From positions 1 to 64,000 of the forward strand of contig JAGAIW010000143.1 in NCBI GenBank assembly GCA_017626305.1: 64,000 nt of DNA, given 5' to 3'. This DNA is from Clostridia bacterium (GTDB lineage: Bacteria; Bacillota; Clostridia; Christensenellales; Borkfalkiaceae). Position 1 is the first letter of the stretch, and the number at the start of each line of letters is the position of its first letter. Below the pieces are notes generated by a model. It was given only the letters and a program-made list of their open reading frames with translations, searched no databases and was not told the origin of the DNA. This document shows positions 1 to 64,000 of the stretch, piece after piece. A program made the position numbers and the translations under genes.

Positions 1-9
1 CAAAACAGC

Positions 10-38
10 TTGACTTAAATTTCGTTTCATAATACAAT
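10..38 (+). promoter_or_regulatory. Promoter for rplM-rpsI
   Basis: TTGACT (10-15) and TACAAT (33-38) with a 17-base spacer, a vegetative sigma-A type promoter placed about 130 bases before rplM. Confidence 0.7.
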
Positions 39-44
39 AAATGG

Positions 45-167
45 GCGAGTAACGGAAAACCCTTGATTTTTCCCGTTTTTCCCCGTTAGTTGAACGGAAA
101 AAAAGGCGATTTTACCGCTCTGCACGAAAAAAAGAAAAAATACACACGAATAAAGGAGTAACATATT
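45..167 (+). promoter_or_regulatory. Untranslated leader of rplM, possible L13 autoregulatory leader
   Basis: About 120 bases lie between the promoter and the rplM start. AACGG at 51-55 can pair with CCGTT at 83-87, and further complementary GTT/AAC pieces follow. Firmicutes L13 operons are often autoregulated through their leader; that this one is regulated is inference. AAGGAG precedes the ATG at normal distance. Confidence 0.3.
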
Positions 168-602
168 ATGAAAACCTATATGGCGCACGCCGAAACGGTT
201 GAAAGAAAGTGGTATGTTGTAGACGCGGAAGGGCTTGCGCTCGGTCGTCTTGCAAGCCACGTAGCATCCGTTCTTCGCGGTAAGCACAAACCTACCTACA
301 CTCCCAACGTTGATACGGGCGATTTCGTTATCGTTATCAACACCGACAAAGTTGTATTGACGGGCAAGAAGTTGGAAGACAAATATTACAGATATCACAC
401 CGCGTATATCGGCGGCTTGAAAGAAATCCCTTACAAGAAGTTGATGGCGGAAAAGAGTGACCTTGCCGTATACGAAGCGGTAAAGGGCATGCTCCCTAAG
501 AACAGCCTTGGCAGAGCAATGTTGAAAAAGCTCCGCGTGTATAAGGGTGCGGAACACAACCATGCGGCTCAAAAGCCCGAAGTTCTCAAAATCGACAAAT
601 AA
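168..602 (+). CDS. rplM: 50S ribosomal protein L13
   Basis: A 144-residue protein matching the length and pattern of bacterial L13, an early-assembly protein of the large ribosomal subunit. The N-terminal W-Y-V-V-D-A-E-G-L-x-L-G-R-L-A stretch, the central D-F-V-I-V-I-N segment, and the M-L-P-K-N-S-L-G-R near the C-terminus are family signatures. The start is supported by an AAGGAG site. rpsI follows after 15 bases, the standard L13-S9 operon of bacteria, read from the promoter at 10-38. Confidence 0.98.
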
Positions 603-617
603 GAGAGGATTTGAAAA

Positions 618-1031
618 ATGGCAAAAGCAAACGTTAAAAAGAAAATTCAATTCTGGGGAACGGGTAGAAGAAAGAAAGCTATCGCAAGAGTTCGCCTTCT
701 TCCCGGCGGTAACGGTACGATCGTAATTAACGACCGCGCTTTTGAAGATTACTTCCCCCAAGGTACTTTGCAATATATCGTAAAACAACCGTTGGTTGCC
801 GTAGAAGCTGAAACGAAATACGACGTAGTCGTAAACGTTATCGGCGGTGGCTACACCGGTCAAGCAGGCGCAATCCGTTTGGGCATTGCCCGTGCGCTTT
901 TGGAAGCGGAAGAAAACAGCCGTCCCGTTTTGAAGGCAGCAGGTTTCTTGACCCGCGACCCCAGAGCGAAGGAAAGAAAGAAGTACGGCTTGAAGAAAGC
1001 TCGTCGCGCACCTCAGTTCTCGAAGAGATAA
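618..1031 (+). CDS. rpsI: 30S ribosomal protein S9
   Basis: A 137-residue S9. It has the N-terminal G-T-G-R-R-K-x-A-I-A-R-V block and the basic C-terminal tail ending K-R, which in S9 reaches into the P site and contacts tRNA. Second gene of the rplM operon, with a GAGAGG-type ribosome binding site in the 15-base gap. An intrinsic terminator follows directly. Confidence 0.98.
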
Positions 1032-1040
1032 CAAATTATG

Positions 1041-1070
1041 GAAAACGCATCTTGGATGCGTTTTCTTTAT
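1041..1070 (+). terminator. Intrinsic terminator after rpsI
   Basis: GAAAACGCAT (1041-1050) pairs with ATGCGTTTTC (1056-1065) around a CTTGG loop, followed by a T-rich run. It closes the rplM-rpsI unit just before the methyltransferase gene. Confidence 0.85.
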
Positions 1071-1083
1071 TTTAAGGTGAACT

Positions 1084-1869
1084 ATGAACGAAGTCAACAA
1101 AACGCTGTACATTCCCTTGTACGGCAAAGCGTACGTGAGTAAAAAGGGACTGTTTTTACAGGATAAAAAAGCGGAAGAAATTTGGGAACGAGAAAAATTC
1201 CCCTTAAAGGGGAAATCCAAATCCAAATGGCTGGCGTATTATATGGGCATACGCTCCGCCGTGTTTGATAGGTGGTTGAAAGAGCAGCTCCAACGACAAC
1301 CGAACGCCGTCGTTTTGCATATCGGCTGCGGTATGGACGGCAGAGTGTTGCGCGTTTCTGCGCCGCAAAATCCATGGTACGACGTCGATTTTCCCGAAGT
1401 GATTGCCGAAAGAGCCCGTTATTATACGACGAACGAACGCTATCAAACGCTCGGCTGTGACGTAAGAGATACCGCTTGGATAGAAAGTATTCCGCACTCG
1501 GAATACGCGATTGTCGTCATGGAAGGGGTTAGTATGTATTTAACGACGGAACAGCTTCAAGCCTTGACGGCGGCGCTTGATAAGCGTTTCAAGCGGATTG
1601 CCTTGCTTATGGATTGCTATACGCCGCTTGCGGCAAAGCTTTCCAAGTACAAAAACCCCGTCAAGGACGTGGGGGTAAATCAGGTGTACGGCTTGGAAAA
1701 TCCCAAGCTTTTGGAAAGGGGCGGATTGACCTTTTTCAAGGAATACGAAATGACGCCAAAGCCGTTTATCGACCAGCTTTGCGGCGGAGAAAAGTGGATT
1801 TTTAAACGGCTGTACGCAGGTGGCTTATCCAAAAAATTGTATAAGCTGTACGCTTACGAAAAAGAGTAG
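1084..1869 (+). CDS. Class I SAM-dependent methyltransferase, leucine carboxyl methyltransferase-like
   Basis: A 261-residue protein. Residues about 75-85 (V-V-L-H-I-G-C-G-M-D-G-R) are the glycine-rich SAM-binding motif I. W-Y-D-V-D-F-P-E-V-I about 20 residues later is the acidic motif II seen in the LCMT/Tcmp family, which methylates small polyketides or carboxyl groups in other organisms. The substrate here is unknown. ATG is preceded by AAGGTGA. The gene begins 14 bases after the rpsI terminator and ends inside its own terminator hairpin, so it looks like a single-gene unit or weak read-through from the ribosomal operon. Family assignment is fairly safe; function is not. Confidence 0.8.
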   Translation: MNEVNKTLYIPLYGKAYVSKKGLFLQDKKAEEIWEREKFPLKGKSKSKWLAYYMGIRSAVFDRWLKEQLQRQPNAVVLHIGCGMDGRVLRVSAPQNPWYDVDFPEVIAERARYYTTNERYQTLGCDVRDTAWIESIPHSEYAIVVMEGVSMYLTTEQLQALTAALDKRFKRIALLMDCYTPLAAKLSKYKNPVKDVGVNQVYGLENPKLLERGGLTFFKEYEMTPKPFIDQLCGGEKWIFKRLYAGGLSKKLYKLYAYEKE

Positions 1870-1896
1870 TGTTTTCCGTGAAACGCTACTTTTTTA
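1865..1896 (+). terminator. Intrinsic terminator overlapping the methyltransferase stop codon
   Basis: AGTAGTGTTT (1865-1874) pairs with AAACGCTACT (1881-1890), one G-T wobble, then TTTTTT. The hairpin includes the TAG stop of the methyltransferase gene, and its right arm overlaps the end of the convergent small gene. Confidence 0.8.
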
Positions 1897-2107
1897 TACG
1901 TCCTGCGCGTCGGTCGTGTTCGTTGAAAAAGCCCATAATCGCCTGATAGGAATAGTTAATTTCTTGCTTTTTTTCAGGCGGAGCAGACGACGGGGCGGGG
2001 GCGGGTTCTTCCGCGGTGGGCGGTTCGGGCGGAGGAGCGGATTGCGCGCCATTGGGCGCAGAAGTTAAAAAGGATTGTAAAAGTTGAAACAAACCGAAAG
2101 GTTCCAT
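1886..2107 (-). CDS. Small Pro/Ala-rich hypothetical protein
   Basis: A 73-residue minus-strand gene. I start it at the ATG at 2107 because GGAG lies about ten bases upstream on that strand; a longer reading to 2176 has no such site. The product has a hydrophobic N-terminus (M-E-P-F-G-L-F-Q-L-L-Q-S-F-L), a Pro/Ala/Glu-rich flexible middle, and a charged C-terminus (F-F-N-E-H-D-R-R-A-G-R). I do not recognise a named family. It is convergent with the methyltransferase gene and divergent from the lipoprotein gene. The ribosome site and non-random composition argue for a real gene. Confidence 0.6.
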   Translation of the reverse strand: MEPFGLFQLLQSFLTSAPNGAQSAPPPEPPTAEEPAPAPSSAPPEKKQEINYSYQAIMGFFNEHDRRAGRIKK

Positions 2108-2170
2108 GGCGAAAAATCTCCAAAATACAAAATTTAACGAAAAAAAGCGGTAAAAACGGCGCGTTTTTGT

Positions 2171-2199
2171 TTGCATTGATTTGCGTTTTGATATATAAT
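2171..2199 (+). promoter_or_regulatory. Promoter for the lipoprotein gene
   Basis: TTGCAT (2171-2176) and TATAAT (2194-2199) separated by 17 bases, about 90 bases upstream of the lipoprotein start. Confidence 0.65.
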
Positions 2200-2289
2200 A
2201 GAATATGCGTTATAGTTTGTCGGAATACGCCAAGTTATAGCGCAGGGGAATTTTTCCCGATATACAGTATTTTCAAGGAGTCCTTTACA

Positions 2290-4572
2290 ATGAGGGATAA
2301 AAGCAAAAAATTACTTTCCGTCGCGGCGGCGGCAGTTTTGGGTTCGACCTTTTTCTTTGCGGGTTGCGGTGCGTCGGCTTATCAAGGCGATAATTTAGGT
2401 AACTCGTACGTGTCGGACGCTCCCGTTTCGTCTAACGGCGGTTTTGCAGTACAAAAGGGTGATTTCGTATACTTTATCAACGGTTACGAAAGCTACACCG
2501 CAGACAATACGTACGGCGACGTCGTCAAAGGCGCTTTGATGCGCATTTCCGTAAGCGATTTAAACGACAAGAAGTACGACCAAGCAAAGACGGTAGTGCC
2601 TTCGCTGTTCGTTGCGCAAGATTATACGTCGGGTATTTATATCTACGGCGATTACGTGTATTACGCTACGCCGACCACCGATAAGAACTTGGAAACGGGC
2701 GCGATAGATAATACCAAAATTGACTTCAAGCGCGCAAAGCTTGACGGCACGGAAGCGCCCATGAGCGATTATTATTTCCGTTTGGAAAATAACGCGTCGA
2801 AATACCGTTTCGTAGAAGAAGACGGCACGGTATACTGTCTGTACGAAGAAGACGGCGATTTGAAATCGTTCAACACCAAGACGAAGACGACGACTGTGCT
2901 CGTCAAGGACGCTACTTCTTATTTCTACGATAAGCAGGATTTGACCAACCCCGTGGTGTACTACACCATGTCGGTGCAAACCGTTGACCAACCCAACGCA
3001 GGCAGCGCGGAAAAGTACAACCAGCTCTATTGCGTAAATGCGGCGGCAAAGGTGACGGCGATCAATGCGGAAAAGGCAAGCTATACCGTATCTAACGGCA
3101 AAACCTACGACTTCAATGAAAAATTCTTCAACGATAAATTGCAAGAAGCGAAGGACGCAGGTCAAGACGCACCTTACGATTTATCCGATTACACCACCTA
3201 TCCGTACGTGAACTTGGGTACGCTCGTTCTCGACGGTGTAGGCGACAACGACGAACGCACCATGTTCTCCGACGTTGCGGACAAGGATACCAAAGCTTTA
3301 CATTCCAGCGGTTACAGCTATACGATTACGGGTTATGAAAACGGCGGCGTATACTTCACGCGTAAAGCCAACAACGAAAATGCGTCGGATAGCGGCGCGT
3401 CCAAGCTCTACTACGTAGCGGATACTACGGTAAGCGGGGCGGAATGGAATACCGTAAGCGGTAACGCGGAAACGGCGCTGAAAGTAGCGGCGGCGGATTC
3501 TACCAAAACGACGGCGGCGGTTTCGTATATTGACGGAGAAAAGTTCTATTCTCTGTACACGACGACGGAAGGCGAAGCAACCGTATTAAAACGCGATTGC
3601 TACGATAACGCGACGAAGGCGACGGAATCGGTTACCTTGACGGGCAATATGGCAAGCACCGAGCTTTGGAAGATAGACGCGGCAACCAAGCGTTTGTACT
3701 ATTACGGCACGGGCACGAACGGCAAAAACCTTTGCTATATCAACTACGGCGGCAGTCAAGCGGACTACGACGTAGAACAGGATTTCGGCGGGGACGAGCT
3801 TTCGGCAGAATACGCGCCCGTAACCCTTCCCTTGGTGGACTGGGACAGCAGCTGGTATAAGCCTGAAATTTTCGGGGACACCGTATTATATGTCAACGTA
3901 CAGTCAATGGGTGCAAACTCCTATAAATATATCTATGCGACGAAACTTAGCGAAGCGAAAGCCAACCAAGAAAGTGTCGACGCGGTAGAAGAATTTAAAG
4001 AAGGCTACAACGACGACACGAAGGCGGCAATCAATTACTATTACCGCACGGGTAAAACGACGGCGTACGACGCTGTAAAGAAACTGTACGACACCACGCA
4101 ACAGGGTATCGTAGCAGACTTTATTAAACAAGTAGAAGAAGGCAAGTTAAAGCTGGAAGGCACGGTTATTTCCATGGTCGGTAAAATGACCGCGGCGGAT
4201 AAGCAAGCTATCGACGAAGAATGGGTGGCGACGCTCAAATCCGAGCCGGTAACGGACGAAGAAGAAGGCGGCTTAGAAACGTGGGCAATCGTACTCATTA
4301 TCGTGGGTAGTGTGCTTGTCGTGGCGGCTGGCGTAACCATTCCCCTTGTTATCGTATATCGTAAGAAGAAAGCGAAGAAGGCGGAAGAAGAAGCTACCGT
4401 CAACGCGTATAAGAGAAAGATTGATACGACGGACGATAAGTCTATCGACGTATACGCTGACGAAACGGAAACGGTAGAAGAAAACGCGGAAGAAGGGGCT
4501 GAGCAGGCGCAAGAAACGACGGAAACGGAAAGCGTAGAAGAAACCCCTACGGAAACGAAAACCGAAGAATAA
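2290..4572 (+). CDS. Large lipoprotein with C-terminal transmembrane helix and acidic tail
   Basis: A 760-residue protein started at the ATG at 2290, which has AAGGAG ten bases upstream; longer readings lack a site. Residues 1-25 form a lipoprotein signal peptide with lipobox F-A-G-C (Cys26). The long middle is Tyr/Asp/Thr-rich with repeated G-D-x-V-Y-Y/F type strands, suggesting a beta-propeller-like extracellular domain. Near the C-terminus is a hydrophobic helix (T-W-A-I-V-L-I-I-V-G) followed by basic K-K-K-A-K-K and a Glu/Thr-rich tail. Having both a lipid anchor and a C-terminal membrane helix is odd. I recognise no named family; it probably acts at the cell surface. Confidence 0.7.
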   Translation: MRDKSKKLLSVAAAAVLGSTFFFAGCGASAYQGDNLGNSYVSDAPVSSNGGFAVQKGDFVYFINGYESYTADNTYGDVVKGALMRISVSDLNDKKYDQAKTVVPSLFVAQDYTSGIYIYGDYVYYATPTTDKNLETGAIDNTKIDFKRAKLDGTEAPMSDYYFRLENNASKYRFVEEDGTVYCLYEEDGDLKSFNTKTKTTTVLVKDATSYFYDKQDLTNPVVYYTMSVQTVDQPNAGSAEKYNQLYCVNAAAKVTAINAEKASYTVSNGKTYDFNEKFFNDKLQEAKDAGQDAPYDLSDYTTYPYVNLGTLVLDGVGDNDERTMFSDVADKDTKALHSSGYSYTITGYENGGVYFTRKANNENASDSGASKLYYVADTTVSGAEWNTVSGNAETALKVAAADSTKTTAAVSYIDGEKFYSLYTTTEGEATVLKRDCYDNATKATESVTLTGNMASTELWKIDAATKRLYYYGTGTNGKNLCYINYGGSQADYDVEQDFGGDELSAEYAPVTLPLVDWDSSWYKPEIFGDTVLYVNVQSMGANSYKYIYATKLSEAKANQESVDAVEEFKEGYNDDTKAAINYYYRTGKTTAYDAVKKLYDTTQQGIVADFIKQVEEGKLKLEGTVISMVGKMTAADKQAIDEEWVATLKSEPVTDEEEGGLETWAIVLIIVGSVLVVAAGVTIPLVIVYRKKKAKKAEEEATVNAYKRKIDTTDDKSIDVYADETETVEENAEEGAEQAQETTETESVEETPTETKTEE

Positions 4573-4578
4573 TGCATA

Positions 4579-4616
4579 AAAAAGAGCGTTCTTTATGAAA
4601 AGGGCGCTCTTTTTTA
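4579..4616 (+). terminator. Intrinsic terminator after the lipoprotein gene
   Basis: AAAAGAGCG pairs with CGCTCTTTT around a short loop, extended by wobble pairs, followed by TTTTTT. Confidence 0.85.
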
Positions 4617-4667
4617 TAGGGATTATAAAAAAATTTTTAAAAATATCTAAAAAGGGTATAAAAACGG

Positions 4668-4696
4668 TTTACAAAATCGCAAAATCTTAATATAAT
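4668..4696 (+). promoter_or_regulatory. Promoter for the zinc-ribbon acidic protein
   Basis: TTTACA (4668-4673), 17 bases, TATAAT (4691-4696), within an AT-rich stretch. Confidence 0.7.
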
Positions 4697-4741
4697 ATAG
4701 CAAAATCACGGCGACAGCCGAAAAACGAGGGAAAAGAATAT

Positions 4742-5230
4742 ATGGCGAGATATGTATTGTGTCCGCGTTGTGAATTGAATTTTATCGACGCAGACGAACG
4801 GGAATATTGCGAAGTATGCACCAAAGAATTGTTGGGGGAAAAGACGTTTTCGGACGACTTTGAGGCGGAAGAAAATATTGAAGAAACGGAGCTTTGCCCC
4901 ATTTGCGGCGAAAACTACATGATGTTCGGCGAAAAGATGTGCGAAGAATGTAAGAAAAAGAGCGCTTACGAAGACGAAATCGACGAAGAAGACGAAGAAA
5001 AAGAAGACGCGTCTTGGAGAAGTTATCTGGACGACGAAGACGAAGAAATCGACCTTGGTATTCCTGACTCCGAATTTGAAGACGAGCTGGAAGAAGATGA
5101 AGAAGACGAAGAAATGGAAGAAACGGACGACGAAGATGATTTTGAGTACGTTACCGCCGACGATTATTACGATACCATCAGCGACGACGAAGATGACGAC
5201 GACGAAGATGATGATGACGACGATTTCTAA
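4742..5230 (+). CDS. Zinc-ribbon protein with polyacidic C-terminal half
   Basis: A 162-residue protein. The N-terminal 70 residues carry four Cys pairs: C-P-R-C (7-10), C-E-V-C (24-27), C-P-I-C and C-E-E-C, enough for two small zinc ribbons. From about residue 78 the chain is almost entirely Asp/Glu, ending in a run of Asp before Phe. I recognise no named family. A zinc ribbon joined to a DNA-like acidic tail could bind a basic protein or compete with nucleic acid, but that is inference. It stands alone between its own promoter and a strong terminator. GAGGGA precedes the ATG. Confidence 0.75.
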   Translation: MARYVLCPRCELNFIDADEREYCEVCTKELLGEKTFSDDFEAEENIEETELCPICGENYMMFGEKMCEECKKKSAYEDEIDEEDEEKEDASWRSYLDDEDEEIDLGIPDSEFEDELEEDEEDEEMEETDDEDDFEYVTADDYYDTISDDEDDDDEDDDDDDF

Positions 5231-5246
5231 TAAACGCTAAAAAAAC

Positions 5247-5286
5247 AAAGCCCCGCGGTGAATATCACGTTCGCCGCAGGGCTTTT
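5247..5286 (+). terminator. Strong, probably bidirectional terminator
   Basis: AAAGCCCCGCGGTGAA pairs with TTCGCCGCAGGGCTTT (16 positions, two wobbles), flanked by A-rich and T-rich runs, so it can serve the zinc-ribbon gene and the opposing small genes. Confidence 0.88.
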
Positions 5287-5289
5287 TCA

Positions 5290-5442
5290 TTACAAATCGT
5301 CCGCGTCTTGTACGGGACGTTCTCCCTCGTTTTTAGGCCGTCCCGTATAGCTGCCGTTTACGTCGGTAGGCGACGGGGGCGTAAAGACGTCCAACGCGCG
5401 TTGCGTTGGGGTAGGGATATGGCTTTTATTCGTTTTCGCCAT
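5290..5442 (-). CDS. Small conserved-looking protein ending P-V-Q-D-A-D-D-L
   Basis: A 50-residue minus-strand protein starting at ATG 5442. Features are P-T-P-T-Q-R-A-L-D-V-F-T-P-P-S-P-T-D, then D-V-N-G-S-Y-T-G and a C-terminal P-V-Q-D-A-D-D-L. I believe similar short proteins with this tail occur in other Clostridia, but no function is known to me. Its start lies inside the preceding Asn-rich gene (17-base overlap) and it has only a weak ribosome site of its own, so translation is probably coupled. It ends just before the shared terminator. Confidence 0.65.
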   Translation of the reverse strand: MAKTNKSHIPTPTQRALDVFTPPSPTDVNGSYTGRPKNEGERPVQDADDL

Positions 5443-5554
5443 TGTTGTAGTTACGTTTTTCAACGTTTTGCTTATTGCCGCAGTTTTTGTTGCTACCGCA
5501 ATTCTTGTTGCCACAGTTTTTCATTTTGTTTTGTTTGTTTGCATTATTTTTCAT
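5426..5554 (-). CDS. Tiny Asn/Cys-rich protein
   Basis: A 42-residue protein starting at ATG 5554 with AAGGAG twelve bases upstream on the minus strand. Its middle is a near repeat of N-C-G-N-K/S: K-N-C-G-N-K-N-C-G-S-N-K-N-C-G-N. It is too short for most gene finders. The regular Cys-Gly-Asn pattern resembles small spore or coat-associated proteins, and a possible mother-cell promoter box lies upstream, but neither point proves a spore role. It overlaps the next gene by 17 bases. Confidence 0.65.
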   Translation of the reverse strand: MKNNANKQNKMKNCGNKNCGSNKNCGNKQNVEKRNYNNGENE

Positions 5555-5590
5555 AATATAAGCTCCTTGTGCAAGATTTTGCCTTGCCAT

Positions 5591-5599
5591 TACAGTATG
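5591..5599 (-). promoter_or_regulatory. Possible sigma-K-like -10 box upstream of the tiny gene pair
   Basis: On the minus strand 5599-5591 reads CATACTGTA, matching the sigma-K -10 pattern CATA-NNN-TA about 35 bases before the ribosome site. The -35 (AC) is not clear. It is a short match that chance could produce. Confidence 0.3.
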
Positions 5600-5665
5600 C
5601 ATCCTATTTTCCCGTTTATACTCGTTTATCGTTTGGAAAAATCCACCTTTTATGTGCGTAACCGC

Positions 5666-5694
5666 TTGCCAAAACGCTCGTTTTTTTGTACAAT
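5666..5694 (+). promoter_or_regulatory. Promoter for trmL
   Basis: TTGCCA (5666-5671), 17 bases, TACAAT (5689-5694), about 20 bases before the trmL start. Confidence 0.65.
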
Positions 5695-5715
5695 ATAGCT
5701 AAGGAGAATACATTT

Positions 5716-6219
5716 ATGTTGAATATCGTTTTAGTTGAACCGGAAATTCCGCAAAATGCGGGGAATATCGCGCGTACCTGCGCCGCTACGGGCACGAGAT
5801 TGCATTTTATCCGTCCGCTTGGCTTTGAAGTGAGCGATAAATATCTCAAACGCGCGGGCTTGGATTACTGGCATTTGGTGGATATATCCTATTACGACAG
5901 CTTTGACGAGCTGTATCAACAAAACGAAAACGCCACCTTTTATTTTTTCACCACTAAGGGCAGGAAACGGCACAGCGACGCAGCCTTTAAAGACGGCGAT
6001 TTTCTCGTGTTTGGCAAGGAAACCAAGGGTCTACCCGAAGAATTGCTGTTACAGCATCCCGACACCTGCTTGCGTATTCCTATGCGCGGCGAAGCCCGTT
6101 CGCTCAATTTAAGCAACTCGGTGGCGGTAGCGTTGTACGAAGCGTTGCGCCAAAACGATTATTTTTCTTTGTTGGAAGAAGGAGAACTGCACCACCACAG
6201 CTGGGACGAAGTGAAATAA
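5716..6219 (+). CDS. trmL: tRNA (cytidine/uridine-34 2'-O)-methyltransferase TrmL
   Basis: A 167-residue SPOUT methyltransferase that 2'-O-methylates the wobble base of certain leucine tRNAs using SAM. The trefoil-knot motifs are visible: V-E-P-E-I-P-Q-N-A-G-N-I-A-R-T-C at the start, F-G-K-E-T-K-G-L-P in the middle, and I-P-M-R-G-E-A-R-S-L-N-L-S-N-S-V-A at the C-terminus. I start it at ATG 5716, eleven bases after AAGGAG. It is the usual single-domain length for the family. A hairpin that can act as its terminator lies just before spoIIR. Confidence 0.95.
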   Translation: MLNIVLVEPEIPQNAGNIARTCAATGTRLHFIRPLGFEVSDKYLKRAGLDYWHLVDISYYDSFDELYQQNENATFYFFTTKGRKRHSDAAFKDGDFLVFGKETKGLPEELLLQHPDTCLRIPMRGEARSLNLSNSVAVALYEALRQNDYFSLLEEGELHHHSWDEVK

Positions 6220-6238
6220 ACGATTTTTGTTACGCTAC

Positions 6239-6267
6239 GTATAAAATGAATATATTTTGTCCATAAC
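6239..6267 (+). promoter_or_regulatory. Candidate sigma-F promoter of spoIIR
   Basis: GTATA (6239-6243), 15 bases, GTCCATAAC (6259-6267). The sigma-F pattern is GYATA, 15-16 bases, GGNNANAHT; seven of nine -10 positions agree. SpoIIR is a known sigma-F target, which supports the reading. Predicted transcription start is near 6273, inside the following hairpin. Confidence 0.5.
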
Positions 6268-6298
6268 TTCCGTAAACGGTTACGGGAGTTATTTTTTT
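6263..6298 (+). terminator. Terminator-like hairpin that contains the spoIIR ribosome site
   Basis: ATAACTTCCGTAA (6263-6275) pairs with TTACGGGAGTTAT (6280-6292) around ACGG, one wobble, followed by a run of seven Ts directly before the spoIIR ATG. The GGGAG ribosome site (6284-6288) is in the right arm. Read from trmL it looks like an intrinsic terminator. Confidence 0.75.
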
Positions 6299-6838
6299 AT
6301 GAAAAAGTATTGCATAATTTTTCTTTTGTCCATCATAATAATTTTAACGGGCTACGGCTTTTCGGGTACGGCTGTAACCCAAAGTAGTCCTACGTCGCAG
6401 GAATATTTACGCATGCATATTCGCGCGGATAGCAACGACGTTGCGGCGCAGGCGGTAAAATATCTCGTTCGCGACGGCGTAGTGGAGTATTTAACGCCGC
6501 TCGTAGCGGCGTATGCGGACAAGCAAAGCGCGTACGACGGCTTGAAAACGCACTTACAAGGAATAGAAAAGGCAGCAAACGAAGTGTTGCGCGAAAACGG
6601 CTTTTCCTACGGCTGCAAAGCGGAGCTGAAAAGAGAACGTTTTCCCGTACGCATTTACGGAGAATATACGTTGCCTGCGGGGGAATACGACGCGCTTATT
6701 TTATCCTTGGGCAAGGGCGTCGGGGATAACTGGTGGTGCGTGGTGTATCCGCCCCTTTGTTTTACCGCGCCGACGGGGAAAAACGTCGTGTATAAAAGTA
6801 AGATATGGGAGATTATACAAGCTTGGTCGGCAAAGTGA
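6299..6838 (+). CDS. spoIIR: Stage II sporulation protein R
   Basis: A 179-residue secreted signalling protein. In sporulating Firmicutes SpoIIR is made in the forespore and triggers SpoIIGA to process pro-sigma-E in the mother cell. The sequence has an N-terminal hydrophobic signal segment (residues 4-22), the family block L-R-M-H-I-R-A-D-S-N-D with V-R-D-G-V following, and the diagnostic W-W-C-V-V-Y-P-P-L-C-F near the C-terminus. I start it at ATG 6299, ten bases after GGGAG. sleB and ypeB follow on the same strand, forming a sporulation block. Confidence 0.95.
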   Translation: MKKYCIIFLLSIIIILTGYGFSGTAVTQSSPTSQEYLRMHIRADSNDVAAQAVKYLVRDGVVEYLTPLVAAYADKQSAYDGLKTHLQGIEKAANEVLRENGFSYGCKAELKRERFPVRIYGEYTLPAGEYDALILSLGKGVGDNWWCVVYPPLCFTAPTGKNVVYKSKIWEIIQAWSAK

Positions 6839-6862
6839 TTTTTACATACAGGAGGAAATAGT

Positions 6863-7612
6863 ATGAAAAAATCAATAAAAAGAAGATACCTGTTTGCGGC
6901 GGTTGCTTTGGCGATTGCCTTGCCCGTGGCGGTAGGGGTGAGCGCGACGGTTTCCGTTGCGCCTAATCCAACGTCGACGGCAACGACGGACGCCGTTTTC
7001 ACGGCGATATTGCGGCAGGGGTCTAAGGGTAGCGAAGTCAAGGAAATGCAACGCCGCTTAAAACAATGGGGATATTATAAAGGAAGCGTAGACGGCATTT
7101 TCGGTTCGGGAACGCGCGCCGCGGTAATTGCCTTCCAAAAGAAAAACGGTTTAACGGCTGACGGCGTGGTGGGGAAAGCTACGTATAAAGCGTTGGGCAT
7201 GACGGACGCGTATAACGCTTTGGATAACGCGGTCAGCAGCGGCAGCGTGGGTGGATTTTCCAGCTCGGACGTATATTTGCTGGCGCGGACAATCTATGCC
7301 GAAGGCAGGGGTGAGCCGTACGTGGGTCAGGTAGCAATCGGAGCGGTGGTGCTCAATCGCGTACGCCATTCGGCTTTCCCGAACACAATATCGGGGGTGG
7401 TGTATCAAAAACACGCGTTTACGGCGGTGTCGGACGGACAAATCAATTTAACGCCCAACGAAACGGCAATGCGCGCGGCGCGTGACGCCATCAACGGTTG
7501 GGACCCGTCGGGTGGGGCTATCTATTATTATAACCCTGCCGTCGCTACCAGCGCGTGGATATTCGATAGACAAACGGTCACCGTTATCGGGAAACACGTG
7601 TTTGCTATTTGA
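6863..7612 (+). CDS. sleB: Spore cortex-lytic enzyme SleB
   Basis: A 249-residue lytic transglycosylase that degrades cortex peptidoglycan during germination. Residues 1-28 are a signal peptide. About 50-112 form a peptidoglycan-binding domain (L-R-Q-G-S-K-G-S-E-V to G-K-A-T-Y-K-A-L). A Ser/Gly linker leads to the catalytic domain from about 137, with A-E-G-R-G-E-P carrying the expected catalytic Glu147, and A-I-G-A-V-V-L-N-R-V typical of the Hydrolase_2 family. AGGAGG precedes the ATG. ypeB follows after 16 bases, the classic pair in which YpeB stabilises SleB in the dormant spore. Confidence 0.95.
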   Translation: MKKSIKRRYLFAAVALAIALPVAVGVSATVSVAPNPTSTATTDAVFTAILRQGSKGSEVKEMQRRLKQWGYYKGSVDGIFGSGTRAAVIAFQKKNGLTADGVVGKATYKALGMTDAYNALDNAVSSGSVGGFSSSDVYLLARTIYAEGRGEPYVGQVAIGAVVLNRVRHSAFPNTISGVVYQKHAFTAVSDGQINLTPNETAMRAARDAINGWDPSGGAIYYYNPAVATSAWIFDRQTVTVIGKHVFAI

Positions 7613-7628
7613 TAAGGGGGAGTATAGT

Positions 7629-9236
7629 ATGGACGAAAAAAAGAAAGAGATATCCGTAAACGTGTCTTCGGGCGCGGAAAAGGTGGAAAGTATCACCCGT
7701 CAATCGGTGCAAAATGATGGTGACGAGCGGCTTGTGAAAACGGAAGTGGTCACCAAAAGTAAACGGCTTTCGGAAGAAGACGCGGCAAAAGCGCGCGTTG
7801 CGGCGGCGTTGAAAAAACAGGAAGAAAAAAAGAGAAAGCAGGAAGAAAAAGAACGCAAACGCCAAGAACGCGCACGCCAAAAAGCCAACCGTAAACGGGA
7901 GAAAGAACGGGGCTCGAATAAGGGCTACGGCGGTTGGATTGCCGCCGTCGTGTCGCTAGGCGTGGTTACCTTGGCGCTTGGCGCGACGGTCACCGTCGGT
8001 GCAATCGATATGGCGAAAACGAAAAACGGCGTAACGGCAGGCTACCGCGCTACGACGTACGAGCTTGTGGGAATTATGGAAAACGTAGACGACGACTTGG
8101 ATCGGGCAAGACTTTCCAACTCGCCCGTGCAACAAGGGCGTATTCTCACCGATTTGTTGGTACAAGCAAGACTTGCCGAGCTGGACTTGGAAAAAATGCC
8201 TATCGCCGCCGAAGCGGACGCACAGCTCACCACGTTTATCAATCGTGTAGGGAAGGAAAGCGAACGTATGCTTTCTAAGCTCCGCCGCGGGGAAAAACTC
8301 TCCGAAAAAGACGGCGAAACGCTGTCGGGTTTGTATAAGACGGGGCACGCTATGCGCGCCATGCTGGACGAATACGCCGCCAAAATGGAAGATAAAGATA
8401 TCGTGGGGTATATCAAGGACGGCACGGGCGCTTTGGCGGACGTGTTGAACGGGCTGGAAGAGCTCACTTTGACGGAAAACCGCGCGGCTATGCCCAAGCC
8501 CTTTGAAGATAAAATGGGCGGGGCAGGTATAGGACGAACACAAAACGACGGTGGTTTTTCGTATAAAATCGATACCGCACAAGCGGAAGAAAAGTGCTTG
8601 GAATATTTCGCCGATTATCCTATCGCGGAATATCAATGCGTGGGCGAAACGGTCGGTAAAGGCTATAAGGCGTATAACGTACAAGGCTACGACGATAAAG
8701 GGACGCTTTTATTTGCAGAAATTGACAGCGCAAGCGGCGCTTTGGTAAAATTTAATTATTACGAAGACTGCAAAGAAAATACCTTTGATTTACAAAACGC
8801 GCAAATGATTGCGGAAAATTTTTTGGAAAAGCTGGGGTATACCCAAATGCAAGCCATGCGCGTACGCGAAAACGGCACGGACGGAGATTTTACTTTCGTG
8901 TTCGTCGAAGATGGCGTGGCTTATTATCCTGACGCAATCCGTGTAAAGGTGTGCCGCAATCGCGGTATGGTGACGGGCTTGGACGCTACGGCGTTTATGC
9001 GTAATCATAGAGAGCGCAACGCTCCGCAAGTGCGCATTTCGTTGGATACCGCTATGGACAGCCTGCATAAGGACTTGCAGGTGAATAGCTGGCGGCTGGC
9101 GGCGGTGCATACCGCACGCGGCGAACGCACGGCTTACGAGTTTATTTGCTCGTTTGAAGAAGAAAATTACCTTGTGTACGTCGACGCCGTTACGGGTGAT
9201 GAAATCTCTATCGTCAACGTTAAAAACGTAAAATAA
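7629..9236 (+). CDS. ypeB: Germination protein YpeB with basic N-terminal extension
   Basis: A 535-residue membrane-anchored protein, start at ATG 7629 behind AAGGGGGAG. YpeB holds SleB inactive and stable until germination. Residues 103-125 are the membrane anchor; C-terminal segments carry PepSY-like repeats (for example A-E-E-K-C-L-E-Y-F and Q-N-A-Q-M-I-A-E-N-F-L-E-K-L). The first 100 residues are unusual: a charged, Lys/Arg/Glu-rich probable coiled coil absent from the roughly 450-residue Bacillus protein. Position after sleB supports identity. A terminator follows. Confidence 0.92.
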   Translation: MDEKKKEISVNVSSGAEKVESITRQSVQNDGDERLVKTEVVTKSKRLSEEDAAKARVAAALKKQEEKKRKQEEKERKRQERARQKANRKREKERGSNKGYGGWIAAVVSLGVVTLALGATVTVGAIDMAKTKNGVTAGYRATTYELVGIMENVDDDLDRARLSNSPVQQGRILTDLLVQARLAELDLEKMPIAAEADAQLTTFINRVGKESERMLSKLRRGEKLSEKDGETLSGLYKTGHAMRAMLDEYAAKMEDKDIVGYIKDGTGALADVLNGLEELTLTENRAAMPKPFEDKMGGAGIGRTQNDGGFSYKIDTAQAEEKCLEYFADYPIAEYQCVGETVGKGYKAYNVQGYDDKGTLLFAEIDSASGALVKFNYYEDCKENTFDLQNAQMIAENFLEKLGYTQMQAMRVRENGTDGDFTFVFVEDGVAYYPDAIRVKVCRNRGMVTGLDATAFMRNHRERNAPQVRISLDTAMDSLHKDLQVNSWRLAAVHTARGERTAYEFICSFEEENYLVYVDAVTGDEISIVNVKNVK

Positions 9237-9240
9237 ATGA

Positions 9241-9276
9241 AAGACCGCCGTTGGTTAAAAAACGGTGGTTTTTTCT
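9241..9276 (+). terminator. Terminator of the sleB-ypeB unit
   Basis: ACCGCCGTT pairs with AACGGTGGT around a short A-rich loop, followed by TTTTTT. Confidence 0.85.
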
Positions 9277-9302
9277 TCCAAAAATTTTTTTCGACAAAAC
9301 AC

Positions 9303-9331
9303 TTGACGAATCGCATAATCTGTGTTATAAT
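9303..9331 (+). promoter_or_regulatory. Promoter for the Fur-family gene
   Basis: TTGACG (9303-9308), 17 bases, TATAAT (9326-9331). AT-rich sequence around it could hold a Fur/PerR-type operator, but I see no clear inverted repeat. Confidence 0.75.
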
Positions 9332-9370
9332 ATAATCAGTATTCAATCTTAATAAGGAGCGAATAACAAT

Positions 9371-9757
9371 ATGAAAGAACGACAGACTATGCAAAAGCAG
9401 GTGATATACGACGCGCTTTGTTCGCTGAATCATCCGACGGCGACGGAAGTGTACGCGGCGGTGCACGATAGTTATCCTACGGTTTCGCGCGCCACGGTTT
9501 TTCGCGTGCTTAGCGGCTTTGCCGCCAACGGGAAGGCGTTGGAGTTGCGCTCGTCAGGGCAGGAAATGCGGTACGATTATAACACGTACGCGCATTATCA
9601 CGCGCGGTGTACGGAGTGCGGTCGGCTTTCGGACGTAACGGTAAACGGATTTAAGGAGAAGAATTTGCTTGCGAATGCTTGCGACGAGTTTACGTTGCAA
9701 GGGGTAACGTTGGAATTTTTCGGCGTTTGTAAATTTTGTCAGGGGAAAACCTGCTAA
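9371..9757 (+). CDS. Fur-family metal-dependent repressor, PerR-like
   Basis: A 128-residue regulator. The winged helix occupies residues 1-75 (H-P-T-A-T-E-V-Y-A-A-V, then S-R-A-T-V-F-R-V-L). A metal-sensing part follows: H-Y-H-A-R-C-T-E-C-G-R with one CxxC pair and C-K-F-C-Q near the C-terminus with the second, together the structural zinc site of Fur/PerR proteins. Length and the Y-x-H-x-H-A-R-C block are closest to PerR-type peroxide sensors, but Zur or Fur function is possible. It has its own promoter, AAGGAG site and terminator. Confidence 0.88.
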   Translation: MKERQTMQKQVIYDALCSLNHPTATEVYAAVHDSYPTVSRATVFRVLSGFAANGKALELRSSGQEMRYDYNTYAHYHARCTECGRLSDVTVNGFKEKNLLANACDEFTLQGVTLEFFGVCKFCQGKTC

Positions 9758-9764
9758 GAAAAGG

Positions 9765-9797
9765 AGCGGTATCTGAAAAGGTACCGCTTGTATTTTT
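9765..9797 (+). terminator. Terminator after the Fur-family gene
   Basis: AGCGGTATC pairs with GGTACCGCT around TGAAAA, followed by a T-rich run. Confidence 0.8.
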
Positions 9798-9832
9798 GTG
9801 ATAAGAAAAAACGCAAATGCTTGCAAAAACCG

Positions 9833-9861
9833 TTGACAATTACACGGAAAACTTGTATAAT
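9833..9861 (+). promoter_or_regulatory. Consensus promoter of the tRNA-Gly gene
   Basis: TTGACA (9833-9838), 17 bases, TATAAT (9856-9861): both hexamers match consensus exactly, as expected of a stable-RNA promoter. Confidence 0.9.
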
Positions 9862-9878
9862 AAGGACACAAAGAAAAC

Positions 9879-9953
9879 GCAGGTGTCGCCTAGCGGTATG
9901 GCGGCAGCTTCCCAAGCTGTTCCCGGCGAGTTCGACTCTCGTCACCTGCTCCA
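9879..9953 (+). tRNA. tRNA-Gly, anticodon CCC
   Basis: Full cloverleaf: acceptor GCAGGTG/CACCTGC (9879-9885 with 9943-9949), D stem GCC/GGC, anticodon stem GCAGC/GCTGT with loop TTCCCAA giving anticodon CCC, and T arm GCGAG-TTCGACT-CTCGT. Discriminator T at 9950 and an encoded CCA at 9951-9953. It reads GGG glycine codons. It has its own consensus promoter and terminator. It is the left edge of the accessory region. Confidence 0.95.
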
Positions 9954-9960
9954 AGTCAGT

Positions 9961-10012
9961 ATAATCCGAACTATTTGTTTACAACAAGCGAATGGTTCGG
10001 ATTATCTTTTTA
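9961..10012 (+). terminator. Terminator of tRNA-Gly
   Basis: ATAATCCGAAC (9961-9971) pairs perfectly with GTTCGGATTAT (9995-10005), followed by CTTTTTA. Confidence 0.85.
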
Positions 10013-10026
10013 TATTGAAAAAGAAT

Positions 10027-10060
10027 GATAAAGAAAAAGCGACGGAATATTTCCGTCGCT
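10027..10060 (-). terminator. Minus-strand terminator of the 40-residue gene
   Basis: GCGACGGAA and TTCCGTCGC (10039-10059) pair; on the minus strand the hairpin is followed by TTTTTCTTT, fitting the gene that ends at 10076. Confidence 0.75.
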
Positions 10061-10075
10061 TCTCAGAACTACCGA

Positions 10076-10198
10076 TTATTCTTCATATACGGGGATTCTG
10101 AACGCTCTTTTGCCATATTGCTTGGCGTAAAGAACGGTTCCATCTTTCAGGGTGATTTTAGTCCTGTAGATGTAATACCGAACACGTTTTTCGTCCAT
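10076..10198 (-). CDS. Small basic hypothetical protein (40 residues)
   Basis: Minus-strand gene from ATG 10198 with AGGAG eight bases upstream and a terminator directly downstream. The product begins M-D-E-K-R-V-R-Y-Y-I-Y-R-T-K and continues I-T-L-K-D-G-T-V-L-Y-A-K-Q-Y-G-K-R, ending V-Y-E-E; it is Tyr/Arg/Lys-rich and could be one small beta sheet. I recognise no family. Ribosome site, terminator and coding-like composition together argue for a real gene. It is the first gene inside the accessory region next to tRNA-Gly. Confidence 0.6.
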   Translation of the reverse strand: MDEKRVRYYIYRTKITLKDGTVLYAKQYGKRAFRIPVYEE

Positions 10199-10324
10199 GT
10201 TCTACTCCTGTTTTTGCTTTAGAAATCCACCTTTTGATAAGGTCGTCACTGTGGCTGACTACGCCTAAAACAAGATTTTATATAAAAAATGATAAGAAAA
10301 GTTGCCCCACGGGGGTGTAAATCA

Positions 10325-10353
10325 TTGCAATTTATCCCGATTTATGGTATACT
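10325..10353 (+). promoter_or_regulatory. Promoter in the gap after the small gene
   Basis: TTGCAA (10325-10330), 17 bases, TATACT (10348-10353). No protein gene follows on this strand; see the short transcription unit. Confidence 0.55.
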
Positions 10354-10359
10354 AAACTT

Positions 10360-10433
10360 GCTTAGGGTGAAGTATACACAATGTGTGCATCACAAGAAAG
10401 GCAGGGTGACAGATTTCATTCCTGTCTTTTTTC
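10360..10433 (+). ncRNA. Candidate short RNA between promoter and terminator
   Basis: A transcript from the promoter at 10325-10353 would reach a hairpin after about 40 bases: AAAGGCAGG (10397-10405) with CCTGTCTTT (10421-10429), then TTTTT. No open frame with a ribosome site fits. The RNA of about 70 bases would also hold a small TACACA/TGTGTG stem near 10375-10388. No known family recognised. Confidence 0.35.
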
Positions 10434-10443
10434 TTACAATTTT

Positions 10444-10818
10444 TTATTTTTTTGATAACTCAACGATAAGAAAAACAGTACCTTCGTCTTCCTCTAATTT
10501 TGCTAAATAGGAGACGGCATCTTTCCCTAATGTCAGCTTTGCCAATTTACTAACTTCGGCTACAAGCTTTTTAGATTGAATACGTATCCAATTCTTTTTC
10601 TTTTCGTTTGTTACAAAGTCAAATGCTTTAACGGTAGAATTTTCAGTTGCAGCGCAAATGCCCATAACTTTTTTTGTTTTATCCAGACCAATATGCACTT
10701 TTTGGGGGTAACCGAGAAGTTCAATCGCTTCTCGACTGAAAATAATACCCGCATTCGAAATAGAAACTTTTGCCATTCCGCTAGTATCTATTGAATAGTC
10801 AAAGGTATATTTTGCCAT
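10444..10818 (-). CDS. Conserved-looking hypothetical protein next to the restriction genes
   Basis: A 124-residue protein from ATG 10818, with AGGAGAG directly upstream. It begins M-A-K-Y-T-F-D-Y-S-I-D and contains I-I-F-S-R-E-A-I-E-L-L-G-Y-P-Q-K-V-H-I-G-L-D, a stretch I associate with a small uncharacterised family of clostridial mobile regions, but I cannot give a function. The rest is Lys-rich, mixed helix and strand, without signal or membrane segments. It has its own promoter and reads in the same direction as the helicase gene, about 250 bases beyond it. Confidence 0.7.
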   Translation of the reverse strand: MAKYTFDYSIDTSGMAKVSISNAGIIFSREAIELLGYPQKVHIGLDKTKKVMGICAATENSTVKAFDFVTNEKKKNWIRIQSKKLVAEVSKLAKLTLGKDAVSYLAKLEEDEGTVFLIVELSKK

Positions 10819-10839
10819 AAAATCTCTCCTTTTGATAAA

Positions 10840-10868
10840 AGTATACCAAATAATAAAAAACAAGTCAA
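10840..10868 (-). promoter_or_regulatory. Promoter of the 124-residue gene
   Basis: Minus strand: TTGACT (10868-10863), 17 bases, TATACT (10845-10840), close to the ribosome site. Confidence 0.7.
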
Positions 10869-11035
10869 GCAATTTTAGCGGAAAAAATACAAAATATTAG
10901 AAAAAATACAAGAAAAAAACAAAACGAAACAAAAACGAAACAAGTTTATCTCAAAAATGCGTAAATTTCGAGAAGATTTGATGCAAAGCAAAAAGTGATT
11001 GGTGTTGACGATTAAAAACAAAACAAAGATGTACA

Positions 11036-11075
11036 AGCAAAAAACAAGCCGGCTTTTCACCGACTTGTTTTTATT
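11036..11075 (-). terminator. Terminator of the helicase gene
   Basis: On the minus strand CAAGTCGG pairs with CCGGCTTG (one U-G wobble) around a short loop and is followed by TTTTTT. The wobble direction fits minus-strand transcription. Confidence 0.75.
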
Positions 11076-13965
11076 ATATTAATTCCAAAAAACCCATTTC
11101 GAAAGCAGACGGGAAAACAAACGTCTTTTCGCCTTGTCCGAAATCGACCTTTATGTACTTTTGCGCTTTGTCGATACGGACAATCTTGCCTTCGCCAAAC
11201 TTCTTATGAATAACGGTTGCACCGGCAACTGCGTCCGACAGGTCAAGTTCGGGCTTCTTGGGTTCTTCTTTTGCCGTCACAGTCGTTGTTACAGTAGGTT
11301 TTACGCCATACGTCGCCGTGATAGAATCACCCGTTTTAGGCGGTGTTTTCGGCTCGATAACGGTAGGGGCAATTTCTTCCATAATTTCGGGGATTGCTTC
11401 TGTCGCAAAATCCATAGTGGCTTGTTGATTGAAGAACAGTTTTTGATATTCTTCCCTGCGAATAACGGTATCCCAACCACCGATTTCGTCGGAAATATTC
11501 TTTTCAATACCTGTATAGGAAAGCGACGAATCTTCATAACGCTTGAACTTAAAAATTGCGTCGTTCATAAGGCTTGCGTTGAATACCCCGATAGAACACA
11601 AAAGGTTGAAATCGTTTACGTCCAAACCCGTAACCTTCTTGAAAAGTCCAGGCTCTAATTGCGTAATAACGTCTTTCAAAGACCGTTCACGGTAGTCCGT
11701 CAAATACATAAACACGGGAATACGCGTAGCAAACTTGATGAGTTTTTCCTGTATCTGCTTGCGCTTAGATTTATATTCTTTTTCTTCGTCGGAAAGCTCT
11801 TTCTTTTCTTTCGGCGTGAGCTTATCGCCTGCTTCCTTTTTCGCCTTTTTAACGTGTTCGGATTTGTTGATAATCGTTTGAATGTCTTGATTCAAAGAAC
11901 GGAAACCTTCGATATTCATAATCGCATCCAAGGCTTCCTTGTTGGAAAGCAAGCGCGACAAAGTGTCGTTGTCTACGTTGACAAGTAAAGCCGATTCCCA
12001 ACGTTTCGCGAGCAAGGTTGCACTCGTACCTGCCATGGCGATATCGAGAATATCTTGCGCGTTGATTTGTTTCATCGTACTGCCGTCGTAAGCCAAAACG
12101 GGCAAGAAATGAATGAAATCCGCAACCTTCTTTTCAGGGTTGGATTCGTCCACGTTCAAACGGCAAGAATAGTCGGAAATCTGCCGTAACGCTCTATCCA
12201 AAGCAAAGTCGAATACGTAGCACTCTTGCTTCATAATCCGCTTGTTGCCGTTATCATCCACGACTTCCCAAGGCGATTGCACACGGAACGCCGTTTGGAA
12301 ATACGTTTCGGGGGATTTGAGATTACGAAGCATAAATACACCCGTCCACGGACGAATGGTAACACCCGTTGTCAGCTTACCGCAAGAAAGGGTAATCGTC
12401 TTCGTTTCAAGGGGATTTCCCATCGACGCTTGCACGGGTTTGAGCGCTTCTAAACCGATACCTGCCCCCGTCCCAGCACATACGTTTACCTTGTAATCGT
12501 GATAGAAAGTGTTTTGTTTTTGCGCAAGCAAATTTGCCATTGCTTGACAGCTCGCAACGTTCGGCAAGAACCATAACGTATGCGATAAAACGTTTAATAA
12601 GCGCGTATCCGAGAACGGCATAGGCGGTCGTTTATCCTGCCCAAGTTTCAAATCGTCAACGCTTGACGGCAAGTAAGAACCACGTATCAAATCCAACCAC
12701 TTTTGCACTTCGTTTTCATAAACGAATTTCGCTTCGTCGCCTTTGCCTTTTGCTGAGAAAAATACGTTAAGGTCAAATTCGTCATACTCGCCTTGCACCG
12801 CGATTTGACGGATACTTTCGGGAATACGATACGTAAGCATTACCATACGTGGCAACGCAAGATAAGGATTCCCCGAACCTATCCACGATTCCTTTGCGTT
12901 TTGCTCGTCCGAATACGTCCAGTTGTAGATTTGGTCTTCGATAAACTCACCGCTGTTGATAGCGCGGAACGGCGTACCCGAAAGGAAAAGATAATACCCT
13001 GTGGAAATAGGCAAGAACGTTTCGTTATACGCGTTGTCTGCTTCCGTGCGCTTGTACTGTTCCATATCGAAATCCGCGTTTTCTTCTTCGTCGGGATTTT
13101 CAAACAGCTTTTTCGCATTTTCACGCCACGCGCCGAAATGGTATTCGTCAAAGATAACCAAATCCCATTGTGTTGCGTGGATAAACTCGTTTTTCGCCTT
13201 GATACCGCCGTTTTCATTTGTACCTAAAAGGTCTTGAAACGAACCAAATACCACGATAGGGCGCGACTTGTCCGCAACGGCAAACTGCGTATCAATATTG
13301 ATTTTGTTGTCGTGCGCGTCCTTGTTGGAAACGAATTGCCAACCTTCAAAGTCCACGTGGGAAACAAGGTCTTCACGCCAAGCCGACTCTACGGCAGGCT
13401 TAAAGGTAAGCACCAAAACGCGCTTAAAATTCATTTTCCGTGCCAACTGATAGCTCGCAAACGTTTTACCAAAGCGCATTTTCGCATTCCAAAGGAACTT
13501 TGGCGATTTTTCAGGTTCTTCCTTTTTCGCCAAAGCAAAATATTCCATCGTCTTTTGCACCGCAACTACCTGTTCAGGGCGCATTTTGAAATTCGCGTTG
13601 CGGTTTTCTTCCGAATAAATCCCTTCGCGGACTTCTAAAATCGCCGATTGCACGTCTTTGACGGTACAACGGAACCATTCGTTTTTGTCTTCGCCTTCGT
13701 TGAGCCGTCTAAATCCCTTACGGCGCAAAACGGTATGTATATCGTGGTCGGTAAAACAAGTGCCGTCCGTGCGCATAGCCGATTCTTTCAAAAGAATGCG
13801 GTACGGAATAGCGCTTGTATGGAGCTGTTCCTTGATACGCTCTTCAACGGTACGGTCGGTAAAGCCGACTTTGATATAATTTTTATGCGATTCTACACCG
13901 ACAAACTCATACGCGTAAATAGTCGGTGTAACCTGCGGTCTTTGAATAAAAAATTCTTGTGGCAT
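11074..13965 (-). CDS. Restriction-type SF2 helicase with N-terminal GIY-YIG nuclease domain
   Basis: A 963-residue protein. Residues 15-100 form a T5orf172/GIY-YIG-like nuclease domain (Y-A-Y-E-F-V-G, Y-I-K-V-G-F-T-D-R-T-V-E-E-R-I, N-E-W-F). A superfamily 2 motor follows: A-K-M-R-F-G-K-T-F-A at 161-170 as Walker A, D-E-Y-H at 273-276, S-G-T-P-F at 329-333. The last 60 residues (A-G-A-T-V-I-H-K-K-F-G-E-G-K-I-V) look like a UvrD/PcrA Tudor-like domain. With the adjacent methylase genes it is best read as the cutting and translocating subunit of a restriction-modification system. Type I/III-like is inferred, not proven. Single-gene unit here, ending at its own terminator. Confidence 0.85.
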   Translation of the reverse strand: MPQEFFIQRPQVTPTIYAYEFVGVESHKNYIKVGFTDRTVEERIKEQLHTSAIPYRILLKESAMRTDGTCFTDHDIHTVLRRKGFRRLNEGEDKNEWFRCTVKDVQSAILEVREGIYSEENRNANFKMRPEQVVAVQKTMEYFALAKKEEPEKSPKFLWNAKMRFGKTFASYQLARKMNFKRVLVLTFKPAVESAWREDLVSHVDFEGWQFVSNKDAHDNKINIDTQFAVADKSRPIVVFGSFQDLLGTNENGGIKAKNEFIHATQWDLVIFDEYHFGAWRENAKKLFENPDEEENADFDMEQYKRTEADNAYNETFLPISTGYYLFLSGTPFRAINSGEFIEDQIYNWTYSDEQNAKESWIGSGNPYLALPRMVMLTYRIPESIRQIAVQGEYDEFDLNVFFSAKGKGDEAKFVYENEVQKWLDLIRGSYLPSSVDDLKLGQDKRPPMPFSDTRLLNVLSHTLWFLPNVASCQAMANLLAQKQNTFYHDYKVNVCAGTGAGIGLEALKPVQASMGNPLETKTITLSCGKLTTGVTIRPWTGVFMLRNLKSPETYFQTAFRVQSPWEVVDDNGNKRIMKQECYVFDFALDRALRQISDYSCRLNVDESNPEKKVADFIHFLPVLAYDGSTMKQINAQDILDIAMAGTSATLLAKRWESALLVNVDNDTLSRLLSNKEALDAIMNIEGFRSLNQDIQTIINKSEHVKKAKKEAGDKLTPKEKKELSDEEKEYKSKRKQIQEKLIKFATRIPVFMYLTDYRERSLKDVITQLEPGLFKKVTGLDVNDFNLLCSIGVFNASLMNDAIFKFKRYEDSSLSYTGIEKNISDEIGGWDTVIRREEYQKLFFNQQATMDFATEAIPEIMEEIAPTVIEPKTPPKTGDSITATYGVKPTVTTTVTAKEEPKKPELDLSDAVAGATVIHKKFGEGKIVRIDKAQKYIKVDFGQGEKTFVFPSAFEMGFLELI

Positions 13966-14077
13966 AATTTACTCCAAGAAATATTAAAAATTTTTACAAA
14001 AAGAGACAAACAAATGTTTAGGTGTTTAATTTTACGGGTATAAATAATTAAAATTATTTATAAGGAGTATTTTTTAC

Positions 14078-14275
14078 GTGTTAGATTTACAAGCAGAAGT
14101 AAAAAAATTGTTGTTGCAAGTTATTCAATTCCCTACCCCAGAAGACCAAGAGCTGGCTGAGCTTTCTATTGATATGGAAAGCGTTGTGAAAAAGATAAGC
14201 GATTTACCGCTTGATTTGCGCAGAAAAGCTTATATCGTTTTTGCCAAGTTATTACATAAGTATGGGTTAATTTGA
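14078..14275 (+). CDS. Small helical protein, possible antitoxin
   Basis: A 65-residue protein with a GTG start at 14078, eleven bases after TAAGGAG. It is mostly helical (L-D-L-Q-A-E-V-K-K-L-L-L-Q-V, then D-L-P-L-D-L-R-R-K-A-Y-I-V-F-A-K-L-L). No DNA-binding fold is evident. It sits 14 bases before a PIN-domain gene, the usual order of a type II antitoxin and toxin, but antitoxin function is inferred from context only. Composition is more AT-rich than core genes. It is divergent from the helicase gene. Confidence 0.6.
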   Translation: MLDLQAEVKKLLLQVIQFPTPEDQELAELSIDMESVVKKISDLPLDLRRKAYIVFAKLLHKYGLI

Positions 14276-14289
14276 TAAGGGAATAAGAC

Positions 14290-14793
14290 ATGATTAAAAT
14301 TTTATTGGATAGCGTTGGCGTAAATATTGTAAGTGAGAATTTTGATTTTTTTCAAGAAAAGAAGGACAAATGTGAGTTCTATATTAGTCCTACTGTATTA
14401 GAAGAGTTTACGAATATGAATTCGATAGACTATGACAAATTAAAAGAAAAAACAATAGAAGAACAAAATGACTACATATTAAAGAGAATAAAGAAGCACG
14501 AAAAATTTATTGTTCTATTGATACAGTTATCTAAATTAACACCTAAATTTTTATTGGATAGCGTCTTGATAGCAAATCATTCAAGAGTGGGCTGTGCGTG
14601 CCTTGGCGATGGTATTGTGTATAAAACAATATTGAAAGAAACAAAAGGAAATGTCAATGATGCCATAATAGCAGATACAGCGGTAAACAACGATTGCTAT
14701 TTATTGACAGGAGATGATACCCTTTACAAAAAAATGACAGCTAATAACTATAAAGTTCTAAATATAGAAGATTGCAAAAAACTTTTAGCTTAA
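14290..14793 (+). CDS. PIN-domain protein, VapC-like
   Basis: A 167-residue protein. The N-terminal K-I-L-L-D-S (Asp7) and later N-D-A-I-I-A-D-T-A and T-G-D-D-T-L-Y-K-K supply the spaced acidic residues of a PIN ribonuclease site; the last block matches the family's motif of an Asp pair before a helix. PIN toxins cut tRNA or mRNA; a cellular role is also possible. RBS AAGGG precedes the ATG. Its stop is four bases from the convergent methylase stop, so the pair is wedged tightly between restriction genes. Confidence 0.7.
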   Translation: MIKILLDSVGVNIVSENFDFFQEKKDKCEFYISPTVLEEFTNMNSIDYDKLKEKTIEEQNDYILKRIKKHEKFIVLLIQLSKLTPKFLLDSVLIANHSRVGCACLGDGIVYKTILKETKGNVNDAIIADTAVNNDCYLLTGDDTLYKKMTANNYKVLNIEDCKKLLA

Positions 14794-14797
14794 ATAC

Positions 14798-16294
14798 TTA
14801 TTCCATCGGCTTTATCATAGATTCGATAAAGTCGATTTCTTCTTGTGTTAAGCCGTATTTTGCGTATAATTCTTCATCCGTCCAAGGTTTAGAAAAATCT
14901 TGCATAGGAACAAATTGATACACTTTATTTGTTGCGTCTTGCGTTATTTTTGCTAATCCCATCATAAAGTGGAAAAATTTTGTTTGTGTATAAGATAAAG
15001 CATTTTCGGTTGTTGTTTTATCGTCGAACGGACCAATAACAATATAAGTTTCGGTACAAATGGAATTTGGCTCTCCAACAATAGGCTTTATCCAGTCTTC
15101 TTTCATATCACCAGAGCCGATTGCCTTTGGAATATATAGTTTCCATTTGTTGACCCAATCGCTTTTTTGGGGAATTATAAAATCATTGTAAAGATACCCA
15201 ACTTTTTTATTTGCATAAACTTTGATTGTTCCTGTTTTTGAAAAAGATTCGAAGTTTGTTGCTAATCCAAAAGGTTTTCTTGAACTTACAATTTCATTAA
15301 AATAATGGATTGTGCTATTTTGAATTTTTCGTAAAATAGGTATAGATTCGCTATATCTAATAAAGATATTACTATTTTTTTCCAATAAGGGTCTTTCAGT
15401 TGTAGATATAGTTTCAACGCCTTCGTGTCTTGAAATTTGACATAATCCTTGACTATCTCTATCCCATAAGAAATAGCAAACGCCACCTTTAATTTCAACA
15501 CCGCTAAAACAATCGGACGCGTCCACAAAATCGTGAATAATACGTAAGCGGTTGTCGGTAAGCATATCATTTCTAAATTCGTCTAATCCTTTACCGCCTG
15601 CATACCAACGCGCAGGAATAATCATAGAAAGATAACGCGGTTTTAATTTTTTTGCTTGCTGAACAAACAGCTGATAGATAGGCTTTGCGCTTGCGCCATT
15701 CCCACCGTCCGAAAGTTGATACGGGGGATTGCTGATAATTACGTCGAATTTCATATTGAGTATTTCCTTTGCGTCTTTCTTGTGGATAAATTCGTATGCG
15801 TGGGTTTCTAATTCGTCGCCACGGTCGTATTGCTCTTTATTCGCACCGCAGTAAATACATTTTCCACCCACCCAGGTATGGAGCGAACGCTTAAAACGGA
15901 TATTCCCTTCGGCGGTATCAAACTTGCTCACCGAAAAATCGGTGTTCGGGTATTTACTGCAATAGATTCCGCGACGGGAAAGCAAACTCGTGAGTTCGGT
16001 AATTGCTATCCCGAAAAGTTGCTTATGAAAAATATGGTCGATACGTTCCTGCAAATCGGGGAATTGCGGTTCAAGCCCTTTTATCAAGCGTTTTGCAATC
16101 TCGCGCAAGAATACGCCCGTTTTACACGCAGGGTCTAAAAACGTAGTATCGGGGTTTTTGAAAAGCTCCTGCGGTAGCATATCCAACATTTGGTTTACGA
16201 TTTCGGGCGGTGTAAACACTTCGTCGTTGGAAAGGTTGGCAAGACAGCTCAAAACGTCGGGGTTATATACTTTGTTGAATAAATTTTCACTCAT
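14798..16294 (-). CDS. Adenine-N6 DNA methyltransferase with target-recognition region
   Basis: A 498-residue Eco57I-like methylase. Motif I is F-L-D-P-A-C-K-T-G-V-F-L (52-63) and the catalytic N-P-P-Y is at 189-192. K-C-I-Y-C-G around 145-150 with a second polar stretch may bind zinc. After about 300 the sequence turns into a region typical of target recognition and ends P-W-T-D-E-E-L-Y-A-K-Y-G-L-T. It should modify an adenine in the sequence that the helicase protein restricts. Its start overlaps the upstream methylase-like gene by eight bases, so the two are co-translated. Confidence 0.9.
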   Translation of the reverse strand: MSENLFNKVYNPDVLSCLANLSNDEVFTPPEIVNQMLDMLPQELFKNPDTTFLDPACKTGVFLREIAKRLIKGLEPQFPDLQERIDHIFHKQLFGIAITELTSLLSRRGIYCSKYPNTDFSVSKFDTAEGNIRFKRSLHTWVGGKCIYCGANKEQYDRGDELETHAYEFIHKKDAKEILNMKFDVIISNPPYQLSDGGNGASAKPIYQLFVQQAKKLKPRYLSMIIPARWYAGGKGLDEFRNDMLTDNRLRIIHDFVDASDCFSGVEIKGGVCYFLWDRDSQGLCQISRHEGVETISTTERPLLEKNSNIFIRYSESIPILRKIQNSTIHYFNEIVSSRKPFGLATNFESFSKTGTIKVYANKKVGYLYNDFIIPQKSDWVNKWKLYIPKAIGSGDMKEDWIKPIVGEPNSICTETYIVIGPFDDKTTTENALSYTQTKFFHFMMGLAKITQDATNKVYQFVPMQDFSKPWTDEELYAKYGLTQEEIDFIESMIKPME

Positions 16295-16958
16295 TTTCTT
16301 GCACCCTCCGATAGTGGGTTACGTATTTCTTAAGGAATGTTCCTTCGTCGCTTGGTGTATCATCGATTCGCATTTGTTTTTTATCGTCGTTTTGGGCAAG
16401 CAATTCCGCAAAAGTATAATCACTTCGTTGCATTTGATAGCCCGTAATAAACGCCCATTCGGAAAAGACAATCGGTTCGTCCGTGTCGTTGCCGTTTTCG
16501 TCCACGCATTTAAGTGTAAGCGCGTTGCCGCAAACGATATTGCGTTTGAGAATAAAACGCACAGCGTCGCGCGTCTGGTCGCTACATTCTTTCTTGCAAA
16601 CGGCTTTGTATTCCTTATCCCAAATCTTGAACATTCGCTCCCTGCAAGCGATAACGTTGTCAATTAAGATATCCACGCCGTAAATGCTACTTGCCGCAAG
16701 AACGGTGTTTTTTTCATAATCAAGGGAAGATTTCTTGTATTTGCGCTTGACGATTTCAAGTTTACGGGTGAGTATCTCGGCAAGGAAATTTCCGTCGCCA
16801 CACGCAGGCTCTAAAAAACGGCTGTCAATGCGTTCCGTTTCGTCTTTTACAAGGTCGCACATAGCTTTCACTTCGCGTTCGTTGGTAAAAACTTCGCCGT
16901 GGTCGCGCACCCGTTGCCTTGATTTTGTTTGCTTTTTTATCGTTTCTTTAGTGTTCAT
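16287..16958 (-). CDS. Methylase-like companion subunit with SAM motif but no NPPY
   Basis: A 223-residue protein. I start it at ATG 16958; a TTG two codons earlier is possible. It opens with R-D-H-G-E-V-F-T-N-E-R-E-V and carries motif I as F-L-E-P-A-C-G-D-G-N-F-L, followed by I-Y-G-V-D-I as motif II. No NPPY catalytic tetrapeptide is present, so it cannot be a complete adenine methylase. It may be a structural or recognition partner of the next gene, or one half of a split enzyme. First gene of the restriction operon, downstream of a consensus promoter with operators. Confidence 0.75.
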   Translation of the reverse strand: MNTKETIKKQTKSRQRVRDHGEVFTNEREVKAMCDLVKDETERIDSRFLEPACGDGNFLAEILTRKLEIVKRKYKKSSLDYEKNTVLAASSIYGVDILIDNVIACRERMFKIWDKEYKAVCKKECSDQTRDAVRFILKRNIVCGNALTLKCVDENGNDTDEPIVFSEWAFITGYQMQRSDYTFAELLAQNDDKKQMRIDDTPSDEGTFLKKYVTHYRRVQENE

Positions 16959-16974
16959 ATACAATTATCCGATT

Positions 16975-17072
16975 TTCACTATAGTTTATAAATTATAACA
17001 CAATAGTGTGCATTTGTCAACGCTATTGTGTGTATTACGCAAACAATAGTAGGGTAAAATAGTGCTATAGTG
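16975..17072. promoter_or_regulatory. Divergent promoter region with operator half-sites for the controller protein
   Basis: Minus-strand promoter for the methylase genes: TTGACA (17020-17015), 17 bases, TATAAT (16997-16992), both exact. Between and around them lie repeated AATAGTG-type half-sites: CACTATAG (16977-16984), CACAATAGTGTG (16999-17010), CGCTATTGTG (17021-17030), ACAATAGTA (17043-17051), AATAGTG (17058-17064), CTATAGTG (17065-17072). ACACAATAGTG and CGCTATTGTGT form an 11-base inverted repeat spanning the -35 box. This fits control by the divergent HTH gene. Confidence 0.7.
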
Positions 17073-17088
17073 TTCATCGAGGTGGGAT

Positions 17089-17376
17089 ATGGAACGAAAG
17101 GAAATTGGGAATAAAATCAGGAAAATGAGAGAACAACGTGGGTGGGCGCAGCATAAGTTGGCAATCGAATCGGGAGTTTCGCCGAGTTATATTCGGGATT
17201 TGGAAAAAGGATTGAAATGCCCAACAGTTGAATTTTTAGACGCGATATGCTTTGCGTTTGGTATCACCCTTGCCGATTTCTTTACCGAAAAAAGAGAAGA
17301 AACCCTAATAGATAGAGTTTCTTCCCTTACAGAAAAGCAAAAGCACCTTCTGAACGAGTTTTTGAATAGCCTATAA
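17089..17376 (+). CDS. XRE-family regulator, likely controller of the restriction system
   Basis: A 95-residue protein with one Cro/C1-type helix-turn-helix: I-R-K-M-R-E-Q-R-G-W-A-Q-H-K-L-A, then G-V-S-P-S-Y-I-R-D-L-E-K-G recognition helix. The C-terminal third (L-I-D-R-V-S-S-L-T-E-K-Q-K-H-L-L) is helical and could dimerise. Size and position, divergent from the methylase genes and facing operator repeats, match C proteins that time restriction-modification expression. GAGGTGG precedes the ATG. Its own -10/-35 are poor, as expected if it activates itself. A terminator follows. Confidence 0.85.
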   Translation: MERKEIGNKIRKMREQRGWAQHKLAIESGVSPSYIRDLEKGLKCPTVEFLDAICFAFGITLADFFTEKREETLIDRVSSLTEKQKHLLNEFLNSL

Positions 17377-17382
17377 AAGCAA

Positions 17383-17438
17383 AAAACACCTGTCAAAAAT
17401 GCCGAGAAAACGGTAAAATTTTTTGACAGGTGTTTCTT
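17383..17438 (+). terminator. Terminator after the HTH gene
   Basis: AAACACCTGTCAAAAA pairs with TTTTTTGACAGGTGTTT over a 20-base loop; flanking A and T runs make it potentially bidirectional. Confidence 0.75.
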
Positions 17439-17561
17439 TATATTTGATTTCCTGGTGAAAACCCTTATATTTCCTATGATTTTCACTTGTTTGACCTTGG
17501 CGAATATTTTATAATTTTCGCCTGATAGAATCTTCATCCGTGCGAAACGTATTCTTCTATC

Positions 17562-17588
17562 GCCCGCCCGAACGGAGTGAGGGCGGGC
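17562..17588. repeat. GC-rich hairpin in a gene-free stretch
   Basis: GCCCGCCC and GGGCGGGC flank an 11-base loop. It lies in the 280-base gap between the HTH gene and the broken gene at 17664; I see no other feature there beyond AT-rich sequence. Confidence 0.5.
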
Positions 17589-17663
17589 AGGCATTTTTGA
17601 AGTCCCTTGTTTCTATACAAATTGACTTGAAAAATCAAGAGTTTTTTTGGAGAGAAAGTAAAC

Positions 17664-17907
17664 TTGATACAAATTTCGTTGAAATCGGTTGAAGAATTGT
17701 TGGATGTGGACACCTATTTTGATAGGCAATAGGGGTACGTTTACGAGGAAGAAGACGAACAAAACGGGGATACCTGATTTTGTCTTGGATTCGTTGGCAA
17801 GAGCACTATTACCAGCGATACAGAAATATTTTGAAACGGAGGAAGGAAAAAAGGCGTTTGAAAACTGGAAACAAGAACAACTAAATAAAAATCCGCCTAA
17901 GAAGTGA
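17664..17907 (+). pseudogene. Small gene broken by a +1 frameshift
   Basis: From a TTG at 17664, behind GGAG, one frame reads S-L-K-S-V-E-E-L-L-D-V-D-T-Y-F-D and stops at TAG. The +1 frame then continues N-R-G-T-F-T-R-K-K-T-N, I-P-D-F-V-L-D-S-L-A-R-A-L-L-P and F-E-T-E-E-G-K-K-A-F-E-N-W-K to a stop at 17905-17907. Joined near 17720 they would make an intact protein of about 80 residues that resembles small proteins of clostridial mobile elements. Sequencing error, real decay or programmed shift cannot be told apart here. Confidence 0.5.
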
Positions 17908-17955
17908 TAGACGTCAGGTTTGCCGTCATCCTGCTCCAAAACGGCAATATATTTA

Positions 17956-18004
17956 TTTTCTACTCGAAAAACTCTTGACAATAAAAAGTTTTTAGAGTAG
18001 AAAA
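17956..18004. terminator. Inverted repeat, probable bidirectional terminator
   Basis: TTTTCTACTC (17956-17965) pairs with GAGTAGAAAA (17995-18004), extended inward by AAAAACT/AGTTTTT. It separates the broken gene from the Fic gene region. Confidence 0.6.
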
Positions 18005-18114
18005 CGTGCAATAATAAAAAAAGTTGGCAGTACCCTATTGACAAATGAAAAATGCATGATATAATGTCAAAACTCGAAGAAAATGTATAAAAAACTAAAA
18101 TTTTGACAAAAATA

Positions 18115-18168
18115 GTTTACGATATGGTTTACATTATGTTTGACAAAACGTGAAAAAAGGTTTACAAT
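18115..18168 (+). promoter_or_regulatory. Fic gene promoter with GTTTAC direct repeats
   Basis: TTGACA (18140-18145), 17 bases, TACAAT (18163-18168). GTTTAC occurs at 18115, 18127 and 18160, each followed by an AT-rich tetramer; the last overlaps the -10. A second TTGACA/TATAAT pair lies upstream near 18040-18065. The repeats look like an operator. Confidence 0.55.
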
Positions 18169-18199
18169 AATATATACCTTGGTTATAAGGAGATGAAAA

Positions 18200-19441
18200 A
18201 TGGAAAAGAAAGATTATTTGAAGTTAATTTTTGGAACTGAATATTATACGATTGACGATTTTAGATATAATCAGAAATTAGGCTTTTTGTTTTCCAAAGA
18301 TGAAATGGCGCAATTCTTAAAAGAAAAAGATGATTTAATCGAAACAAAGAATGAGCGTTTTGAAGTTTTACCGTTAAAAACTTTTAATTCTAAATATTGT
18401 TTTTATGTAAAAGGGAAATATTTGCTTAATAACTATATTCAGTATTTAACCACTTTTGTTGAAGATCTTAAATTAAATCAGAAGACTCTTTTTGAGAGAA
18501 ATGCCGATGATATTATAATGTCTAGGGCTTTTTCTGAAATAGAAGGTACACTTAACGTGGAAAATGTGCCTACTACTCATAAGAAGGTTAAAGATATTTA
18601 TCAAAAGAAAACTTTAACGGATAAGAATGATATTATCGTTAAAAATATGATAGACGCAATGAAATTTATCGTTAAAGAAAAACCTTCTTTTGATAAAGAG
18701 AATTTATTGAAGCTGTATAATATATTGAGCTTTAATTGTTTGGACGATGAAGATAAGTTAAAAGAAGGCGCTTATTATCGTGATGACTATGTTTCAATAG
18801 GAGGTTTTGAAGGGGCGCCGGATTCCGTTATAGAAGAATGTATGGATTCCTTATTTGCCTTTGTTAATAATCCCGAAAATCTTAAGAAATACGAAGCTTT
18901 ATTACCACATATAAGCCATTATTATATTTTATATATTCATCCTTATTTTGATTATAACGGAAGAACGGCAAGAATGGTGTCTTTTTGGCTCAACTATATA
19001 TTTGATATTAATGATGCGCCTTTATTTATGAGCGAAGCTATTAACGATAATAAAAAGGAATATTATAGAGCCATCACGAACACGAGAAATACGTATAATG
19101 ACTTAACATATTTCTTGGGATATATTTTGGAGACTGCCATTAAATATAGTTTGGTATATAAAAATTTAGAAGAAGTAAAAGAAAAATTATCAAAAACGGG
19201 AGATACCCTTACTTCGACAGAGTGGGGATACCTTAAAAAGATAATTATCCATAATTCGACTGGATATTTTACCTATAAAGATTTCTTTGAATATATCCAT
19301 AGTACTATGACAAAACAGGGTGGGTTAAAAATACTTAATGCTTTTGTGGAGTATAATCTTTTAATCAAAGATATTAACAAGAAAAAAGAAGCTATTTATA
19401 AAGTCAACCCTGAAATTTTAACGTACAAATTCCAAAAATAA
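18200..19441 (+). CDS. Fic-family protein (putative AMP-transferase)
   Basis: A 413-residue protein. The Fic loop reads H-P-Y-F-D-Y-N-G-R-T-A-R with catalytic His247; the usual HPFxxGNGR has Gly where this has Tyr, a variation near the nucleotide pocket. An inhibitory-helix-like A-F-S-E-I-E-G-T lies N-terminal (about residue 113), as in class II Fic proteins that keep themselves inactive. The C-terminus has a winged-helix-like part. Fic enzymes attach AMP or related groups to proteins, and many act as toxins. The AT-rich composition differs from core genes and suggests acquisition. Confidence 0.85.
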   Translation: MEKKDYLKLIFGTEYYTIDDFRYNQKLGFLFSKDEMAQFLKEKDDLIETKNERFEVLPLKTFNSKYCFYVKGKYLLNNYIQYLTTFVEDLKLNQKTLFERNADDIIMSRAFSEIEGTLNVENVPTTHKKVKDIYQKKTLTDKNDIIVKNMIDAMKFIVKEKPSFDKENLLKLYNILSFNCLDDEDKLKEGAYYRDDYVSIGGFEGAPDSVIEECMDSLFAFVNNPENLKKYEALLPHISHYYILYIHPYFDYNGRTARMVSFWLNYIFDINDAPLFMSEAINDNKKEYYRAITNTRNTYNDLTYFLGYILETAIKYSLVYKNLEEVKEKLSKTGDTLTSTEWGYLKKIIIHNSTGYFTYKDFFEYIHSTMTKQGGLKILNAFVEYNLLIKDINKKKEAIYKVNPEILTYKFQK

Positions 19442-19454
19442 TAAAGGGGGCTAA

Positions 19455-19583
19455 ATAACGAATAATGAAATTAACGATAATTATCTAAAATACATTATCA
19501 CGCTTGACGATTTCTTTGTAAAGGATCATAACGGGGGAATAACCATTAATGCGATAGACTTTTTGTTAGGAAAAGAAGTTTGA
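19455..19583 (+). CDS. Possible 42-codon gene with an ATA start
   Basis: After AAGGGGG at 19444-19450 the frame opening ATA-ACG-AAT runs 42 codons to TGA: T-N-N-E-I-N-D-N-Y-L-K-Y-I-I-T-L-D-D-F-F, then G-G-I-T-I-N-A-I-D-F-L-L-G-K. The residue pattern looks coding, yet there is no ATG, GTG or TTG in the right place; an in-frame TAA precedes ATA. Either ATA is used, or an original ATG mutated and the gene is dying. It lies between Fic and the next small gene with normal spacing. Confidence 0.4.
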   Translation: MTNNEINDNYLKYIITLDDFFVKDHNGGITINAIDFLLGKEV

Positions 19584-19620
19584 TGAAAACTTTTATAAAT
19601 AAGAAAAAGGAGGGGAATAA

Positions 19621-19950
19621 ATGTGTTATAAAGAAAAGGTGAAGATTGTAAAAAAATTCTTTTTAGCAATATTGAAGAATCGTGCGGAATCAGAAGATTT
19701 ACAAGAATTAATTGAGAAGGTTGAAACTCTTGAAGAAATTAATGAAATTATAAAAAATAATAATTTGACTCCTTTAGAAAAGGATATCGAATTTGTTAAA
19801 ATAATCGCTAAAGAAAATATAAAGAAAAATCGTTCTATCGGCATGATGTCTAAGATGGCTTTAATTAGTATAATTAACAAAAATCAACCTATAAAGAATA
19901 TCTTTTTTGGGCTTGTGGATTATATGGCTATGAACAACTTGAATAAATAA
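19621..19950 (+). CDS. Helical hypothetical protein in the Fic-recombinase segment
   Basis: A 109-residue Lys/Glu/Ile/Asn-rich protein with AAGGAGGGG upstream. Most of it can form amphipathic helices (V-K-K-F-F-L-A-I-L, D-L-Q-E-L-I-E-K-V-E-T-L-E-E-I); no motif is recognised. Base composition is AT-rich like its neighbours Fic and the 42-codon frame, unlike the core genome. It starts 170 bases after Fic and ends 20 bases before the recombinase. It could be a partner or immunity protein for Fic, but nothing in it shows this. Confidence 0.65.
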   Translation: MCYKEKVKIVKKFFLAILKNRAESEDLQELIEKVETLEEINEIIKNNNLTPLEKDIEFVKIIAKENIKKNRSIGMMSKMALISIINKNQPIKNIFFGLVDYMAMNNLNK

Positions 19951-19970
19951 TTTTTAATGGAGGCTAAACA

Positions 19971-21431
19971 ATGAATGCGGTAATTTACGCACGGTATAGT
20001 TCAGATAACCAACGTGAAGAAAGTATTGAAGGGCAACTCCGTGAATGTATGGAGTTCGCCAACTCTACGGGCGTTACGGTTGTCGGCAATTATATTGACC
20101 GTGCGTTTTCGGCAAAAACGGACAACCGTCCCGAATTTCAAAAGATGATTAAGGACAGTTATAAACATTGCTTCGATATGATTATCGTGTGGAAGCTGGA
20201 CCGTTTTGCTCGCAACCGCTATGACTCCGCGCATTATAAAAATCTTCTGAAAAAGAACGGTGTTAAAGTCGTTTCTGCGAAAGAGTCCATTGCCGAAGGC
20301 TCGGAGGGTATTCTTCTTGAATCGGTTTTAGAAGGTATGGCAGAGTATTATTCCGCTGAACTTTCCGAAAAGATACTTCGCGGTATGACGGAAAACGCGT
20401 TAAAGGGAAAAATGAACGACGGGCAAAGTCCGTTCGGGTATTTCGTCGATGAAGATAGAAAATTGCAAATAGACCCCAAAACAGCCCCTATCGTGCAAGA
20501 TATTTTCACGATGTATGCGGACGGCAAACGAATGCAAGAGATTGTGGACTGGCTGAAAGCAAAAAATATCTGCACGCAAAAAGGTAAACCGATGCGCGTC
20601 AACGTCATACAGTATATGCTCTCCAACCGCAAGTACATAGGCGAGTACAAATATCGCAACGTCGCAATTCCCGACGGAATTCCTGCTATCATTTCACAGG
20701 AACTGTTCCAACGTGTACAAGACCGAATGGTAAAAAACAAAAAAGCTCCTGCTCGGCACAAAGCAGAAGATGATTATTTGTTGACAACCAAACTCTTTTG
20801 CGGGAAATGCGGAGCATATATGGTTGGCGAAAGCGGTAGGAGTTGTCAAAAGAACGTTTATCGATATTATAAATGTATCACGGCAAAGCAAAAGAAATCG
20901 TGTGATAAAAAGCCCGTTCGTAAAGAATGGATAGAGCAGGTATGCGTTGAAAAGGCGTTAAAGGTCTTAAACGACGATGCGTTGTTGGACGTTTTGACGG
21001 ATAGAATTTATGAATTGCAGGCGGAAGAAAATCCCCGTTTGCCCTATCTAAAAGAACAACTTTCCGACGTGGAAAAGAAAATCACGAATATTCTTTCCGC
21101 TATCGAGCAGGGAGCATTTTCAGAAGCAATCAACGAAAGATTATCTTCGCTTGAAAAATCCAAGAAAGATATTGAAACAGCAATTATTCAAGAGCAAATC
21201 AAACGCCCGTTCTTAACAAAAGAACAAATCCGTTTTGGGATAGAGAAATTCAAGACGTTGGATATTGACACGCAGGACGGCAGGCAACGTTTGATTGACG
21301 GTTTTATCAATGCGGTTTACTTGTATGACGATAAAATAACGATTATTTTCAACTATAAAGATAGCACCACGACGGTGTCGATTGACGAGTACAAAAGTTC
21401 GGATAATAAAACAAAAACTGCTCCAAAATAA
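19971..21431 (+). CDS. Large serine recombinase
   Basis: A 486-residue site-specific recombinase. The N-terminal resolvase domain has Y-A-R-Y-S-S-D-N-Q with the nucleophilic Ser and the V-W-K-L-D-R-F-A-R-N-R motif. A recombinase domain (about 150-260), a zinc ribbon (F-C-G-K-C-G-A-Y-M and later C-I-T-A-K-Q-K-K-S-C), and a coiled-coil region (360-420) follow. Such enzymes integrate and excise phages and integrative elements. RBS GGAGG precedes ATG. It sits at the right edge of the accessory segment with a terminator directly downstream. No phage structural genes are near, so this may be a remnant element. Confidence 0.95.
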   Translation: MNAVIYARYSSDNQREESIEGQLRECMEFANSTGVTVVGNYIDRAFSAKTDNRPEFQKMIKDSYKHCFDMIIVWKLDRFARNRYDSAHYKNLLKKNGVKVVSAKESIAEGSEGILLESVLEGMAEYYSAELSEKILRGMTENALKGKMNDGQSPFGYFVDEDRKLQIDPKTAPIVQDIFTMYADGKRMQEIVDWLKAKNICTQKGKPMRVNVIQYMLSNRKYIGEYKYRNVAIPDGIPAIISQELFQRVQDRMVKNKKAPARHKAEDDYLLTTKLFCGKCGAYMVGESGRSCQKNVYRYYKCITAKQKKSCDKKPVRKEWIEQVCVEKALKVLNDDALLDVLTDRIYELQAEENPRLPYLKEQLSDVEKKITNILSAIEQGAFSEAINERLSSLEKSKKDIETAIIQEQIKRPFLTKEQIRFGIEKFKTLDIDTQDGRQRLIDGFINAVYLYDDKITIIFNYKDSTTTVSIDEYKSSDNKTKTAPK

Positions 21432-21465
21432 AAGTAGGACGTCTTGTGCGTCCTACTTTTATTTT
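21429..21465 (+). terminator. Terminator after the recombinase gene
   Basis: AAAAGTAGGAC pairs with GTCCTACTTTT around a short loop, then ATTTT. Confidence 0.85.
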
Positions 21466-21600
21466 GGCATAGATAATGAGAGAGAGTCGAACTCCAAGGG
21501 TGAATTTTGCGTATAAAAAACGGTTGATAATCGTTTTTAGCAAAATTAGCCGAGCAATTTGTAATTGCGAAGGCGGTGGTTTTCCATAGGAAAAGCACGG
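21466..21600. other. Gene-free stretch after the recombinase
   Basis: No coding frame with a ribosome site. It holds the hairpin AAAAACGGTT-GAT-AATCGTTTTT (21516-21538), whose left arm matches the head of the inverted-repeat elements at 36301 and 50402, and a 13-base inverted match to the tRNA-Gly T arm (21482-21494). Confidence 0.5.
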
Positions 21601-21722
21601 ACTCTCGTTTCTCGCGCAAAGTGCGGTTTTCTTTGCGCTCGGTCACCGCGCGGACGGGGCATATGTCCGCGCTCATCTCGCCCCTAAAAAGCGTTATCAA
21701 CGCTTTTCTTTACGGGTAGCTC
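21601..21722. repeat. Structured intergenic repeat, copy 1
   Basis: About 120 bases similar to 36391-36510. It can fold into three hairpins: CGCAAAG/CTTTGCG (about 21614-21638), GCGCGGAC/GTCCGCGC (about 21648-21672), and AAAAGCGTT-ATC-AACGCTTTT (about 21687-21707), the last inside outer CGCCCC/GGG flanks. The paired position that differs from copy 2 changes on both arms. It may be the surviving right part of a longer element beginning at 21516. Confidence 0.65.
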
Positions 21723-21765
21723 GTCCTGCTCCATAATTGGTGATATCATCTACTGCACCAAGCCT

Positions 21766-21790
21766 AACCCCCCGAGTTTATCGGGGGTTT
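21766..21790. terminator. Hairpin, possible terminator
   Basis: AACCCCCCGA pairs with TCGGGGGTT; the T run is short, so termination is uncertain. Between here and the AraC gene at 22005 I see only AT-rich sequence. Confidence 0.5.
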
Positions 21791-22004
21791 AGCATTTGAG
21801 TAGGGCTGGATTTTAGTGTCAAGATTTACTACTGCAAAACTGCGTTTTTCCCAAACTAACATGACACGAACTCCCCAAACAAAATAAAATATAAAAATTC
21901 ATTTTTTTCAAACATAGAAGAATGCTTGAATTCATTTTTTTCATTATGCTATAATCGAACTATAAACATATGGAAGAACGAAAAAAGAAGCATGAGAAAG
22001 ATTA

Positions 22005-22856
22005 TTAACAATCAGTAATCGTATTTTCTTTTTCTTGAAATTTGTATTTTAAAGGAGTGATACCTGTAATACTTTTAAAACGCTGAATAAAATTATTGTA
22101 ATCACTAAAACCAACGGCTTCTGCAATTTCTGTCACGTTTAAATTTGTAGTGCGAAGTAGTTTTTTTGCTAATTCAATCTTCTTCTCTAAAATGTATTGT
22201 TTTAAGCTAATTTGGTTGCTTTGCTTAAATAAGGAATATAATTGCTGTTTTCTAAGGAAAAACTTTTTGCAGAGATAATCCGCCGTTAAAGGTAGATGCA
22301 AATGATTTAAAATATATTCGCGAATTTTTTCCATTTTATCGAAATCGTCCCGACGAATCGCATCAGTTGCCCATATATGTAAAATGCTTGCTTGTAAAAT
22401 GTTGCAAGCCGCTTTTATTTGTGCTGTCGTTAAAACGGTTAAAGAGTCGTATGCTTTTAGAAGTTGGGTTTCCTCAATATTTTGTTCTTTCGCGTATGCT
22501 TTTATTTTCTCGACATCTTTTTCTTTGATATATTGTCCAAACAAAAAGAACCCCGCTATAATGTTGTCATAATAAATAGGGGATATTGTTTCGCATGCAT
22601 GCGCATGACAAAAGTAAGAATATGTTTTTTTTGTGTTTTGACATATAGAACAGGCTTGTTTATCGCATTCTAAACAACGATTTGTACGCAGGGGACTATT
22701 TCGAATGATAGCACAATAATCCGTAAAGGCGCCTGTGGGAGGATAAGCGGCTTTACATTCAAAATTCAAGTCAAACACACTTATCGGAGTTTTTATAAGT
22801 TCGTAAACATCTTTTAATTTGTTTGTCAATAATTTCTCATTAAAAATAAAATTCAT
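22005..22856 (-). CDS. AraC-family regulator with PocR-type sensor domain
   Basis: A 283-residue regulator. Residues about 10-165 form a PocR-like ligand domain with the Cys cluster C-L-E-C-D-K-Q-A-C-S-I-C and a later H-A-H-A-C. Residues 180-275 are two helix-turn-helix units (L-T-A-D-Y-L-C-K-K-F, N-V-T-E-I-A-E-A-V-G-F-S-D-Y-N-N-F-I-Q-R-F). It is divergent from the cupin-GH cluster and probably senses a sugar or its breakdown product. The promoter -10 lies only six bases before the ATG and there is no ribosome site, so the mRNA appears leaderless. Confidence 0.9.
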   Translation of the reverse strand: MNFIFNEKLLTNKLKDVYELIKTPISVFDLNFECKAAYPPTGAFTDYCAIIRNSPLRTNRCLECDKQACSICQNTKKTYSYFCHAHACETISPIYYDNIIAGFFLFGQYIKEKDVEKIKAYAKEQNIEETQLLKAYDSLTVLTTAQIKAACNILQASILHIWATDAIRRDDFDKMEKIREYILNHLHLPLTADYLCKKFFLRKQQLYSLFKQSNQISLKQYILEKKIELAKKLLRTTNLNVTEIAEAVGFSDYNNFIQRFKSITGITPLKYKFQEKENTITDC

Positions 22857-22862
22857 GCTGCA

Positions 22863-22891
22863 ATTATATAATATTTGGCTAATAATGTCAA
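22863..22891 (-). promoter_or_regulatory. Consensus promoter of the AraC gene, directly at its start codon
   Basis: Minus strand: TTGACA (22891-22886), 17 bases, TATAAT (22868-22863). Only six bases separate the -10 from the ATG at 22856, so transcription should start at or beside the A of ATG. Confidence 0.75.
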
Positions 22892-22904
22892 TGTTTTTCT
22901 TTCC

Positions 22905-22938
22905 ATTTGATACAAAAACAATGTTTTTTTTGTCAAAT
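22905..22938. promoter_or_regulatory. Inverted repeat, candidate AraC operator
   Basis: ATTTGATACAAAAAC and GTTTTTTTTGTCAAAT form an imperfect inverted repeat between the divergent AraC and cupin genes. On the plus side a TATAAT (22967-22972) with a poor -35 lies just downstream, as expected for an activated promoter. Confidence 0.45.
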
Positions 22939-23029
22939 ATATATATACATTATTTATCCTTTATTTTATAATTATATATATTGCATCACTATGTGCATAT
23001 TGATTCATGAAATGTAAGGAGATCGGTTA

Positions 23030-24208
23030 ATGAAAAACAAAGATTTTTTGATTGAAGGCGAAGGTGTTTTAAGATTAAAGCCTACTTGGGTGCCGAGAGC
23101 ATTTTGTAGACCTGGTAAGAGAATTAAATTGCATCCTGACGATTATTACGTATTGGGGTTAGAACGTGGCGGTATTGATGAGCGTTGGTTTGCATCCACA
23201 ACATGGGCGGAAAATGGTCCAAATACCCCAGAAGATGAAGGGCTTTCTTATGTTGTATCAAAAGACGGAAAAAATCAAGTTTTACTTCGTGACTTGATAG
23301 ATGATTTGAAGGATGAAGTCATTGGTGGACTTTGGGATAAGTATCACAAATGGCCTATGTTTTCCAAATTTTTCGATAATGCAGGTCCTTTGCCTCATCA
23401 TATTCATCACCGTGATAAACACGCAAAACGCGTCGGTGCGGAAGGTAAACCCGAAATGTATTTCTTCCCTGCACAAATGAATAATCATGGTGGGGAATTT
23501 CCGTTTACTTTCTTTGGGTTAAATCCTGAGTGTACGAAAGAGGAAATTAAGAAATGTTTGGAGAACTTCCATAAAGGGGATAACCATTTGTTGGATTATT
23601 CTCAAGCGTATAAAATTGAACTTGATACGGGTTGGGATGTACCGCCGGGCGTATTGCACGCACCTGCAAGTCTTTGTACGTACGAACCGCAATTTGCGTC
23701 TGATGTATATGCCATGTATCAATCGGTGCTTTACGGCGGACAATGCGTTTCGGAAGATTTGCTTTGGAAAAATTGTCCCGAAGAAGAAAAGGGGAATTTT
23801 GATTATTTGATGGACGTGATCGATTGGGATTTGAATATCGACCCTGATTTCAAGAAAAACCGTTTTATGCGCCCCGTCGTGCACCACGAAGACAAAGCGC
23901 ATAAGGAAGAATGGGTTTGCTATAAGAGCAAACTTGCTTGCGCTAAACGTTTGACGGTATATCCTGGGCAAAAGGTGACGATTAAAGATGGCGCGGCTTA
24001 TGGTATGATTATGTTACAAGGGCACGGCACGTTTGGTGGACATATCATTGAAACCCCTGCGCTTATCCGCTACGGTCAACTTACGTACGACGAATACTTC
24101 GTGAGTGAAAAGGCAGCTAAAAACGGTATTGTTATTGAAAATTTAAGCAAAAGTGACCCTATTGTTATGTTAAAACATTTTGCGGAAAATCCCGACTTGG
24201 ACTTTTGA
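23030..24208 (+). CDS. Cupin protein resembling class I mannose-6-phosphate isomerase
   Basis: A 392-residue protein. L-P-H-H-I-H-H-R-D-K-H-A at 121-132 and G-K-P-E-M-Y-F at 139-145 supply the His and Glu metal ligands of the type I PMI cupin; D-V-P-P-G-V-L-H-A-P near 205 gives a further His. The family isomerises phosphorylated or free sugars; the exact sugar is unknown. AAGGAG precedes ATG. It is the first gene of the cluster regulated by the divergent AraC protein and is followed after ten bases by a glycoside hydrolase-like gene. Confidence 0.75.
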   Translation: MKNKDFLIEGEGVLRLKPTWVPRAFCRPGKRIKLHPDDYYVLGLERGGIDERWFASTTWAENGPNTPEDEGLSYVVSKDGKNQVLLRDLIDDLKDEVIGGLWDKYHKWPMFSKFFDNAGPLPHHIHHRDKHAKRVGAEGKPEMYFFPAQMNNHGGEFPFTFFGLNPECTKEEIKKCLENFHKGDNHLLDYSQAYKIELDTGWDVPPGVLHAPASLCTYEPQFASDVYAMYQSVLYGGQCVSEDLLWKNCPEEEKGNFDYLMDVIDWDLNIDPDFKKNRFMRPVVHHEDKAHKEEWVCYKSKLACAKRLTVYPGQKVTIKDGAAYGMIMLQGHGTFGGHIIETPALIRYGQLTYDEYFVSEKAAKNGIVIENLSKSDPIVMLKHFAENPDLDF

Positions 24209-24218
24209 GGAATAGAAA

Positions 24219-26243
24219 ATGGGTGAGTGGTTCAAAGGCATCTATCGTCGTCAATTGACGGATATGCATATATCGGATAATGACGATAAATTTCTTTCGC
24301 AATTTAACGAAGAGGAATATTTTCATTGTTTACAAACAGCAAAAATTCAAAGCCCTATGATTTATTTGCAATCGCATACGGGACTTTGTAATTTTCCTAC
24401 GCAAACGGCGAGAACGCATAAGTTTTTTGTTAAGAAACCGAACGCGTTAAAGAATTTGATTGACAAATGCCAAAAGGCGGGAATGAAAGTCGTTGGATAT
24501 TATAGCTTAATATTCAACAATGTTGCACAAGAAATGCATCCCGAATGGGCAATGCGTTATGCAAACGGCGACTCGTGGCAAGACCGCGGTCAACGCTATG
24601 GGTTATGTTGTCCAAATAATCAAGAATATCGCACGTTTTTAGTGGAACAAATGAAAGAAATGGCAAAAGAATATCCTAATTTGGAAGGCATATTTTATGA
24701 CATGCCGTATTGGGAAATTCCTTGCCATTGTTCGGCGTGTCAAAACCGTTGGGAAAGAGAAATCGGTGGAAAAATGCCATCGGATACACCAGACTGGAAA
24801 AATCCTACGTGGTTGCGTTACGTGAAAGCAAGGCAAGATTGGATGGTAGATTTTGCGCGATATGTGCGTAGCATTTCTCAACAATTTATGCCTAACAGCA
24901 CAGTAGAATTCAACTTTGCTGCCGTCATTGGTTGTGATTGGCTTGCCGGCTCGACGGAAGGTATTAACATGCAAAGTGAATTTACCGGCGGCGATTTATA
25001 CGGCGATTTATACAGTCATTCTTTTGCGGCTAAATATTATTACGGCATAACGAAAAATCAACCGTTTGAATATATGAATTGCCGTTGCAATAAGAATTTA
25101 CGGGAACATACGATAACCAAACCGCAAGATATGTTGGAACAAGAAATTGCATTGACAAGCGCGCATCACGGTGCAACGTTAAATATTGACGCAATCAATC
25201 CAGACGGCAGTTTAGATTGCCGCGTATATGAAAAGTTGGGGAAAGCGTTTGAAAAACAAATGCATTACGAGCCGTATATGGATAAAGGTACGTTGTACGG
25301 CGAAGTTGCGGTTTATTTTGACAGTAAAACGCAATTTGACGGTGGTGAAGGTACATATAATAAGATTTGCGCAAATAATGCACATAAAACGTTAGTGGAA
25401 AACCATATTCCTACTTGCGTAATAGCAAACGATAATTTAAATGATTTACAACATTATCAAATGATTATCGCACCATGTTTACAAGATTTTGATAATGACG
25501 AAGTTTTAAAATTTGTCGATTACGTTAAAAACGGCGGTTGTTTATATTTATCGGGAAAATCTGACAGTCGGTTAATTAAGGCGTTTTTTGGTGGTGAAAT
25601 TAAAGAATACACCTATGGCGATAGCCCGTATGCGCACGTATATAAAGGATATGATGAAGTACAAGCGTATGTATCTCCTTGTGGCGAGTGGAAAGAAATA
25701 TTTGGGGAATTTAATGAAAAATATCCTTTGCCGATTACGTATAAATTGCCTAGTATAACCGATTTTAAAGGCGAAGTATTAGCTAAAATCGTATTACCTT
25801 ATTCCGATCCCGACGATAATACGCAATATGCATCTATTCACTCTAATCCGCCGTGGAAAGAAACGGATATGCCTGCTATTTTACAAACGAATTTCGGCAA
25901 AGGAAAAGTAATATGGTCGGCAGCATTTATCGAAAATGATACGAGAAAAAACTTTCAAGATATTTTTATCGGTATCGTTAAAAAGAATCTTTCTTCTTTG
26001 TTTGAGATACAAACGAGTAAATACGTAGAAAGCGTTATTTTTAAAGACGGAGAGAAGGATTATTACATTTCACTTGTAGATATTTGTGATGAGCCGACGG
26101 AAAGAAAGACGACGATTTCATTACAGGATGGTGATGAATTTGAAATTGTTGCTTTGCCCCAAGAGAATGTTGTTTATAAAGGAAATTCCTATACAATTGT
26201 TTGGGATAAATGGATTATGTTCCGTATAGTATTTTGCCGATAG
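24219..26243 (+). CDS. Cytoplasmic glycoside hydrolase-like protein (GHL6-type)
   Basis: A 674-residue protein without signal peptide. The first 330 residues look like a TIM barrel of the uncharacterised GHL6 group: G-M-K-V-V-G-Y-Y-S near 95, L-E-G-I-F-Y-D-M-P-Y-W with an acidic residue in barrel strand position, C-H-C-S-A-C likely zinc. About 370-560 resembles a beta-galactosidase trimerisation domain (Q-M-I-I-A-P-C-L, Y-V-K-N-G-G-C-L-Y-L-S-G). Substrate unknown, perhaps a uronate-containing or fucosyl oligosaccharide given the neighbours. The stop falls where further open sequence in other frames suggests recent rearrangement. Confidence 0.7.
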   Translation: MGEWFKGIYRRQLTDMHISDNDDKFLSQFNEEEYFHCLQTAKIQSPMIYLQSHTGLCNFPTQTARTHKFFVKKPNALKNLIDKCQKAGMKVVGYYSLIFNNVAQEMHPEWAMRYANGDSWQDRGQRYGLCCPNNQEYRTFLVEQMKEMAKEYPNLEGIFYDMPYWEIPCHCSACQNRWEREIGGKMPSDTPDWKNPTWLRYVKARQDWMVDFARYVRSISQQFMPNSTVEFNFAAVIGCDWLAGSTEGINMQSEFTGGDLYGDLYSHSFAAKYYYGITKNQPFEYMNCRCNKNLREHTITKPQDMLEQEIALTSAHHGATLNIDAINPDGSLDCRVYEKLGKAFEKQMHYEPYMDKGTLYGEVAVYFDSKTQFDGGEGTYNKICANNAHKTLVENHIPTCVIANDNLNDLQHYQMIIAPCLQDFDNDEVLKFVDYVKNGGCLYLSGKSDSRLIKAFFGGEIKEYTYGDSPYAHVYKGYDEVQAYVSPCGEWKEIFGEFNEKYPLPITYKLPSITDFKGEVLAKIVLPYSDPDDNTQYASIHSNPPWKETDMPAILQTNFGKGKVIWSAAFIENDTRKNFQDIFIGIVKKNLSSLFEIQTSKYVESVIFKDGEKDYYISLVDICDEPTERKTTISLQDGDEFEIVALPQENVVYKGNSYTIVWDKWIMFRIVFCR

Positions 26244-26286
26244 AGTTTAATGTCAATGAAGATATGCCTATTCATTGGCGAGAAGA

Positions 26287-26343
26287 ATGGATAGTGTAGA
26301 TTATCAAGGCGTGGAAGCGCTTGTGGAAGGGTATTGGAAATAA
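26287..26343 (+). pseudogene. Short coding remnant coupled to eda
   Basis: ATG-GAT-AGT at 26287 opens a frame of 18 codons (V-D-Y-Q-G-V-E-A-L-V-E-G-Y-W-K) whose TAA overlaps the eda ATG as TAATG. Such coupling is normal between the end of one real gene and the start of the next, so this may be the 3' end of a deleted gene. I cannot identify the parent protein. Confidence 0.35.
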
Positions 26344-26990
26344 TGCGTGAACAAATTATAAATACGATAGAAAAAGAAAAGATAATCGTAATCGTGCGCG
26401 GGGTGGAGAAAGAAAAACTTATTCCGCTTGCCGAAGCAATGTATGCAGGCGGTATTCGACTTTTAGAAGTCACGTATAGCGCAAACGGTAAGGTTTCCGA
26501 CGAAGAAACGGCGGAAAATATTCGTATCCTTTCCCAACAATTTGAAGGGAGAATGTATATCGGCGCAGGCACGGTTTTGACGGAAAAACAAGTGGAGTTG
26601 ACGGCGAAGGCAGGTGGTAAATTTATCATTTCACCCGATACCTGCCCCGAAGTAATTAGAAAAACACGGGAATTGGGGTTGGTTTCTATGCCGGGCGCGT
26701 TAACACCGAGCGAAATGCAAATTGCGCACAGAAACGGAGCGGATTTTATCAAAATTTTCCCGATAACTTCGCTGGGCGCAAGTTACGTAAAAGCGGTAAA
26801 AGCGCCTTTGTCCCATTTGAAGATGCTTGCGGTCGGCGGTGTGGATGAAAACAATATTGCGGAATACTTGAAAGCGGGTATTAACGGCTTTGGTTTAGGC
26901 TCGAATATTATCGATAAAAAGAAAATTGCGGAAAACGATTGGTTGGGCATAACCAAATTGGCGAAAAAATACGTTTCGCTTGTGAAATAA
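26343..26990 (+). CDS. eda: 2-keto-3-deoxy-6-phosphogluconate / 4-hydroxy-2-oxoglutarate aldolase
   Basis: A 215-residue class I aldolase that cleaves KDPG to pyruvate and glyceraldehyde 3-phosphate, the last step of uronate breakdown. I start at ATG 26343; a TTG three codons earlier is too close to the GGAAGG site. Visible motifs: I-V-R-G near the start, R-L-L-E-V-T-Y, I-G-A-G-T-V-L-T, and D-F-I-K-I-F-P with the Schiff-base Lys, then A-V-G-G-V. Overlaps a short remnant frame by one base and is followed after 12 bases by truncated kdgK, so the pathway unit is broken. Confidence 0.93.
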   Translation: MREQIINTIEKEKIIVIVRGVEKEKLIPLAEAMYAGGIRLLEVTYSANGKVSDEETAENIRILSQQFEGRMYIGAGTVLTEKQVELTAKAGGKFIISPDTCPEVIRKTRELGLVSMPGALTPSEMQIAHRNGADFIKIFPITSLGASYVKAVKAPLSHLKMLAVGGVDENNIAEYLKAGINGFGLGSNIIDKKKIAENDWLGITKLAKKYVSLVK

Positions 26991-27002
26991 GGAGTAAAAA
27001 CA

Positions 27003-27131
27003 ATGAAGAAAGTAGTAACGTTTGGCGAATTGATGTTGAGATTGTCCCCCGAAGGCTATTTACGCTTTTTGCAAAGCGAGAAGTACGTGGCAAGCTTTGG
27101 CGGCGACGGTAGCGGTCGAGTGCAGAGATAA
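27003..27131 (+). pseudogene. kdgK: Truncated 2-keto-3-deoxygluconate kinase
   Basis: A 42-codon remnant starting at ATG 27003 behind GGAG. M-K-K-V-V-T-F-G-E-L-M-L-R-L-S-P-E-G-Y and K-Y-V-A-S-F-G-G are the N-terminus of a PfkB sugar kinase; intact proteins continue with a G-G-x-x-x-N-V-A motif and some 300 residues. Here the homology stops at F-G-G and unrelated sequence D-G-S-G-R-V-Q-R leads to TAA. The N-terminal part is uncorrupted, so the deletion looks recent. KDG phosphorylation must come from elsewhere or be lost. Confidence 0.8.
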
Positions 27132-27201
27132 GTACGAATGTAGAATATAAAATTTTTATAGCTTAATTTATAATACATTTACAATAAAATAATCACAACA
27201 T

Positions 27202-27228
27202 AAAAACGCCTAATTTTAGGCGTTTTTG
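27202..27228. terminator. Bidirectional terminator
   Basis: AAAAACGCC (27202-27210) pairs with GGCGTTTTT (27219-27227) around TAATTTTA; separates the broken kdgK from ygjV. Confidence 0.8.
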
Positions 27229-27267
27229 TGTTGTAATGGCTACTACAAAAATAACCCCGAAAATAGA

Positions 27268-27297
27268 TTGCAAAAGACAAACGGTTTGTGATATAAT
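27268..27297 (+). promoter_or_regulatory. Promoter for the ygjV-type gene
   Basis: TTGCAA (27268-27273), 18 bases, TATAAT (27292-27297). Confidence 0.6.
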
Positions 27298-27330
27298 ATA
27301 CAGGATAATACAATATTCGAGTAAGGAAAA

Positions 27331-27876
27331 ATGACACCGTTTGAAATCATTACGCAAATAATCGGCATTTTTGCAATGGCGTTTAATATTTGGTCGTATC
27401 AGCAAAAACAACAAAAACATATTATCGCTTTGCAGCTTGTCGGTACGACCCTTTTTAGCTTGCATTATTTTATGCTCGGCGCATACATGGGTGGGTTATT
27501 AAATGCCGTCGGCATTGTTAGAGCTCTCGTTTTTCTATACAAAGACCAGCTGAAATCCGACCACGTTTTATGGCTGATGGGGTTTATTTGCGTGTATTGT
27601 GTATCCTACGTTTTGACGTTTACCGCGCTTGGCAAAGAGTGGAACGCCTTAAACGGGATAATCGAGCTTTTACCCGTAATCGGCAGTACCGCCATCACGC
27701 TTGCGTATCGCAGTAAAAACGCAAAAAGCACACGGCTTTTGGGGTTGATTGTTTCTCCGTCGTGGTTAATTTATAATATCGTTTTCCTGTCTATCGGCGC
27801 GATTTGCTGTGAGATATTGAGCATCATTTCCATCGTCGTCGGGTTTTTCCGCTTAGATAAAAATGCAAAGGAATAA
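27331..27876 (+). CDS. YgjV-family integral membrane protein
   Basis: A 181-residue membrane protein with about five to six hydrophobic helices (I-I-T-Q-I-I-G-I-F-A-M-A-F, then W-S-Y-Q-Q-K-Q-Q-K as the first loop). The early W-S-Y-Q, the L-L-N-A-V-G-I-V-R segment and overall pattern match the YgjV/inner-membrane family, whose function is unknown. A spaced AAGGAAAA site precedes the ATG. The next gene starts five bases after the stop, so they form a two-gene unit, with no obvious functional link. Confidence 0.75.
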   Translation: MTPFEIITQIIGIFAMAFNIWSYQQKQQKHIIALQLVGTTLFSLHYFMLGAYMGGLLNAVGIVRALVFLYKDQLKSDHVLWLMGFICVYCVSYVLTFTALGKEWNALNGIIELLPVIGSTAITLAYRSKNAKSTRLLGLIVSPSWLIYNIVFLSIGAICCEILSIISIVVGFFRLDKNAKE

Positions 27877-27880
27877 AAAC

Positions 27881-28804
27881 ATGATAGAAGAAATTAAAGC
27901 GCACGGCTATACCGCTCAAATCAACGTTAACCGCGGAGCAAACTGCATTGCGCTGCGCAACGAACGCTACGGCGCGCGCATTTTACGCGAGCCCGATTAC
28001 ACCGCGTTTGACAATCCGTATTTATACGGAATGCCTATTTTATATCCCAACAACCGCATTTTAAGCGGACGGTTTTGCTTTGAAAATCGGGAGTACGTAT
28101 TCCCCGTCAACGAACCGAGCACGAATTGTCACATTCACGGTTTTTTGCACGAAACGCCGTTTACGGTGCTTACAAAAACGGACGATAGTATTCTTTGTGA
28201 ATACCGCGCGACTAAGCAAAACCCGTATACGACTTTTCCGCATGCGTTTTCGGTGCGGATTTTTTACCAAATCGATAAAAACGGGCTTGTTTGCGATACG
28301 CAAATCGAGAACATGAGCGAGCAAAACATGCCCAACCTTTTGGGTTTTCATACCACGTTTAACACACCCTTTTTGCTGGACGGAAACAAAGCCGACGTGC
28401 GTGTTTTGACACAAGTCAAGGACGAAGTGGAACGCAACATGCAGGTGTATTTACCGACGGGGAACGTTCTTCCCGACGACGAAATCACGCAAAAGCTTTG
28501 CAAGGGGGAGTTTTCGCCCTTTGAAAAAGCGATATCCCGTCAATACTTCCGACAAGGGACGGGAAAAGTGGAAATAACCGACGTCAAGAAAAAGCTGTCC
28601 GTAGTCTATGAAATGGACGAAAAATTTGCCTTTCGTTTGCTGTACAACGGGAAAGCGGACGAATATATTTGTATTGAACCGCAAACCTGCATGGCGAACG
28701 CGCCCAACGCGCCGTTTGACAGAGCGTTTACGGGCTTTGATTACATTCCGCCGAAGGAGAAAAAGACCTACCGTACACGAATATATATCCGAGAAGACAA
28801 ATGA
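27881..28804 (+). CDS. Aldose 1-epimerase-like protein
   Basis: A 307-residue galactose-mutarotase-fold protein, started at ATG 27881 with AAAGGA nine bases before; the earlier ATG at 27863 overlaps ygjV. Motifs: N-C-H-I-H-G-F-L with the His expected to act as acid, L-L-G-F-H-T-T-F-N, and C-I-E-P-Q-T near the C-terminus supplying the Glu. The family interconverts alpha and beta anomers of sugars. It differs from the true galM at 32040 and may act on another sugar. A terminator follows. Confidence 0.8.
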   Translation: MIEEIKAHGYTAQINVNRGANCIALRNERYGARILREPDYTAFDNPYLYGMPILYPNNRILSGRFCFENREYVFPVNEPSTNCHIHGFLHETPFTVLTKTDDSILCEYRATKQNPYTTFPHAFSVRIFYQIDKNGLVCDTQIENMSEQNMPNLLGFHTTFNTPFLLDGNKADVRVLTQVKDEVERNMQVYLPTGNVLPDDEITQKLCKGEFSPFEKAISRQYFRQGTGKVEITDVKKKLSVVYEMDEKFAFRLLYNGKADEYICIEPQTCMANAPNAPFDRAFTGFDYIPPKEKKTYRTRIYIREDK

Positions 28805-28833
28805 GAAAAGCACCCCCGTGGGGGTGCTTTTCG
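28805..28833. terminator. Bidirectional terminator
   Basis: AAAAGCACCCCC and GGGGGTGCTTTT pair around GT; serves the epimerase gene and the opposing HTH gene. Confidence 0.85.
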
Positions 28834-28848
28834 TCTTAAAAAGGAGTA

Positions 28849-29289
28849 TTATGAAATTCTACCAAGCAAATAATCTACGCGTACGTCTAAATAATCGGCG
28901 AGCCTATCTATATTTTCAACGGTTGGCAGTCGATTATTCAGCAACCAAAAATACATAGACGCTTGGGAAATGTTTAAATCTTTAATTACCCGATATTGCG
29001 TTATGTTTGTTTCTTGCAAGATATGGCGTAACGTTGTTCCGAAAGGCTTAATGGGGTAAAATTTTTGAACGTCACAGTAATCAATTTTGCCAAGCAGTAC
29101 GTCAGCCGATACGTTGAAAAATTCAATCAGTTTGACGAATACGTTATAAGACGGCAAACGTTCCGCGCGTAAATATCTCGTGATATTTGTGCGGTCGGTA
29201 TCTAACAATTTGGCTAATGCAGGAGCATTTAACTCATGCTCCATCATCAACGCCGAAAGGTTTTCGGCAAATTTCGACAAAATAACCAT
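28849..29289 (-). CDS. Double helix-turn-helix regulator
   Basis: A 146-residue minus-strand protein with two Cro/C1-type units: L-N-A-P-A-L-A-K-L-L-D-T-D-R-T-N-I-T-R-Y-L in the first half and Y-R-V-I-K-D-L-N-I-S-Q-A-S-M-Y-F-W-L in the second, each followed by an N-I-D-R-L-A-D-Y or V-F-V-K-L-I-E-F-F helix ending in D-V-L-L-G / D-Y-L-L-G. The tandem layout suggests one protein containing both halves of a dimer. AGGAG lies eleven bases before ATG. Target genes unknown. It ends just before the shared terminator. Confidence 0.8.
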   Translation of the reverse strand: MVILSKFAENLSALMMEHELNAPALAKLLDTDRTNITRYLRAERLPSYNVFVKLIEFFNVSADVLLGKIDYCDVQKFYPIKPFGTTLRHILQETNITQYRVIKDLNISQASMYFWLLNNRLPTVENIDRLADYLDVRVDYLLGRIS

Positions 29290-29426
29290 AACAAAGACAT
29301 TCTCCTACAAAATATTATCCTTCGTTCGAGCATCAAAAAGTTGCAAGATGGCGCGACGAGTGTTATAATATATATGCAAGTAAATCAGCGCGCGATTTGT
29401 TGTAAATAAAAATAAGGAGAAAGACA

Positions 29427-29591
29427 ATGGAAAAACAACAAGAAAAAATTTCCGTTAAGGACGTAACGGAAGAAATCACGTTGCTTATCAAAGATGAGAT
29501 GGTTGCTACGTATATGGAAGAAGAAAACGCTCTGCAAATACATTTTTCCAACGGGCAAAGTTTTCGTGTTACCGTCGAAGAAATGGAATAA
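29427..29591 (+). CDS. Small acidic hypothetical protein (54 residues)
   Basis: From ATG 29427, behind AAGGAG, the frame reads M-E-K-Q-Q-E-K-I-S-V-K-D-V-T-E-E-I-T-L-L-I-K-D-E-M and later L-Q-I-H-F-S-N-G-Q-S-F-R-V-T-V-E-E-M-E. It is shorter than most detection cutoffs. The pattern of a helix followed by two strands is coding-like, and similar short proteins occur in Clostridia, but I know no function. It is divergent from the HTH gene and followed by a hairpin. Confidence 0.65.
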   Translation: MEKQQEKISVKDVTEEITLLIKDEMVATYMEEENALQIHFSNGQSFRVTVEEME

Positions 29592-29602
29592 GCGTATAAA
29601 AA

Positions 29603-29693
29603 ACACCGTTCATACAAAGGAACGGTGTATATAAGAATAGTATAACGAAAAGAGAAGGGCTGATTTTATCATATATTGTCAGTCTTTCTTTTT
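29603..29693 (+). terminator. Two successive hairpins after the 54-residue gene
   Basis: ACACCGTT/AACGGTGT (29603-29628) lacks a good T run; a second stem AAGGGCTGA/TCAGTCTTT ends near 29687 and is followed by CTTTTTC. The second is the more likely terminator. Confidence 0.55.
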
Positions 29694-29715
29694 CTTTGTC
29701 GAAAGAGAGTGGAAA

Positions 29716-29753
29716 AAACCGCCCCGAAAGGCGACAGACTTTCGGGGCGGTTT
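29716..29753. terminator. Strong bidirectional terminator
   Basis: AAACCGCCCCGAAAG pairs with CTTTCGGGGCGGTTT (15 base pairs) around GCGACAGA; ends the minus-strand galM-PII unit. Confidence 0.88.
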
Positions 29754-29768
29754 GTTTGTATCATTTGA

Positions 29769-30098
29769 TTATTTTTCTTCTACGGGGGTCAAGCCGACTG
29801 CGCCGTCGACGGGCATGGAAAAGGCGATACCTTGTCCTGCCGTTTGCAAGCCGACGTCTTTATACAACGCATGCAATACGTCGTCCTTGATTTTTGCGGG
29901 TACGACGATCATGACGATTTCCTTTTCGGGCTGAACGGTAATGCCGAAAATCTTTTCGGCGTCCAAGCTTGCCGTACCGCGAGCGTTGATAATCGTACCG
30001 CCGCGCGCGCCCACCGTTTTTGCGGCGTCCATAACGGCTTCGCCGTAACCGCTGTTGACGATACAAAAGATAACTTCATATTCATATGCCTGTTTCAT
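29769..30098 (-). CDS. PII-like signalling protein, second copy
   Basis: A 109-residue protein, started at ATG 30098 with AAGGAG upstream. It has the ferredoxin-like PII fold: Y-E-V-I-F-C-I-V-N-S-G-Y-G-E-A-V-M, then G-A-R-G-G-T-I-I-N-A-R-G-T, E-K-E-I-V-M-I-V-V-P, and C-terminal G-Q-G-I-A-F-S-M-P-V-D. PII proteins bind nucleotides and small effectors and gate transporters or enzymes. The T-loop lacks the modifiable Tyr of GlnB. Its start is next to the stop of the first PII-like gene. It probably regulates the DUF1538 protein upstream. Confidence 0.8.
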   Translation of the reverse strand: MKQAYEYEVIFCIVNSGYGEAVMDAAKTVGARGGTIINARGTASLDAEKIFGITVQPEKEIVMIVVPAKIKDDVLHALYKDVGLQTAGQGIAFSMPVDGAVGLTPVEEK

Positions 30099-30099
30099 A

Positions 30100-30489
30100 T
30101 TATTCTCCTTTAACACCTTGGCGGTTATTACTTAAAAACGAGTACAGCGCAACGCCGATTACCGACGAAAGGGGAACGGTAAACGCAATCCCTTTGCCGC
30201 CGCGAACGCTGTGGAATTTATCTTCCAAGCCCTGCAAAGCGCTTTCGGCGTTGTCTTCGCGTATAACGCTCAAAATGACGCTGCGGTGGGAATTTTCCAA
30301 GCCCAACAGGTGCTGTACTTCCGATTTTGCCGTGCCTTCGCCCAGCAAAATCGTCTGAAAATTGATTTCAAAGCCGTGCAAAAAATCGGTGTAGAATTCC
30401 GCTTTTTCGCGGTTGACGACGCAAATTAAAAGCTTTAACTTCTTAAAATCCGTCGTGTCGGGCTTTTTCGTTTTTTTCGTTGAAGCCAT
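30100..30489 (-). CDS. PII-like signalling protein, first copy
   Basis: A 129-residue protein with a basic 17-residue N-terminal tail before the PII-like core (K-L-K-L-L-I-C-V-V-N-R-E-K-A-E-F-Y). The strand G-K-G-I-A-F-T-V-P-L-S-S-V-I-G-V matches the C-terminal PII motif of the second copy. In place of a long T-loop it has L-G-E-G-T-A-K-S-E-V-Q-H-L-L-G-L. The two copies are clearly diverged, so they may form heteromers or sense different ligands. It follows the DUF1538 gene by 17 bases. Confidence 0.75.
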   Translation of the reverse strand: MASTKKTKKPDTTDFKKLKLLICVVNREKAEFYTDFLHGFEINFQTILLGEGTAKSEVQHLLGLENSHRSVILSVIREDNAESALQGLEDKFHSVRGGKGIAFTVPLSSVIGVALYSFLSNNRQGVKGE

Positions 30490-30506
30490 ACATGCTACCC
30501 CCTTTT

Positions 30507-32030
30507 TTACATAAACGAGATGATTTGCTCGTCGTCCTTGCTCAAAATGTTTCTCATGGCAATCTTTTCCCTTACGTGCTTGGTAACGACCGCCTTAAAG
30601 CCGAGCGTTTGAATGGAAATCAACGGCGTCATAGCGACCATAGCCACAAGCCCGAACGCGTCCAAAAGTACTTTATCCGCGCCCTGTATGGCTACGCATA
30701 CGCCCACCAAAAACGGCAGGATAAAGCTGGACGTAAGCGGTCCGCTGGCGACGCCGCCCGAGTCGAACGCAATCGCCGTGTACAGCTTGGGTACGAAGAA
30801 GGACAAGCCCAGCGATAAAAAGTACCCGGGGACGAGATAGTACAAAACGCTGAAATCGAAGATAACGCGGATAACGGACAGGGCAATCGCTATCCCCACG
30901 CCTGCCGACAAGGCAATCAGCATAGAGCGTTTTTTGACTGCGCCGCCCGTAACGTTTTCCACTTGATTGTTCAATACGTGAATGGCGGGCTCGGCAAGCA
31001 CGACGGTAACGCCGAGCAAAAAGGCGAACCCAACGAGAACCCATTCGTTTTGCGCCGCAAGGTGCATGCCCATTTTATACCCGACGGGCACGAATCCGAC
31101 GGATACGGCGGCAAGGAACATTACTAGTCCAAAGAAGGTATAAAAAATACCTACGATAATTTGTAAAATACGCGTCTTGGGCAATTTTAAGCAAATAAAT
31201 TGCAAAATGAAGAAGAACACGACGATAGGGAGCAGAGCAATCAGCACTTCGCCGCCCGTATGCAGCAGGGTAGAGAAAATCTCCGCTGCGTTCGCCTGAA
31301 CGGCGTAATCGGGTACGGCGTAATCGACTTCGCCGCCCGAAAACAATCCAAGCGCCATGACGGCAAGGATAGGTCCGATAGAGCAAAGCGCGATAAAACC
31401 AAAGCTGTTTTCCTTATCTCGCTTATCGCCGAGCGCGGCGGAAACGCCCACGCCGAGCGCCATGATAAAGGGCACGGTAATCGGACCTGTGGTAACTCCG
31501 CCCGAATCAAAGGACAGGGGCAAAAAGCTTGCCTTGCCGCTAGCGACGATCAACGCCGACAGGGCGAACAGCAGCATATAGAAAAAAGTCATAAGATGGG
31601 ATAAGTGCAAACGGAAGACGACGCGCAAAATGCCGAGCACCAAAAACAGTCCGACGCCCACGCCGATCGTGATAATCAGCGCCGTGCCGTCAATTACCTT
31701 ACCCACCTGCGTAGCAAGCACGGACAAATCGGGTTCGGCAACGGTCACGAATACGCCCATGATAAAGCATACGATAAACAGCGTTTTAATTCTTCCCGAT
31801 TTGGGCAAGCCCGAACCGACTTGTTCGCCCATAGGGGTCATAGCCATATCCGCGCCAAGGTTAAAAAGCGCCATACCGACAATCAACGCCAACGCGCAGA
31901 CGGCAAAAACCGTTGATTCCGTTGCCGTCAAGTCAACGAAAGGCGTAAGGTTTAAAAGCAGCACCAACGCCGTCACGGGAAGGACGGAAAATGCGGCTTC
32001 TTTTAATTTGTCGAATAGGATTTTGAGCAT
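30507..32030 (-). CDS. DUF1538 integral membrane protein
   Basis: A 507-residue membrane protein with about 12 hydrophobic helices arranged as an internal duplication. The two halves carry near-identical F-D-S-G-G-V-T-T-G-P-I-T-V-P-F and F-D-S-G-G-V-A-S-G-P-L-T-S-S-F motifs and paired V-A-E-P-D-L-S-V-L / L-A-E-P-A-I-H-V-L stretches. Inverted or tandem duplication with conserved polar re-entrant motifs is typical of secondary transporters. The substrate is unknown. AAAGG precedes the ATG. Two PII-like genes lie immediately downstream, suggesting gating by a PII-type sensor. Confidence 0.85.
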   Translation of the reverse strand: MLKILFDKLKEAAFSVLPVTALVLLLNLTPFVDLTATESTVFAVCALALIVGMALFNLGADMAMTPMGEQVGSGLPKSGRIKTLFIVCFIMGVFVTVAEPDLSVLATQVGKVIDGTALIITIGVGVGLFLVLGILRVVFRLHLSHLMTFFYMLLFALSALIVASGKASFLPLSFDSGGVTTGPITVPFIMALGVGVSAALGDKRDKENSFGFIALCSIGPILAVMALGLFSGGEVDYAVPDYAVQANAAEIFSTLLHTGGEVLIALLPIVVFFFILQFICLKLPKTRILQIIVGIFYTFFGLVMFLAAVSVGFVPVGYKMGMHLAAQNEWVLVGFAFLLGVTVVLAEPAIHVLNNQVENVTGGAVKKRSMLIALSAGVGIAIALSVIRVIFDFSVLYYLVPGYFLSLGLSFFVPKLYTAIAFDSGGVASGPLTSSFILPFLVGVCVAIQGADKVLLDAFGLVAMVAMTPLISIQTLGFKAVVTKHVREKIAMRNILSKDDEQIISFM

Positions 32031-32039
32031 GATTTACCT

Positions 32040-33068
32040 TTATTGAACGGAAAATTTATATACCGTAACTTCGTGCCACGTTTCCCCTGCTTTCAGAGTC
32101 GTGGTGGGATATTCGGGACAGTTGGGGGAGTTGGGATAGCGTTGCGTTTCCAAGCAAAGCGCGGCGTGGTCGCCGTGTTTTTTCTTGCCGTCAAGCGAGA
32201 AATGGCAACAGGTGTATAATTGTACCCCCGGCAGAGTGGTATAGCAATCCATTTTTCTGCCGCTCTCCTTATCGTACACGTATGCAAAATGTTCTAAACC
32301 GTTTTGCGTTTCGCGTTCTAAGCAATAGTTAAAATCGTAGCCGTTGCACGCTTTAATCATTTGCGCGTCGGAAAACATATCCTGCCCCAGTTTTTTCGCG
32401 GGGTAGAAAGAATACGCCGTACCGTCGATAGGCAATAGCTCGCCGTGGGGGATAAGTTCGTCGTCTACGGGCGTCATATTGCGCGCTTTTATCATAAGCT
32501 CGTGTTCGTATACGGTATCCTGCGCGCCGATATTAAAGAAAGCGTGGTTGGTTAAGTTACAAACGGTGTCCTTGTCCGAAACTGCCGCGTATTCGATAAC
32601 CACCGCGTTTTCGTCGGTGAGCGTAAAGAATACCTTAACCTGCATTTCTCCCGGATAGCCGCCTGCGCCGTCGGGGGAAGTATGGGACATAACCAAAGTA
32701 TTCTCGCAAATTTCCGCAGTCCAGTTGACGGCGTCGAAGTTCGTAGTGTTGCCGCCGTGCAGGGAATGTTTGCCGTTGTTGGGTTCTAACGTATATTCTT
32801 TTCCGTTCAAAGTAAACTTAGCGTTCCCGATACGGTTGCCGTATCTGCCGATAGTCGCGCCGTAATACTTACCGCAGCCGATATATTCTTCCGCCGTTTT
32901 ATATCCGACGATTACGTCGCCCATAACGCCGTTTTTATCGGGTACGCAAAGCCGCGTAATCCGCGCGCCGTAGGTTAAGATATCCATTTGCGCGCCCGTA
33001 GCGTTGGTGAAGGTGTATACGTCGTAGGTCACGCCCTCTTTTTCAAAAGAATAGCTTTTTTTAATCAT
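32040..33068 (-). CDS. galM: Aldose 1-epimerase (galactose mutarotase)
   Basis: A 342-residue enzyme that equilibrates alpha and beta aldoses. Signatures: G-A-R-I-T-R-L-C-V-P-D near the start, G-R-Y-G-N-R-I followed by N-N-G-K-H-S-L-H-G-G, and L-T-N-H-A-F-F-N with the catalytic His, then C-L-E-T-Q-R with the catalytic Glu. The TATAAT on the minus strand at 33110-33105 is a likely -10. It is nine bases upstream of the DUF1538 gene and probably the first gene of that unit, though a functional link to PII signalling is not obvious. Confidence 0.92.
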   Translation of the reverse strand: MIKKSYSFEKEGVTYDVYTFTNATGAQMDILTYGARITRLCVPDKNGVMGDVIVGYKTAEEYIGCGKYYGATIGRYGNRIGNAKFTLNGKEYTLEPNNGKHSLHGGNTTNFDAVNWTAEICENTLVMSHTSPDGAGGYPGEMQVKVFFTLTDENAVVIEYAAVSDKDTVCNLTNHAFFNIGAQDTVYEHELMIKARNMTPVDDELIPHGELLPIDGTAYSFYPAKKLGQDMFSDAQMIKACNGYDFNYCLERETQNGLEHFAYVYDKESGRKMDCYTTLPGVQLYTCCHFSLDGKKKHGDHAALCLETQRYPNSPNCPEYPTTTLKAGETWHEVTVYKFSVQ

Positions 33069-33175
33069 AGGTCAAAAACTTCCTTAAAAGAATGTATTTA
33101 TTTTATTATAGCATACCGAGCAAAAAAAATCTACCCTTTGGCTGAAAAAAATATGTAGAAAGGGTGAAAAAATTG

Positions 33176-33205
33176 TTGACAAAGCAAAACCGCCTGTGGT
33201 ATTAT
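33176..33205 (+). promoter_or_regulatory. Promoter of the glycine riboswitch-symporter unit
   Basis: TTGACA (33176-33181), 18 bases, TATTAT (33200-33205), 25 bases before the first aptamer. Confidence 0.7.
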
Positions 33206-33230
33206 AAAAAAAATAAGCAAGCGCTAAAAG

Positions 33231-33402
33231 AAGATTGCAGAAGATGGACGGTTTTCGTCCAACCGAAGGAGTAAATCTCTCAGGTGACCCGAACGGGTTG
33301 GGAACTGCAATTGGATAGCACTCCGGAGAATCCCGATCAACGGGTGCCGAAGGGGCAAAACGGCAAACGCCGTCAATCTCTCAGGCAAAAGGACAGAGTA
33401 TT
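33231..33402 (+). promoter_or_regulatory. Tandem glycine riboswitch
   Basis: Two aptamers in series. The first is enclosed by ATTGCAG (33234-33240) and CTGCAAT (33305-33311) and contains CCGAAGGAG and ATCTCTCAGG. The second starts with CACTCCGGAGAAT and contains GCCGAAGGGGCAA, CTCTCAGGCAAAAGGACAGAG. These conserved cores identify the glycine riboswitch class. In this family glycine binding controls glycine cleavage or glycine transport genes, here a symporter. Confidence 0.93.
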
Positions 33403-33462
33403 GCTCACATATCTTCCCTGTTTTTGGCTAGGGGGAGTTTTTGCAATATTTACGTATCTTCT

Positions 33463-33502
33463 CGGAGCGATAGCGCAAGCTTTCGTTCCGTTAATTTTTT
33501 TA
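33463..33502 (+). terminator. Riboswitch expression-platform terminator
   Basis: CGGAGCGA (33463-33470) pairs with TCGTTCCG (33483-33490), one wobble, followed by TTAATTTTTTT. It lies between the aptamers and the ribosome site, so glycine probably decides read-through. Confidence 0.7.
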
Positions 33503-33517
33503 TAAGGAGATATACTT

Positions 33518-35110
33518 ATGGAACAATTTTTCGCTATCGTAGAGCAAATCAACTCCGCGGTCAACGGCGTGGTGTGGGGACTCCCCATGATCGTCATGAT
33601 TTTGGGCGCAGGTATCGTGCTGACGATTCGCACCAAAGCCTTGCAGGTACGCAAGTTCGGTACGTCTTGGGGGGAAACGATTATCCCCACCGTCAAGAGT
33701 ATCGGCAAAAAGCGCGTCGGGCTGGAAAGCAAGGAAAACTCCGTTTCGCCTTTTGAAGCGTTTGCCACCGCCATTTCGGGTACGGTAGGCACGGGGAATA
33801 TCGTCGGCGTTACGTCCGCTATTATGACGGGCGGCCCCGGCGCAGTATTTTGGATGTGGATATCCGCGTTTTTTGGTATGGTTACCAACTACGCCGAAAA
33901 CGTTTTGGGTATGTTCTTCCGTAAACGGGACGATAAAACGGGTGACTTTTCAGGCGGTCCTGCGTACTATCTTTCCGAAGGTCTTGCGCTGAATACGACG
34001 GGTAAGCTCCGTTCGTTTTTGAAAGGCTTTGGGAAAGTTCTCGGGGTGCTTGCGGCGGTATTTTGTACCTTTGCCGCTATCGGCATGAGCGGCGTGCAAA
34101 CCAACAAGATTGCCGCTACCTTCCAAGGCAGTATCAACGCTGACCCCAACGTTATCGGGCTTATCGTCGGTATCGTCGTAGCCGTCGTGCTTGCCTTGAT
34201 TATTCTCGGCGGTATTAAAGCGATCGGTAGAGTGACGGCTATTTTAGTGCCCTTTATGTCCCTGCTGTTTATCGGTATGGCGCTGGTTATTATCTTTGCG
34301 AATATTTCCTTAATCGGGAATGCGTTCGCGTTGATTTTCGGTAACATTTTCGCCTTTGAATCGGCGATTGCGGGTGTGGGCGGTTATGCGTTTGCGCAAA
34401 TCATTCAAAAGGGGCTTGCCCGTGGGGTATTCTCCAACGAAGCGGGCTTGGGCTCGTCCGTAATCGCGCACAGCGCGTCCGCTACCCGTGAACCCGTCAA
34501 GCAAGGGCTTTGGGGTATTTTTGAAGTGTTCTTCGATACCTTTATCATTTGTACGCTGACTGCGCTCGTCGTTTTGGTAAGCTTTGGCGACGAAGCGGGC
34601 ATGACGGGCGTTTTGTACGCGCAAGGCGCTGTGGATACCGCCGTTTCCATGAAGGCGTTTGAAGAGCTGTTCGGTATCGTCGGTACAATCGTCTACTCGA
34701 CTATTTTGCCCCTGTTTGCTTTCACCACCATTCTCGCTTGGTCGTATTACGGGGAAAAGAGCGTGGACTTCCTGTTCAAGAAAACGGGAGAAAAGGGCAG
34801 AAAGATTGCTACCACCGTATTCAAAGTGGCGTACGTGCTGCTTGTAATCGTGTCCGCCGTTGCCGACGGGGAACTGGCTTGGGCGATTTCCGATACTTGC
34901 AACGGGCTTATGGCGCTCCCCAACTTAATCGGGCTCGTCATCATGAGCGGTTTGGTGGCGCGTATCACCAAAAACTACTTCGATAGAAAGAAGGGCTTAG
35001 ACGTAGAACCTATGCTTTCGGCGTATCCCGAGCAAAACGAACACTTCAAGGCTGATCTTGCTATGGAAGAAGACGTTTCGGCTGAAAATAGCGCCGAAAA
35101 AGCAGAATAA
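33518..35110 (+). CDS. Sodium:alanine/glycine symporter (AGCS family)
   Basis: A 530-residue transporter with about 10-11 hydrophobic helices. Family blocks are visible: P-F-E-A-F-A-T-A-I-S-G-T-V-G-T-G-N-I-V-G-V (about 80-100), G-G-P-G-A-V-F-W-M-W, the G-G-P-A-Y-Y-L stretch, and S-N-E-A-G-L-G-S-S. AGCS proteins import alanine or glycine with Na+. The upstream glycine riboswitch makes glycine the likely substrate. A ribosome site AAGGAGA follows the riboswitch terminator. The acidic C-terminal tail is cytoplasmic. If glycine binding stops transcription this is feedback; if it allows it, uptake for degradation. Confidence 0.93.
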   Translation: MEQFFAIVEQINSAVNGVVWGLPMIVMILGAGIVLTIRTKALQVRKFGTSWGETIIPTVKSIGKKRVGLESKENSVSPFEAFATAISGTVGTGNIVGVTSAIMTGGPGAVFWMWISAFFGMVTNYAENVLGMFFRKRDDKTGDFSGGPAYYLSEGLALNTTGKLRSFLKGFGKVLGVLAAVFCTFAAIGMSGVQTNKIAATFQGSINADPNVIGLIVGIVVAVVLALIILGGIKAIGRVTAILVPFMSLLFIGMALVIIFANISLIGNAFALIFGNIFAFESAIAGVGGYAFAQIIQKGLARGVFSNEAGLGSSVIAHSASATREPVKQGLWGIFEVFFDTFIICTLTALVVLVSFGDEAGMTGVLYAQGAVDTAVSMKAFEELFGIVGTIVYSTILPLFAFTTILAWSYYGEKSVDFLFKKTGEKGRKIATTVFKVAYVLLVIVSAVADGELAWAISDTCNGLMALPNLIGLVIMSGLVARITKNYFDRKKGLDVEPMLSAYPEQNEHFKADLAMEEDVSAENSAEKAE

Positions 35111-35144
35111 ATTTGAAAAAAATGCAAATCTCCTTGAAAATCCG

Positions 35145-35173
35145 TTGACTTCACCTTTGGAATGTGCTATGAT
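35145..35173 (+). promoter_or_regulatory. Promoter for ilvE
   Basis: TTGACT (35145-35150), 17 bases, TATGAT (35168-35173) with an upstream TGC extension. Confidence 0.7.
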
Positions 35174-35240
35174 TATATAAATCAATTAAAAGTGGTACAG
35201 TTATTCAAAAAATGAATAACCAAAAGGGAAGAATAGAAAA

Positions 35241-36302
35241 ATGGAAATCAAGATTACGAAAACGACGTCGCCAGCCCAAATGCCCCCCGAAGATAAGTTG
35301 GGGTTTGGCAAAGTGTTTACCGACCATATGCTGCTTGTCGATTATGACGATAAACAGGGTTGGCACGACGCCCGTATCCTGCCGTTTGGCAGGATATCGT
35401 TGCATCCTGCGTCTACGGTGCTGCACTACGGCGCGGAAATTTTTGAAGGCTTAAAGGCGTACCGTCGCGCGGACGGCGGCGTACAGCTTTTCCGTCCCAT
35501 GGAAAATATACGGCGTATGAATAACTCTGCCGAGCGTATGAGTTTGCCGCTCATGGACGAACAGGATATGTTAAAGCTATTGACGACCTTCGTTAAGCTG
35601 GAAGAAAGCTGGGTGCCCAAGACGTTTGGGACGTCCTTATATCTCCGTCCGTTTATGTTCGGCAACGACGAATCGTTGGGGGTACACGCGGTGCACAACG
35701 CAACGTTTATGCTGATTGCCTCGCCTAGCGGCAGTTACTATGCGGAAGGCATCAATCCCGTTTCCATTATGATTGAAAACGAAGACGTGCGTACCGTACG
35801 CGGCGGCACGGGCTATGCTAAGTGCGGCGGGAACTACGCGGCGAGCACGCGCGCGGGCGAACGGGCGGCAAAGAAAGGCTATTCGCAAGTGCTGTGGCTG
35901 GACGGTGTCGAACGCAAATATATCGAAGAAGTCGGCGCAATGAACGTCATGTTCAAAATCGACGGGGAAATCGTTACGCCCAAGCTGACGGGTTCGATTT
36001 TACCCGGCATTACGAGAAAGAGCTGTATCGAAGTGTTACGCTCCCAAGGCTATACGGTAAACGAGCGATTGCTTTCCGTAGACGAATTGTTGGAATCGCT
36101 TAGAAACGGCAAGCTGGAAGAAGCGTGGGGTTGCGGCACGGCTGCGGTTGTTTCGCCTATCGGTAAGCTGGCGTTTGGCGACGAAGAATACGTCGTCGGC
36201 GGCGGCAAAATCGGGGAAGTCACCCAAAAGCTGTACGATATCTTGACGGGTATTCAATGGGGGAAGGTAGAAGACCCCTACGGCTGGGTCTATAAATTAT
36301 AA
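35241..36302 (+). CDS. ilvE: Branched-chain amino acid aminotransferase
   Basis: A 353-residue PLP-dependent fold IV aminotransferase that makes valine, leucine and isoleucine from their keto acids. Markers: H-Y-G-A-E-I-F-E-G-L-K-A-Y-R near 60, Y-L-R-P-F-M, the glycine-rich G-G-T-G-Y-A-K-C-G-G-N-Y-A-A-S with the PLP-binding Lys, and W-G-C-G-T-A-A-V-V-S. It has its own promoter and ribosome site. Its stop codon overlaps the first base pairs of an inverted-repeat element, with leuA and its T-box beyond. Confidence 0.95.
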   Translation: MEIKITKTTSPAQMPPEDKLGFGKVFTDHMLLVDYDDKQGWHDARILPFGRISLHPASTVLHYGAEIFEGLKAYRRADGGVQLFRPMENIRRMNNSAERMSLPLMDEQDMLKLLTTFVKLEESWVPKTFGTSLYLRPFMFGNDESLGVHAVHNATFMLIASPSGSYYAEGINPVSIMIENEDVRTVRGGTGYAKCGGNYAASTRAGERAAKKGYSQVLWLDGVERKYIEEVGAMNVMFKIDGEIVTPKLTGSILPGITRKSCIEVLRSQGYTVNERLLSVDELLESLRNGKLEEAWGCGTAAVVSPIGKLAFGDEEYVVGGGKIGEVTQKLYDILTGIQWGKVEDPYGWVYKL

Positions 36303-36536
36303 AAACGGTTGAAATACTTCGCAATACTTCGTCGAGTTTGCGTTTGTTCTCGCTCATTTACTATCTGTAAACTCCCGTCGAACAATCCGCACTCTTCCTT
36401 TTCTCACGCAAAGCTGTACTTTGCGCTCGGGCACGCTCACACCTACCTATCGGTGTTCGCTTAACTCGCCCCTAAAAAGCATTATCAATGCTTTTCTTAA
36501 CGGGCAGCTCGGCTTGCTCGCATTTGAACCGTTTTA
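36301..36536. repeat. Miniature inverted-repeat element A (contains structured repeat copy 2)
   Basis: Left end AAAAACGGTTGAAATAC (36301-36317), right end GCATTTGAACCGTTTTA (36520-36536); the ends are inverted repeats agreeing at 14 of 17 positions. The element begins inside the ilvE stop codon TAA. Its right half (36391-36510) is the structured repeat also found at 21601-21722, with the hairpin AAAAGCATT-ATC-AATGCTTTT. Confidence 0.65.
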
Positions 36537-36747
36537 CAAACGAATGAAATACTTCGTAACTCGGCGTCGAACTTACGTTTGCCCTTGCGCGTTTACGCAT
36601 AGTAAACTTCCGTCGGGCAAGCCGCGTTCTTCTTGATATACTTCGTAACTCTTCGTCAAAGGTGCGCTTTTCTTGCTCACGTACGCCAAGTACGCTTACG
36701 GCGAAAATGCTCCCTTTCCTTGATTTACTCGTATCTAATTCGTTTTT
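36536..36747. repeat. Miniature inverted-repeat element B, adjoining element A
   Basis: Left end ACAAACGAATGAAATAC (36536-36552), right end GTATCTAATTCGTTTTT (36731-36747), inverted at 14 of 17. It holds an internal second head near 36635 (GATATACTTCGTAACTC) and the shared body with GGTGCGCTTTTCTTGCTCACG and GGCGAAAATGCTCC also seen at 50402-50524. Gene-free: I see no coding frame in it. Confidence 0.6.
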
Positions 36748-36836
36748 CCCCTTCAAACGAGTGAACGTTTTCCTTATATTTTTCCAAAAACAACAACATT
36801 TTCCTATGGAAAATTGATAAAAACGACGGCTTATCA

Positions 36837-36865
36837 TTGACAAAAGCCAAAAAATAGTATACAAT
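36837..36865 (+). promoter_or_regulatory. Promoter of the T-box-leuA unit
   Basis: TTGACA (36837-36842), 17 bases, TACAAT (36860-36865). Confidence 0.78.
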
Positions 36866-36894
36866 ATATACAATATTATAAAAAAAAGGCAACG

Positions 36895-37160
36895 ACGGGA
36901 CAAAAATCCGCGCAAAGGGCAGCAAACAGAGAGTCGGCGGCAGGTGAAAGCCGACGCGGTGCGTAGAATATAGCTCTTCCCCGAGCCGCCGACAGAACGG
37001 CAATATACTTGCTTAGTAGATTCGGACGGGTTCTCCCGTTACAGAGAAAGTCTTTATGGACATGAGTGGGCGGCGAAGCCGCCAAACAGAGTGGTACCGC
37101 GGAGAATACTTCGTCTCTTTCGTGTAGGGTGTGTTACGCCTGCAAGAAAGAGATTTTTTC
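36895..37160 (+). promoter_or_regulatory. T-box leader, leucine type
   Basis: Stem I region around 36928-36990 with paired GAGTCGGCGGC / GCCGCCGAC parts and a specifier area GAATATAGCTCTTCC, in which CTC would be read as leucine. The T-box core AGTGGTACCGCGG is at 37090-37102. A terminator hairpin TCTCTTTC/GAAAGAGA (about 37114-37153) ends in TTTTTT. T-box leaders sense uncharged tRNA and let transcription continue when the amino acid is scarce, so leucine starvation should induce leuA. Confidence 0.92.
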
Positions 37161-37182
37161 TATCAAAAAGGAATAGAGTAAG

Positions 37183-38841
37183 ATGAAAAATACTGCAAAA
37201 TACGTAAAACAATATTTCGAGCCCACGGGCGTTACCATGGACTGGGTGAAAAAGTCGTCTATCGACAAACCGCCTATATGGTGTAGCGTGGACCTTCGCG
37301 ACGGCAATCAAGCGTTGATTATTCCTATGAATTTGGAAGAAAAACTGGAATTTTTCAAGCTGCTTTGCGACGTTGGCTTTAAGGAAATTGAAGTGGGTTT
37401 TCCTGCGGCAAGCGAAACGGAATACGAATTTTGCCGCACGATTATCGAACAAAACTTAATCCCTGACGACGTAACCATTCAAGTGCTTACGCAATCGCGC
37501 GAACACATTATCGCCAAGACCTTTGAAGCCTTGAAAGGCGCAAAAAAGGCGGTGGTGCATTTGTATAATTCCACGTCCGTTGCGCAAAGACAGCAGGTGT
37601 TCAAGCGCGGCAAAAAGGAAATTGTGGATATTGCCAAATTCGGCGCAAAGCTTTGCAAAGAGTACAAAGAAAAAGCCGAAGGGAAGATTACTTTGGAATA
37701 TTCTCCCGAAAGCTTTACGGGTACAGAACCCGAATTTGCGGCGGAAATTTGCAACGAAGTATTAAAAATTTGGCAGCCTACGGCGGACGATAAAGCCATT
37801 ATCAATCTTCCCGTCACCGTATCCCATTCCATGCCGCACGTGTATGCCAACCAAGTGGAATATATGTGCAAAAATTTATATAAACGCGAAAACGTTATCG
37901 TGTCGTTGCATCCGCATAACGACCGTGGCTGCGCCGTGGCGGACAGCGAAATGGGCTTGCTTGCAGGGGGCGACCGTATCGAAGGTACGCTCTTTGGCAA
38001 CGGCGAGCGCACGGGTAACGTCGATATCATAACGCTTGCGTTGAATATGTATTCCCAAGGTATTGATCCCAAGTTGGATTTTTCCGACTTGCCCAAAATC
38101 ACCAAAGTATACGAACGGGTCACCCGTATGAAGGTAAGCGAACGCCAACCGTATAGCGGTCAGCTTGTGTTTGCAGCGTTTTCTGGGTCGCACCAAGACG
38201 CTATCGCCAAGGGCATGAAATACAGGGTAGAAAAGGGCGTTTCCACGTGGACCGTTCCTTATCTCCCGCTCGACCCTGCCGACGTGGGCAGAGTGTACGA
38301 GGCGGACGTTATCCGCATCAATTCGCAATCGGGCAAAGGCGGTATCGGCTACATTCTTGAAACGCAGTTTAACCTTATTCTTCCCCCCAAAATGCGCGAA
38401 CAGTTCGGTTATCACGTCAAGAGTATTTCCGATAAGGCGCATAAAGAGTTACAACCTACCGAAGTGCACGATATTTTTCTGCGGGATTTCGTCAATTTGC
38501 AGGACAAACTCAACGTGCTGGAAGCCGGTTACGACGACGTATCCGCCGAACGCATCAAGGGCAAAATCGTCATTGAATACAATCAAAAGGCAACTACGGT
38601 GGAAGTGGAAGGCAACGGCCGTTTAGATTGCGTATCTTCCGCAATCCAACAGGTCACGGGCAAATCGTTTACGTTAGAGCAATACGTCGAACACGCCTTA
38701 GAAGAAAAATCCGACTCCAAAGCCGCGTCCTATATTTGCATTTCCGAAAACGGCAACAGCGTTTGGGGCGTAGGTATCCACACGGATATCATGACGTCGT
38801 CGGTGAAGGCTTTGGTCTCCGCCGTCAACCGCCTCCTCTAA
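37183..38841 (+). CDS. leuA: 2-isopropylmalate synthase
   Basis: A 552-residue enzyme that condenses acetyl-CoA with 2-ketoisovalerate, the first step specific to leucine. It is the longer type 2 form. Motifs: D-L-R-D-G-N-Q-A-L near residue 35 with metal and catalytic residues, E-V-G-F-P-A-A, and H-N-D-R-G-C-A-V in the metal site. The C-terminal 120 residues are the leucine-binding regulatory domain. Expression is controlled by the T-box upstream. Its stop TAA overlaps the start of an inverted-repeat element at 38841. Confidence 0.96.
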   Translation: MKNTAKYVKQYFEPTGVTMDWVKKSSIDKPPIWCSVDLRDGNQALIIPMNLEEKLEFFKLLCDVGFKEIEVGFPAASETEYEFCRTIIEQNLIPDDVTIQVLTQSREHIIAKTFEALKGAKKAVVHLYNSTSVAQRQQVFKRGKKEIVDIAKFGAKLCKEYKEKAEGKITLEYSPESFTGTEPEFAAEICNEVLKIWQPTADDKAIINLPVTVSHSMPHVYANQVEYMCKNLYKRENVIVSLHPHNDRGCAVADSEMGLLAGGDRIEGTLFGNGERTGNVDIITLALNMYSQGIDPKLDFSDLPKITKVYERVTRMKVSERQPYSGQLVFAAFSGSHQDAIAKGMKYRVEKGVSTWTVPYLPLDPADVGRVYEADVIRINSQSGKGGIGYILETQFNLILPPKMREQFGYHVKSISDKAHKELQPTEVHDIFLRDFVNLQDKLNVLEAGYDDVSAERIKGKIVIEYNQKATTVEVEGNGRLDCVSSAIQQVTGKSFTLEQYVEHALEEKSDSKAASYICISENGNSVWGVGIHTDIMTSSVKALVSAVNRLL

Positions 38842-38965
38842 AAAACGAATTATATACGTCGTAACTCTTCGTCAAAGTCCGTTTTGTTTTGGTCGTGTAC
38901 GCCCAAGTACACTCCCTGCAACAAATACTCCTTTTTCTTGATTTACTCGTATCTAATCCGTTTTT
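38841..38965. repeat. Miniature inverted-repeat element C
   Basis: Left end AAAAACGAATTATATAC (38841-38857), right end GTATCTAATCCGTTTTT (38949-38965), inverted at 14 of 17 positions; 125 bases in all. It begins at the last A of the leuA stop codon. The body shares GTAACTCTTCGTCAAAG and TTCTTGATTTACTCGTATC with elements B and D. Confidence 0.65.
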
Positions 38966-39007
38966 CCCTTTCAAACGAGTGGCGTAAAATTCTTCCTTTT
39001 TTCACCC

Positions 39008-39101
39008 CGTCATTCTGACCGTAGGGAAGAATCCCATGGAAGAAAGTACGGACTTTATATGAAGGGATACTTCATTACGCTATGCTCCATTCAGTATGAC
39101 G
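39008..39101. repeat. Second palindromic intergenic repeat
   Basis: CGTCATTCTGA (39008-39018) and TCAGTATGACG (39091-39101) are inverted ends of a 94-base imperfect palindrome. Inner parts such as GGGAAGAATCCC resemble a widespread class of CGTCATTCTGA-ended intergenic repeats in bacteria. Unrelated in sequence to the AAAAACG-ended elements. Confidence 0.55.
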
Positions 39102-39160
39102 TTAAGCAGTTTAAACCCACCGCACTTATTTATTATTACCTATTCAAAAGGAGTACATCT

Positions 39161-40837
39161 ATGAAATTAAAAGGCTCGCAAATTTTAGTAAAAACCTTGA
39201 TAGAGCAGGGCGTTACCGACGTATTCGGTTATCCCGGCGGACAGGTTATCAACATTTACGACGCGTTATACGAATATAAAGACCAAATCAACCACGTGCT
39301 CACCGCGCACGAACAAGGCGCTTCGCACGCAGCGGACGGCTATTCCCGCGCGACGGGCAAGGTGGGCGTTTGTATCGCCACCAGCGGTCCGGGGGCAACC
39401 AACTTAGTAACGGGTATCGCCACGGCAATGCTGGACTCCATTCCCATGGTAGCCATCACGGGCAACGTACCCTGTTCGCTGATTGGGAAAGACAGTTTCC
39501 AAGAAATCGACATCACGGGCGTGACGCTGCCGATTACCAAGCACAACTACTTCGTCGATAAAATTGAAAATTTAGCGGACACCATTCGCGAGGCGTTTGC
39601 GATTGCCAAATCAGGCAGACCGGGACCCGTTCTTATCGATATTCCTAAGGACGTGCAAGTGGCAAGCTACGAATACGAAGAAAAACCTGTCGTAGAGAAA
39701 AAGCCTTTGCCGAAGGTATCCGACGATAAAATCGCGCAGGCGGTAGAGCTGATTACTCAGGCGAAGCGCCCGTATATTTATATCGGCGGCGGCGCGGCGG
39801 GCTTAGGTATGGGCAAGGATATCGTTGCCTTTGCCGAAAAGATAGACGCCGTAATCGGTTGTTCGTTTATGGGTTTATCGGCAGTACCGCAAAACTCTTC
39901 CCGTTTTTTGGGTATGCAGGGTATGCACGGGCATTACGCGTCGTCCATGGCGCAAAACGAAGCCGATTTAATCCTTGCCGTCGGCGTGCGGTTTAGCGAC
40001 AGAGCAACGGGGAACGTTTCTAAATTTGCCAAAAACAGTAAAATTATTCAGATCGACCCCGACTGTGCGGAAATCAACAAAAACATTCGCGTCGATTTAG
40101 GACTGGTAGGCGACGTAGAAGACGCGTTCAAGCGTATCGCGGCGGCGACGCAAAGCGCAAGCAACCCTTCGTGGCTTTGCCGCGTCAACGACTTAAAGAC
40201 GGAAGAAAAACAATTTGAAAACGAAATTGCGGCGGCGGACACAGCGCCCCTTACCCCCCGTCAGGTATTTGAAATCATCAACGCGGAAAAACCCGCGAAC
40301 ACGGTAATTACCACCGACGTAGGTCAGCATCAAATGTGGACGGCGCAGTACGTTGAATTTGACAGACCCCGTCGTTGGGTATCTAGCGGCGGCTTGGGAA
40401 CGATGGGCTTTGGCTTAGGCGCGGCAATGGGCGCGTACGTGGCGACGAAAGACCCGACGGTGCTGATTACGGGCGACGGCAGTTTTGGTATGAACCTGAA
40501 CGAGCTTGCCACGGCGGTAACGTATAAGATTCCCGTCGTTATCGTACTGATGAATAACGGCGTGTTGGGTATGGTTCGTCAATGGCAAACGCTGTTTTTT
40601 GGAAAGAGATATTCCAACACCGTACTTGATAGAAAAACGGATTTCGTGGCGCTTGCCAAAGCGTTTGGCGCAGACGGATATTTGGCGGAAACGCCCGTAG
40701 AGTTCAAAAAGGCGTTCCAAAAAGCCTTGCAAGCAAACGGTCCTACGGTTATCGACGTGCGTATCGATAAAGACGCGTTCGTGTTGCCTATGTTGCCCCC
40801 TGGCGGCGCGATTGACGATATCATTACCAAGGTGTAA
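39161..40837 (+). CDS. ilvB: Acetolactate synthase, catalytic subunit
   Basis: A 558-residue TPP enzyme, started at ATG 39161 behind AAAAGGAG; a longer reading to 39059 runs through repeats and has no site. It condenses two pyruvates, or pyruvate with 2-ketobutyrate. Motifs: G-Y-P-G-G-Q-V-I-N, H-E-Q-G-A-S-H-A-A-D-G-Y with the catalytic Glu, and the TPP motif G-D-G-S-F-G-M-N-L-N-E-L. ilvN follows after 12 bases. No clear promoter directly upstream, so it may be read from the leuA T-box transcript through the repeats. Confidence 0.96.
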   Translation: MKLKGSQILVKTLIEQGVTDVFGYPGGQVINIYDALYEYKDQINHVLTAHEQGASHAADGYSRATGKVGVCIATSGPGATNLVTGIATAMLDSIPMVAITGNVPCSLIGKDSFQEIDITGVTLPITKHNYFVDKIENLADTIREAFAIAKSGRPGPVLIDIPKDVQVASYEYEEKPVVEKKPLPKVSDDKIAQAVELITQAKRPYIYIGGGAAGLGMGKDIVAFAEKIDAVIGCSFMGLSAVPQNSSRFLGMQGMHGHYASSMAQNEADLILAVGVRFSDRATGNVSKFAKNSKIIQIDPDCAEINKNIRVDLGLVGDVEDAFKRIAAATQSASNPSWLCRVNDLKTEEKQFENEIAAADTAPLTPRQVFEIINAEKPANTVITTDVGQHQMWTAQYVEFDRPRRWVSSGGLGTMGFGLGAAMGAYVATKDPTVLITGDGSFGMNLNELATAVTYKIPVVIVLMNNGVLGMVRQWQTLFFGKRYSNTVLDRKTDFVALAKAFGADGYLAETPVEFKKAFQKALQANGPTVIDVRIDKDAFVLPMLPPGGAIDDIITKV

Positions 40838-40849
40838 GGAGAAAACGCT

Positions 40850-41350
40850 ATGGAAAAAAGCAAATTTGTTATTGCAGTATACGTAGACAATACGGCAGGG
40901 GTACTCACGAGAGTTTCGGGTATGTTCACCCGTCGCGGTTTTAATATCGACGCGTTGACCGTTGGAGAAACGGAACGCAGCGAATATTCCCGTATTACTA
41001 TTTGTATCACGGGCGACGAATACGATAAAGAGCAGCTTATCAATCAGCTGAGAAAATTAGTCGTCGTCAAGAAAGTGGAAGTACTCGACGAAGACGCCAA
41101 CAAGCGCGAGTTAATGCTTATCAAAGTCAAAAACGACAGTCAACACAGAAACGATATTATGACGGCAGTAGACGTATTCCGCGCAAGCGTTATCGACTAT
41201 TCTATGCAGTCCATGTGTATCGAAGTAACGGGCAATCCGTCCAAGATAGACGCGTTCGTTAAGTTGATGCAACCTTTTGGCATTTTGGAAATGTGCCGTA
41301 CGGGTATCGTCGCTTTGGATAGGGGCTCGGAAACGTTATTCACAAAATAA
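40850..41350 (+). CDS. ilvN: Acetolactate synthase, regulatory subunit
   Basis: A 166-residue ACT-domain protein that confers valine feedback on IlvB. The N-terminal ACT domain reads V-Y-V-D-N-T-A-G-V-L-T-R-V-S-G-M-F-T-R-R-G-F-N-I-D-A-L, and a C-terminal domain M-L-I-K-V-K-N-D follows. AAGGAGAAAACGCT precedes ATG. It lies between ilvB (12 bases) and ilvC (30 bases), the standard ilvBNC order. Confidence 0.96.
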   Translation: MEKSKFVIAVYVDNTAGVLTRVSGMFTRRGFNIDALTVGETERSEYSRITICITGDEYDKEQLINQLRKLVVVKKVEVLDEDANKRELMLIKVKNDSQHRNDIMTAVDVFRASVIDYSMQSMCIEVTGNPSKIDAFVKLMQPFGILEMCRTGIVALDRGSETLFTK

Positions 41351-41374
41351 AAAAAATCAAAAAAGGAAAGGTAA

Positions 41375-42397
<1,023 letters not shown>

Positions 42398-42400
42398 GCC

Positions 42401-43042
42401 ATGACGACGTTTATTATCGTGCGTCACGCGCAAAGCGTCGCCAACCTGCAAAAGGTGTTTGCAGGACATTACGATATCGACTTATCCGCTCTCGGCTTTA
42501 CCCAAGCCGAGAAAGCGGCGGCGTATATCCAAGCGCATTATCCCGTAGATAAAGTATATGCAAGCGATTTAAAGCGCACCTGCCAAACCGCGCAGCCTAT
42601 CGCCAAGCTTTGTAATGCGGAGCTTGTTACCACTCCTGAACTTCGTGAAATTTTCGCGGGCGAATGGGAAGGGGTATCGTTTGAGCAACTGCAAAAAGAT
42701 TACGACGAAGACTACACGAAATGGCGTACGGATATCGGCAACGCAGGGCCTACGGGCGGAGAAACCGTAAGGCAGGTATCCGTGCGTATTTGGAAAAAGC
42801 TGCGCGAAATTGCGGCGGAAAACGAAAACAAAACGGTGGCAATCGTCACCCACGCCACTCCCGTTCGGACGATTGTTTGTCCGTTGAAGGGGCTTTCGTT
42901 TGACGAAATGCCGCAGGTCGTTTGGGTACCCAACGCGTCGATTACGATAGTGCAAACGGACGGGAAGGAATGGAAACTCGTGCAAGCAGGGATAGACGAA
43001 CACCTTGCCGATTGCAAAACCGTCCTTCCGCCCAACGTATAA
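42401..43042 (+). CDS. Histidine phosphatase family protein inside the ilv-leu operon
   Basis: A 213-residue protein of the phosphoglycerate-mutase-like fold. The catalytic R-H-A-Q-S at 9-13 has the phosphohistidine residue; G-E-W-E-G and a second His (V-T-H-A-T-P-V-R) complete the site. Members dephosphorylate sugars, nucleotides or cofactors; which one is unclear. It starts three bases after ilvC and ilvD begins 25 bases after its end, so it is fully embedded in the operon. Not a known step of branched-chain synthesis, which makes it an oddity. Confidence 0.88.
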
Positions 43043-43067
43043 AGACCGAATAAAAAAGGTGAAGAGT

Positions 43068-44726
43068 ATGATTAAAGAAACAATCGTAGACGGATTTCAA
43101 AACGCGCCTCACCGTTCGTTGTATCACGCCTTAGGGCTTACGGACGAAGAACAGGCGCGCCCGTTAATCGGGGTGGTTTGTTCGTATAACGAAATCGTCC
43201 CCGGACATATCAATTTAGACAAAATTGCCCAAGCGGTAAAAATGGGTGTGGCAATGGCGGGCGGAACGCCCATTATGTTCCCTGCTATTACCGTTTGCGA
43301 CGGAATCGCCATGGGGCATACGGGTATGAAATACTCGCTTGTCACACGCGATTTGATTGCCGATTCCACCGAAGCTATGGTGCGCGCGCACGGGTTTGAC
43401 GGACTGGTCATGATTCCCAACTGCGACAAAAACGTACCCGGGCTTTTGATGGCGGCAGCGCGCTTGAATATCCCCACGGTATTCGTCAGCGGCGGACCTA
43501 TGCTCGCTGGGAAAGTAAACGGTAAAAAGCGTTCGCTTTCCAGCATGTTTGAAGCCGTCGGCGCGTACACCGCGGGCAAGATTAACGAGCAGCAGCTTTG
43601 CGAGTTTGAACGCAAGGTTTGTCCCACCTGTGGGTCTTGCTCGGGTATGTATACGGCAAATTCCATGAACTGTTTAACCGAAGTTATGGGTATGGGCTTA
43701 CGCGGCAACGGCACGATTCCCGCCGTGTATTCGTCCCGTATCGAGCTTGCTAAGCACGCAGGTATGCAGGTTATGGAGCTCGTCAAAAAGAATATCCGTC
43801 CGCGCGATATTATGACGGCGGCGGCAATCAAAAACGCTATTACGGCGGATATGGCGCTGGGCTGCTCGACGAACAGTATGCTGCATTTGCCTGCTATTGC
43901 CAACGAATGTGGCGTAGCGTTTGATTTGGACGAAGTCAACGCCATCAGCGAAAAGACGCCGAATTTGTGTCACCTTGCCCCCGCAGGCCCGACGTATATG
44001 GAAGATTTGGAAGAAGCAGGCGGCGTATACGCCGTATTAAAAGAGCTGGAAGGCTTGGGGCTTTTGGATACTTCGGTAATGACCTGTACGGGTAAAACCT
44101 TAAAGGAAAACCTTGTCGGCGTGGAAAATTTAGACGAAGAAGTGGTGAGAAAACCCGAAAACGCCTACGGTAAAACGGGCGGTATCGCCGTGCTCAAAGG
44201 CAACCTTGCCCCCGACGGGTGCGTCGTCAAACGCGCGGCGGTGGCAAAGGAAATGCTCGTTCACGAAGGGCCTGCCAAGGTATTTGAAAGCGAAGAAGAA
44301 TGTATCGCCGCAATCTACGGCGGGAAAATTGTCAAAGGGGACGTCGTCGTTATCCGCTACGAAGGTCCTGCCGGCGGTCCGGGTATGCGCGAAATGCTTT
44401 CGCCTACGTCCGCTATTGCAGGTATGGGACTGGATAAGGACGTCGCGCTCATCACCGACGGTAGATTTTCGGGCGCAACGCGCGGCGCGTCTATCGGACA
44501 CGTATCCCCCGAAGCCGTTTCGGGCGGCGCTATCGCGTACGTGAAGAACGGGGATATAATCTCTATCGATATCCCGAATTACAAAATCGAATGGAAGATT
44601 ACGGACGAAGAGCTTGCTCGGCGTAAAAAGGAAATGCCCATTAAAAAGAAAGAAGTTTCAGGGTATCTCAAACGCTATGCGGCGCAGGTAAGCTCTGCCG
44701 ATAAAGGAGCAATTATCAATCGTTAA
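43068..44726 (+). CDS. ilvD: Dihydroxy-acid dehydratase
   Basis: A 552-residue iron-sulfur enzyme that dehydrates dihydroxy acids to keto acids in valine and isoleucine synthesis. I start it at ATG 43068 after AAAAAGGTGAAG; the earlier frame overlaps the phosphatase. Visible: C-D-K-N-V-P-G (cluster Cys), [17 protein letters not shown] with two more Cys, and [13 protein letters not shown] near the C-terminus. A hairpin GCCGCTC-GTAA-GAGCGGC (44733-44750) sits between it and leuC. Confidence 0.96.
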
Positions 44727-44732
44727 ACGACA

Positions 44733-44750
44733 GCCGCTCGTAAGAGCGGC
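44733..44750 (+). other. Intercistronic hairpin between ilvD and leuC
   Basis: GCCGCTC, loop GTAA, GAGCGGC. There is no T run, so it is more likely an mRNA-stability or processing stem than a terminator. Confidence 0.5.
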
Positions 44751-44778
44751 GAGTGCGTTTATAAAAGGAATGAAAGAT

Positions 44779-46047
44779 ATGGGAATGACAATGACGCAAA
44801 AAATCCTTGCGGCAAAAGCAGGATTGAAGGAAGTTACGGCGGGAGAGTTGATTTTGGTCAACTTGGATAGAGTGCTTGGCAACGATATCACGTCCCCCGT
44901 AGCCATTAAGGAGTTTGAAAAAATCGGCGCGCAGGGCGTATACGATAAAGACAAGGTGACCATGGTTATGGACCACTTTGCGCCGAATAAGGACATTAAG
45001 GCAGCTACACAATGCAAAATGTGCCGTGATTTTTGCGACAAGCAAGAAATTACGCACTTTTACGACGTGGGGAATATGGGTATCGAGCACGCGTTACTCC
45101 CTGAACAGGGCTTAGTCGCTCCCGGCGACGTGGTAATCGGCGCGGATTCGCACACCTGCACGTACGGCGCGCTCGGCGCGTTTTCCACAGGCGTGGGGTC
45201 TACCGACATGGCTTGCGGTATGGCGACGGGTAAGGCTTGGTTTAAAGTGCCTTCCGCCGTCAAATTCGTACTCAAAGGCAAGCTGAACAAATACGTTTCG
45301 GGTAAGGACGTTATTCTGCATATTATCGGCAAAATCGGCGTCGACGGCGCGTTGTATAAATCCATGGAATTCGTCGGGGAAGGGGTTCAAGCCTTGACGG
45401 TGTTTGATAGACTCACCATTTCCAACATGGCTATCGAAGCAGGCGCGAAGAACGGCATTTTTGAAGTGGACGAGCAAACGCTTGCCTACGTCAACGAACG
45501 TTGCCACCGCGCGTATACCGTTTATAAAGCGGATGAAGACGCGGTTTACGATAAGACGTATGAAATCGATTTAAGTCAAATTCAACCGACGGTTGCTTTC
45601 CCGCATTTACCTGAAAACACCAAAACGTTTGACGAAATCGGGGATATCGCCATTGACCAAGTGGTGATAGGCTCGTGTACAAACGGACAGTATAAAGACC
45701 TTGCCGAAGCGGCGGAAATTTTGAAGGGCAAAAAGATTGCCAAACGCGTCCGCGCTATCGTCATTCCCGCTACGCAGGATATTTATCTCAAAGCTATGGA
45801 AGACGGGCTTTTGAAAATATTCATTCAAGCGGGCTGTATCGTTTCCACGCCCACCTGTGGACCGTGCTTGGGCGGTTATATGGGAATTTTAGCGGCAGGC
45901 GAACGCGCCGTCGCTACGACGAATCGAAACTTCGTCGGCCGTATGGGTCACGTAGATTCGGAAGTATATTTGGCGTCGCCTGCGGTGGCGGCGGCAAGCG
46001 CGGTGGCAGGTAAAATTGCGTCGCCTATGCAGGTTATGGGGGAATAA
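44779..46047 (+). CDS. leuC: 3-isopropylmalate dehydratase, large subunit
   Basis: A 422-residue aconitase-family subunit that isomerises isopropylmalate with an Fe-S cluster. I choose ATG 44779 ([10 protein letters not shown]) because AAAAGGA is nine bases upstream and the family often starts this way; ATG 44770 is possible but too close to the site. Cluster Cys residues are in G-S-C-T-N-G and P-T-C-G-P-C-L-G. leuD begins six bases after the stop. Confidence 0.95.
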
Positions 46048-46053
46048 CGAGAA

Positions 46054-46551
46054 ATGAATTATACAGGAAAAGCAATCAAATACGGCGATAACGTGGATAC
46101 GGACGTTATTATCCCTGCCCGTTATTTAAATACCATTGACAAAAAAGAGCTTGCGTCCCATTGTATGGAAGATATCGATAAGGACTTTGTCCATAAAGTC
46201 GAAGTGGGCGATATTATGGTGGCGGGCTATAACTTTGGCTGCGGCTCGTCCAGAGAGCACGCGCCTATCGCGATTAAGGCAAGCGGCGTATCTCTCGTTA
46301 TTGCGCGTTCGTTTGCGCGTATCTTTTATCGGAACTCTATCAATATCGGTTTGGCTATCGTCGAAAGCGACGAAGCGGTGGACGGTATTGCCGACGGGGA
46401 TAAGGTGGAAGCCGACCTTGCAAACGGAAAAATTTATAACAAAACGACGGGAAAGGTATTCACCGTACAGCCCTTCCCTGCCTTTATTCAAAAAATTATC
46501 GCGTGCGGCGGTTTGGTAGAAGCGATTAAAGCAGGGGAGTTAGACGCATGA
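46054..46551 (+). CDS. leuD: 3-isopropylmalate dehydratase, small subunit
   Basis: A 165-residue swivelling domain partner of LeuC. Its signature is [16 protein letters not shown] near residue 55, and [13 protein letters not shown] near the start. It overlaps leuB by four bases (ATGA), indicating translational coupling. Confidence 0.95.
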
Positions 46552-47618
46552 GAAAGTACAATATCGGTTTATTACGCGGCGACGGAATCGGCCCTGAAAT
46601 CGTAGACAGCGCGGTGCGCGTTTTGCAAGCGGTGGGCGAAAAATACGATATACAATTTACCTTTACGCCCTATCTTATCGGCGGCGCGGCAATCGACGCT
46701 TGCGGTAAGCCCTTGCCCGAAGAAACGGTAAAAGGCTGCTTGGGCTCGGACAGCGTATTGCTGGGTGCGGTAGGCGGTCCGAAATGGGATACGCTGCCGG
46801 GGAATCTCCGTCCTGAAAAGGCGCTGCTGGGTATTCGCGAAGCCATGGGGCTGTTTACCAACCTTCGCCCCGCCAAGCTGTATCCTGCGTTAAAGGACGA
46901 ATGTCCCTTGCGCGCGGATATCGTAGCAAACGGCTTTGATATTATGATCGTACGCGAGCTGACGGGCGGTATTTACTTTGGTCAGCGCGGATATCGCCAA
47001 GGCAAATACGGCGAAGAAGCGTTCGATACCGAAAGTTACAGTCGCATGGAAATTGAACGTATCGCGCGCGTAGCGTTTGAATCTGCTAGAAAACGCAGAA
47101 AGAAGGTCATTAGTATCGACAAGGCAAACGTGTTGGAAACGTCCCGTCTTTGGCGAAAGACGGTGCACGAAATCGCGGAAGAATATCCCGACGTAGAAGT
47201 GAGCGATATGCTGGTGGATAACGCCGCTATGCAGTTGGTGAGAAACCCGTCGCAGTTCGACGTGGTGGTAACGAGCAATATGTTCGGGGATATTTTATCG
47301 GACGAAGCGTCGCAAATTACGGGCTCTATCGGTATGCTGCCGTCGGCGTCGCTTGGCGACACTTCTCGGGGGTTATACGAACCCATTCACGGCTCTGCGC
47401 CCGATATTGCCGGTCAGAACAAAGCCAACCCGATCGCCACCATTTTGTCGGCGGCAATGATGCTGCTCTATTCGTTCAACGAAACGCAGGCGGCGGAGAG
47501 TATCGTCGCGGCGGTGGATACAGTCTTAAACGAAGGCTACCGTACGGCGGATCTTGCCCGCGGCGGAGCGGCGCTTTCGACGACGGAAATGACGGATAAA
47601 ATTATCCAAAGGTTATAA
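46548..47618 (+). CDS. leuB: 3-isopropylmalate dehydrogenase
   Basis: A 356-residue NAD-dependent enzyme that oxidises and decarboxylates 3-isopropylmalate to the leucine keto acid. Motifs: [11 protein letters not shown] near the start, the substrate-binding L-F-T-N-L-R-P, and the NAD site [12 protein letters not shown]. leuD overlaps by four bases; the AAA+ gene starts one base after the stop. Confidence 0.96.
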
Positions 47619-47619
47619 T

Positions 47620-48801
47620 ATGACAAACAAAATACGGACGGTTTATCAAAAGCTTTGCGCGGTTAGCGTATTTATCGGCGTCAACCGTTTGCCGCTTGTA
47701 CAGGCGTTTTTTCATTACTGTAAACAAAGCGAGCAGGCGGATAAGCTGTGCGCGTACGCCGCGTTTGTCGCGGAAACGTATCAGGGCGGCGGCGATTTGA
47801 CGGCGCTTTTGCAAAAGCAAATATTTGAAGACGAAAACGTGTACGTTTGCGCGGTAGCGCAAGGCAAACAAGTCCCTAAGCTCATACAACAAAGCGTCAT
47901 AAGGGAGCTTGACGCGTTTGCGCTTTTTGGGGCGCTTGCGCCTGTCGATTTTGCGGAAGATTTAGACCTTCCTGTGCAGGAAATTCCCGCTTATATTTGT
48001 CGTGAATATGATTTTAACGGGGCGTATCAAGATAGATTATTTAATTTAAACCGTTACGGCTACGGCATTTTCTCGTCGCAAGCTATGTTCCGTTTATCGG
48101 ACGAAAAGAAGATAGAACCTATCGTTTCGGCGGATACCATATCCTTAGACGCCTTTATCGGCTACGATAACGAACGGGCGCAAGTGGTGGAAAATACCCG
48201 CGCGTTTTTATCGGGTAGACCTGCGGCAAACGCTTTGCTTTGCGGTGACGCAGGCACGGGAAAATCGTCCACCGTCAAAGCGGTGGCAAACGCTTTTTTC
48301 GACCAAGGCTTACGGCTTATCGAATTGAGAAAAGACCAGCTTTCCTTATTGCCCTACGTCATGGCGAAAATCAGCGGCAATCCCTTGAAGTTTATCATCT
48401 TTATCGACGATTTGTCTTTTAGAAAAAGCGACGACGATTTTAGCATGCTCAAAGCGGCGCTCGAAGGCTCGGCAAGCGCGAAAGCGGATAACGCCGTCAT
48501 CTACGCCACCAGCAACCGTCGGCATATTATTAAGGAAAGCTTTGGGGATAGAGAAGGGGACGACGTACATAGAAACGACACCCTGCAAGAAACGCTTTCT
48601 CTATCCGAACGGTTCGGGCTGGTCGTGCTCTTTTCCAAACCCAACAAGCCGTTGTACTTGGAAATCGTCAAGCGTTTGGCACAAAAATCAGGCATACGTA
48701 TGGACGAAACACAGCTTTTCGTGCAAGCGGAAGCGTTTGCGCTGCGTAAGGGTAATCGCTCGGCGCGCTGCGCGGAACAATTCATCAACAGTCTTTTATA
48801 A
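47620..48801 (+). CDS. DUF815-type AAA+ ATPase in the leucine operon
   Basis: A 393-residue ATPase. The N-terminal 200 residues are helical and unrecognised. The ATPase core has C-G-D-A-G-T-G-K-S-S as Walker A (about 210), F-I-I-F-I-D-D-L-S-F as Walker B (about 263) and Y-A-T-S-N-R-R-H as sensor 1. The DUF815 family is widespread without known role. Translation starts one base after leuB, so it is co-expressed with leucine synthesis, although no pathway step needs it. ilvA follows after 18 bases. Confidence 0.88.
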   Translation: MTNKIRTVYQKLCAVSVFIGVNRLPLVQAFFHYCKQSEQADKLCAYAAFVAETYQGGGDLTALLQKQIFEDENVYVCAVAQGKQVPKLIQQSVIRELDAFALFGALAPVDFAEDLDLPVQEIPAYICREYDFNGAYQDRLFNLNRYGYGIFSSQAMFRLSDEKKIEPIVSADTISLDAFIGYDNERAQVVENTRAFLSGRPAANALLCGDAGTGKSSTVKAVANAFFDQGLRLIELRKDQLSLLPYVMAKISGNPLKFIIFIDDLSFRKSDDDFSMLKAALEGSASAKADNAVIYATSNRRHIIKESFGDREGDDVHRNDTLQETLSLSERFGLVVLFSKPNKPLYLEIVKRLAQKSGIRMDETQLFVQAEAFALRKGNRSARCAEQFINSLL

Positions 48802-48819
48802 AAAAGGAGAAAAGATATT

Positions 48820-50013
48820 ATGCTTACTATCGATAACGTATATCGCGCGAGTAACGTTTTAAAAGGCGTCGTGCGGAAAACGGACGTAATTCATGCGCCC
48901 AAGCTTGCCGACGGCGTAGATTTGTACTTGAAAACGGAAAACTTACAGTTGACGGGTTCGTTCAAAATCCGTGGCGCGTACTATAAAATGACCCGTCTTT
49001 CTTCGGAAGAAAAAGAACGCGGCGTGGTGGCATGCTCGGCAGGCAACCATTCGCAAGGGGTTGCGCTTGCCGCGCAAAAAAACGGTATTAAAGCGGTGAT
49101 TTGCTTGCCCGACGGCGCGCCTATTTCCAAGGTGGAAGCCACCAAAAGCTACGGCGCGGAAGTGTGCCTTGTCGAAGGGGTTTACGACGACGCGTATAAT
49201 CGCGCGTTGCAGCTCCGCGACGAAAAGGGCTATACCTTCATTCACCCGTTCAACGACGAAGACGTTATCGCAGGACAGGGCACGATTGCCTTAGAGCTTA
49301 TCGAACAGCTTGCCGATTTGGACGCGGTGCTTGTGCCTATCGGCGGCGGTGGGCTGATTTCGGGTATCGCGTATACCTTAAAAACAGTCAACCCGCGCGT
49401 GAAGGTGTACGGCGTACAGGCGGTAGGCGCGCCGTCTATGAAGAACTCGGTAGAGCACGGCGAAGTGGAAACTTTGGAAAACGTTTCGACGATTGCCGAC
49501 GGGATTGCGGTGAAAAAGCCGGGGGATTTGACGTATGAAATTTGCAGTAAATACGTAGACGAAATCGTCACCGTCACCGACGACGAAATCTCCGCGGCAA
49601 TCCTTGCGCTCATGGAACAGCACAAGCTCGTCACCGAAGGCGCAGGGGCGGTTACCGTTGCGGCGGCAATGTTCCATAAGGTAGACCTTGTGGGCAAAAA
49701 AGCCGTTTGCGTGCTTTCGGGCGGCAATATCGACGTGACGATTTTATCGCGCGTGATTAAACGCGGGCTTTTGATGTCAGGCAGAAACTGTCAGTTGATG
49801 ATAGAGCTTGTGGATAAACCCGGTCAGCTGAAAAACGTTTCGCGCATTATCGCCGATTTGGGCGGAAACGTCACTTCCGTACACCATGAAAGGGCAAACG
49901 AAGGCTCGGACGTCAACGGGTGTTATTTGCGGATTATTTTGGAAACGAGAAACTTCGAGCATATCGCGCAAATTAAAAAAGCGCTTACCGATTTTGGATT
50001 TAAACTGTTATAA
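48820..50013 (+). CDS. ilvA: Threonine ammonia-lyase
   Basis: A 397-residue PLP enzyme that deaminates threonine to 2-ketobutyrate, the isoleucine entry step. L-T-G-S-F-K-I-R-G-A contains the PLP Lys; G-G-G-G-L-I-S-G binds the phosphate. The last 80 residues form one ACT domain (M-I-E-L-V-D-K-P-G-Q-L-K-N-V). That short form resembles both biosynthetic and catabolic types; operon context favours biosynthesis. AAAAGGAGA precedes ATG. ridA is twelve bases downstream. Confidence 0.94.
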   Translation: MLTIDNVYRASNVLKGVVRKTDVIHAPKLADGVDLYLKTENLQLTGSFKIRGAYYKMTRLSSEEKERGVVACSAGNHSQGVALAAQKNGIKAVICLPDGAPISKVEATKSYGAEVCLVEGVYDDAYNRALQLRDEKGYTFIHPFNDEDVIAGQGTIALELIEQLADLDAVLVPIGGGGLISGIAYTLKTVNPRVKVYGVQAVGAPSMKNSVEHGEVETLENVSTIADGIAVKKPGDLTYEICSKYVDEIVTVTDDEISAAILALMEQHKLVTEGAGAVTVAAAMFHKVDLVGKKAVCVLSGGNIDVTILSRVIKRGLLMSGRNCQLMIELVDKPGQLKNVSRIIADLGGNVTSVHHERANEGSDVNGCYLRIILETRNFEHIAQIKKALTDFGFKLL

Positions 50014-50025
50014 GGAGTAGAGAAA

Positions 50026-50403
50026 ATGCAATTAAAAAAAGTATCAACCGACAAAGCCCCTGCGGCAATCGGACCGTATTCCCAAGCCGTTATTTGTGAT
50101 AAGCTCGTCTTCACTTCGGGACAAATTCCTATTGACCCGACCAGCGGAACGGTCAAAGCGGTAACCATTGAAGAGCAAACCCGTCAAGTAATGGAAAACT
50201 TGGGTCAAGTTTTATCGGCGGCAGGCAGTTCGTTTGAAAAAGCCGTCAAAACCACTTGTTTTTTAGCGGATATTCAAGATTTTGCGGCGTTTAACGCCGT
50301 CTACGCCGAATATTTCACCACCAAGCCTGCGCGCAGCTGTGTTGCCGTAAAAGAGTTGCCTAAGGGGGTTAAGGTGGAAGTTGAAGTTATCGCCACAGTT
50401 TAA
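50026..50403 (+). CDS. ridA: Reactive intermediate deaminase RidA
   Basis: A 125-residue trimeric enzyme that hydrolyses 2-aminoacrylate-type enamines or imines released by IlvA, protecting PLP enzymes. Motifs: K-A-P-A-A-I-G-P-Y-S-Q-A-V, F-T-S-G-Q-I-P-I-D-P, and R-S-C-V-A-V-K-E-L-P-K-G near the C-terminus with the active Arg. It is the last gene of the operon. Its stop codon overlaps element D. Confidence 0.96.
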   Translation: MQLKKVSTDKAPAAIGPYSQAVICDKLVFTSGQIPIDPTSGTVKAVTIEEQTRQVMENLGQVLSAAGSSFEKAVKTTCFLADIQDFAAFNAVYAEYFTTKPARSCVAVKELPKGVKVEVEVIATV

Positions 50404-50524
50404 AAACGGTTGAAATACGGCGTAACTCGGCGTCAAAGGTGCGCTTTTCTTGCTCACGTACGTCTAGTACGCTCACGGCGAAAATGCTCCTTTTCCTTGA
50501 TTTACTTGCATTTGAGACGTTTTT
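50402..50524. repeat. Miniature inverted-repeat element D
   Basis: Left end AAAAACGGTTGAAATAC (50402-50418), right end GCATTTGAGACGTTTTT (50508-50524), inverted at 13 of 17 positions; 123 bases. It begins inside the ridA stop codon TAA. Its body matches element B: GGTGCGCTTTTCTTGCTCACG, then GGCGAAAATGCTCC and CCTTGATTTACT. Confidence 0.65.
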
Positions 50525-50592
50525 TCCTTTCAAACGGGTAAAAATATTTTCAAACGATAGGTTTTTATGTGTAAAAAAACGTAGTCTTTCTT

Positions 50593-51471
50593 ATGATCAT
50601 AGCGGCGTTGTCCGTGCTTACCGTTTGCGGTTCTTTTTGGGATTATGCAATAGCGACGGCGCTTTATTTAGGGCAACAGCCCACGGACAACTTTTTTGGC
50701 GTACTCTTTGCGTTTATCGGCGTTATTCCAACCTTCGTCGGTTGGAGCTTTTTGGGCGCAAGTATACTTTATTTATCTAAAAAACGAGATTTGTCGATAG
50801 CCAAACGTCGTTGGCTTACGGCGTTATCCGTACTTTTATTCGTGCTTTCCTTTTTCTATTTTTGCAACACCTTGTTTATGGTGAATGAAAGCGCCTTTCC
50901 CGTACATTGGGCAATCGCTTATCCTATCGGAATAGCCGTTATCTTTGCGGCTGCCGTTCTTGGTTATAAGCTTTCCAAGGCAAGTGATAATCCAAATCTT
51001 TTACGAAGCGTTTTATTTTTGACGCTCGTCAGCTTGGTGACTATGCTTATCATTATGCTTACCAAAGAGATTATGAATAGACCGCGCTTCCGTTGGGTAA
51101 TGGAAACGGGCAATCCCGAGTTTTTTAGAAACTGGTGGCAGAGCGGAAAGGACATTAAGGACGCTCTTGGCTCAGGCGTTGTAAGCGACGATTTTGCGTC
51201 TTTTCCTTCGGGACACTCGGCGTATGCTATGTTTGCTATTTTTCTTTTCCCTGCCTTTGCGGACTATTTGCCGAAATGGCAAAAATATCGCGGACTGCTC
51301 TTTATTTGCGGCGTGGTTTGGTGGGCGCTTACCGCGCTTTCCCGTTTAACCGTCGGCGCGCATTATTTAACCGACGTTTGTATTGCAGCGTTAGTGACGG
51401 TTTTGGTGTACGAAGCTGCCACGTGGATAAAATACGGTATTCAAAAAAAGAGAGAAAAAACAAAAAACTAA
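50593..51471 (+). CDS. PAP2-family membrane phosphatase
   Basis: A 292-residue membrane protein with about six hydrophobic helices. The PAP2 motifs are K-E-I-M-N-R-P-R-F, F-P-S-G-H-S-A-Y-A and S-R-L-T-V-G-A-H-Y-L-T-D. These enzymes remove phosphate from lipid phosphates such as undecaprenyl pyrophosphate or phosphatidic acid. The ATG at 50593 has no ribosome site. A run of seven A at 50573-50579 follows a better ATG at 50567; one extra A would join it in frame (M-C-K-K-N-V-V-F-L-M-I-I). The annotated start is therefore uncertain. Confidence 0.85.
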   Translation: MIIAALSVLTVCGSFWDYAIATALYLGQQPTDNFFGVLFAFIGVIPTFVGWSFLGASILYLSKKRDLSIAKRRWLTALSVLLFVLSFFYFCNTLFMVNESAFPVHWAIAYPIGIAVIFAAAVLGYKLSKASDNPNLLRSVLFLTLVSLVTMLIIMLTKEIMNRPRFRWVMETGNPEFFRNWWQSGKDIKDALGSGVVSDDFASFPSGHSAYAMFAIFLFPAFADYLPKWQKYRGLLFICGVVWWALTALSRLTVGAHYLTDVCIAALVTVLVYEAATWIKYGIQKKREKTKN

Positions 51472-51484
51472 AAACTTAACGAAA

Positions 51485-51516
51485 AAAAACCGTTTGGAAA
51501 AACTCCAAACGGTTTT
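51485..51516. terminator. Bidirectional terminator
   Basis: AAAACCGTTTGGA pairs with TCCAAACGGTTTT around AAAAC; serves the PAP2 gene and the opposing MFS gene. Confidence 0.85.
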
Positions 51517-51531
51517 GTATTTTTCTAAAAA

Positions 51532-52848
51532 TTATTCTGTTTTTTGCGATTCGTCGCCGCCGCGCGTGGTGGGCATTTTTGCCGTGAAGAAGAACACGAT
51601 AAGACCTGCAATCGTCAATAAAGGAATAGGCAACAGGTCTAAATTCATCACCGCCGTAACCGCCGTAAAGGCAGGGAACGCTTTGGTGATTTCGCTGACG
51701 ATAAACACAAACAGCGATACAAGGGCAGGGCCAAGCGTACCTGCGCCCTTACCGAAGATGTCGTAAATCCCGAAAAATTCACCCGATTTTTCCGCGGGAA
51801 TAATGCTGGTGAAATACGAACGGGACATGGCTTGAATACCGCCTTGGAACAAGCCTACGCACACCGCAAGCACCCAAAATTGCCACGAGAATTTTAAGAA
51901 TAAGGCAAACAGAGATACGGCTACGTAACCGCCGATACAAATAAAAATCAAATACTTATCTTCTATTTTTTTAGACAGTCTGCCGATAATAATCGCGCTG
52001 GGGAAGGCTACGATTTGCGTTACCAACAACGCAAGCAACAATTCCGTCGTGCCAAAGTGCAGCATATCCTGTCCGTAAATGGTCGCCATTTTAATAATCG
52101 TATACGCGCCGTTGATATACAGGAAAAACGCAACAAGGAACAAAAACGCTTTCTTATTCTTTTTGATTTCCTTAAAGATTTGCCCAAGCCGCACAAAAGT
52201 ATTGCGGATAGCATGGGGCGGACGGGGCAAGAAATGCTTTTGCTGATAGCTCTTAAATAAGGGGAGCGTAAAGCACAACCACCAAGCCGCCGTAAGCAAG
52301 AACGAAAGAGTCATTCGCCATTGCATACTCATGACTGCGTCGGGTACGACGAGTACGAGCACCAAGCACAGCGCAAAGGGAATACAGCTGCCGATATATC
52401 CCCAAGCATAGCCGTTTGCCGATACGTTATGCAGCCTATCTTCCGTCGTGACGTCGGAAAGCATGGAATCGTAGAATACGCAAGACGACGATAAACTCGT
52501 TTCCGTCAATACGTAAATAATAGCAAAGGCGACTGCTCCGAGTATAGGCAGGGACAAGAGAGCGCAACAGATAATCCCCGTCAAAGCGAATAACAGGAAG
52601 AAAGTGCGCTTGCCTTTAAAGTCTGCCATCGTTCCAAAAATAGGGCAAATGAACAGCGACAAAAGCGCAACGATAGACGATACCGCGCCCCAAATGGTGG
52701 TGGCGAGCCCCGTCGAATCGTTTCCGACGAGCGAGTTAAAGTAAATGGGAATAATGGTGGATGCAAACAATACGAAAGCCGAGTTGCCCACGTCGTACAT
52801 AACCCATTTCTTTTCCAAAGACGTCAATTTTAAACTGTCTTTTTGCAT
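51532..52848 (-). CDS. MFS transporter of the UMF1/Atg22-like group
   Basis: A 438-residue protein with about 12 membrane helices. Y-D-V-G-N-S-A-F at 19-26 and the F-G-T-M-A-D-F-K-G-K-R loop between helices 2 and 3 (MFS motif A form) point to the Atg22-like UMF1 group, whose members export amino acids or related solutes. The substrate is unknown. GGAGAAAACGCCT precedes ATG. It lies 13 bases after the phospholipase-like gene, with which it forms a minus-strand unit. Confidence 0.85.
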   Translation of the reverse strand: MQKDSLKLTSLEKKWVMYDVGNSAFVLFASTIIPIYFNSLVGNDSTGLATTIWGAVSSIVALLSLFICPIFGTMADFKGKRTFFLLFALTGIICCALLSLPILGAVAFAIIYVLTETSLSSSCVFYDSMLSDVTTEDRLHNVSANGYAWGYIGSCIPFALCLVLVLVVPDAVMSMQWRMTLSFLLTAAWWLCFTLPLFKSYQQKHFLPRPPHAIRNTFVRLGQIFKEIKKNKKAFLFLVAFFLYINGAYTIIKMATIYGQDMLHFGTTELLLALLVTQIVAFPSAIIIGRLSKKIEDKYLIFICIGGYVAVSLFALFLKFSWQFWVLAVCVGLFQGGIQAMSRSYFTSIIPAEKSGEFFGIYDIFGKGAGTLGPALVSLFVFIVSEITKAFPAFTAVTAVMNLDLLPIPLLTIAGLIVFFFTAKMPTTRGGDESQKTE

Positions 52849-52861
52849 AGGCGTTTTCTCC

Positions 52862-53698
52862 TTACGTTGATGGATTTTCTATCAAACCGCTGTAATTGTG
52901 ACGGAATACGGCGTCTTGGATATTTCCGTTTTCCAAGGTCGCGTCCATGTTTTCAAAGAAGTTTGTGATTATCTCCGCCGCTTTGGGTACGGCGTTTTGC
53001 CAAAGCGTTTCCAGCTCTTCCCCTAAGCCTTGAAAACGCGGGTCGTCCTTTTTATGTAAGAACATATCCCCGAATTTCCGTTCTAACCCCGCAATCGTGA
53101 GTACGACGTGCGCAAGCGCGTGGAAGGGCTCGCATTTGGAAGAAAACCAACCGTTGATTTTTTTAATGGACTGGATTGCCAAAGCAATCGCGTCCGTGCT
53201 TACGTCCAAAATGGTTGCGCAGGCTTCGATAGTACCGTTTTCGCCGCTGATCGGCGTCGTGGTGTTATAGCCGCGGATGGGAAGAGAGTCCTTGCGTAAA
53301 AAATATTTATCCAGTTCCGATTCGATTTTTCCGTGCGTAAACGTGCCCTGCGAATGATTATCGATATAGGGATGACAGGAAATATCCAACGTGAAATGAC
53401 ATAAAAATCCGCATACGTATGCTGTTAAAGCGGACAAAAGGGGTTCGTTATTCGTTTTTGCAAGCGCAATTTCCTTGGCGGCGTTTACGAAAAAATCTTC
53501 CGCCGCTACGGCGTGTAAATCCCAACCGCGTTGACGGACGGCGTTTCGTTTCGTAATCTTATGGTAAAATAAAATATCCGGCCCTTGCGTGCCCAGCGCA
53601 AACGCTTCGGGTCTTTCCCGTAAAATCTCTTGCAGGTATTTAGGTAACTGCGTTTCCACGGCTTTTCCGAAACGGTAATGCGTATATACGGCAGGCAT
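52862..53698 (-). CDS. Zinc-dependent phospholipase C-like protein
   Basis: A 278-residue protein without a signal peptide. M-P-A-V-Y-T-H-Y-R-F-G, then L-G-T-Q-G-P-D-I-L-F-Y-H, L-C-H-F-T-L-D-I-S-C-H-P-Y-I and H-G-K-I-E-S-E-L-D supply the His and Asp ligands of the zinc-dependent phospholipase C / S1-P1 nuclease fold. Substrate unknown; the cytoplasmic location argues against a secreted lipase. A TATACT-like -10 and AAAGGAG site precede it; the MFS gene follows. Confidence 0.8.
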   Translation of the reverse strand: MPAVYTHYRFGKAVETQLPKYLQEILRERPEAFALGTQGPDILFYHKITKRNAVRQRGWDLHAVAAEDFFVNAAKEIALAKTNNEPLLSALTAYVCGFLCHFTLDISCHPYIDNHSQGTFTHGKIESELDKYFLRKDSLPIRGYNTTTPISGENGTIEACATILDVSTDAIALAIQSIKKINGWFSSKCEPFHALAHVVLTIAGLERKFGDMFLHKKDDPRFQGLGEELETLWQNAVPKAAEIITNFFENMDATLENGNIQDAVFRHNYSGLIENPST

Positions 53699-53864
53699 AA
53701 AAACTCCTTTTTTTGCTAGTCTACGTTTTTAGTATATCACAAAAATCCCCGAAAAGATAGCAAATCTAGCACAAAATTTTCCATGTAATAGAAAAATGTG
53801 ACAAAAATACAAGCCGCGTGGGACAATATTTTTCACCGCAAGAGAAAAAATCTCTTTCATTTTG

Positions 53865-53893
53865 TTTACTTTTTGGGGAAAGTGTGCTATACT
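53865..53893 (+). promoter_or_regulatory. Promoter of uvrBA
   Basis: TTTACT (53865-53870), 17 bases, TATACT (53888-53893) preceded by TGC (extended -10). Confidence 0.7.
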
Positions 53894-53914
53894 GTAAACA
53901 AATGTTTGTTTACA
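53893..53914. promoter_or_regulatory. Palindromic operator at the uvrB promoter, LexA-like
   Basis: TGTAAACAAA (53893-53902), TG, TTTGTTTACA (53905-53914): a perfect 10-base inverted repeat overlapping the last base of the -10. Its core AAACAAATGTTT is one transition per half away from the Gram-positive SOS box GAAC-NNNN-GTTC. uvrBA is a classic SOS target, which supports DNA-damage control. Confidence 0.55.
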
Positions 53915-53935
53915 GGCGTTGCAGGAGAGAAAAAA

Positions 53936-55906
53936 ATGGAAGAAAGACCGTTTGAATTACAATCGGCGTTTGCCCCTACGGGCGATCAGCCCCAAGCGAT
54001 AGCCCGTCTTACGGAAGGAGTGTTGGACGGTATGCGCGCGCAGGTGCTCGTCGGCGTTACGGGGAGCGGTAAAACGTTCACTATGGCAAACGTCATTCAA
54101 AACGTCGGTCGCCCGACGCTGGTTATTGCGCATAACAAAACGCTTGCGGCGCAGCTTTGCAACGAGTTTCGGGAATTTTTCCCAAACAACCGCGTGGAAT
54201 ACTTCGTTTCTTATTACGATTATTATCAACCGGAAAGCTATATTCCCACGACGGATACCTATATCGAAAAAGATTTAAGCATGAACGACGAAATCGATAA
54301 ACTGCGAAACAGCGCGACGGGCTCGTTAATGGAGCGGCGCGACGTGATCGTCGTGGCGTCGGTGTCGTGTATTTACGGCTTGGGTGCGCCCGAAGAATAC
54401 TTTCGTTTGTCCTTATCTTTGCGCCCGGGCATGGAATGGGAGCGCAACGCGCTGATAAGAAAGCTTATCGAATTGCAATACGCAAGAAACGACGTGGATT
54501 TTAAACGTTCGACCTTTCGCGTACGGGGGGACGCGTTGGAAATTTTTCCTGCGTCCAACTCCGAAGTGGCAATTCGCGTGGAATTTTTCGGGGACGAAAT
54601 CGACAAAATATACGAAGTGGAAGCCTTGACGGGCAATAAGCTCAACGAGCTGTCGCACGTAGCCATTTTTCCTGCCAGTCAATACGCCGTCGGCACGGAA
54701 AAGCTGCAAAGCGCGCTTGCCATGATAGAAGAAGATTTACAAGGGGAAGTGCGCGCGTTTGAAGAAGACGGTAAAATTTTAGAAGCGCAGCGCTTAAAAC
54801 AGCGCACCGAGCACGATTTGGAAATGATGCGCGAAATCGGGTATTGCAGCGGCATTGAAAATTACAGCCGCTACTTCGACGGGCGCAACGTGGGCGAGCC
54901 GTCTTTTACCCTGCTCGATTACTTCCCGTCGGGGGAATTTTTGGTGTTTATCGACGAAAGCCACATGACGATACCGCAAATCCGCGCTATGTATCACGGG
55001 GATTTATCGAGAAAGAAAAATCTTGTCGATTACGGTTTCCGTATGCGCGCGGCGTACGATAACCGTCCGCTCACCTTTGACGAATTTGACGCGCGCGTAC
55101 CACAGGTAATTTACGTTTCGGCTACCCCTGCTCCGTACGAATTAGAGCAATCGGGACAAGCCGTGGAACAGCTCATTCGTCCGACGGGGCTTTTAGACCC
55201 CGAAATCACCGTCAAGCCCACGCGTGGACAAATTGACGATTTGCTGTCGCAAATCCGCACGGTAGTGGACGGGGGCGGCAGAGTGTTGATCACCACGCTC
55301 ACCAAAAAAATGGCGGAAGAGCTTACCGACTATCTCAAAGAACACGCCGTTAAGGTAAAATATATGCACAGCGATATCGACACGTTAGAGCGCGTGGATA
55401 TCGTCAACGGGTTACGCCTTGGCGAGTTTGACGTGCTGTGCGGTATCAACCTGCTCCGCGAAGGGTTAGACCTGCCCGAAGTCAAGCTCGTCGCCATTTT
55501 AGACGCGGATAAGGAAGGTTTTTTGCGTAGCGACACCGCGCTTATTCAAACGATAGGTCGTGCGGCGCGAAACGCCGAAGGTAGGGTAATTATGTACGCG
55601 GATACGGTTACCGACAGCATGAAACGGGCAATCGGGGAAACCAACCGCAGAAGAAAGGCGCAGGACGCATATAACAAGGCGCACGGTATTGTGCCCAAGA
55701 CGATTATCAAGGAAGTCAAATCCACCTTGAATATCACCAAGAAAAAGACGGACGACGATATTAAAATGCAGGATATCCCCGACGAAATCGAAAAGCTGAA
55801 AGCGCTGATGAAGGTGGCAAGCGGTCAGCTGGATTTTGAACGGGCAATCGAAATCAGAGAAAAGATTGCCGAGTTGAAACTCAAACTGAGAAAGGCAGGA
55901 AAATAA
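53936..55906 (+). CDS. uvrB: Excinuclease ABC subunit B
   Basis: A 656-residue repair helicase started at ATG 53936 behind AGGAGAGA; a longer frame to 53798 crosses the promoter. UvrB verifies damage and recruits Uvr[10 protein letters not shown] near residue 40 is Walker [11 protein letters not shown] is the damage-binding beta hairpin; D-E-S-H is motif II; the last 45 residues are the UVR domain that contacts UvrC. uvrA follows after six bases. Confidence 0.97.
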
Positions 55907-55912
55907 GAGAGT

Positions 55913-58729
55913 ATGCAAGAAGAAATCGTAATCAAAGGCGCGAAAGAAAACAATTTAAAAAATATTGACCTTACCATTCCCCGTAACAAACTCACGGTGT
56001 TTACGGGACTTTCAGGCAGCGGTAAATCTACTCTTGCCTTCGACACCATTTTTGCCGAAGGACAACGCCGCTACGTGGAAAGCTTGTCTTCCTACGCCCG
56101 TCAATTTTTAGGGCAAATGGAAAAACCCGACGTCGAGAGTATCGACGGGCTTTCGCCTGCTATCTCAATCGACCAAAAAACCACGTCGCGTAACCCCCGT
56201 TCTACGGTGGGTACGGTAACGGAAATTTACGATTATTTTCGTTTGCTGTTCGCCCGTATCGGCGTTCCCCATTGTCCTAAGTGCGGCAGGGAAATCCGCC
56301 GTCAAACGGTGGACGAAATTTGCGATAGGGTTATGGCAATGGACGAAGGGAGTAAAATTCTCGTCAACGCTCCCGTCGTTCGCGGTAGAAAAGGGGAATA
56401 CGTCAAAGAGCTTGCGTCTTATAAAAAGAGCGGCTACGGCAGAGTAAAAATCGACGGAATCGTGTACGATTTACAAGAAGAAATCAAATTAGAAAAGAAT
56501 ATCAAACACAATATCTCCGTCGTCGTGGATAGATTAGTCGTCAAACCCACCGTACAAAAACGCTTGACGGACAGCTTAGAAGCGGCGTTAAAGCTTGCAG
56601 GCGGTTTGGTGGTGATTGACCACGAAGGCAAAGAAGAACTGTATTCCATCAACTACGCCTGCCCCGATTGCGGCGTATCTATTGAAGAAATCGAACCGAG
56701 AATGTTCTCGTTTAACACGGTTTACGGCGCGTGCCCGACCTGCTCGGGGCTTGGGTTTAAGCAATTCGTCGACCCCGATTTGATTTGTCCCGACAAAACG
56801 AAAACGCTGCGAGAAGGCGCTATGAAAGTTACGGGTTGGAGCTTAGGCTCTAATTCCATGGCGCTTATGGAGCTGAGCGCTCTTTCCAAAGCGTACGGCT
56901 TTTCCTTGGACGTACCCGTCAAGGATTTATCCAAGGAAGTGTACGACGTTTTAATGTACGGCAGCGAAGAACGCGTGGATATGCAGTATCAAACGCGTTC
57001 GTTTTCGGGTAGCTTTAAAAAGACGTGGGAAGGGTACGTCAACAATTTACAGCGCCGCTACGCGACGTCCACTTCGGACGGTGTGAAGGGGGAAATCGAA
57101 CGGTTAATGCGCAACGCCCCTTGCGATAGCTGTAACGGCAAACGCTTAAAAAAGGAAGCGTTATCGGTAACCGTCGGCGGTAAAAATATTTGGGAAGTTT
57201 GCGAACTTTCGGTAGACAAGCTTTGCGATTTTATGGACGAGCTTTCGCCCACGCTTACACAAACGCAACATATGATTGCCGACGCCATTATCAAAGAAAT
57301 CAACAGCCGTCTTGGCTTTTTGCGTAACGTAGGGTTGAATTATCTTACGCTCACCCGTACGGCGGTCACGCTTTCGGGCGGAGAGAGTCAGCGTATCCGT
57401 TTGGCAACGCAAATCGGCAGCGCGTTAACGGGCGTACTGTATATCTTGGACGAACCGAGTATCGGCTTGCACCAAAGGGATAACGAAAAGCTGTTACACT
57501 CCTTGCAAGGTTTGCGCGATTTAGGGAATACGCTAATCGTCGTCGAGCACGACGAAGACACCATGCGCGCGGCGGATTATATCGTGGATATCGGTCCGAA
57601 GGCGGGGGTACACGGCGGTGAAGTCGTCGCAAGCGGTACGCCCGAAGACATTATGCGCGCAAAAAACTCCATTACGGGTGATTATTTAGCGGGTAGAAGA
57701 AAGATAGAAGTCCCTACCGTTCGGGCAAAACCCGACGGGCGGTTTTTGAAGATATTCGGCTGCAAACAAAACAACCTGCAAAATATCGACGTGGAAATTC
57801 CCGTAGGCTTAATCACCGCCGTTACGGGCGTTTCGGGCAGCGGAAAATCCAGTCTTGTCAATGAAATTATCGAACCGACGCTTGCCGCCGAGCTCAACGG
57901 CGCAAAGCGCGTGTCGGGGCAATACGATAAAATGGAAGGGATAGAATACTTCGATAAGGTGATTGCTATCGATCAATCGCCCATAGGCAGAACGCCGAGA
58001 AGTAATCCTGCTACCTATACGGGCGTGTTTAACGCTATTCGTGATTTATTTGCCATGACGCCCGACGCCAAAGAGCGCGGCTATAAGGCAGGGCGGTTTT
58101 CCTTTAATATCTCGGGAGGCAGGTGCGAGCATTGTTTCGGCGACGGGATTATCAAAATTGAAATGCACTTTTTGCCCGATATTTTCGTGCCCTGCGAAAT
58201 TTGCGGCGGCAGACGGTATAACCGCGAAACGTTGGAAGTGCGCTATAAGGGCAAAAATATCGCCGACGTGCTCGATATGACGGTGGAAGAAGCGTGTGAA
58301 TTTTTCCAACCCATTCCAAATATTTACAATAAGATTAAAACGCTCAACGAAGTGGGACTTGGATATATCAAGCTTGGGCAAAGCTCTACCACCCTTTCGG
58401 GGGGCGAAGCGCAGCGCGTCAAGCTTGCCACCGAGCTTGCCCGCCGTTCGACGGGAAAAACGCTGTATATTTTAGACGAACCGACGACGGGTCTGCACGC
58501 CTACGACGTAGATAAGCTCATCAAAATCTTATTAAAGCTGCGTGAAGGCGGCAATACCGTTTTGGTGATTGAACACAATCTAGACGTCATTAAAACGGCG
58601 GATCATATCATTGATTTAGGTCCGGAAGGGGGCAACGGCGGGGGTACGGTCGTCTGTACGGGTACACCCGAAGAAGTGGCGAAACACGCGCAAAGCTATA
58701 CGGGGAAATTCTTGAAAAACGTACTGTAA
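55913..58729 (+). CDS. uvrA: Excinuclease ABC subunit A
   Basis: A 938-residue damage sensor ATPase. Two ABC cassettes are present: G-L-S-G-S-G-K-S-T-L near 35 and G-V-S-G-S-G-K-S-S-L near 640, with L-S-G-G-E-S-Q-R and L-S-G-G-E-A-Q-R signatures. Zinc-binding Cys pairs occur at C-P-K-C, C-P-D-C/C-P-T-C and C-E-H-C/C-E-I-C. It starts six bases after uvrB and so is transcribed from the same promoter. Confidence 0.97.
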   Translation: MQEEIVIKGAKENNLKNIDLTIPRNKLTVFTGLSGSGKSTLAFDTIFAEGQRRYVESLSSYARQFLGQMEKPDVESIDGLSPAISIDQKTTSRNPRSTVGTVTEIYDYFRLLFARIGVPHCPKCGREIRRQTVDEICDRVMAMDEGSKILVNAPVVRGRKGEYVKELASYKKSGYGRVKIDGIVYDLQEEIKLEKNIKHNISVVVDRLVVKPTVQKRLTDSLEAALKLAGGLVVIDHEGKEELYSINYACPDCGVSIEEIEPRMFSFNTVYGACPTCSGLGFKQFVDPDLICPDKTKTLREGAMKVTGWSLGSNSMALMELSALSKAYGFSLDVPVKDLSKEVYDVLMYGSEERVDMQYQTRSFSGSFKKTWEGYVNNLQRRYATSTSDGVKGEIERLMRNAPCDSCNGKRLKKEALSVTVGGKNIWEVCELSVDKLCDFMDELSPTLTQTQHMIADAIIKEINSRLGFLRNVGLNYLTLTRTAVTLSGGESQRIRLATQIGSALTGVLYILDEPSIGLHQRDNEKLLHSLQGLRDLGNTLIVVEHDEDTMRAADYIVDIGPKAGVHGGEVVASGTPEDIMRAKNSITGDYLAGRRKIEVPTVRAKPDGRFLKIFGCKQNNLQNIDVEIPVGLITAVTGVSGSGKSSLVNEIIEPTLAAELNGAKRVSGQYDKMEGIEYFDKVIAIDQSPIGRTPRSNPATYTGVFNAIRDLFAMTPDAKERGYKAGRFSFNISGGRCEHCFGDGIIKIEMHFLPDIFVPCEICGGRRYNRETLEVRYKGKNIADVLDMTVEEACEFFQPIPNIYNKIKTLNEVGLGYIKLGQSSTTLSGGEAQRVKLATELARRSTGKTLYILDEPTTGLHAYDVDKLIKILLKLREGGNTVLVIEHNLDVIKTADHIIDLGPEGGNGGGTVVCTGTPEEVAKHAQSYTGKFLKNVL

Positions 58730-58769
58730 AATTGTGCGAAAAAATACAGGAAATACAAAAAATATTCCA

Positions 58770-58798
58770 TTGTTTTCCAAAAAGCATTTTGTTATAAT
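58770..58798 (+). promoter_or_regulatory. Promoter of the GH-like gene
   Basis: TTGTTT (58770-58775), 17 bases, TATAAT (58793-58798). Confidence 0.6.
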
Positions 58799-58841
58799 AT
58801 AGGCAAATTCCGTGGATAACGGCAATACAAGGAGAAAGAAA

Positions 58842-60089
58842 ATGGAACGTTTTAAAATCGGCTTTTGGAACTATCCCCCCGTGGGCTTGTACGACCCTAA
58901 GCAAGCGGCAAACGACTGGGTAGAGCTGGGCTTTAACCTGCCGCTCACCTTTTCGTATAATCCCGATTTAGAGATAAAAAAATCGGACGGCGACGGCACG
59001 AGAGAAGTAAACGTTACGCAAACGGGCATCACCGAAGGGTATACCAAACAAGGGCTTATCGATTGTTTGGACGCGTGGCACGAAAAGGGGCATCAAGCGT
59101 TTGTATACGATAACCGCACCAACTTCCGCACGCTGGAAAAGGTAGGCGAAGAAGCGTTTGAAAAGGGCGTCAAACAAGCGGTGGAAGATTTTGCTTGGCA
59201 TCCTGCCGTTTACGGGTTTCATATCGGGGACGAGCCCAGCGGCGCACAATGGGAAATTGCCGTTAAGGCGTATCAAATTGTCAATAAATATGCGCCCGAT
59301 AAAATTCATTTTTTAAACCTGTTGCCCATTTGGGGCGGTCCAAGTTTTAAAGAACAGCTCGGTTGTACACAGGACGAATATGCGGATAAAATTGCCGATA
59401 TGATGCAACGCATGAACTGCAAGCTGATCGGCTACGATTACTACGGGCATTGTACGTATAACGATAATATCGAGCCTGAAATGCACGAATATTTTAAGAC
59501 GATAAACAGCGTCGGCTCGGCAGCGAGAAAGGCAGGCGGCGAATTTATCAACACCGTTCTTTCCGTGGGGCATTGGAATTACCGCGAACCTAACGACCAC
59601 GATTTTCGTTTCCAAATCGCTACGTCGATTGCGCACGGCGCGGACGGGTGGTTCTACTTCTATATTTATGAAACAGCCATACACGAAAGTTATCGTCGTC
59701 CGATTATTGATTTATTCGGCAAGCGCACGCCTAACTTTGATTTGCTGGCATGGCATAACAAGGTGGCGCAAAAGTACTACGGCGAAGCCTTGACGGGGTA
59801 TAAATTCGATAAGGTTTGGCACTTCTATAAATCGTACGGCGGAACGCCGATATTTGAAGGCACTCCCGAGCTGGAAGGTATCGAGCATATCGTCAATCCG
59901 TTTGCAACGGCAATCACCCGTTTTGTTAGCGACGACGGAAAGGTGGCGTACGGGATTACCAACTTAAATAGAGAAAAGCCCATGAAAATTCGTCCACGTT
60001 TTACGGGCAAGCTAGCGAAGTACAACGATTACGATTTATGGTACGGCCCTGGGCAAATATATATCTTCACCGAAGAAAAGAGATATTGA
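58842..60089 (+). CDS. TIM-barrel, glycoside hydrolase-like protein
   Basis: A 415-residue cytoplasmic protein started at ATG 58842 behind AAGGAGAAAG. F-W-N-Y-P-P-V-G opens it. G-F-H-I-G-D-E-P-S-G near residue 125 places an acidic pair at the end of a barrel strand, where retaining glycosidases keep their acid/base, and W-F-Y-F-Y-I-Y-E-T near 275 may hold the nucleophile. I cannot assign a numbered GH family; GH42-like or DUF4434-like folds are possible. It has its own promoter and terminator and no sugar genes next to it. Confidence 0.65.
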   Translation: MERFKIGFWNYPPVGLYDPKQAANDWVELGFNLPLTFSYNPDLEIKKSDGDGTREVNVTQTGITEGYTKQGLIDCLDAWHEKGHQAFVYDNRTNFRTLEKVGEEAFEKGVKQAVEDFAWHPAVYGFHIGDEPSGAQWEIAVKAYQIVNKYAPDKIHFLNLLPIWGGPSFKEQLGCTQDEYADKIADMMQRMNCKLIGYDYYGHCTYNDNIEPEMHEYFKTINSVGSAARKAGGEFINTVLSVGHWNYREPNDHDFRFQIATSIAHGADGWFYFYIYETAIHESYRRPIIDLFGKRTPNFDLLAWHNKVAQKYYGEALTGYKFDKVWHFYKSYGGTPIFEGTPELEGIEHIVNPFATAITRFVSDDGKVAYGITNLNREKPMKIRPRFTGKLAKYNDYDLWYGPGQIYIFTEEKRY

Positions 60090-60093
60090 TAGC

Positions 60094-60124
60094 AAAAAAG
60101 GAAACCGAGCGGTTTCCTTTTTTT
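60094..60124. terminator. Bidirectional terminator
   Basis: AAAAAAGGAAACCG pairs with CGGTTTCCTTTTTT; serves the GH-like gene and veg. Confidence 0.85.
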
Positions 60125-60362
60125 ATATGCGTTTGATTTTTACCGTGCCGCACAGCACGTCTGAATAGGAATAGGCGGTTTTGCCTAAAAAATTCTTATC
60201 GTCGGGTCGGACGGTGAATAGAGCGGGGTATACGCCTGAAAGCACGCCGTTGTAGCTTACCGATTTATTTCTGCCCAAATTAACGCGTACGGCTACGCGC
60301 TCAGCCGCGCACGCTTTTACCATTTGTTTGACGTCGGAGATTTTCTTTGTCGGTTTAATCAT
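60123..60362 (-). CDS. veg: Veg family protein
   Basis: A 79-residue Firmicutes protein. K-I-S-D-V-K-Q-M-V near the start, the basic N-L-G-R-N-K-S-V, P-A-L-F-T-V-R-P and A-Y-S-Y-S-D-V-L-C-G-T-V match Veg, which in Bacillus affects biofilm genes. I start at ATG 60362 by family length. No ribosome site is next to it: AAGGA is 33 bases upstream with a TGCGC-AAAAA-GCGCA hairpin between, which would bring it closer. It is divergent from sipL. Confidence 0.9.
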   Translation of the reverse strand: MIKPTKKISDVKQMVKACAAERVAVRVNLGRNKSVSYNGVLSGVYPALFTVRPDDKNFLGKTAYSYSDVLCGTVKIKRI

Positions 60363-60437
60363 GGCATAAGTATGCGCTTTTTGCGCAAATATTATTCCTT
60401 GAAAAACAAAAAAACGTTCTAAGCCTTTTTTTTCAAG

Positions 60438-60445
60438 CATACGAT
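60438..60445 (+). promoter_or_regulatory. Possible sigma-E -10 box of sipL
   Basis: CATACGAT, one change from the sigma-E -10 pattern CATACAAT, about 35 bases before the sipL ATG. The -35 is poor. In Clostridia sipL is a mother-cell gene. Confidence 0.35.
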
Positions 60446-60481
60446 AAACCGACGATATTATTCGAAAGGGAGCTTGAAAAC

Positions 60482-61966
60482 ATGGCAATTAAACCGCAAT
60501 ATGAAACCTACCGTTACACGGGCGAAAGCTGTCGCCTGCAAAGTCAATCTATCGTGGAGTGTCGACTTCCGGGCAGCGAAATCGGCAGTATCTTGGCAAT
60601 CTACGCCAAGGCAATCCCCACCGAATGTACCTGCATGGACGGGGAAGTACGTTACAGCGGAAAGCTGCTCCTTTGTATAACGTATGAAGACGGCAACCGT
60701 AAAATTTGCCGCGTCGAACGCGGCGCGGAGTTTTTCCATAACGCCAAAAACGCCGAAGTGACGCCTGCTTGCTTTGCCAAAGCGGCGTTTGCTACGCAAA
60801 ATATCACTCATAGACGGGAAGGCTCGGGCTTATACGTTTCCGTTATCGTAGACGCGGATATCAACGTATACGGCGCAAAACAAACGGAGTACCTTGTCGG
60901 CGGCGAAGAACTGATCGTCCAAAAAAAAGGCGTTACTTTAACGCACACCCTTTGCGTTTCGGGGGAAACGGAAGGGGAAGACGAATTTGAAACGCAAACG
61001 GTGGGGGATATCCTTTTGCACAGCGAAACGGCGCTTGTCAACGCCGTACGTATCAGCGCGGGACAGCTGGATATTGACGGCGAACTGTGCCTGCATATTT
61101 GCGTTCTGCAAGCGGACGACAGCGTTTGCTCGTACGAACGGCTCATTCCGTTCCATATGCAAATCCCGTGCGAAGAAACGCTTGGCGCGGTTTCGGCAAG
61201 CGCGCGCGTTTGCGTAAAGTCCGCCACCTTAACGGCAGGGGTGGACGAAGAAAAAAACATCACCAAAACAGTACTCTCCTATTGTCTTTCTGCCGACTGT
61301 TTCCTGCATACGGGCGAAGAGCTTACCGTGGTGGACGACGTGTTCTCCCCAGCGGCGCACCTTGTCTGTACGCAGGAAAACGGTGGGGGCATGTATTTGA
61401 CTAAGCTTACTACCTGTACCCAACGCTTGGGCGGAGCAGCGCACGTAGCGGGCGTTTTGGACGAAGACTATACCCTGCAAGCGGCGGTACTTCCCCGCGC
61501 GGAAATCGCTTGTAAAAAGACGGGCAATACTTGGGAAGCCGAAGGGGTAGTGCTTGCCGAGCTTATTTTAAAGGACGGTGAAAACGGCTATAAATCGACG
61601 TCGCTTTCTCTGCCGTTCGTATTCCCCGTCAACGTCGACGGCGAAAGGGTGGACGCCGATTGTATCGTGTGCGGTCTTAACGTCCGCAAAACGTCCGCCG
61701 GTATGGAAGCAGAAGCGACGGTGAAGGTGAGCCTTCGCGCATACGATAAACGGGAATGGAGCTATCTTTCTCAGGTCAAGGAAGGGGAAAAACGGGCGGT
61801 ATCCAACGCGGCGGTATCGGTATTTTTACCGCGCGCAGGGGAAGATTTGTGGCAGGTTGCCAAGCGACTTGCCTGCGACCCTGACGAGCTGCAAAAAAGC
61901 AATCCCGACTTGACCTTCCCTGTCAAGGAAGGAGAACGCATTTTCGTCTATCGGCAAATTCCTTGA
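60482..61966 (+). CDS. sipL: Spore coat morphogenesis protein SipL (SPOCS-LysM)
   Basis: A 494-residue mother-cell protein. The first 420 residues hold about three SPOCS/DUF3794 repeats, each with a V-x-V-E/K-x-x-x strand pattern (S-I-V-E-C-R-L-P, T-L-C-V-S-G-E-T, E-A-E-A-T-V-K-V-S). Residues 440-490 form a LysM domain (E-D-L-W-Q-V-A-K-R-L-A-C-D-P-D-E-L-Q-K-S-N). SipL links the spore coat to the forespore surface through SpoIVA in clostridia and is the counterpart of SpoVID. AAGGGAG precedes ATG. It marks the genome as a spore former. Confidence 0.92.
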   Translation: MAIKPQYETYRYTGESCRLQSQSIVECRLPGSEIGSILAIYAKAIPTECTCMDGEVRYSGKLLLCITYEDGNRKICRVERGAEFFHNAKNAEVTPACFAKAAFATQNITHRREGSGLYVSVIVDADINVYGAKQTEYLVGGEELIVQKKGVTLTHTLCVSGETEGEDEFETQTVGDILLHSETALVNAVRISAGQLDIDGELCLHICVLQADDSVCSYERLIPFHMQIPCEETLGAVSASARVCVKSATLTAGVDEEKNITKTVLSYCLSADCFLHTGEELTVVDDVFSPAAHLVCTQENGGGMYLTKLTTCTQRLGGAAHVAGVLDEDYTLQAAVLPRAEIACKKTGNTWEAEGVVLAELILKDGENGYKSTSLSLPFVFPVNVDGERVDADCIVCGLNVRKTSAGMEAEATVKVSLRAYDKREWSYLSQVKEGEKRAVSNAAVSVFLPRAGEDLWQVAKRLACDPDELQKSNPDLTFPVKEGERIFVYRQIP

Positions 61967-61995
61967 TAATTCCGCAAATTTTTTATGCGAATGTC

Positions 61996-62024
61996 TTGAA
62001 ATTTTTCCAAAAGTATGATACAAT
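61996..62024 (+). promoter_or_regulatory. Promoter upstream of ispE
   Basis: TTGAAA (61996-62001), 17 bases, TACAAT (62019-62024). A terminator-like hairpin lies only about 15 bases downstream. Confidence 0.65.
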
Positions 62025-62039
62025 AAAATAACGGAAACC

Positions 62040-62074
62040 CTGCGGCGGAGCATTTCCGCCGCAGTTTTCTTTTT
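62040..62074 (+). terminator. Terminator-like hairpin between the ispE promoter and gene
   Basis: CTGCGGCGGA (62040-62049) pairs perfectly with TCCGCCGCAG (62055-62064), loop GCATT, followed by TTTTCTTTTTC. It may end sipL transcripts or attenuate ispE. Confidence 0.8.
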
Positions 62075-62090
62075 CTTGGGTTAAAACGGT

Positions 62091-63011
62091 ATGAATACGG
62101 TAAAGATAAAAGCGTACGCAAAACTCAATTTGACGTTGGAAATCGTGGGGACGAGCGGTGGATATCACCTGTTGGATTCGCTGGTGACAAGCATTGACGT
62201 CTTCGATTATATCGTATTAAAAAAACGCAAGGACAACCTTTCGTCCGTCACTATGCACGGTATGGGCAGCGAGAGTATTCCCCCCGAAAAGAACAACGCC
62301 TTAAAAGCGGCGGAAGCCTTTTCCAAAGCGTTCGGCGTGACGGGCGCGAATATCACCGTCTATAAAAATATTCCCATAGGCGCAGGGCTTGGCGGTTCGT
62401 CCGCGGATATCAGCGGCGTTTTGAAAGGTATGGCAAAGCTGTATAATATCCAAGACGAAGACGCGCTTGCGCGGCTTGCCGACAAGCTGGGCAGCGATAC
62501 GCGGTTTATGTTAAGTGGCGGTTTTGCCCGTATGCAGGGCAGGGGTGAGAAGGTTACACCCATACACGGTATGCCCAAATTGCATTTTTTGCTCATTTAT
62601 CCCCAAACGGGCGTTTCGGCAGGGGCGTGCTATCAAAAATACGACGAATTGTCGGCGCAAAACCCGTCAATCCCCCAAAATTTTACCGAAAAATGTCTTA
62701 CCGCTTTGCGTGAGAAAGACGTAAACGAAGGGGGTATGTATTTAATGAACGATTTATACGCACCCGCAAAAGCGCTGTGTGGCGACGTGGGGCAGGCTAT
62801 GCAAGAAGCTCTGTCTTTTTCCCCGATAAACGCGGTGATGACGGGTTCGGGTAGCTGTGTGGCGGCGTTGTTTGAAACGCCCGAGCTTTGCGAGTGGGCA
62901 AAGAGCCGATATTTTGGCAAGTATAAAACCATGGTCGTTAAGACGGTAGAACCGTCTTTGATAAAGACTCTAAAAAATCCGTTTGCGCTTAGCTTAGACG
63001 GTGAAGAATAG
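62091..63011 (+). CDS. ispE: 4-diphosphocytidyl-2-C-methyl-D-erythritol kinase
   Basis: A 306-residue GHMP kinase of the MEP isoprenoid pathway. K-A-Y-A-K-L-N-L-T-L opens it, P-I-G-A-G-L-G-G-S-S-A-D near residue 100 is the ATP-binding loop, and M-T-G-S-G-S-C-V near 255 closes the family pattern. The ATG has no strong ribosome site; a GGTTAAAACGGT stretch precedes it. It may be attenuated by the hairpin upstream. A membrane protein gene starts 16 bases after its stop. Confidence 0.95.
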   Translation: MNTVKIKAYAKLNLTLEIVGTSGGYHLLDSLVTSIDVFDYIVLKKRKDNLSSVTMHGMGSESIPPEKNNALKAAEAFSKAFGVTGANITVYKNIPIGAGLGGSSADISGVLKGMAKLYNIQDEDALARLADKLGSDTRFMLSGGFARMQGRGEKVTPIHGMPKLHFLLIYPQTGVSAGACYQKYDELSAQNPSIPQNFTEKCLTALREKDVNEGGMYLMNDLYAPAKALCGDVGQAMQEALSFSPINAVMTGSGSCVAALFETPELCEWAKSRYFGKYKTMVVKTVEPSLIKTLKNPFALSLDGEE

Positions 63012-63027
63012 AAAAGGGAGAAAGCAC

Positions 63028-63960
63028 ATGGAAGAAAGAATTATCGACGACGAATACGGCAGGGGCGTAAAGTTGCGGAAAACCAAAGACGGGTACGTAG
63101 ACGTCACGGACGAGCTTGCGGACGATACGCAAGAGTACGGCGAAGAAGAAACGGATGAAATCGCCTTTGAATTTCCCGTGGCAGATTTGGACGAAGACGA
63201 CGAAGATTTGGTGGGGTTATCCCCCGAAGAAGCGGAGGCGCTGAGAAAGAAAAAGGCGGAAGAACAAGCCAAACGCAAGGCGGAGTACGAACGTACTTGC
63301 GCCGAAGGCGACGAATTGCTAGAAACGGGCAGCTATAAATCTGCCGAGCTCAAATTTGAAAGGGCGTTGCTTTTGGACGTCGAAGCCACGGACGCGTCGG
63401 TGGGCTACTGGCGCGCTAAGACCGCCGACTTTACCCAACCCGACGTGCTGATGGACGAGTACGTGGAAGCGGGCGTGGAAAATATGGAATACGACCTTGG
63501 CTATAAAGCGGTGGAAAAAATCGCGGAAAAATACCAACACGTATTTCAGGCGCGCTTGGACGAGCTCAACGCCGAAGAAGAACCGCTCGTAAAAGAAGTG
63601 GAAGAAAAACAAACGCGAAGAAGAGAGATTTTGAAGGGCAGATTAAAGCGTTCGGGGTTGGTGTTCGGTATCGTTGCGTTGGTTACGTTGACGTTGGCGG
63701 TGCTTACCGCAATTTTCGGTTCGCAAATTTTATCCACCAAGGAAAACGTGCATCTCGTGCCTACCATTGTCTTGGGCGTAGCGGCGTTTATTTCGTTGCT
63801 CGTATCGGTGTTCGCCACCAACCGTTTTCTCAACGATTTGCGCATGCGCGCGGCGAACGAACGGCTGTCTTCCACCGAAGAAGGCGAACGGTTGATTGAA
63901 ATCCGCGCGTATAAAGAGCTGTACGAATATTTCGTGCGCTCGGCGGCGGAAAAGCAATAA
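63028..63960 (+). CDS. Acidic, coiled-coil, two-helix membrane protein
   Basis: A 310-residue protein started at ATG 63028 behind AAGGGAG. Residues 1-70 are acidic; 75-105 are a Lys/Glu/Ala coiled coil; 105-190 resemble a tetratricopeptide-like helical pair (G-D-E-L-L-E-T-G-S-Y-K-S-A-E-L-K-F-E-R-A). Near the C-terminus are two membrane helices (V-F-G-I-V-A-L-V-T-L-T-L-A-V and I-V-L-G-V-A-A-F-I-S-L-L-V) followed by a charged tail. No named family recognised. It probably shares a transcript with ispE and is followed by a terminator at the window end. Confidence 0.7.
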   Translation: MEERIIDDEYGRGVKLRKTKDGYVDVTDELADDTQEYGEEETDEIAFEFPVADLDEDDEDLVGLSPEEAEALRKKKAEEQAKRKAEYERTCAEGDELLETGSYKSAELKFERALLLDVEATDASVGYWRAKTADFTQPDVLMDEYVEAGVENMEYDLGYKAVEKIAEKYQHVFQARLDELNAEEEPLVKEVEEKQTRRREILKGRLKRSGLVFGIVALVTLTLAVLTAIFGSQILSTKENVHLVPTIVLGVAAFISLLVSVFATNRFLNDLRMRAANERLSSTEEGERLIEIRAYKELYEYFVRSAAEKQ

Positions 63961-63980
63961 AAAAGGCAAAAAATCAGGGA

Positions 63981-64000
63981 AAAGGAGCGAAAACTCCTTT
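63981..64000 (+). terminator. Probable terminator cut by the window end
   Basis: AAAGGAG (63981-63987) pairs with CTCCTTT (63994-64000); the T run would continue beyond the window. Confidence 0.6.

Follow-up and report, generated by a model that had tools for sequence, protein, structure and literature searches.

A hairpin that joins promoter, terminator and ribosome site is predicted to lock spoIIR against read-through transcription

The confinement of sporulation signals to one cell type is usually explained by where the responsible sigma factor is active. In the 64,000-nucleotide stretch of Clostridia bacterium DNA analysed here (the window), the forespore signal gene spoIIR follows trmL on the same strand after a gap of only 79 bases, which holds both a promoter motif and a hairpin. 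This arrangement raises the question of how a signal meant for the forespore is kept silent when transcription arrives from its neighbour. The genes concerned are:

5716-6219, + strand: trmL (NCBIfam TIGR00185, 208.2 bits, above cut-off; Pfam PF00588)
6299-6838, + strand: spoIIR (Pfam PF09551, 138.2 bits, above cut-off)
6863-7612, + strand: sleB (TIGR02869, 291.8 bits, above cut-off)
7629-9236, + strand: ypeB, next after sleB (Pfam PF14620 and PF20769, above cut-offs)

Against the NCBIfam models TIGR02837 and TIGR02889, spoIIR (138.9 bits) and ypeB (171.8 bits) score under the curated cut-offs of 151.9 and 303.55, respectively. The 3' end of trmL lies 43 nt from the hairpin, and this gene is the likely source of read-through into the spoIIR leader, which is composed as follows:

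6239-6243, + strand: -35-like element GTATA, kept across spoIIR loci
6259-6267, + strand: -10-like element GTCCATAAC, matrix score 27.5
6263-6275, + strand: left arm of the hairpin (fold and terminator scan)
6267-6271, + strand: anti-Shine-Dalgarno stretch CTTCC, within the left arm
6272-6277, + strand: predicted transcription start zone, best guess A6274, placed from the -10 position
6276-6279, + strand: loop ACGG (fold)
6280-6292, + strand: right arm of the hairpin, containing the ribosome site (fold and terminator scan)
6284-6288, + strand: Shine-Dalgarno sequence GGGAG of spoIIR, 10 nt before the ATG
6293-6298, + strand: T run, intrinsic-terminator tail, six T beyond the stem (terminator scan)
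6299-6301, + strand: start codon ATG of spoIIR

The hairpin consists of 13 uninterrupted pairs, from A6263-U6292 to A6275-U6280 (one G-U, four G-C), and passes immediately into the six T (6292-6298 if the last stem base is counted), the sequence arrangement of an intrinsic terminator. The segment 6259-6298 folds at -15.3 kcal/mol, compared with -5.5 (sd 2.2) for dinucleotide shuffles, none of which was as low in 2000. Over 121 nt round the hairpin the fold is unremarkable (z -1.08; 22/200 shuffles equally good), and a terminator scan of 3 kb, itself crude, found no excess (3 found vs 5.4 expected).

The promoter motif, in which 15 nt separate GTATA from GTCCATAAC, is the top match in the 64-kb window (27.5; next 21.9) for a matrix that was trained on the very spoIIR loci it scores, source locus included. 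With this self-trained matrix, sigma-F-like promoters scoring above 8 precede 105 of the 115 distinct spoIIR loci that we assembled. One study (PMC3789822), in its covered part, points out a particular G in C. difficile sigma-F promoters; this G fills 99% of its matrix column here. The sigma-F assignment is a prediction from motif and conservation. The B. subtilis sigma-F consensus has a second G and a last T that are missing from the source promoter. The -10-like element and the left arm overlap, the final five bases of the element forming the foot of the arm. Since the last base of a -10 element lies at -7, transcription is predicted to begin at 6274.

The predicted accessibility of the ribosome site depends on where the RNA begins. 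Opening this site (core GGAG) costs 11.0 kcal/mol in read-through RNA vs 2.6 in RNA from the predicted start; resolved by 5' end, the cost is 12-13 kcal/mol for ends at or before 6263, 6.3 at 6268, 2.6 at 6272 and 3.5 at 6273-6277. A sequence-only reading of the window had described a 13-pair hairpin with a T run before the spoIIR ATG and the ribosome site inside, on which fold and terminator scan now agree. It had further placed a start near 6273, which fits the +1 of 6274 given by the general spacing rule, and had held that RNA begun within the left arm would free the ribosome site, an expectation matched by the computed costs of 2.6-3.5 vs 11-13 kcal/mol.

We consider it probable that the spoIIR leader acts as a read-through lock against trmL transcription. 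Polymerase coming through trmL would make the complete hairpin, and many of the resulting transcripts would end in the T run; in RNA that survives, the spoIIR ribosome site would be held in the 13-pair stem and be poorly translated. In the forespore, sigma-F polymerase would use a promoter whose -10 forms part of the left arm, so that its RNA, starting near 6274 and past the anti-Shine-Dalgarno stretch, would be unable to form the hairpin and would be neither terminated nor sealed. Production of SpoIIR would then be largely limited to cells with active sigma-F, and stray SpoIIR would be kept from triggering the processing of pro-sigma-E during growth or before division. Both termination and sealing may have a share in the effect.

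Downstream, spoIIR, sleB and ypeB run head to tail (6299-9236) with 24 nt between spoIIR and sleB, and the germination enzymes may be made from the spoIIR transcript and be covered by its protection. A sleB match lies downstream of spoIIR in many relatives, though not all, and sleB is possibly co-transcribed with spoIIR and hence under the same guard.

We identified spoIIR in 50/61 searched genomes (source included), among them 33/37 of the genus, and called a leader locked when opening the ribosome site costs at least 9 kcal/mol in read-through RNA and the site's pairing partners lie upstream of the predicted start. This strict rule classes 29/33 spoIIR loci of the genus as locked; L008 shares the stem but, at 6.2, falls outside the rule, and L011, L029 and L032 are without the hairpin. 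The genus leaders share the consensus GTATAAA ... GTCAATAACTTCCGTG - loop - CACGGAGGTTATTTTTTT-ATG (27 of 33 loci aligned). Its exact core pattern occurs once each in 20/41 genus genomes, with no match for the reversed control; the source genome, having a different stem, is not among the 20. Of these matches, 17 lie directly upstream of spoIIR, and the other three are in genomes outside the spoIIR search.

Further loci came from the best 80 of 579 confirmed stretches from named assemblies, including Candidatus Borkfalkia, Gallimonas and Coproplasma, and from 20 fetched stretches. We take the loci of these three to belong to the Borkfalkiaceae/Christensenellales group. The resulting 130 loci were reduced to 129 with a start (L048 dropped; the non-ATG starts of L046, L049 and L104 set by hand), to 115 after removal of 14 repeats, to 105 with a promoter score above 8 and to 95 with a ribosome site by rule. 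The lock is present at 52 of these 95 scorable distinct loci, with four or more T after the ribosome site in 49/52 sealed vs 4/43 unsealed loci. Across the locked loci the arms are separated by 4-21 unpaired nt and the stems span 8-24 pairs. In 46/51 of them (the position and pairing counts do not include L129, which has another layout) opening the site costs less than 6 for all 5' ends from -10 position 15 onward or earlier, the opening point falling between positions 7 and 15; of the remaining five, one opens at position 20 and four nowhere within the tried range. For 5' ends at positions 12-18, the median opening cost in the 51 loci is 2.1-4.5, and a start seven bases past the -10 (position 16, by the general rule) therefore lies beyond the seal in most locked loci.

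Changes within the stems point in the same direction. From 57 segments with an opening cost of at least 6, of which 54 had a helix of 5 pairs, we obtained 34 distinct arm pairs in which 93.2% of the pairs are standard, compared with 85.3% (maximum 88.3%) when right arms were reshuffled. Double-change cells number 31 vs a mean of 6.9 and a maximum of 17 under redealt right arms, in a control that leaves relatedness in and with a register taken from each locus's own fold, which favours high pairing. Judged by these comparisons of sequence, the spoIIR stem is selected as a stem. The layout that the earlier reading expected in relatives thus recurs, at 29/33 loci of the genus and 52/95 overall with compensatory stem changes, and promoter, seal with T run, start-dependent opening and compensation agree by comparison with the double lock it had proposed, as a predicted device.

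Beyond these relatives, 7/17 order-level loci (L034-L050) could be scored and none is locked (highest 7.6 kcal/mol). Likewise, among the best-scoring 30 of 112 spoIIR matches in a class survey, 10 were without start or site by rule, and the 20 scored reach at most 8.2 kcal/mol, none of them, by eye, of the lock type. As class and order-level leaders all score 8.2 or less, the lock looks lineage-specific.

Variants of the layout occur as well. At L120 and L129 (spoIIR) and at L229 (spoVT), the left arm lies between -35 and -10, with the -10 between the arms and the ribosome site in the right arm, and RNA from the promoter itself would again lack the left arm. By eye, L127 (spoIIR) carries half a lock, a terminator hairpin that overlaps the -10 with the ribosome site after its T run.

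If the lock answers read-through, its distribution might follow the neighbouring gene. To assign upstream genes, we ran tblastn with 18 representatives drawn from the loci themselves; 17 have a Pfam match. Behind a same-strand gene within 120 nt, 43 loci are locked and 6 are not (3 unscored); behind one farther than 120 nt, 7 are locked and 9 are not (5 unscored); and behind a divergent gene, none is locked and 9 are not (2 unscored), one of the nine being L117, whose assigned gene is 1,526 nt away. The 31 loci without an assigned upstream gene include 2 that are locked. The neighbours of locked loci are trmL, mnmA, a YjbR-domain gene, an FtsX-like permease gene and a P-type ATPase gene, and L129 (locked, other layout) stands behind a GHMP-kinase gene, taken for ispE. 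Six loci, L008, L050, L082, L115, L127 and L130, have a close same-strand gene and are unlocked by the rule. At L011, an opposite-strand frame matching metallo-beta-lactamase reaches spoIIR, and there is neither hairpin nor T run; at L087, trmL points away and there is no lock.

Compared with all other arrangements, close same-strand neighbours are associated with the lock in Fisher's test (p = 4e-7 for all scored loci; 0.006 without trmL loci). On the protein tree the lock changes at least 10 times. Pairing loci on its starred branches gave 7 pairs for close same-strand vs other neighbours (1.4 in the expected direction, 0.1 opposite, 5.6 the same) and 4 pairs for same-strand vs divergent ones (1.6 expected, 0.0 opposite, 2.4 the same), and the lock differs in at most 2/7 and 2/4 of these contrasts, respectively. 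Because so few independent contrasts differ and many loci are close relatives, the association is not significant after ancestry correction; as far as these genomes indicate, the lock tends to track a same-strand neighbour.

A search of the source genome and of one relative (G036) with the promoter pattern returned eight sites. Besides spoIIR, one site per genome precedes a protein of 148 or 144 aa, which we identified as YwmB (SpoIIT) from a weak match to Pfam DUF1779 (24.0 and 25.7 bits; cut-off 25.6):

near 42813 of contig C108 in the source genome (G000), minus strand: spoIIT (ywmB) leader (L167, L172), same layout with a different stem

The source leader reads AATAATCCCTTTCGC - loop - GCGAAGGGGTTATT - T run - ATG. 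A ywmB match is present in 40/41 genus genomes, and 30 of those loci were examined along with the source locus, their starts being located by a rule that used modified matrix columns and accepted more ribosome-site words. At all 31 loci, RNA from the predicted start has an opening cost at least 4 kcal/mol lower than that of read-through RNA (medians 1.8 vs 12.3), and at 28/31 the read-through cost is at least 9 kcal/mol. In 25 distinct arm pairs, 90.2% of the pairs are standard vs 80.4% (maximum 84.1%) when redealt, with 29 double-change cells vs a maximum of 15; position 6 pairs in only 1/23. At 24/31 loci a HIT-family gene on the same strand is found 61-107 nt upstream. The spoIIT stems of L194, L195, L201 and L202 share CTTCCGTG with spoIIR stems, which makes a common origin of the two leaders possible; both kinds of stem must carry anti-Shine-Dalgarno letters.

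The two genes belong together functionally. The covered passages of two B. subtilis studies report forespore induction of spoIIR and spoIIT (ywmB) under sigma-F (PMC4703394, PMC13174948), and one of them describes low-level expression of spoIIT in growing cells as well as joint action of SpoIIT and SpoIIR so that SpoIIGA processes pro-sigma-E (PMC4703394). Growing B. subtilis cells that make SpoIIR, SpoIIGA and pro-sigma-E turn sigma-E on, and more so with SpoIIT, according to the same passages (PMC4703394); in E. coli, SpoIIR and SpoIIGA are stated to suffice (PMC13174948). Given this joint action, SpoIIR and SpoIIT are partners in one switch, with SpoIIR the essential one, and the source genome holds a spoIIGA relative (4.8e-18, below the family cut-off). 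The vegetative expression in B. subtilis means that forespore-only production is no strict rule for spoIIT there, and together with the sufficiency of SpoIIR and SpoIIGA in E. coli it leaves a need to silence spoIIT unestablished. In the source lineage, SpoIIT would be guarded in the same manner as its partner through a different stem. Tentatively, and with more doubt than confidence, we suggest that evolution may have put this three-in-one lock before both forespore signals that trigger sigma-E, perhaps independently, so that restriction to the forespore would not depend on the promoter alone and would be protected from read-through at the level of RNA, with the lock appearing when a same-strand gene moves close and decaying when the neighbour turns away.

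The principal alternative is plain compaction, in which the hairpin is simply the trmL terminator squeezed into a short gap, the overlap with promoter and ribosome site being a by-product and the sealing unselected. Such a reading accounts for the finding that the lock mostly occupies gaps of 54-116 nt behind a same-strand gene. It also accommodates leaders in which the two functions are apart: unlocked loci carry a terminator upstream of the -35 (L066, L104, L105, L116, L119, L123 and L130, found by a routine that misses hairpins, clear ones such as those of L002 and L009 too, and from which we draw no counts), and that of L127 overlaps the -10 and, by eye, leaves the ribosome site outside. 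However, in spoIIR and spoIIT alike the ribosome site sits at the centre of the stem, the spoIIR lock stays whether the neighbour is trmL, mnmA, yjbR, the FtsX-like permease or the P-type ATPase gene, and the spoIIT lock is kept at L194, where the HIT-family gene is 595 nt away.

The rarity of the combination also argues against compaction. Among 358 gene starts in 447 kb of the source genome and G036, which is no random genome sample as the stretches were picked around known hits, the median site-opening cost is 2.1 kcal/mol, and for sealing the two spoIIR starts come 3rd and 4th (11.4 and 11.1). A cost of at least 9 kcal/mol together with five T before the start was found at 5/358 starts, three of them spoIIR or spoIIT: spoIIR twice, spoIIT and a spoVT-like gene of G036, and a membrane protein gene behind yajC in the source genome. 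The source spoIIT is missing from the five, probably because the gene caller, a crude one, retained a reading frame on the antisense strand at that place. On this evidence we regard compaction by itself as rather unlikely, and the read-through lock as the better account.

It is much less likely still that the RNA starts upstream of the hairpin, for example at the sigma-A-like TTGTTA-18-TATATT (6227-6256; 9 of 12 matches in our scan), so that the hairpin would serve as a general brake or attenuator. Against such a start, the 3-kb region holds 3 sigma-A-like sites vs 3.5 by chance, and the second hexamer is absent from most aligned relatives, which keep GTATA and the -10 core. In addition, no room for an antiterminator is visible in the gap, and no RNA family (riboswitch or known RNA element) was matched when 5500-7000 was searched against Rfam with E up to 1. 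That the inverted repeat, a near-perfect dyad across the start zone, is instead a DNA operator for a promoter-bound regulator is hardly credible, given that arm distance (4-21 nt) and stem length (8-24 pairs) vary, that G-U pairs are common in the spoIIR stems and that a T run accompanies the hairpin.

A read-through lock of this kind would follow a principle that is already known, established for gene e of phage T4 and proposed for sigG of B. subtilis. For T4 gene e, the covered passages describe a long early RNA that forms a helix over the ribosome site, a late-promoter RNA that lacks the 5' part of this helix and is translated well, and related phages that keep the late promoter in the region encoding the helix 5' strand (PMC3014915). 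As in gene e (also soc, 49 and I-TevI), a sealing helix over the ribosome site is predicted for spoIIR only in RNA started upstream. The T4 case concerns the timing of phage lysis through a phage late sigma factor, and those passages mention no terminator, whereas the spoIIR hairpin ends in a T run and lies at a predicted forespore promoter of a bacterial developmental gene.

For B. subtilis sigG, a large hairpin, which RNA from the gene's own promoter is unable to form, was proposed to keep spoIIG read-through RNA from being translated, as set out in the covered part of one paper (PMC5942855). The likeness to spoIIR is close, in that read-through from an upstream operon into a forespore gene is blocked by a hairpin; the sigG hairpin has 20+ pairs, the covered passages mention no terminator, and the proposal there was not made for spoIIR or spoIIT. 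Sun 1991 and Masuda 1988 are reportedly the sources of the sigG proposal. In the fold-back inhibition of IS10/Tn10, a hairpin covers the transposase ribosome site in transcripts that begin at outside promoters, but not in those from the element's own promoter; that system belongs to a mobile element and is not known to overlap a developmental promoter. An ordinary intrinsic terminator shares with the spoIIR hairpin a stem and an immediate T run at a gene end, but does not include the ribosome site of the downstream gene and part of its promoter.

What is new here is the combination of seal, terminator and promoter in one stem of ~30 bases, its occurrence at both sigma-E signals and its conservation. 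Among the matches listed in our literature search, which mostly did not extend to subscription journals, we found no report of a lock at spoIIR or spoIIT. If the proposal holds, leakage of transcription from a neighbour would be harmful enough for selection to act against it, and where an RNA begins could by itself decide whether it is translated. The signature of the lock could be searched for, pointing to genes whose stray expression is costly, and the lock itself could serve as a compact genetic part for expression without leakage.

Other sporulation genes of the genus rarely show this combination. Of 30 sigG-like leaders (matches below the TIGR02850 cut-off), 24 fall below 9 kcal/mol and 6 seal at about 9 or more, none of the sealed ones, by eye, with a T run before the start. 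Of 30 spoVT-like leaders (below the TIGR02851 cut-off), 25 fall below 9 kcal/mol and 5 reach 9 or more, among which L229 resembles a lock, with its left arm between -35 and -10. The spore protease gene gpr was dropped as a further source of sigma-F/G promoters, as TIGR01441 matched in 0/41 genus genomes (the B. subtilis control was positive); the genus thus has spoIIR and is matched by the spoVT and sigG models, yet gives no GPR match.

Two further observations concern genes outside this set. At L168 and L169, a sigma-F-like promoter precedes orthologous 214-aa proteins that match no Pfam model; the reading frame upstream is divergent and conserved, and no hairpin is visible. We regard the gene as a candidate forespore gene. 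The 127-aa membrane protein mentioned above (G000:C108:90837, minus strand, in L178) begins 51 nt behind yajC, both genes being named by eye, and its leader shows no clear sigma-F-like promoter. Its ribosome site lies in a hairpin that costs 11.1 kcal/mol to open, with a T run right before the ATG, and is possibly another read-through lock, built on a different promoter.
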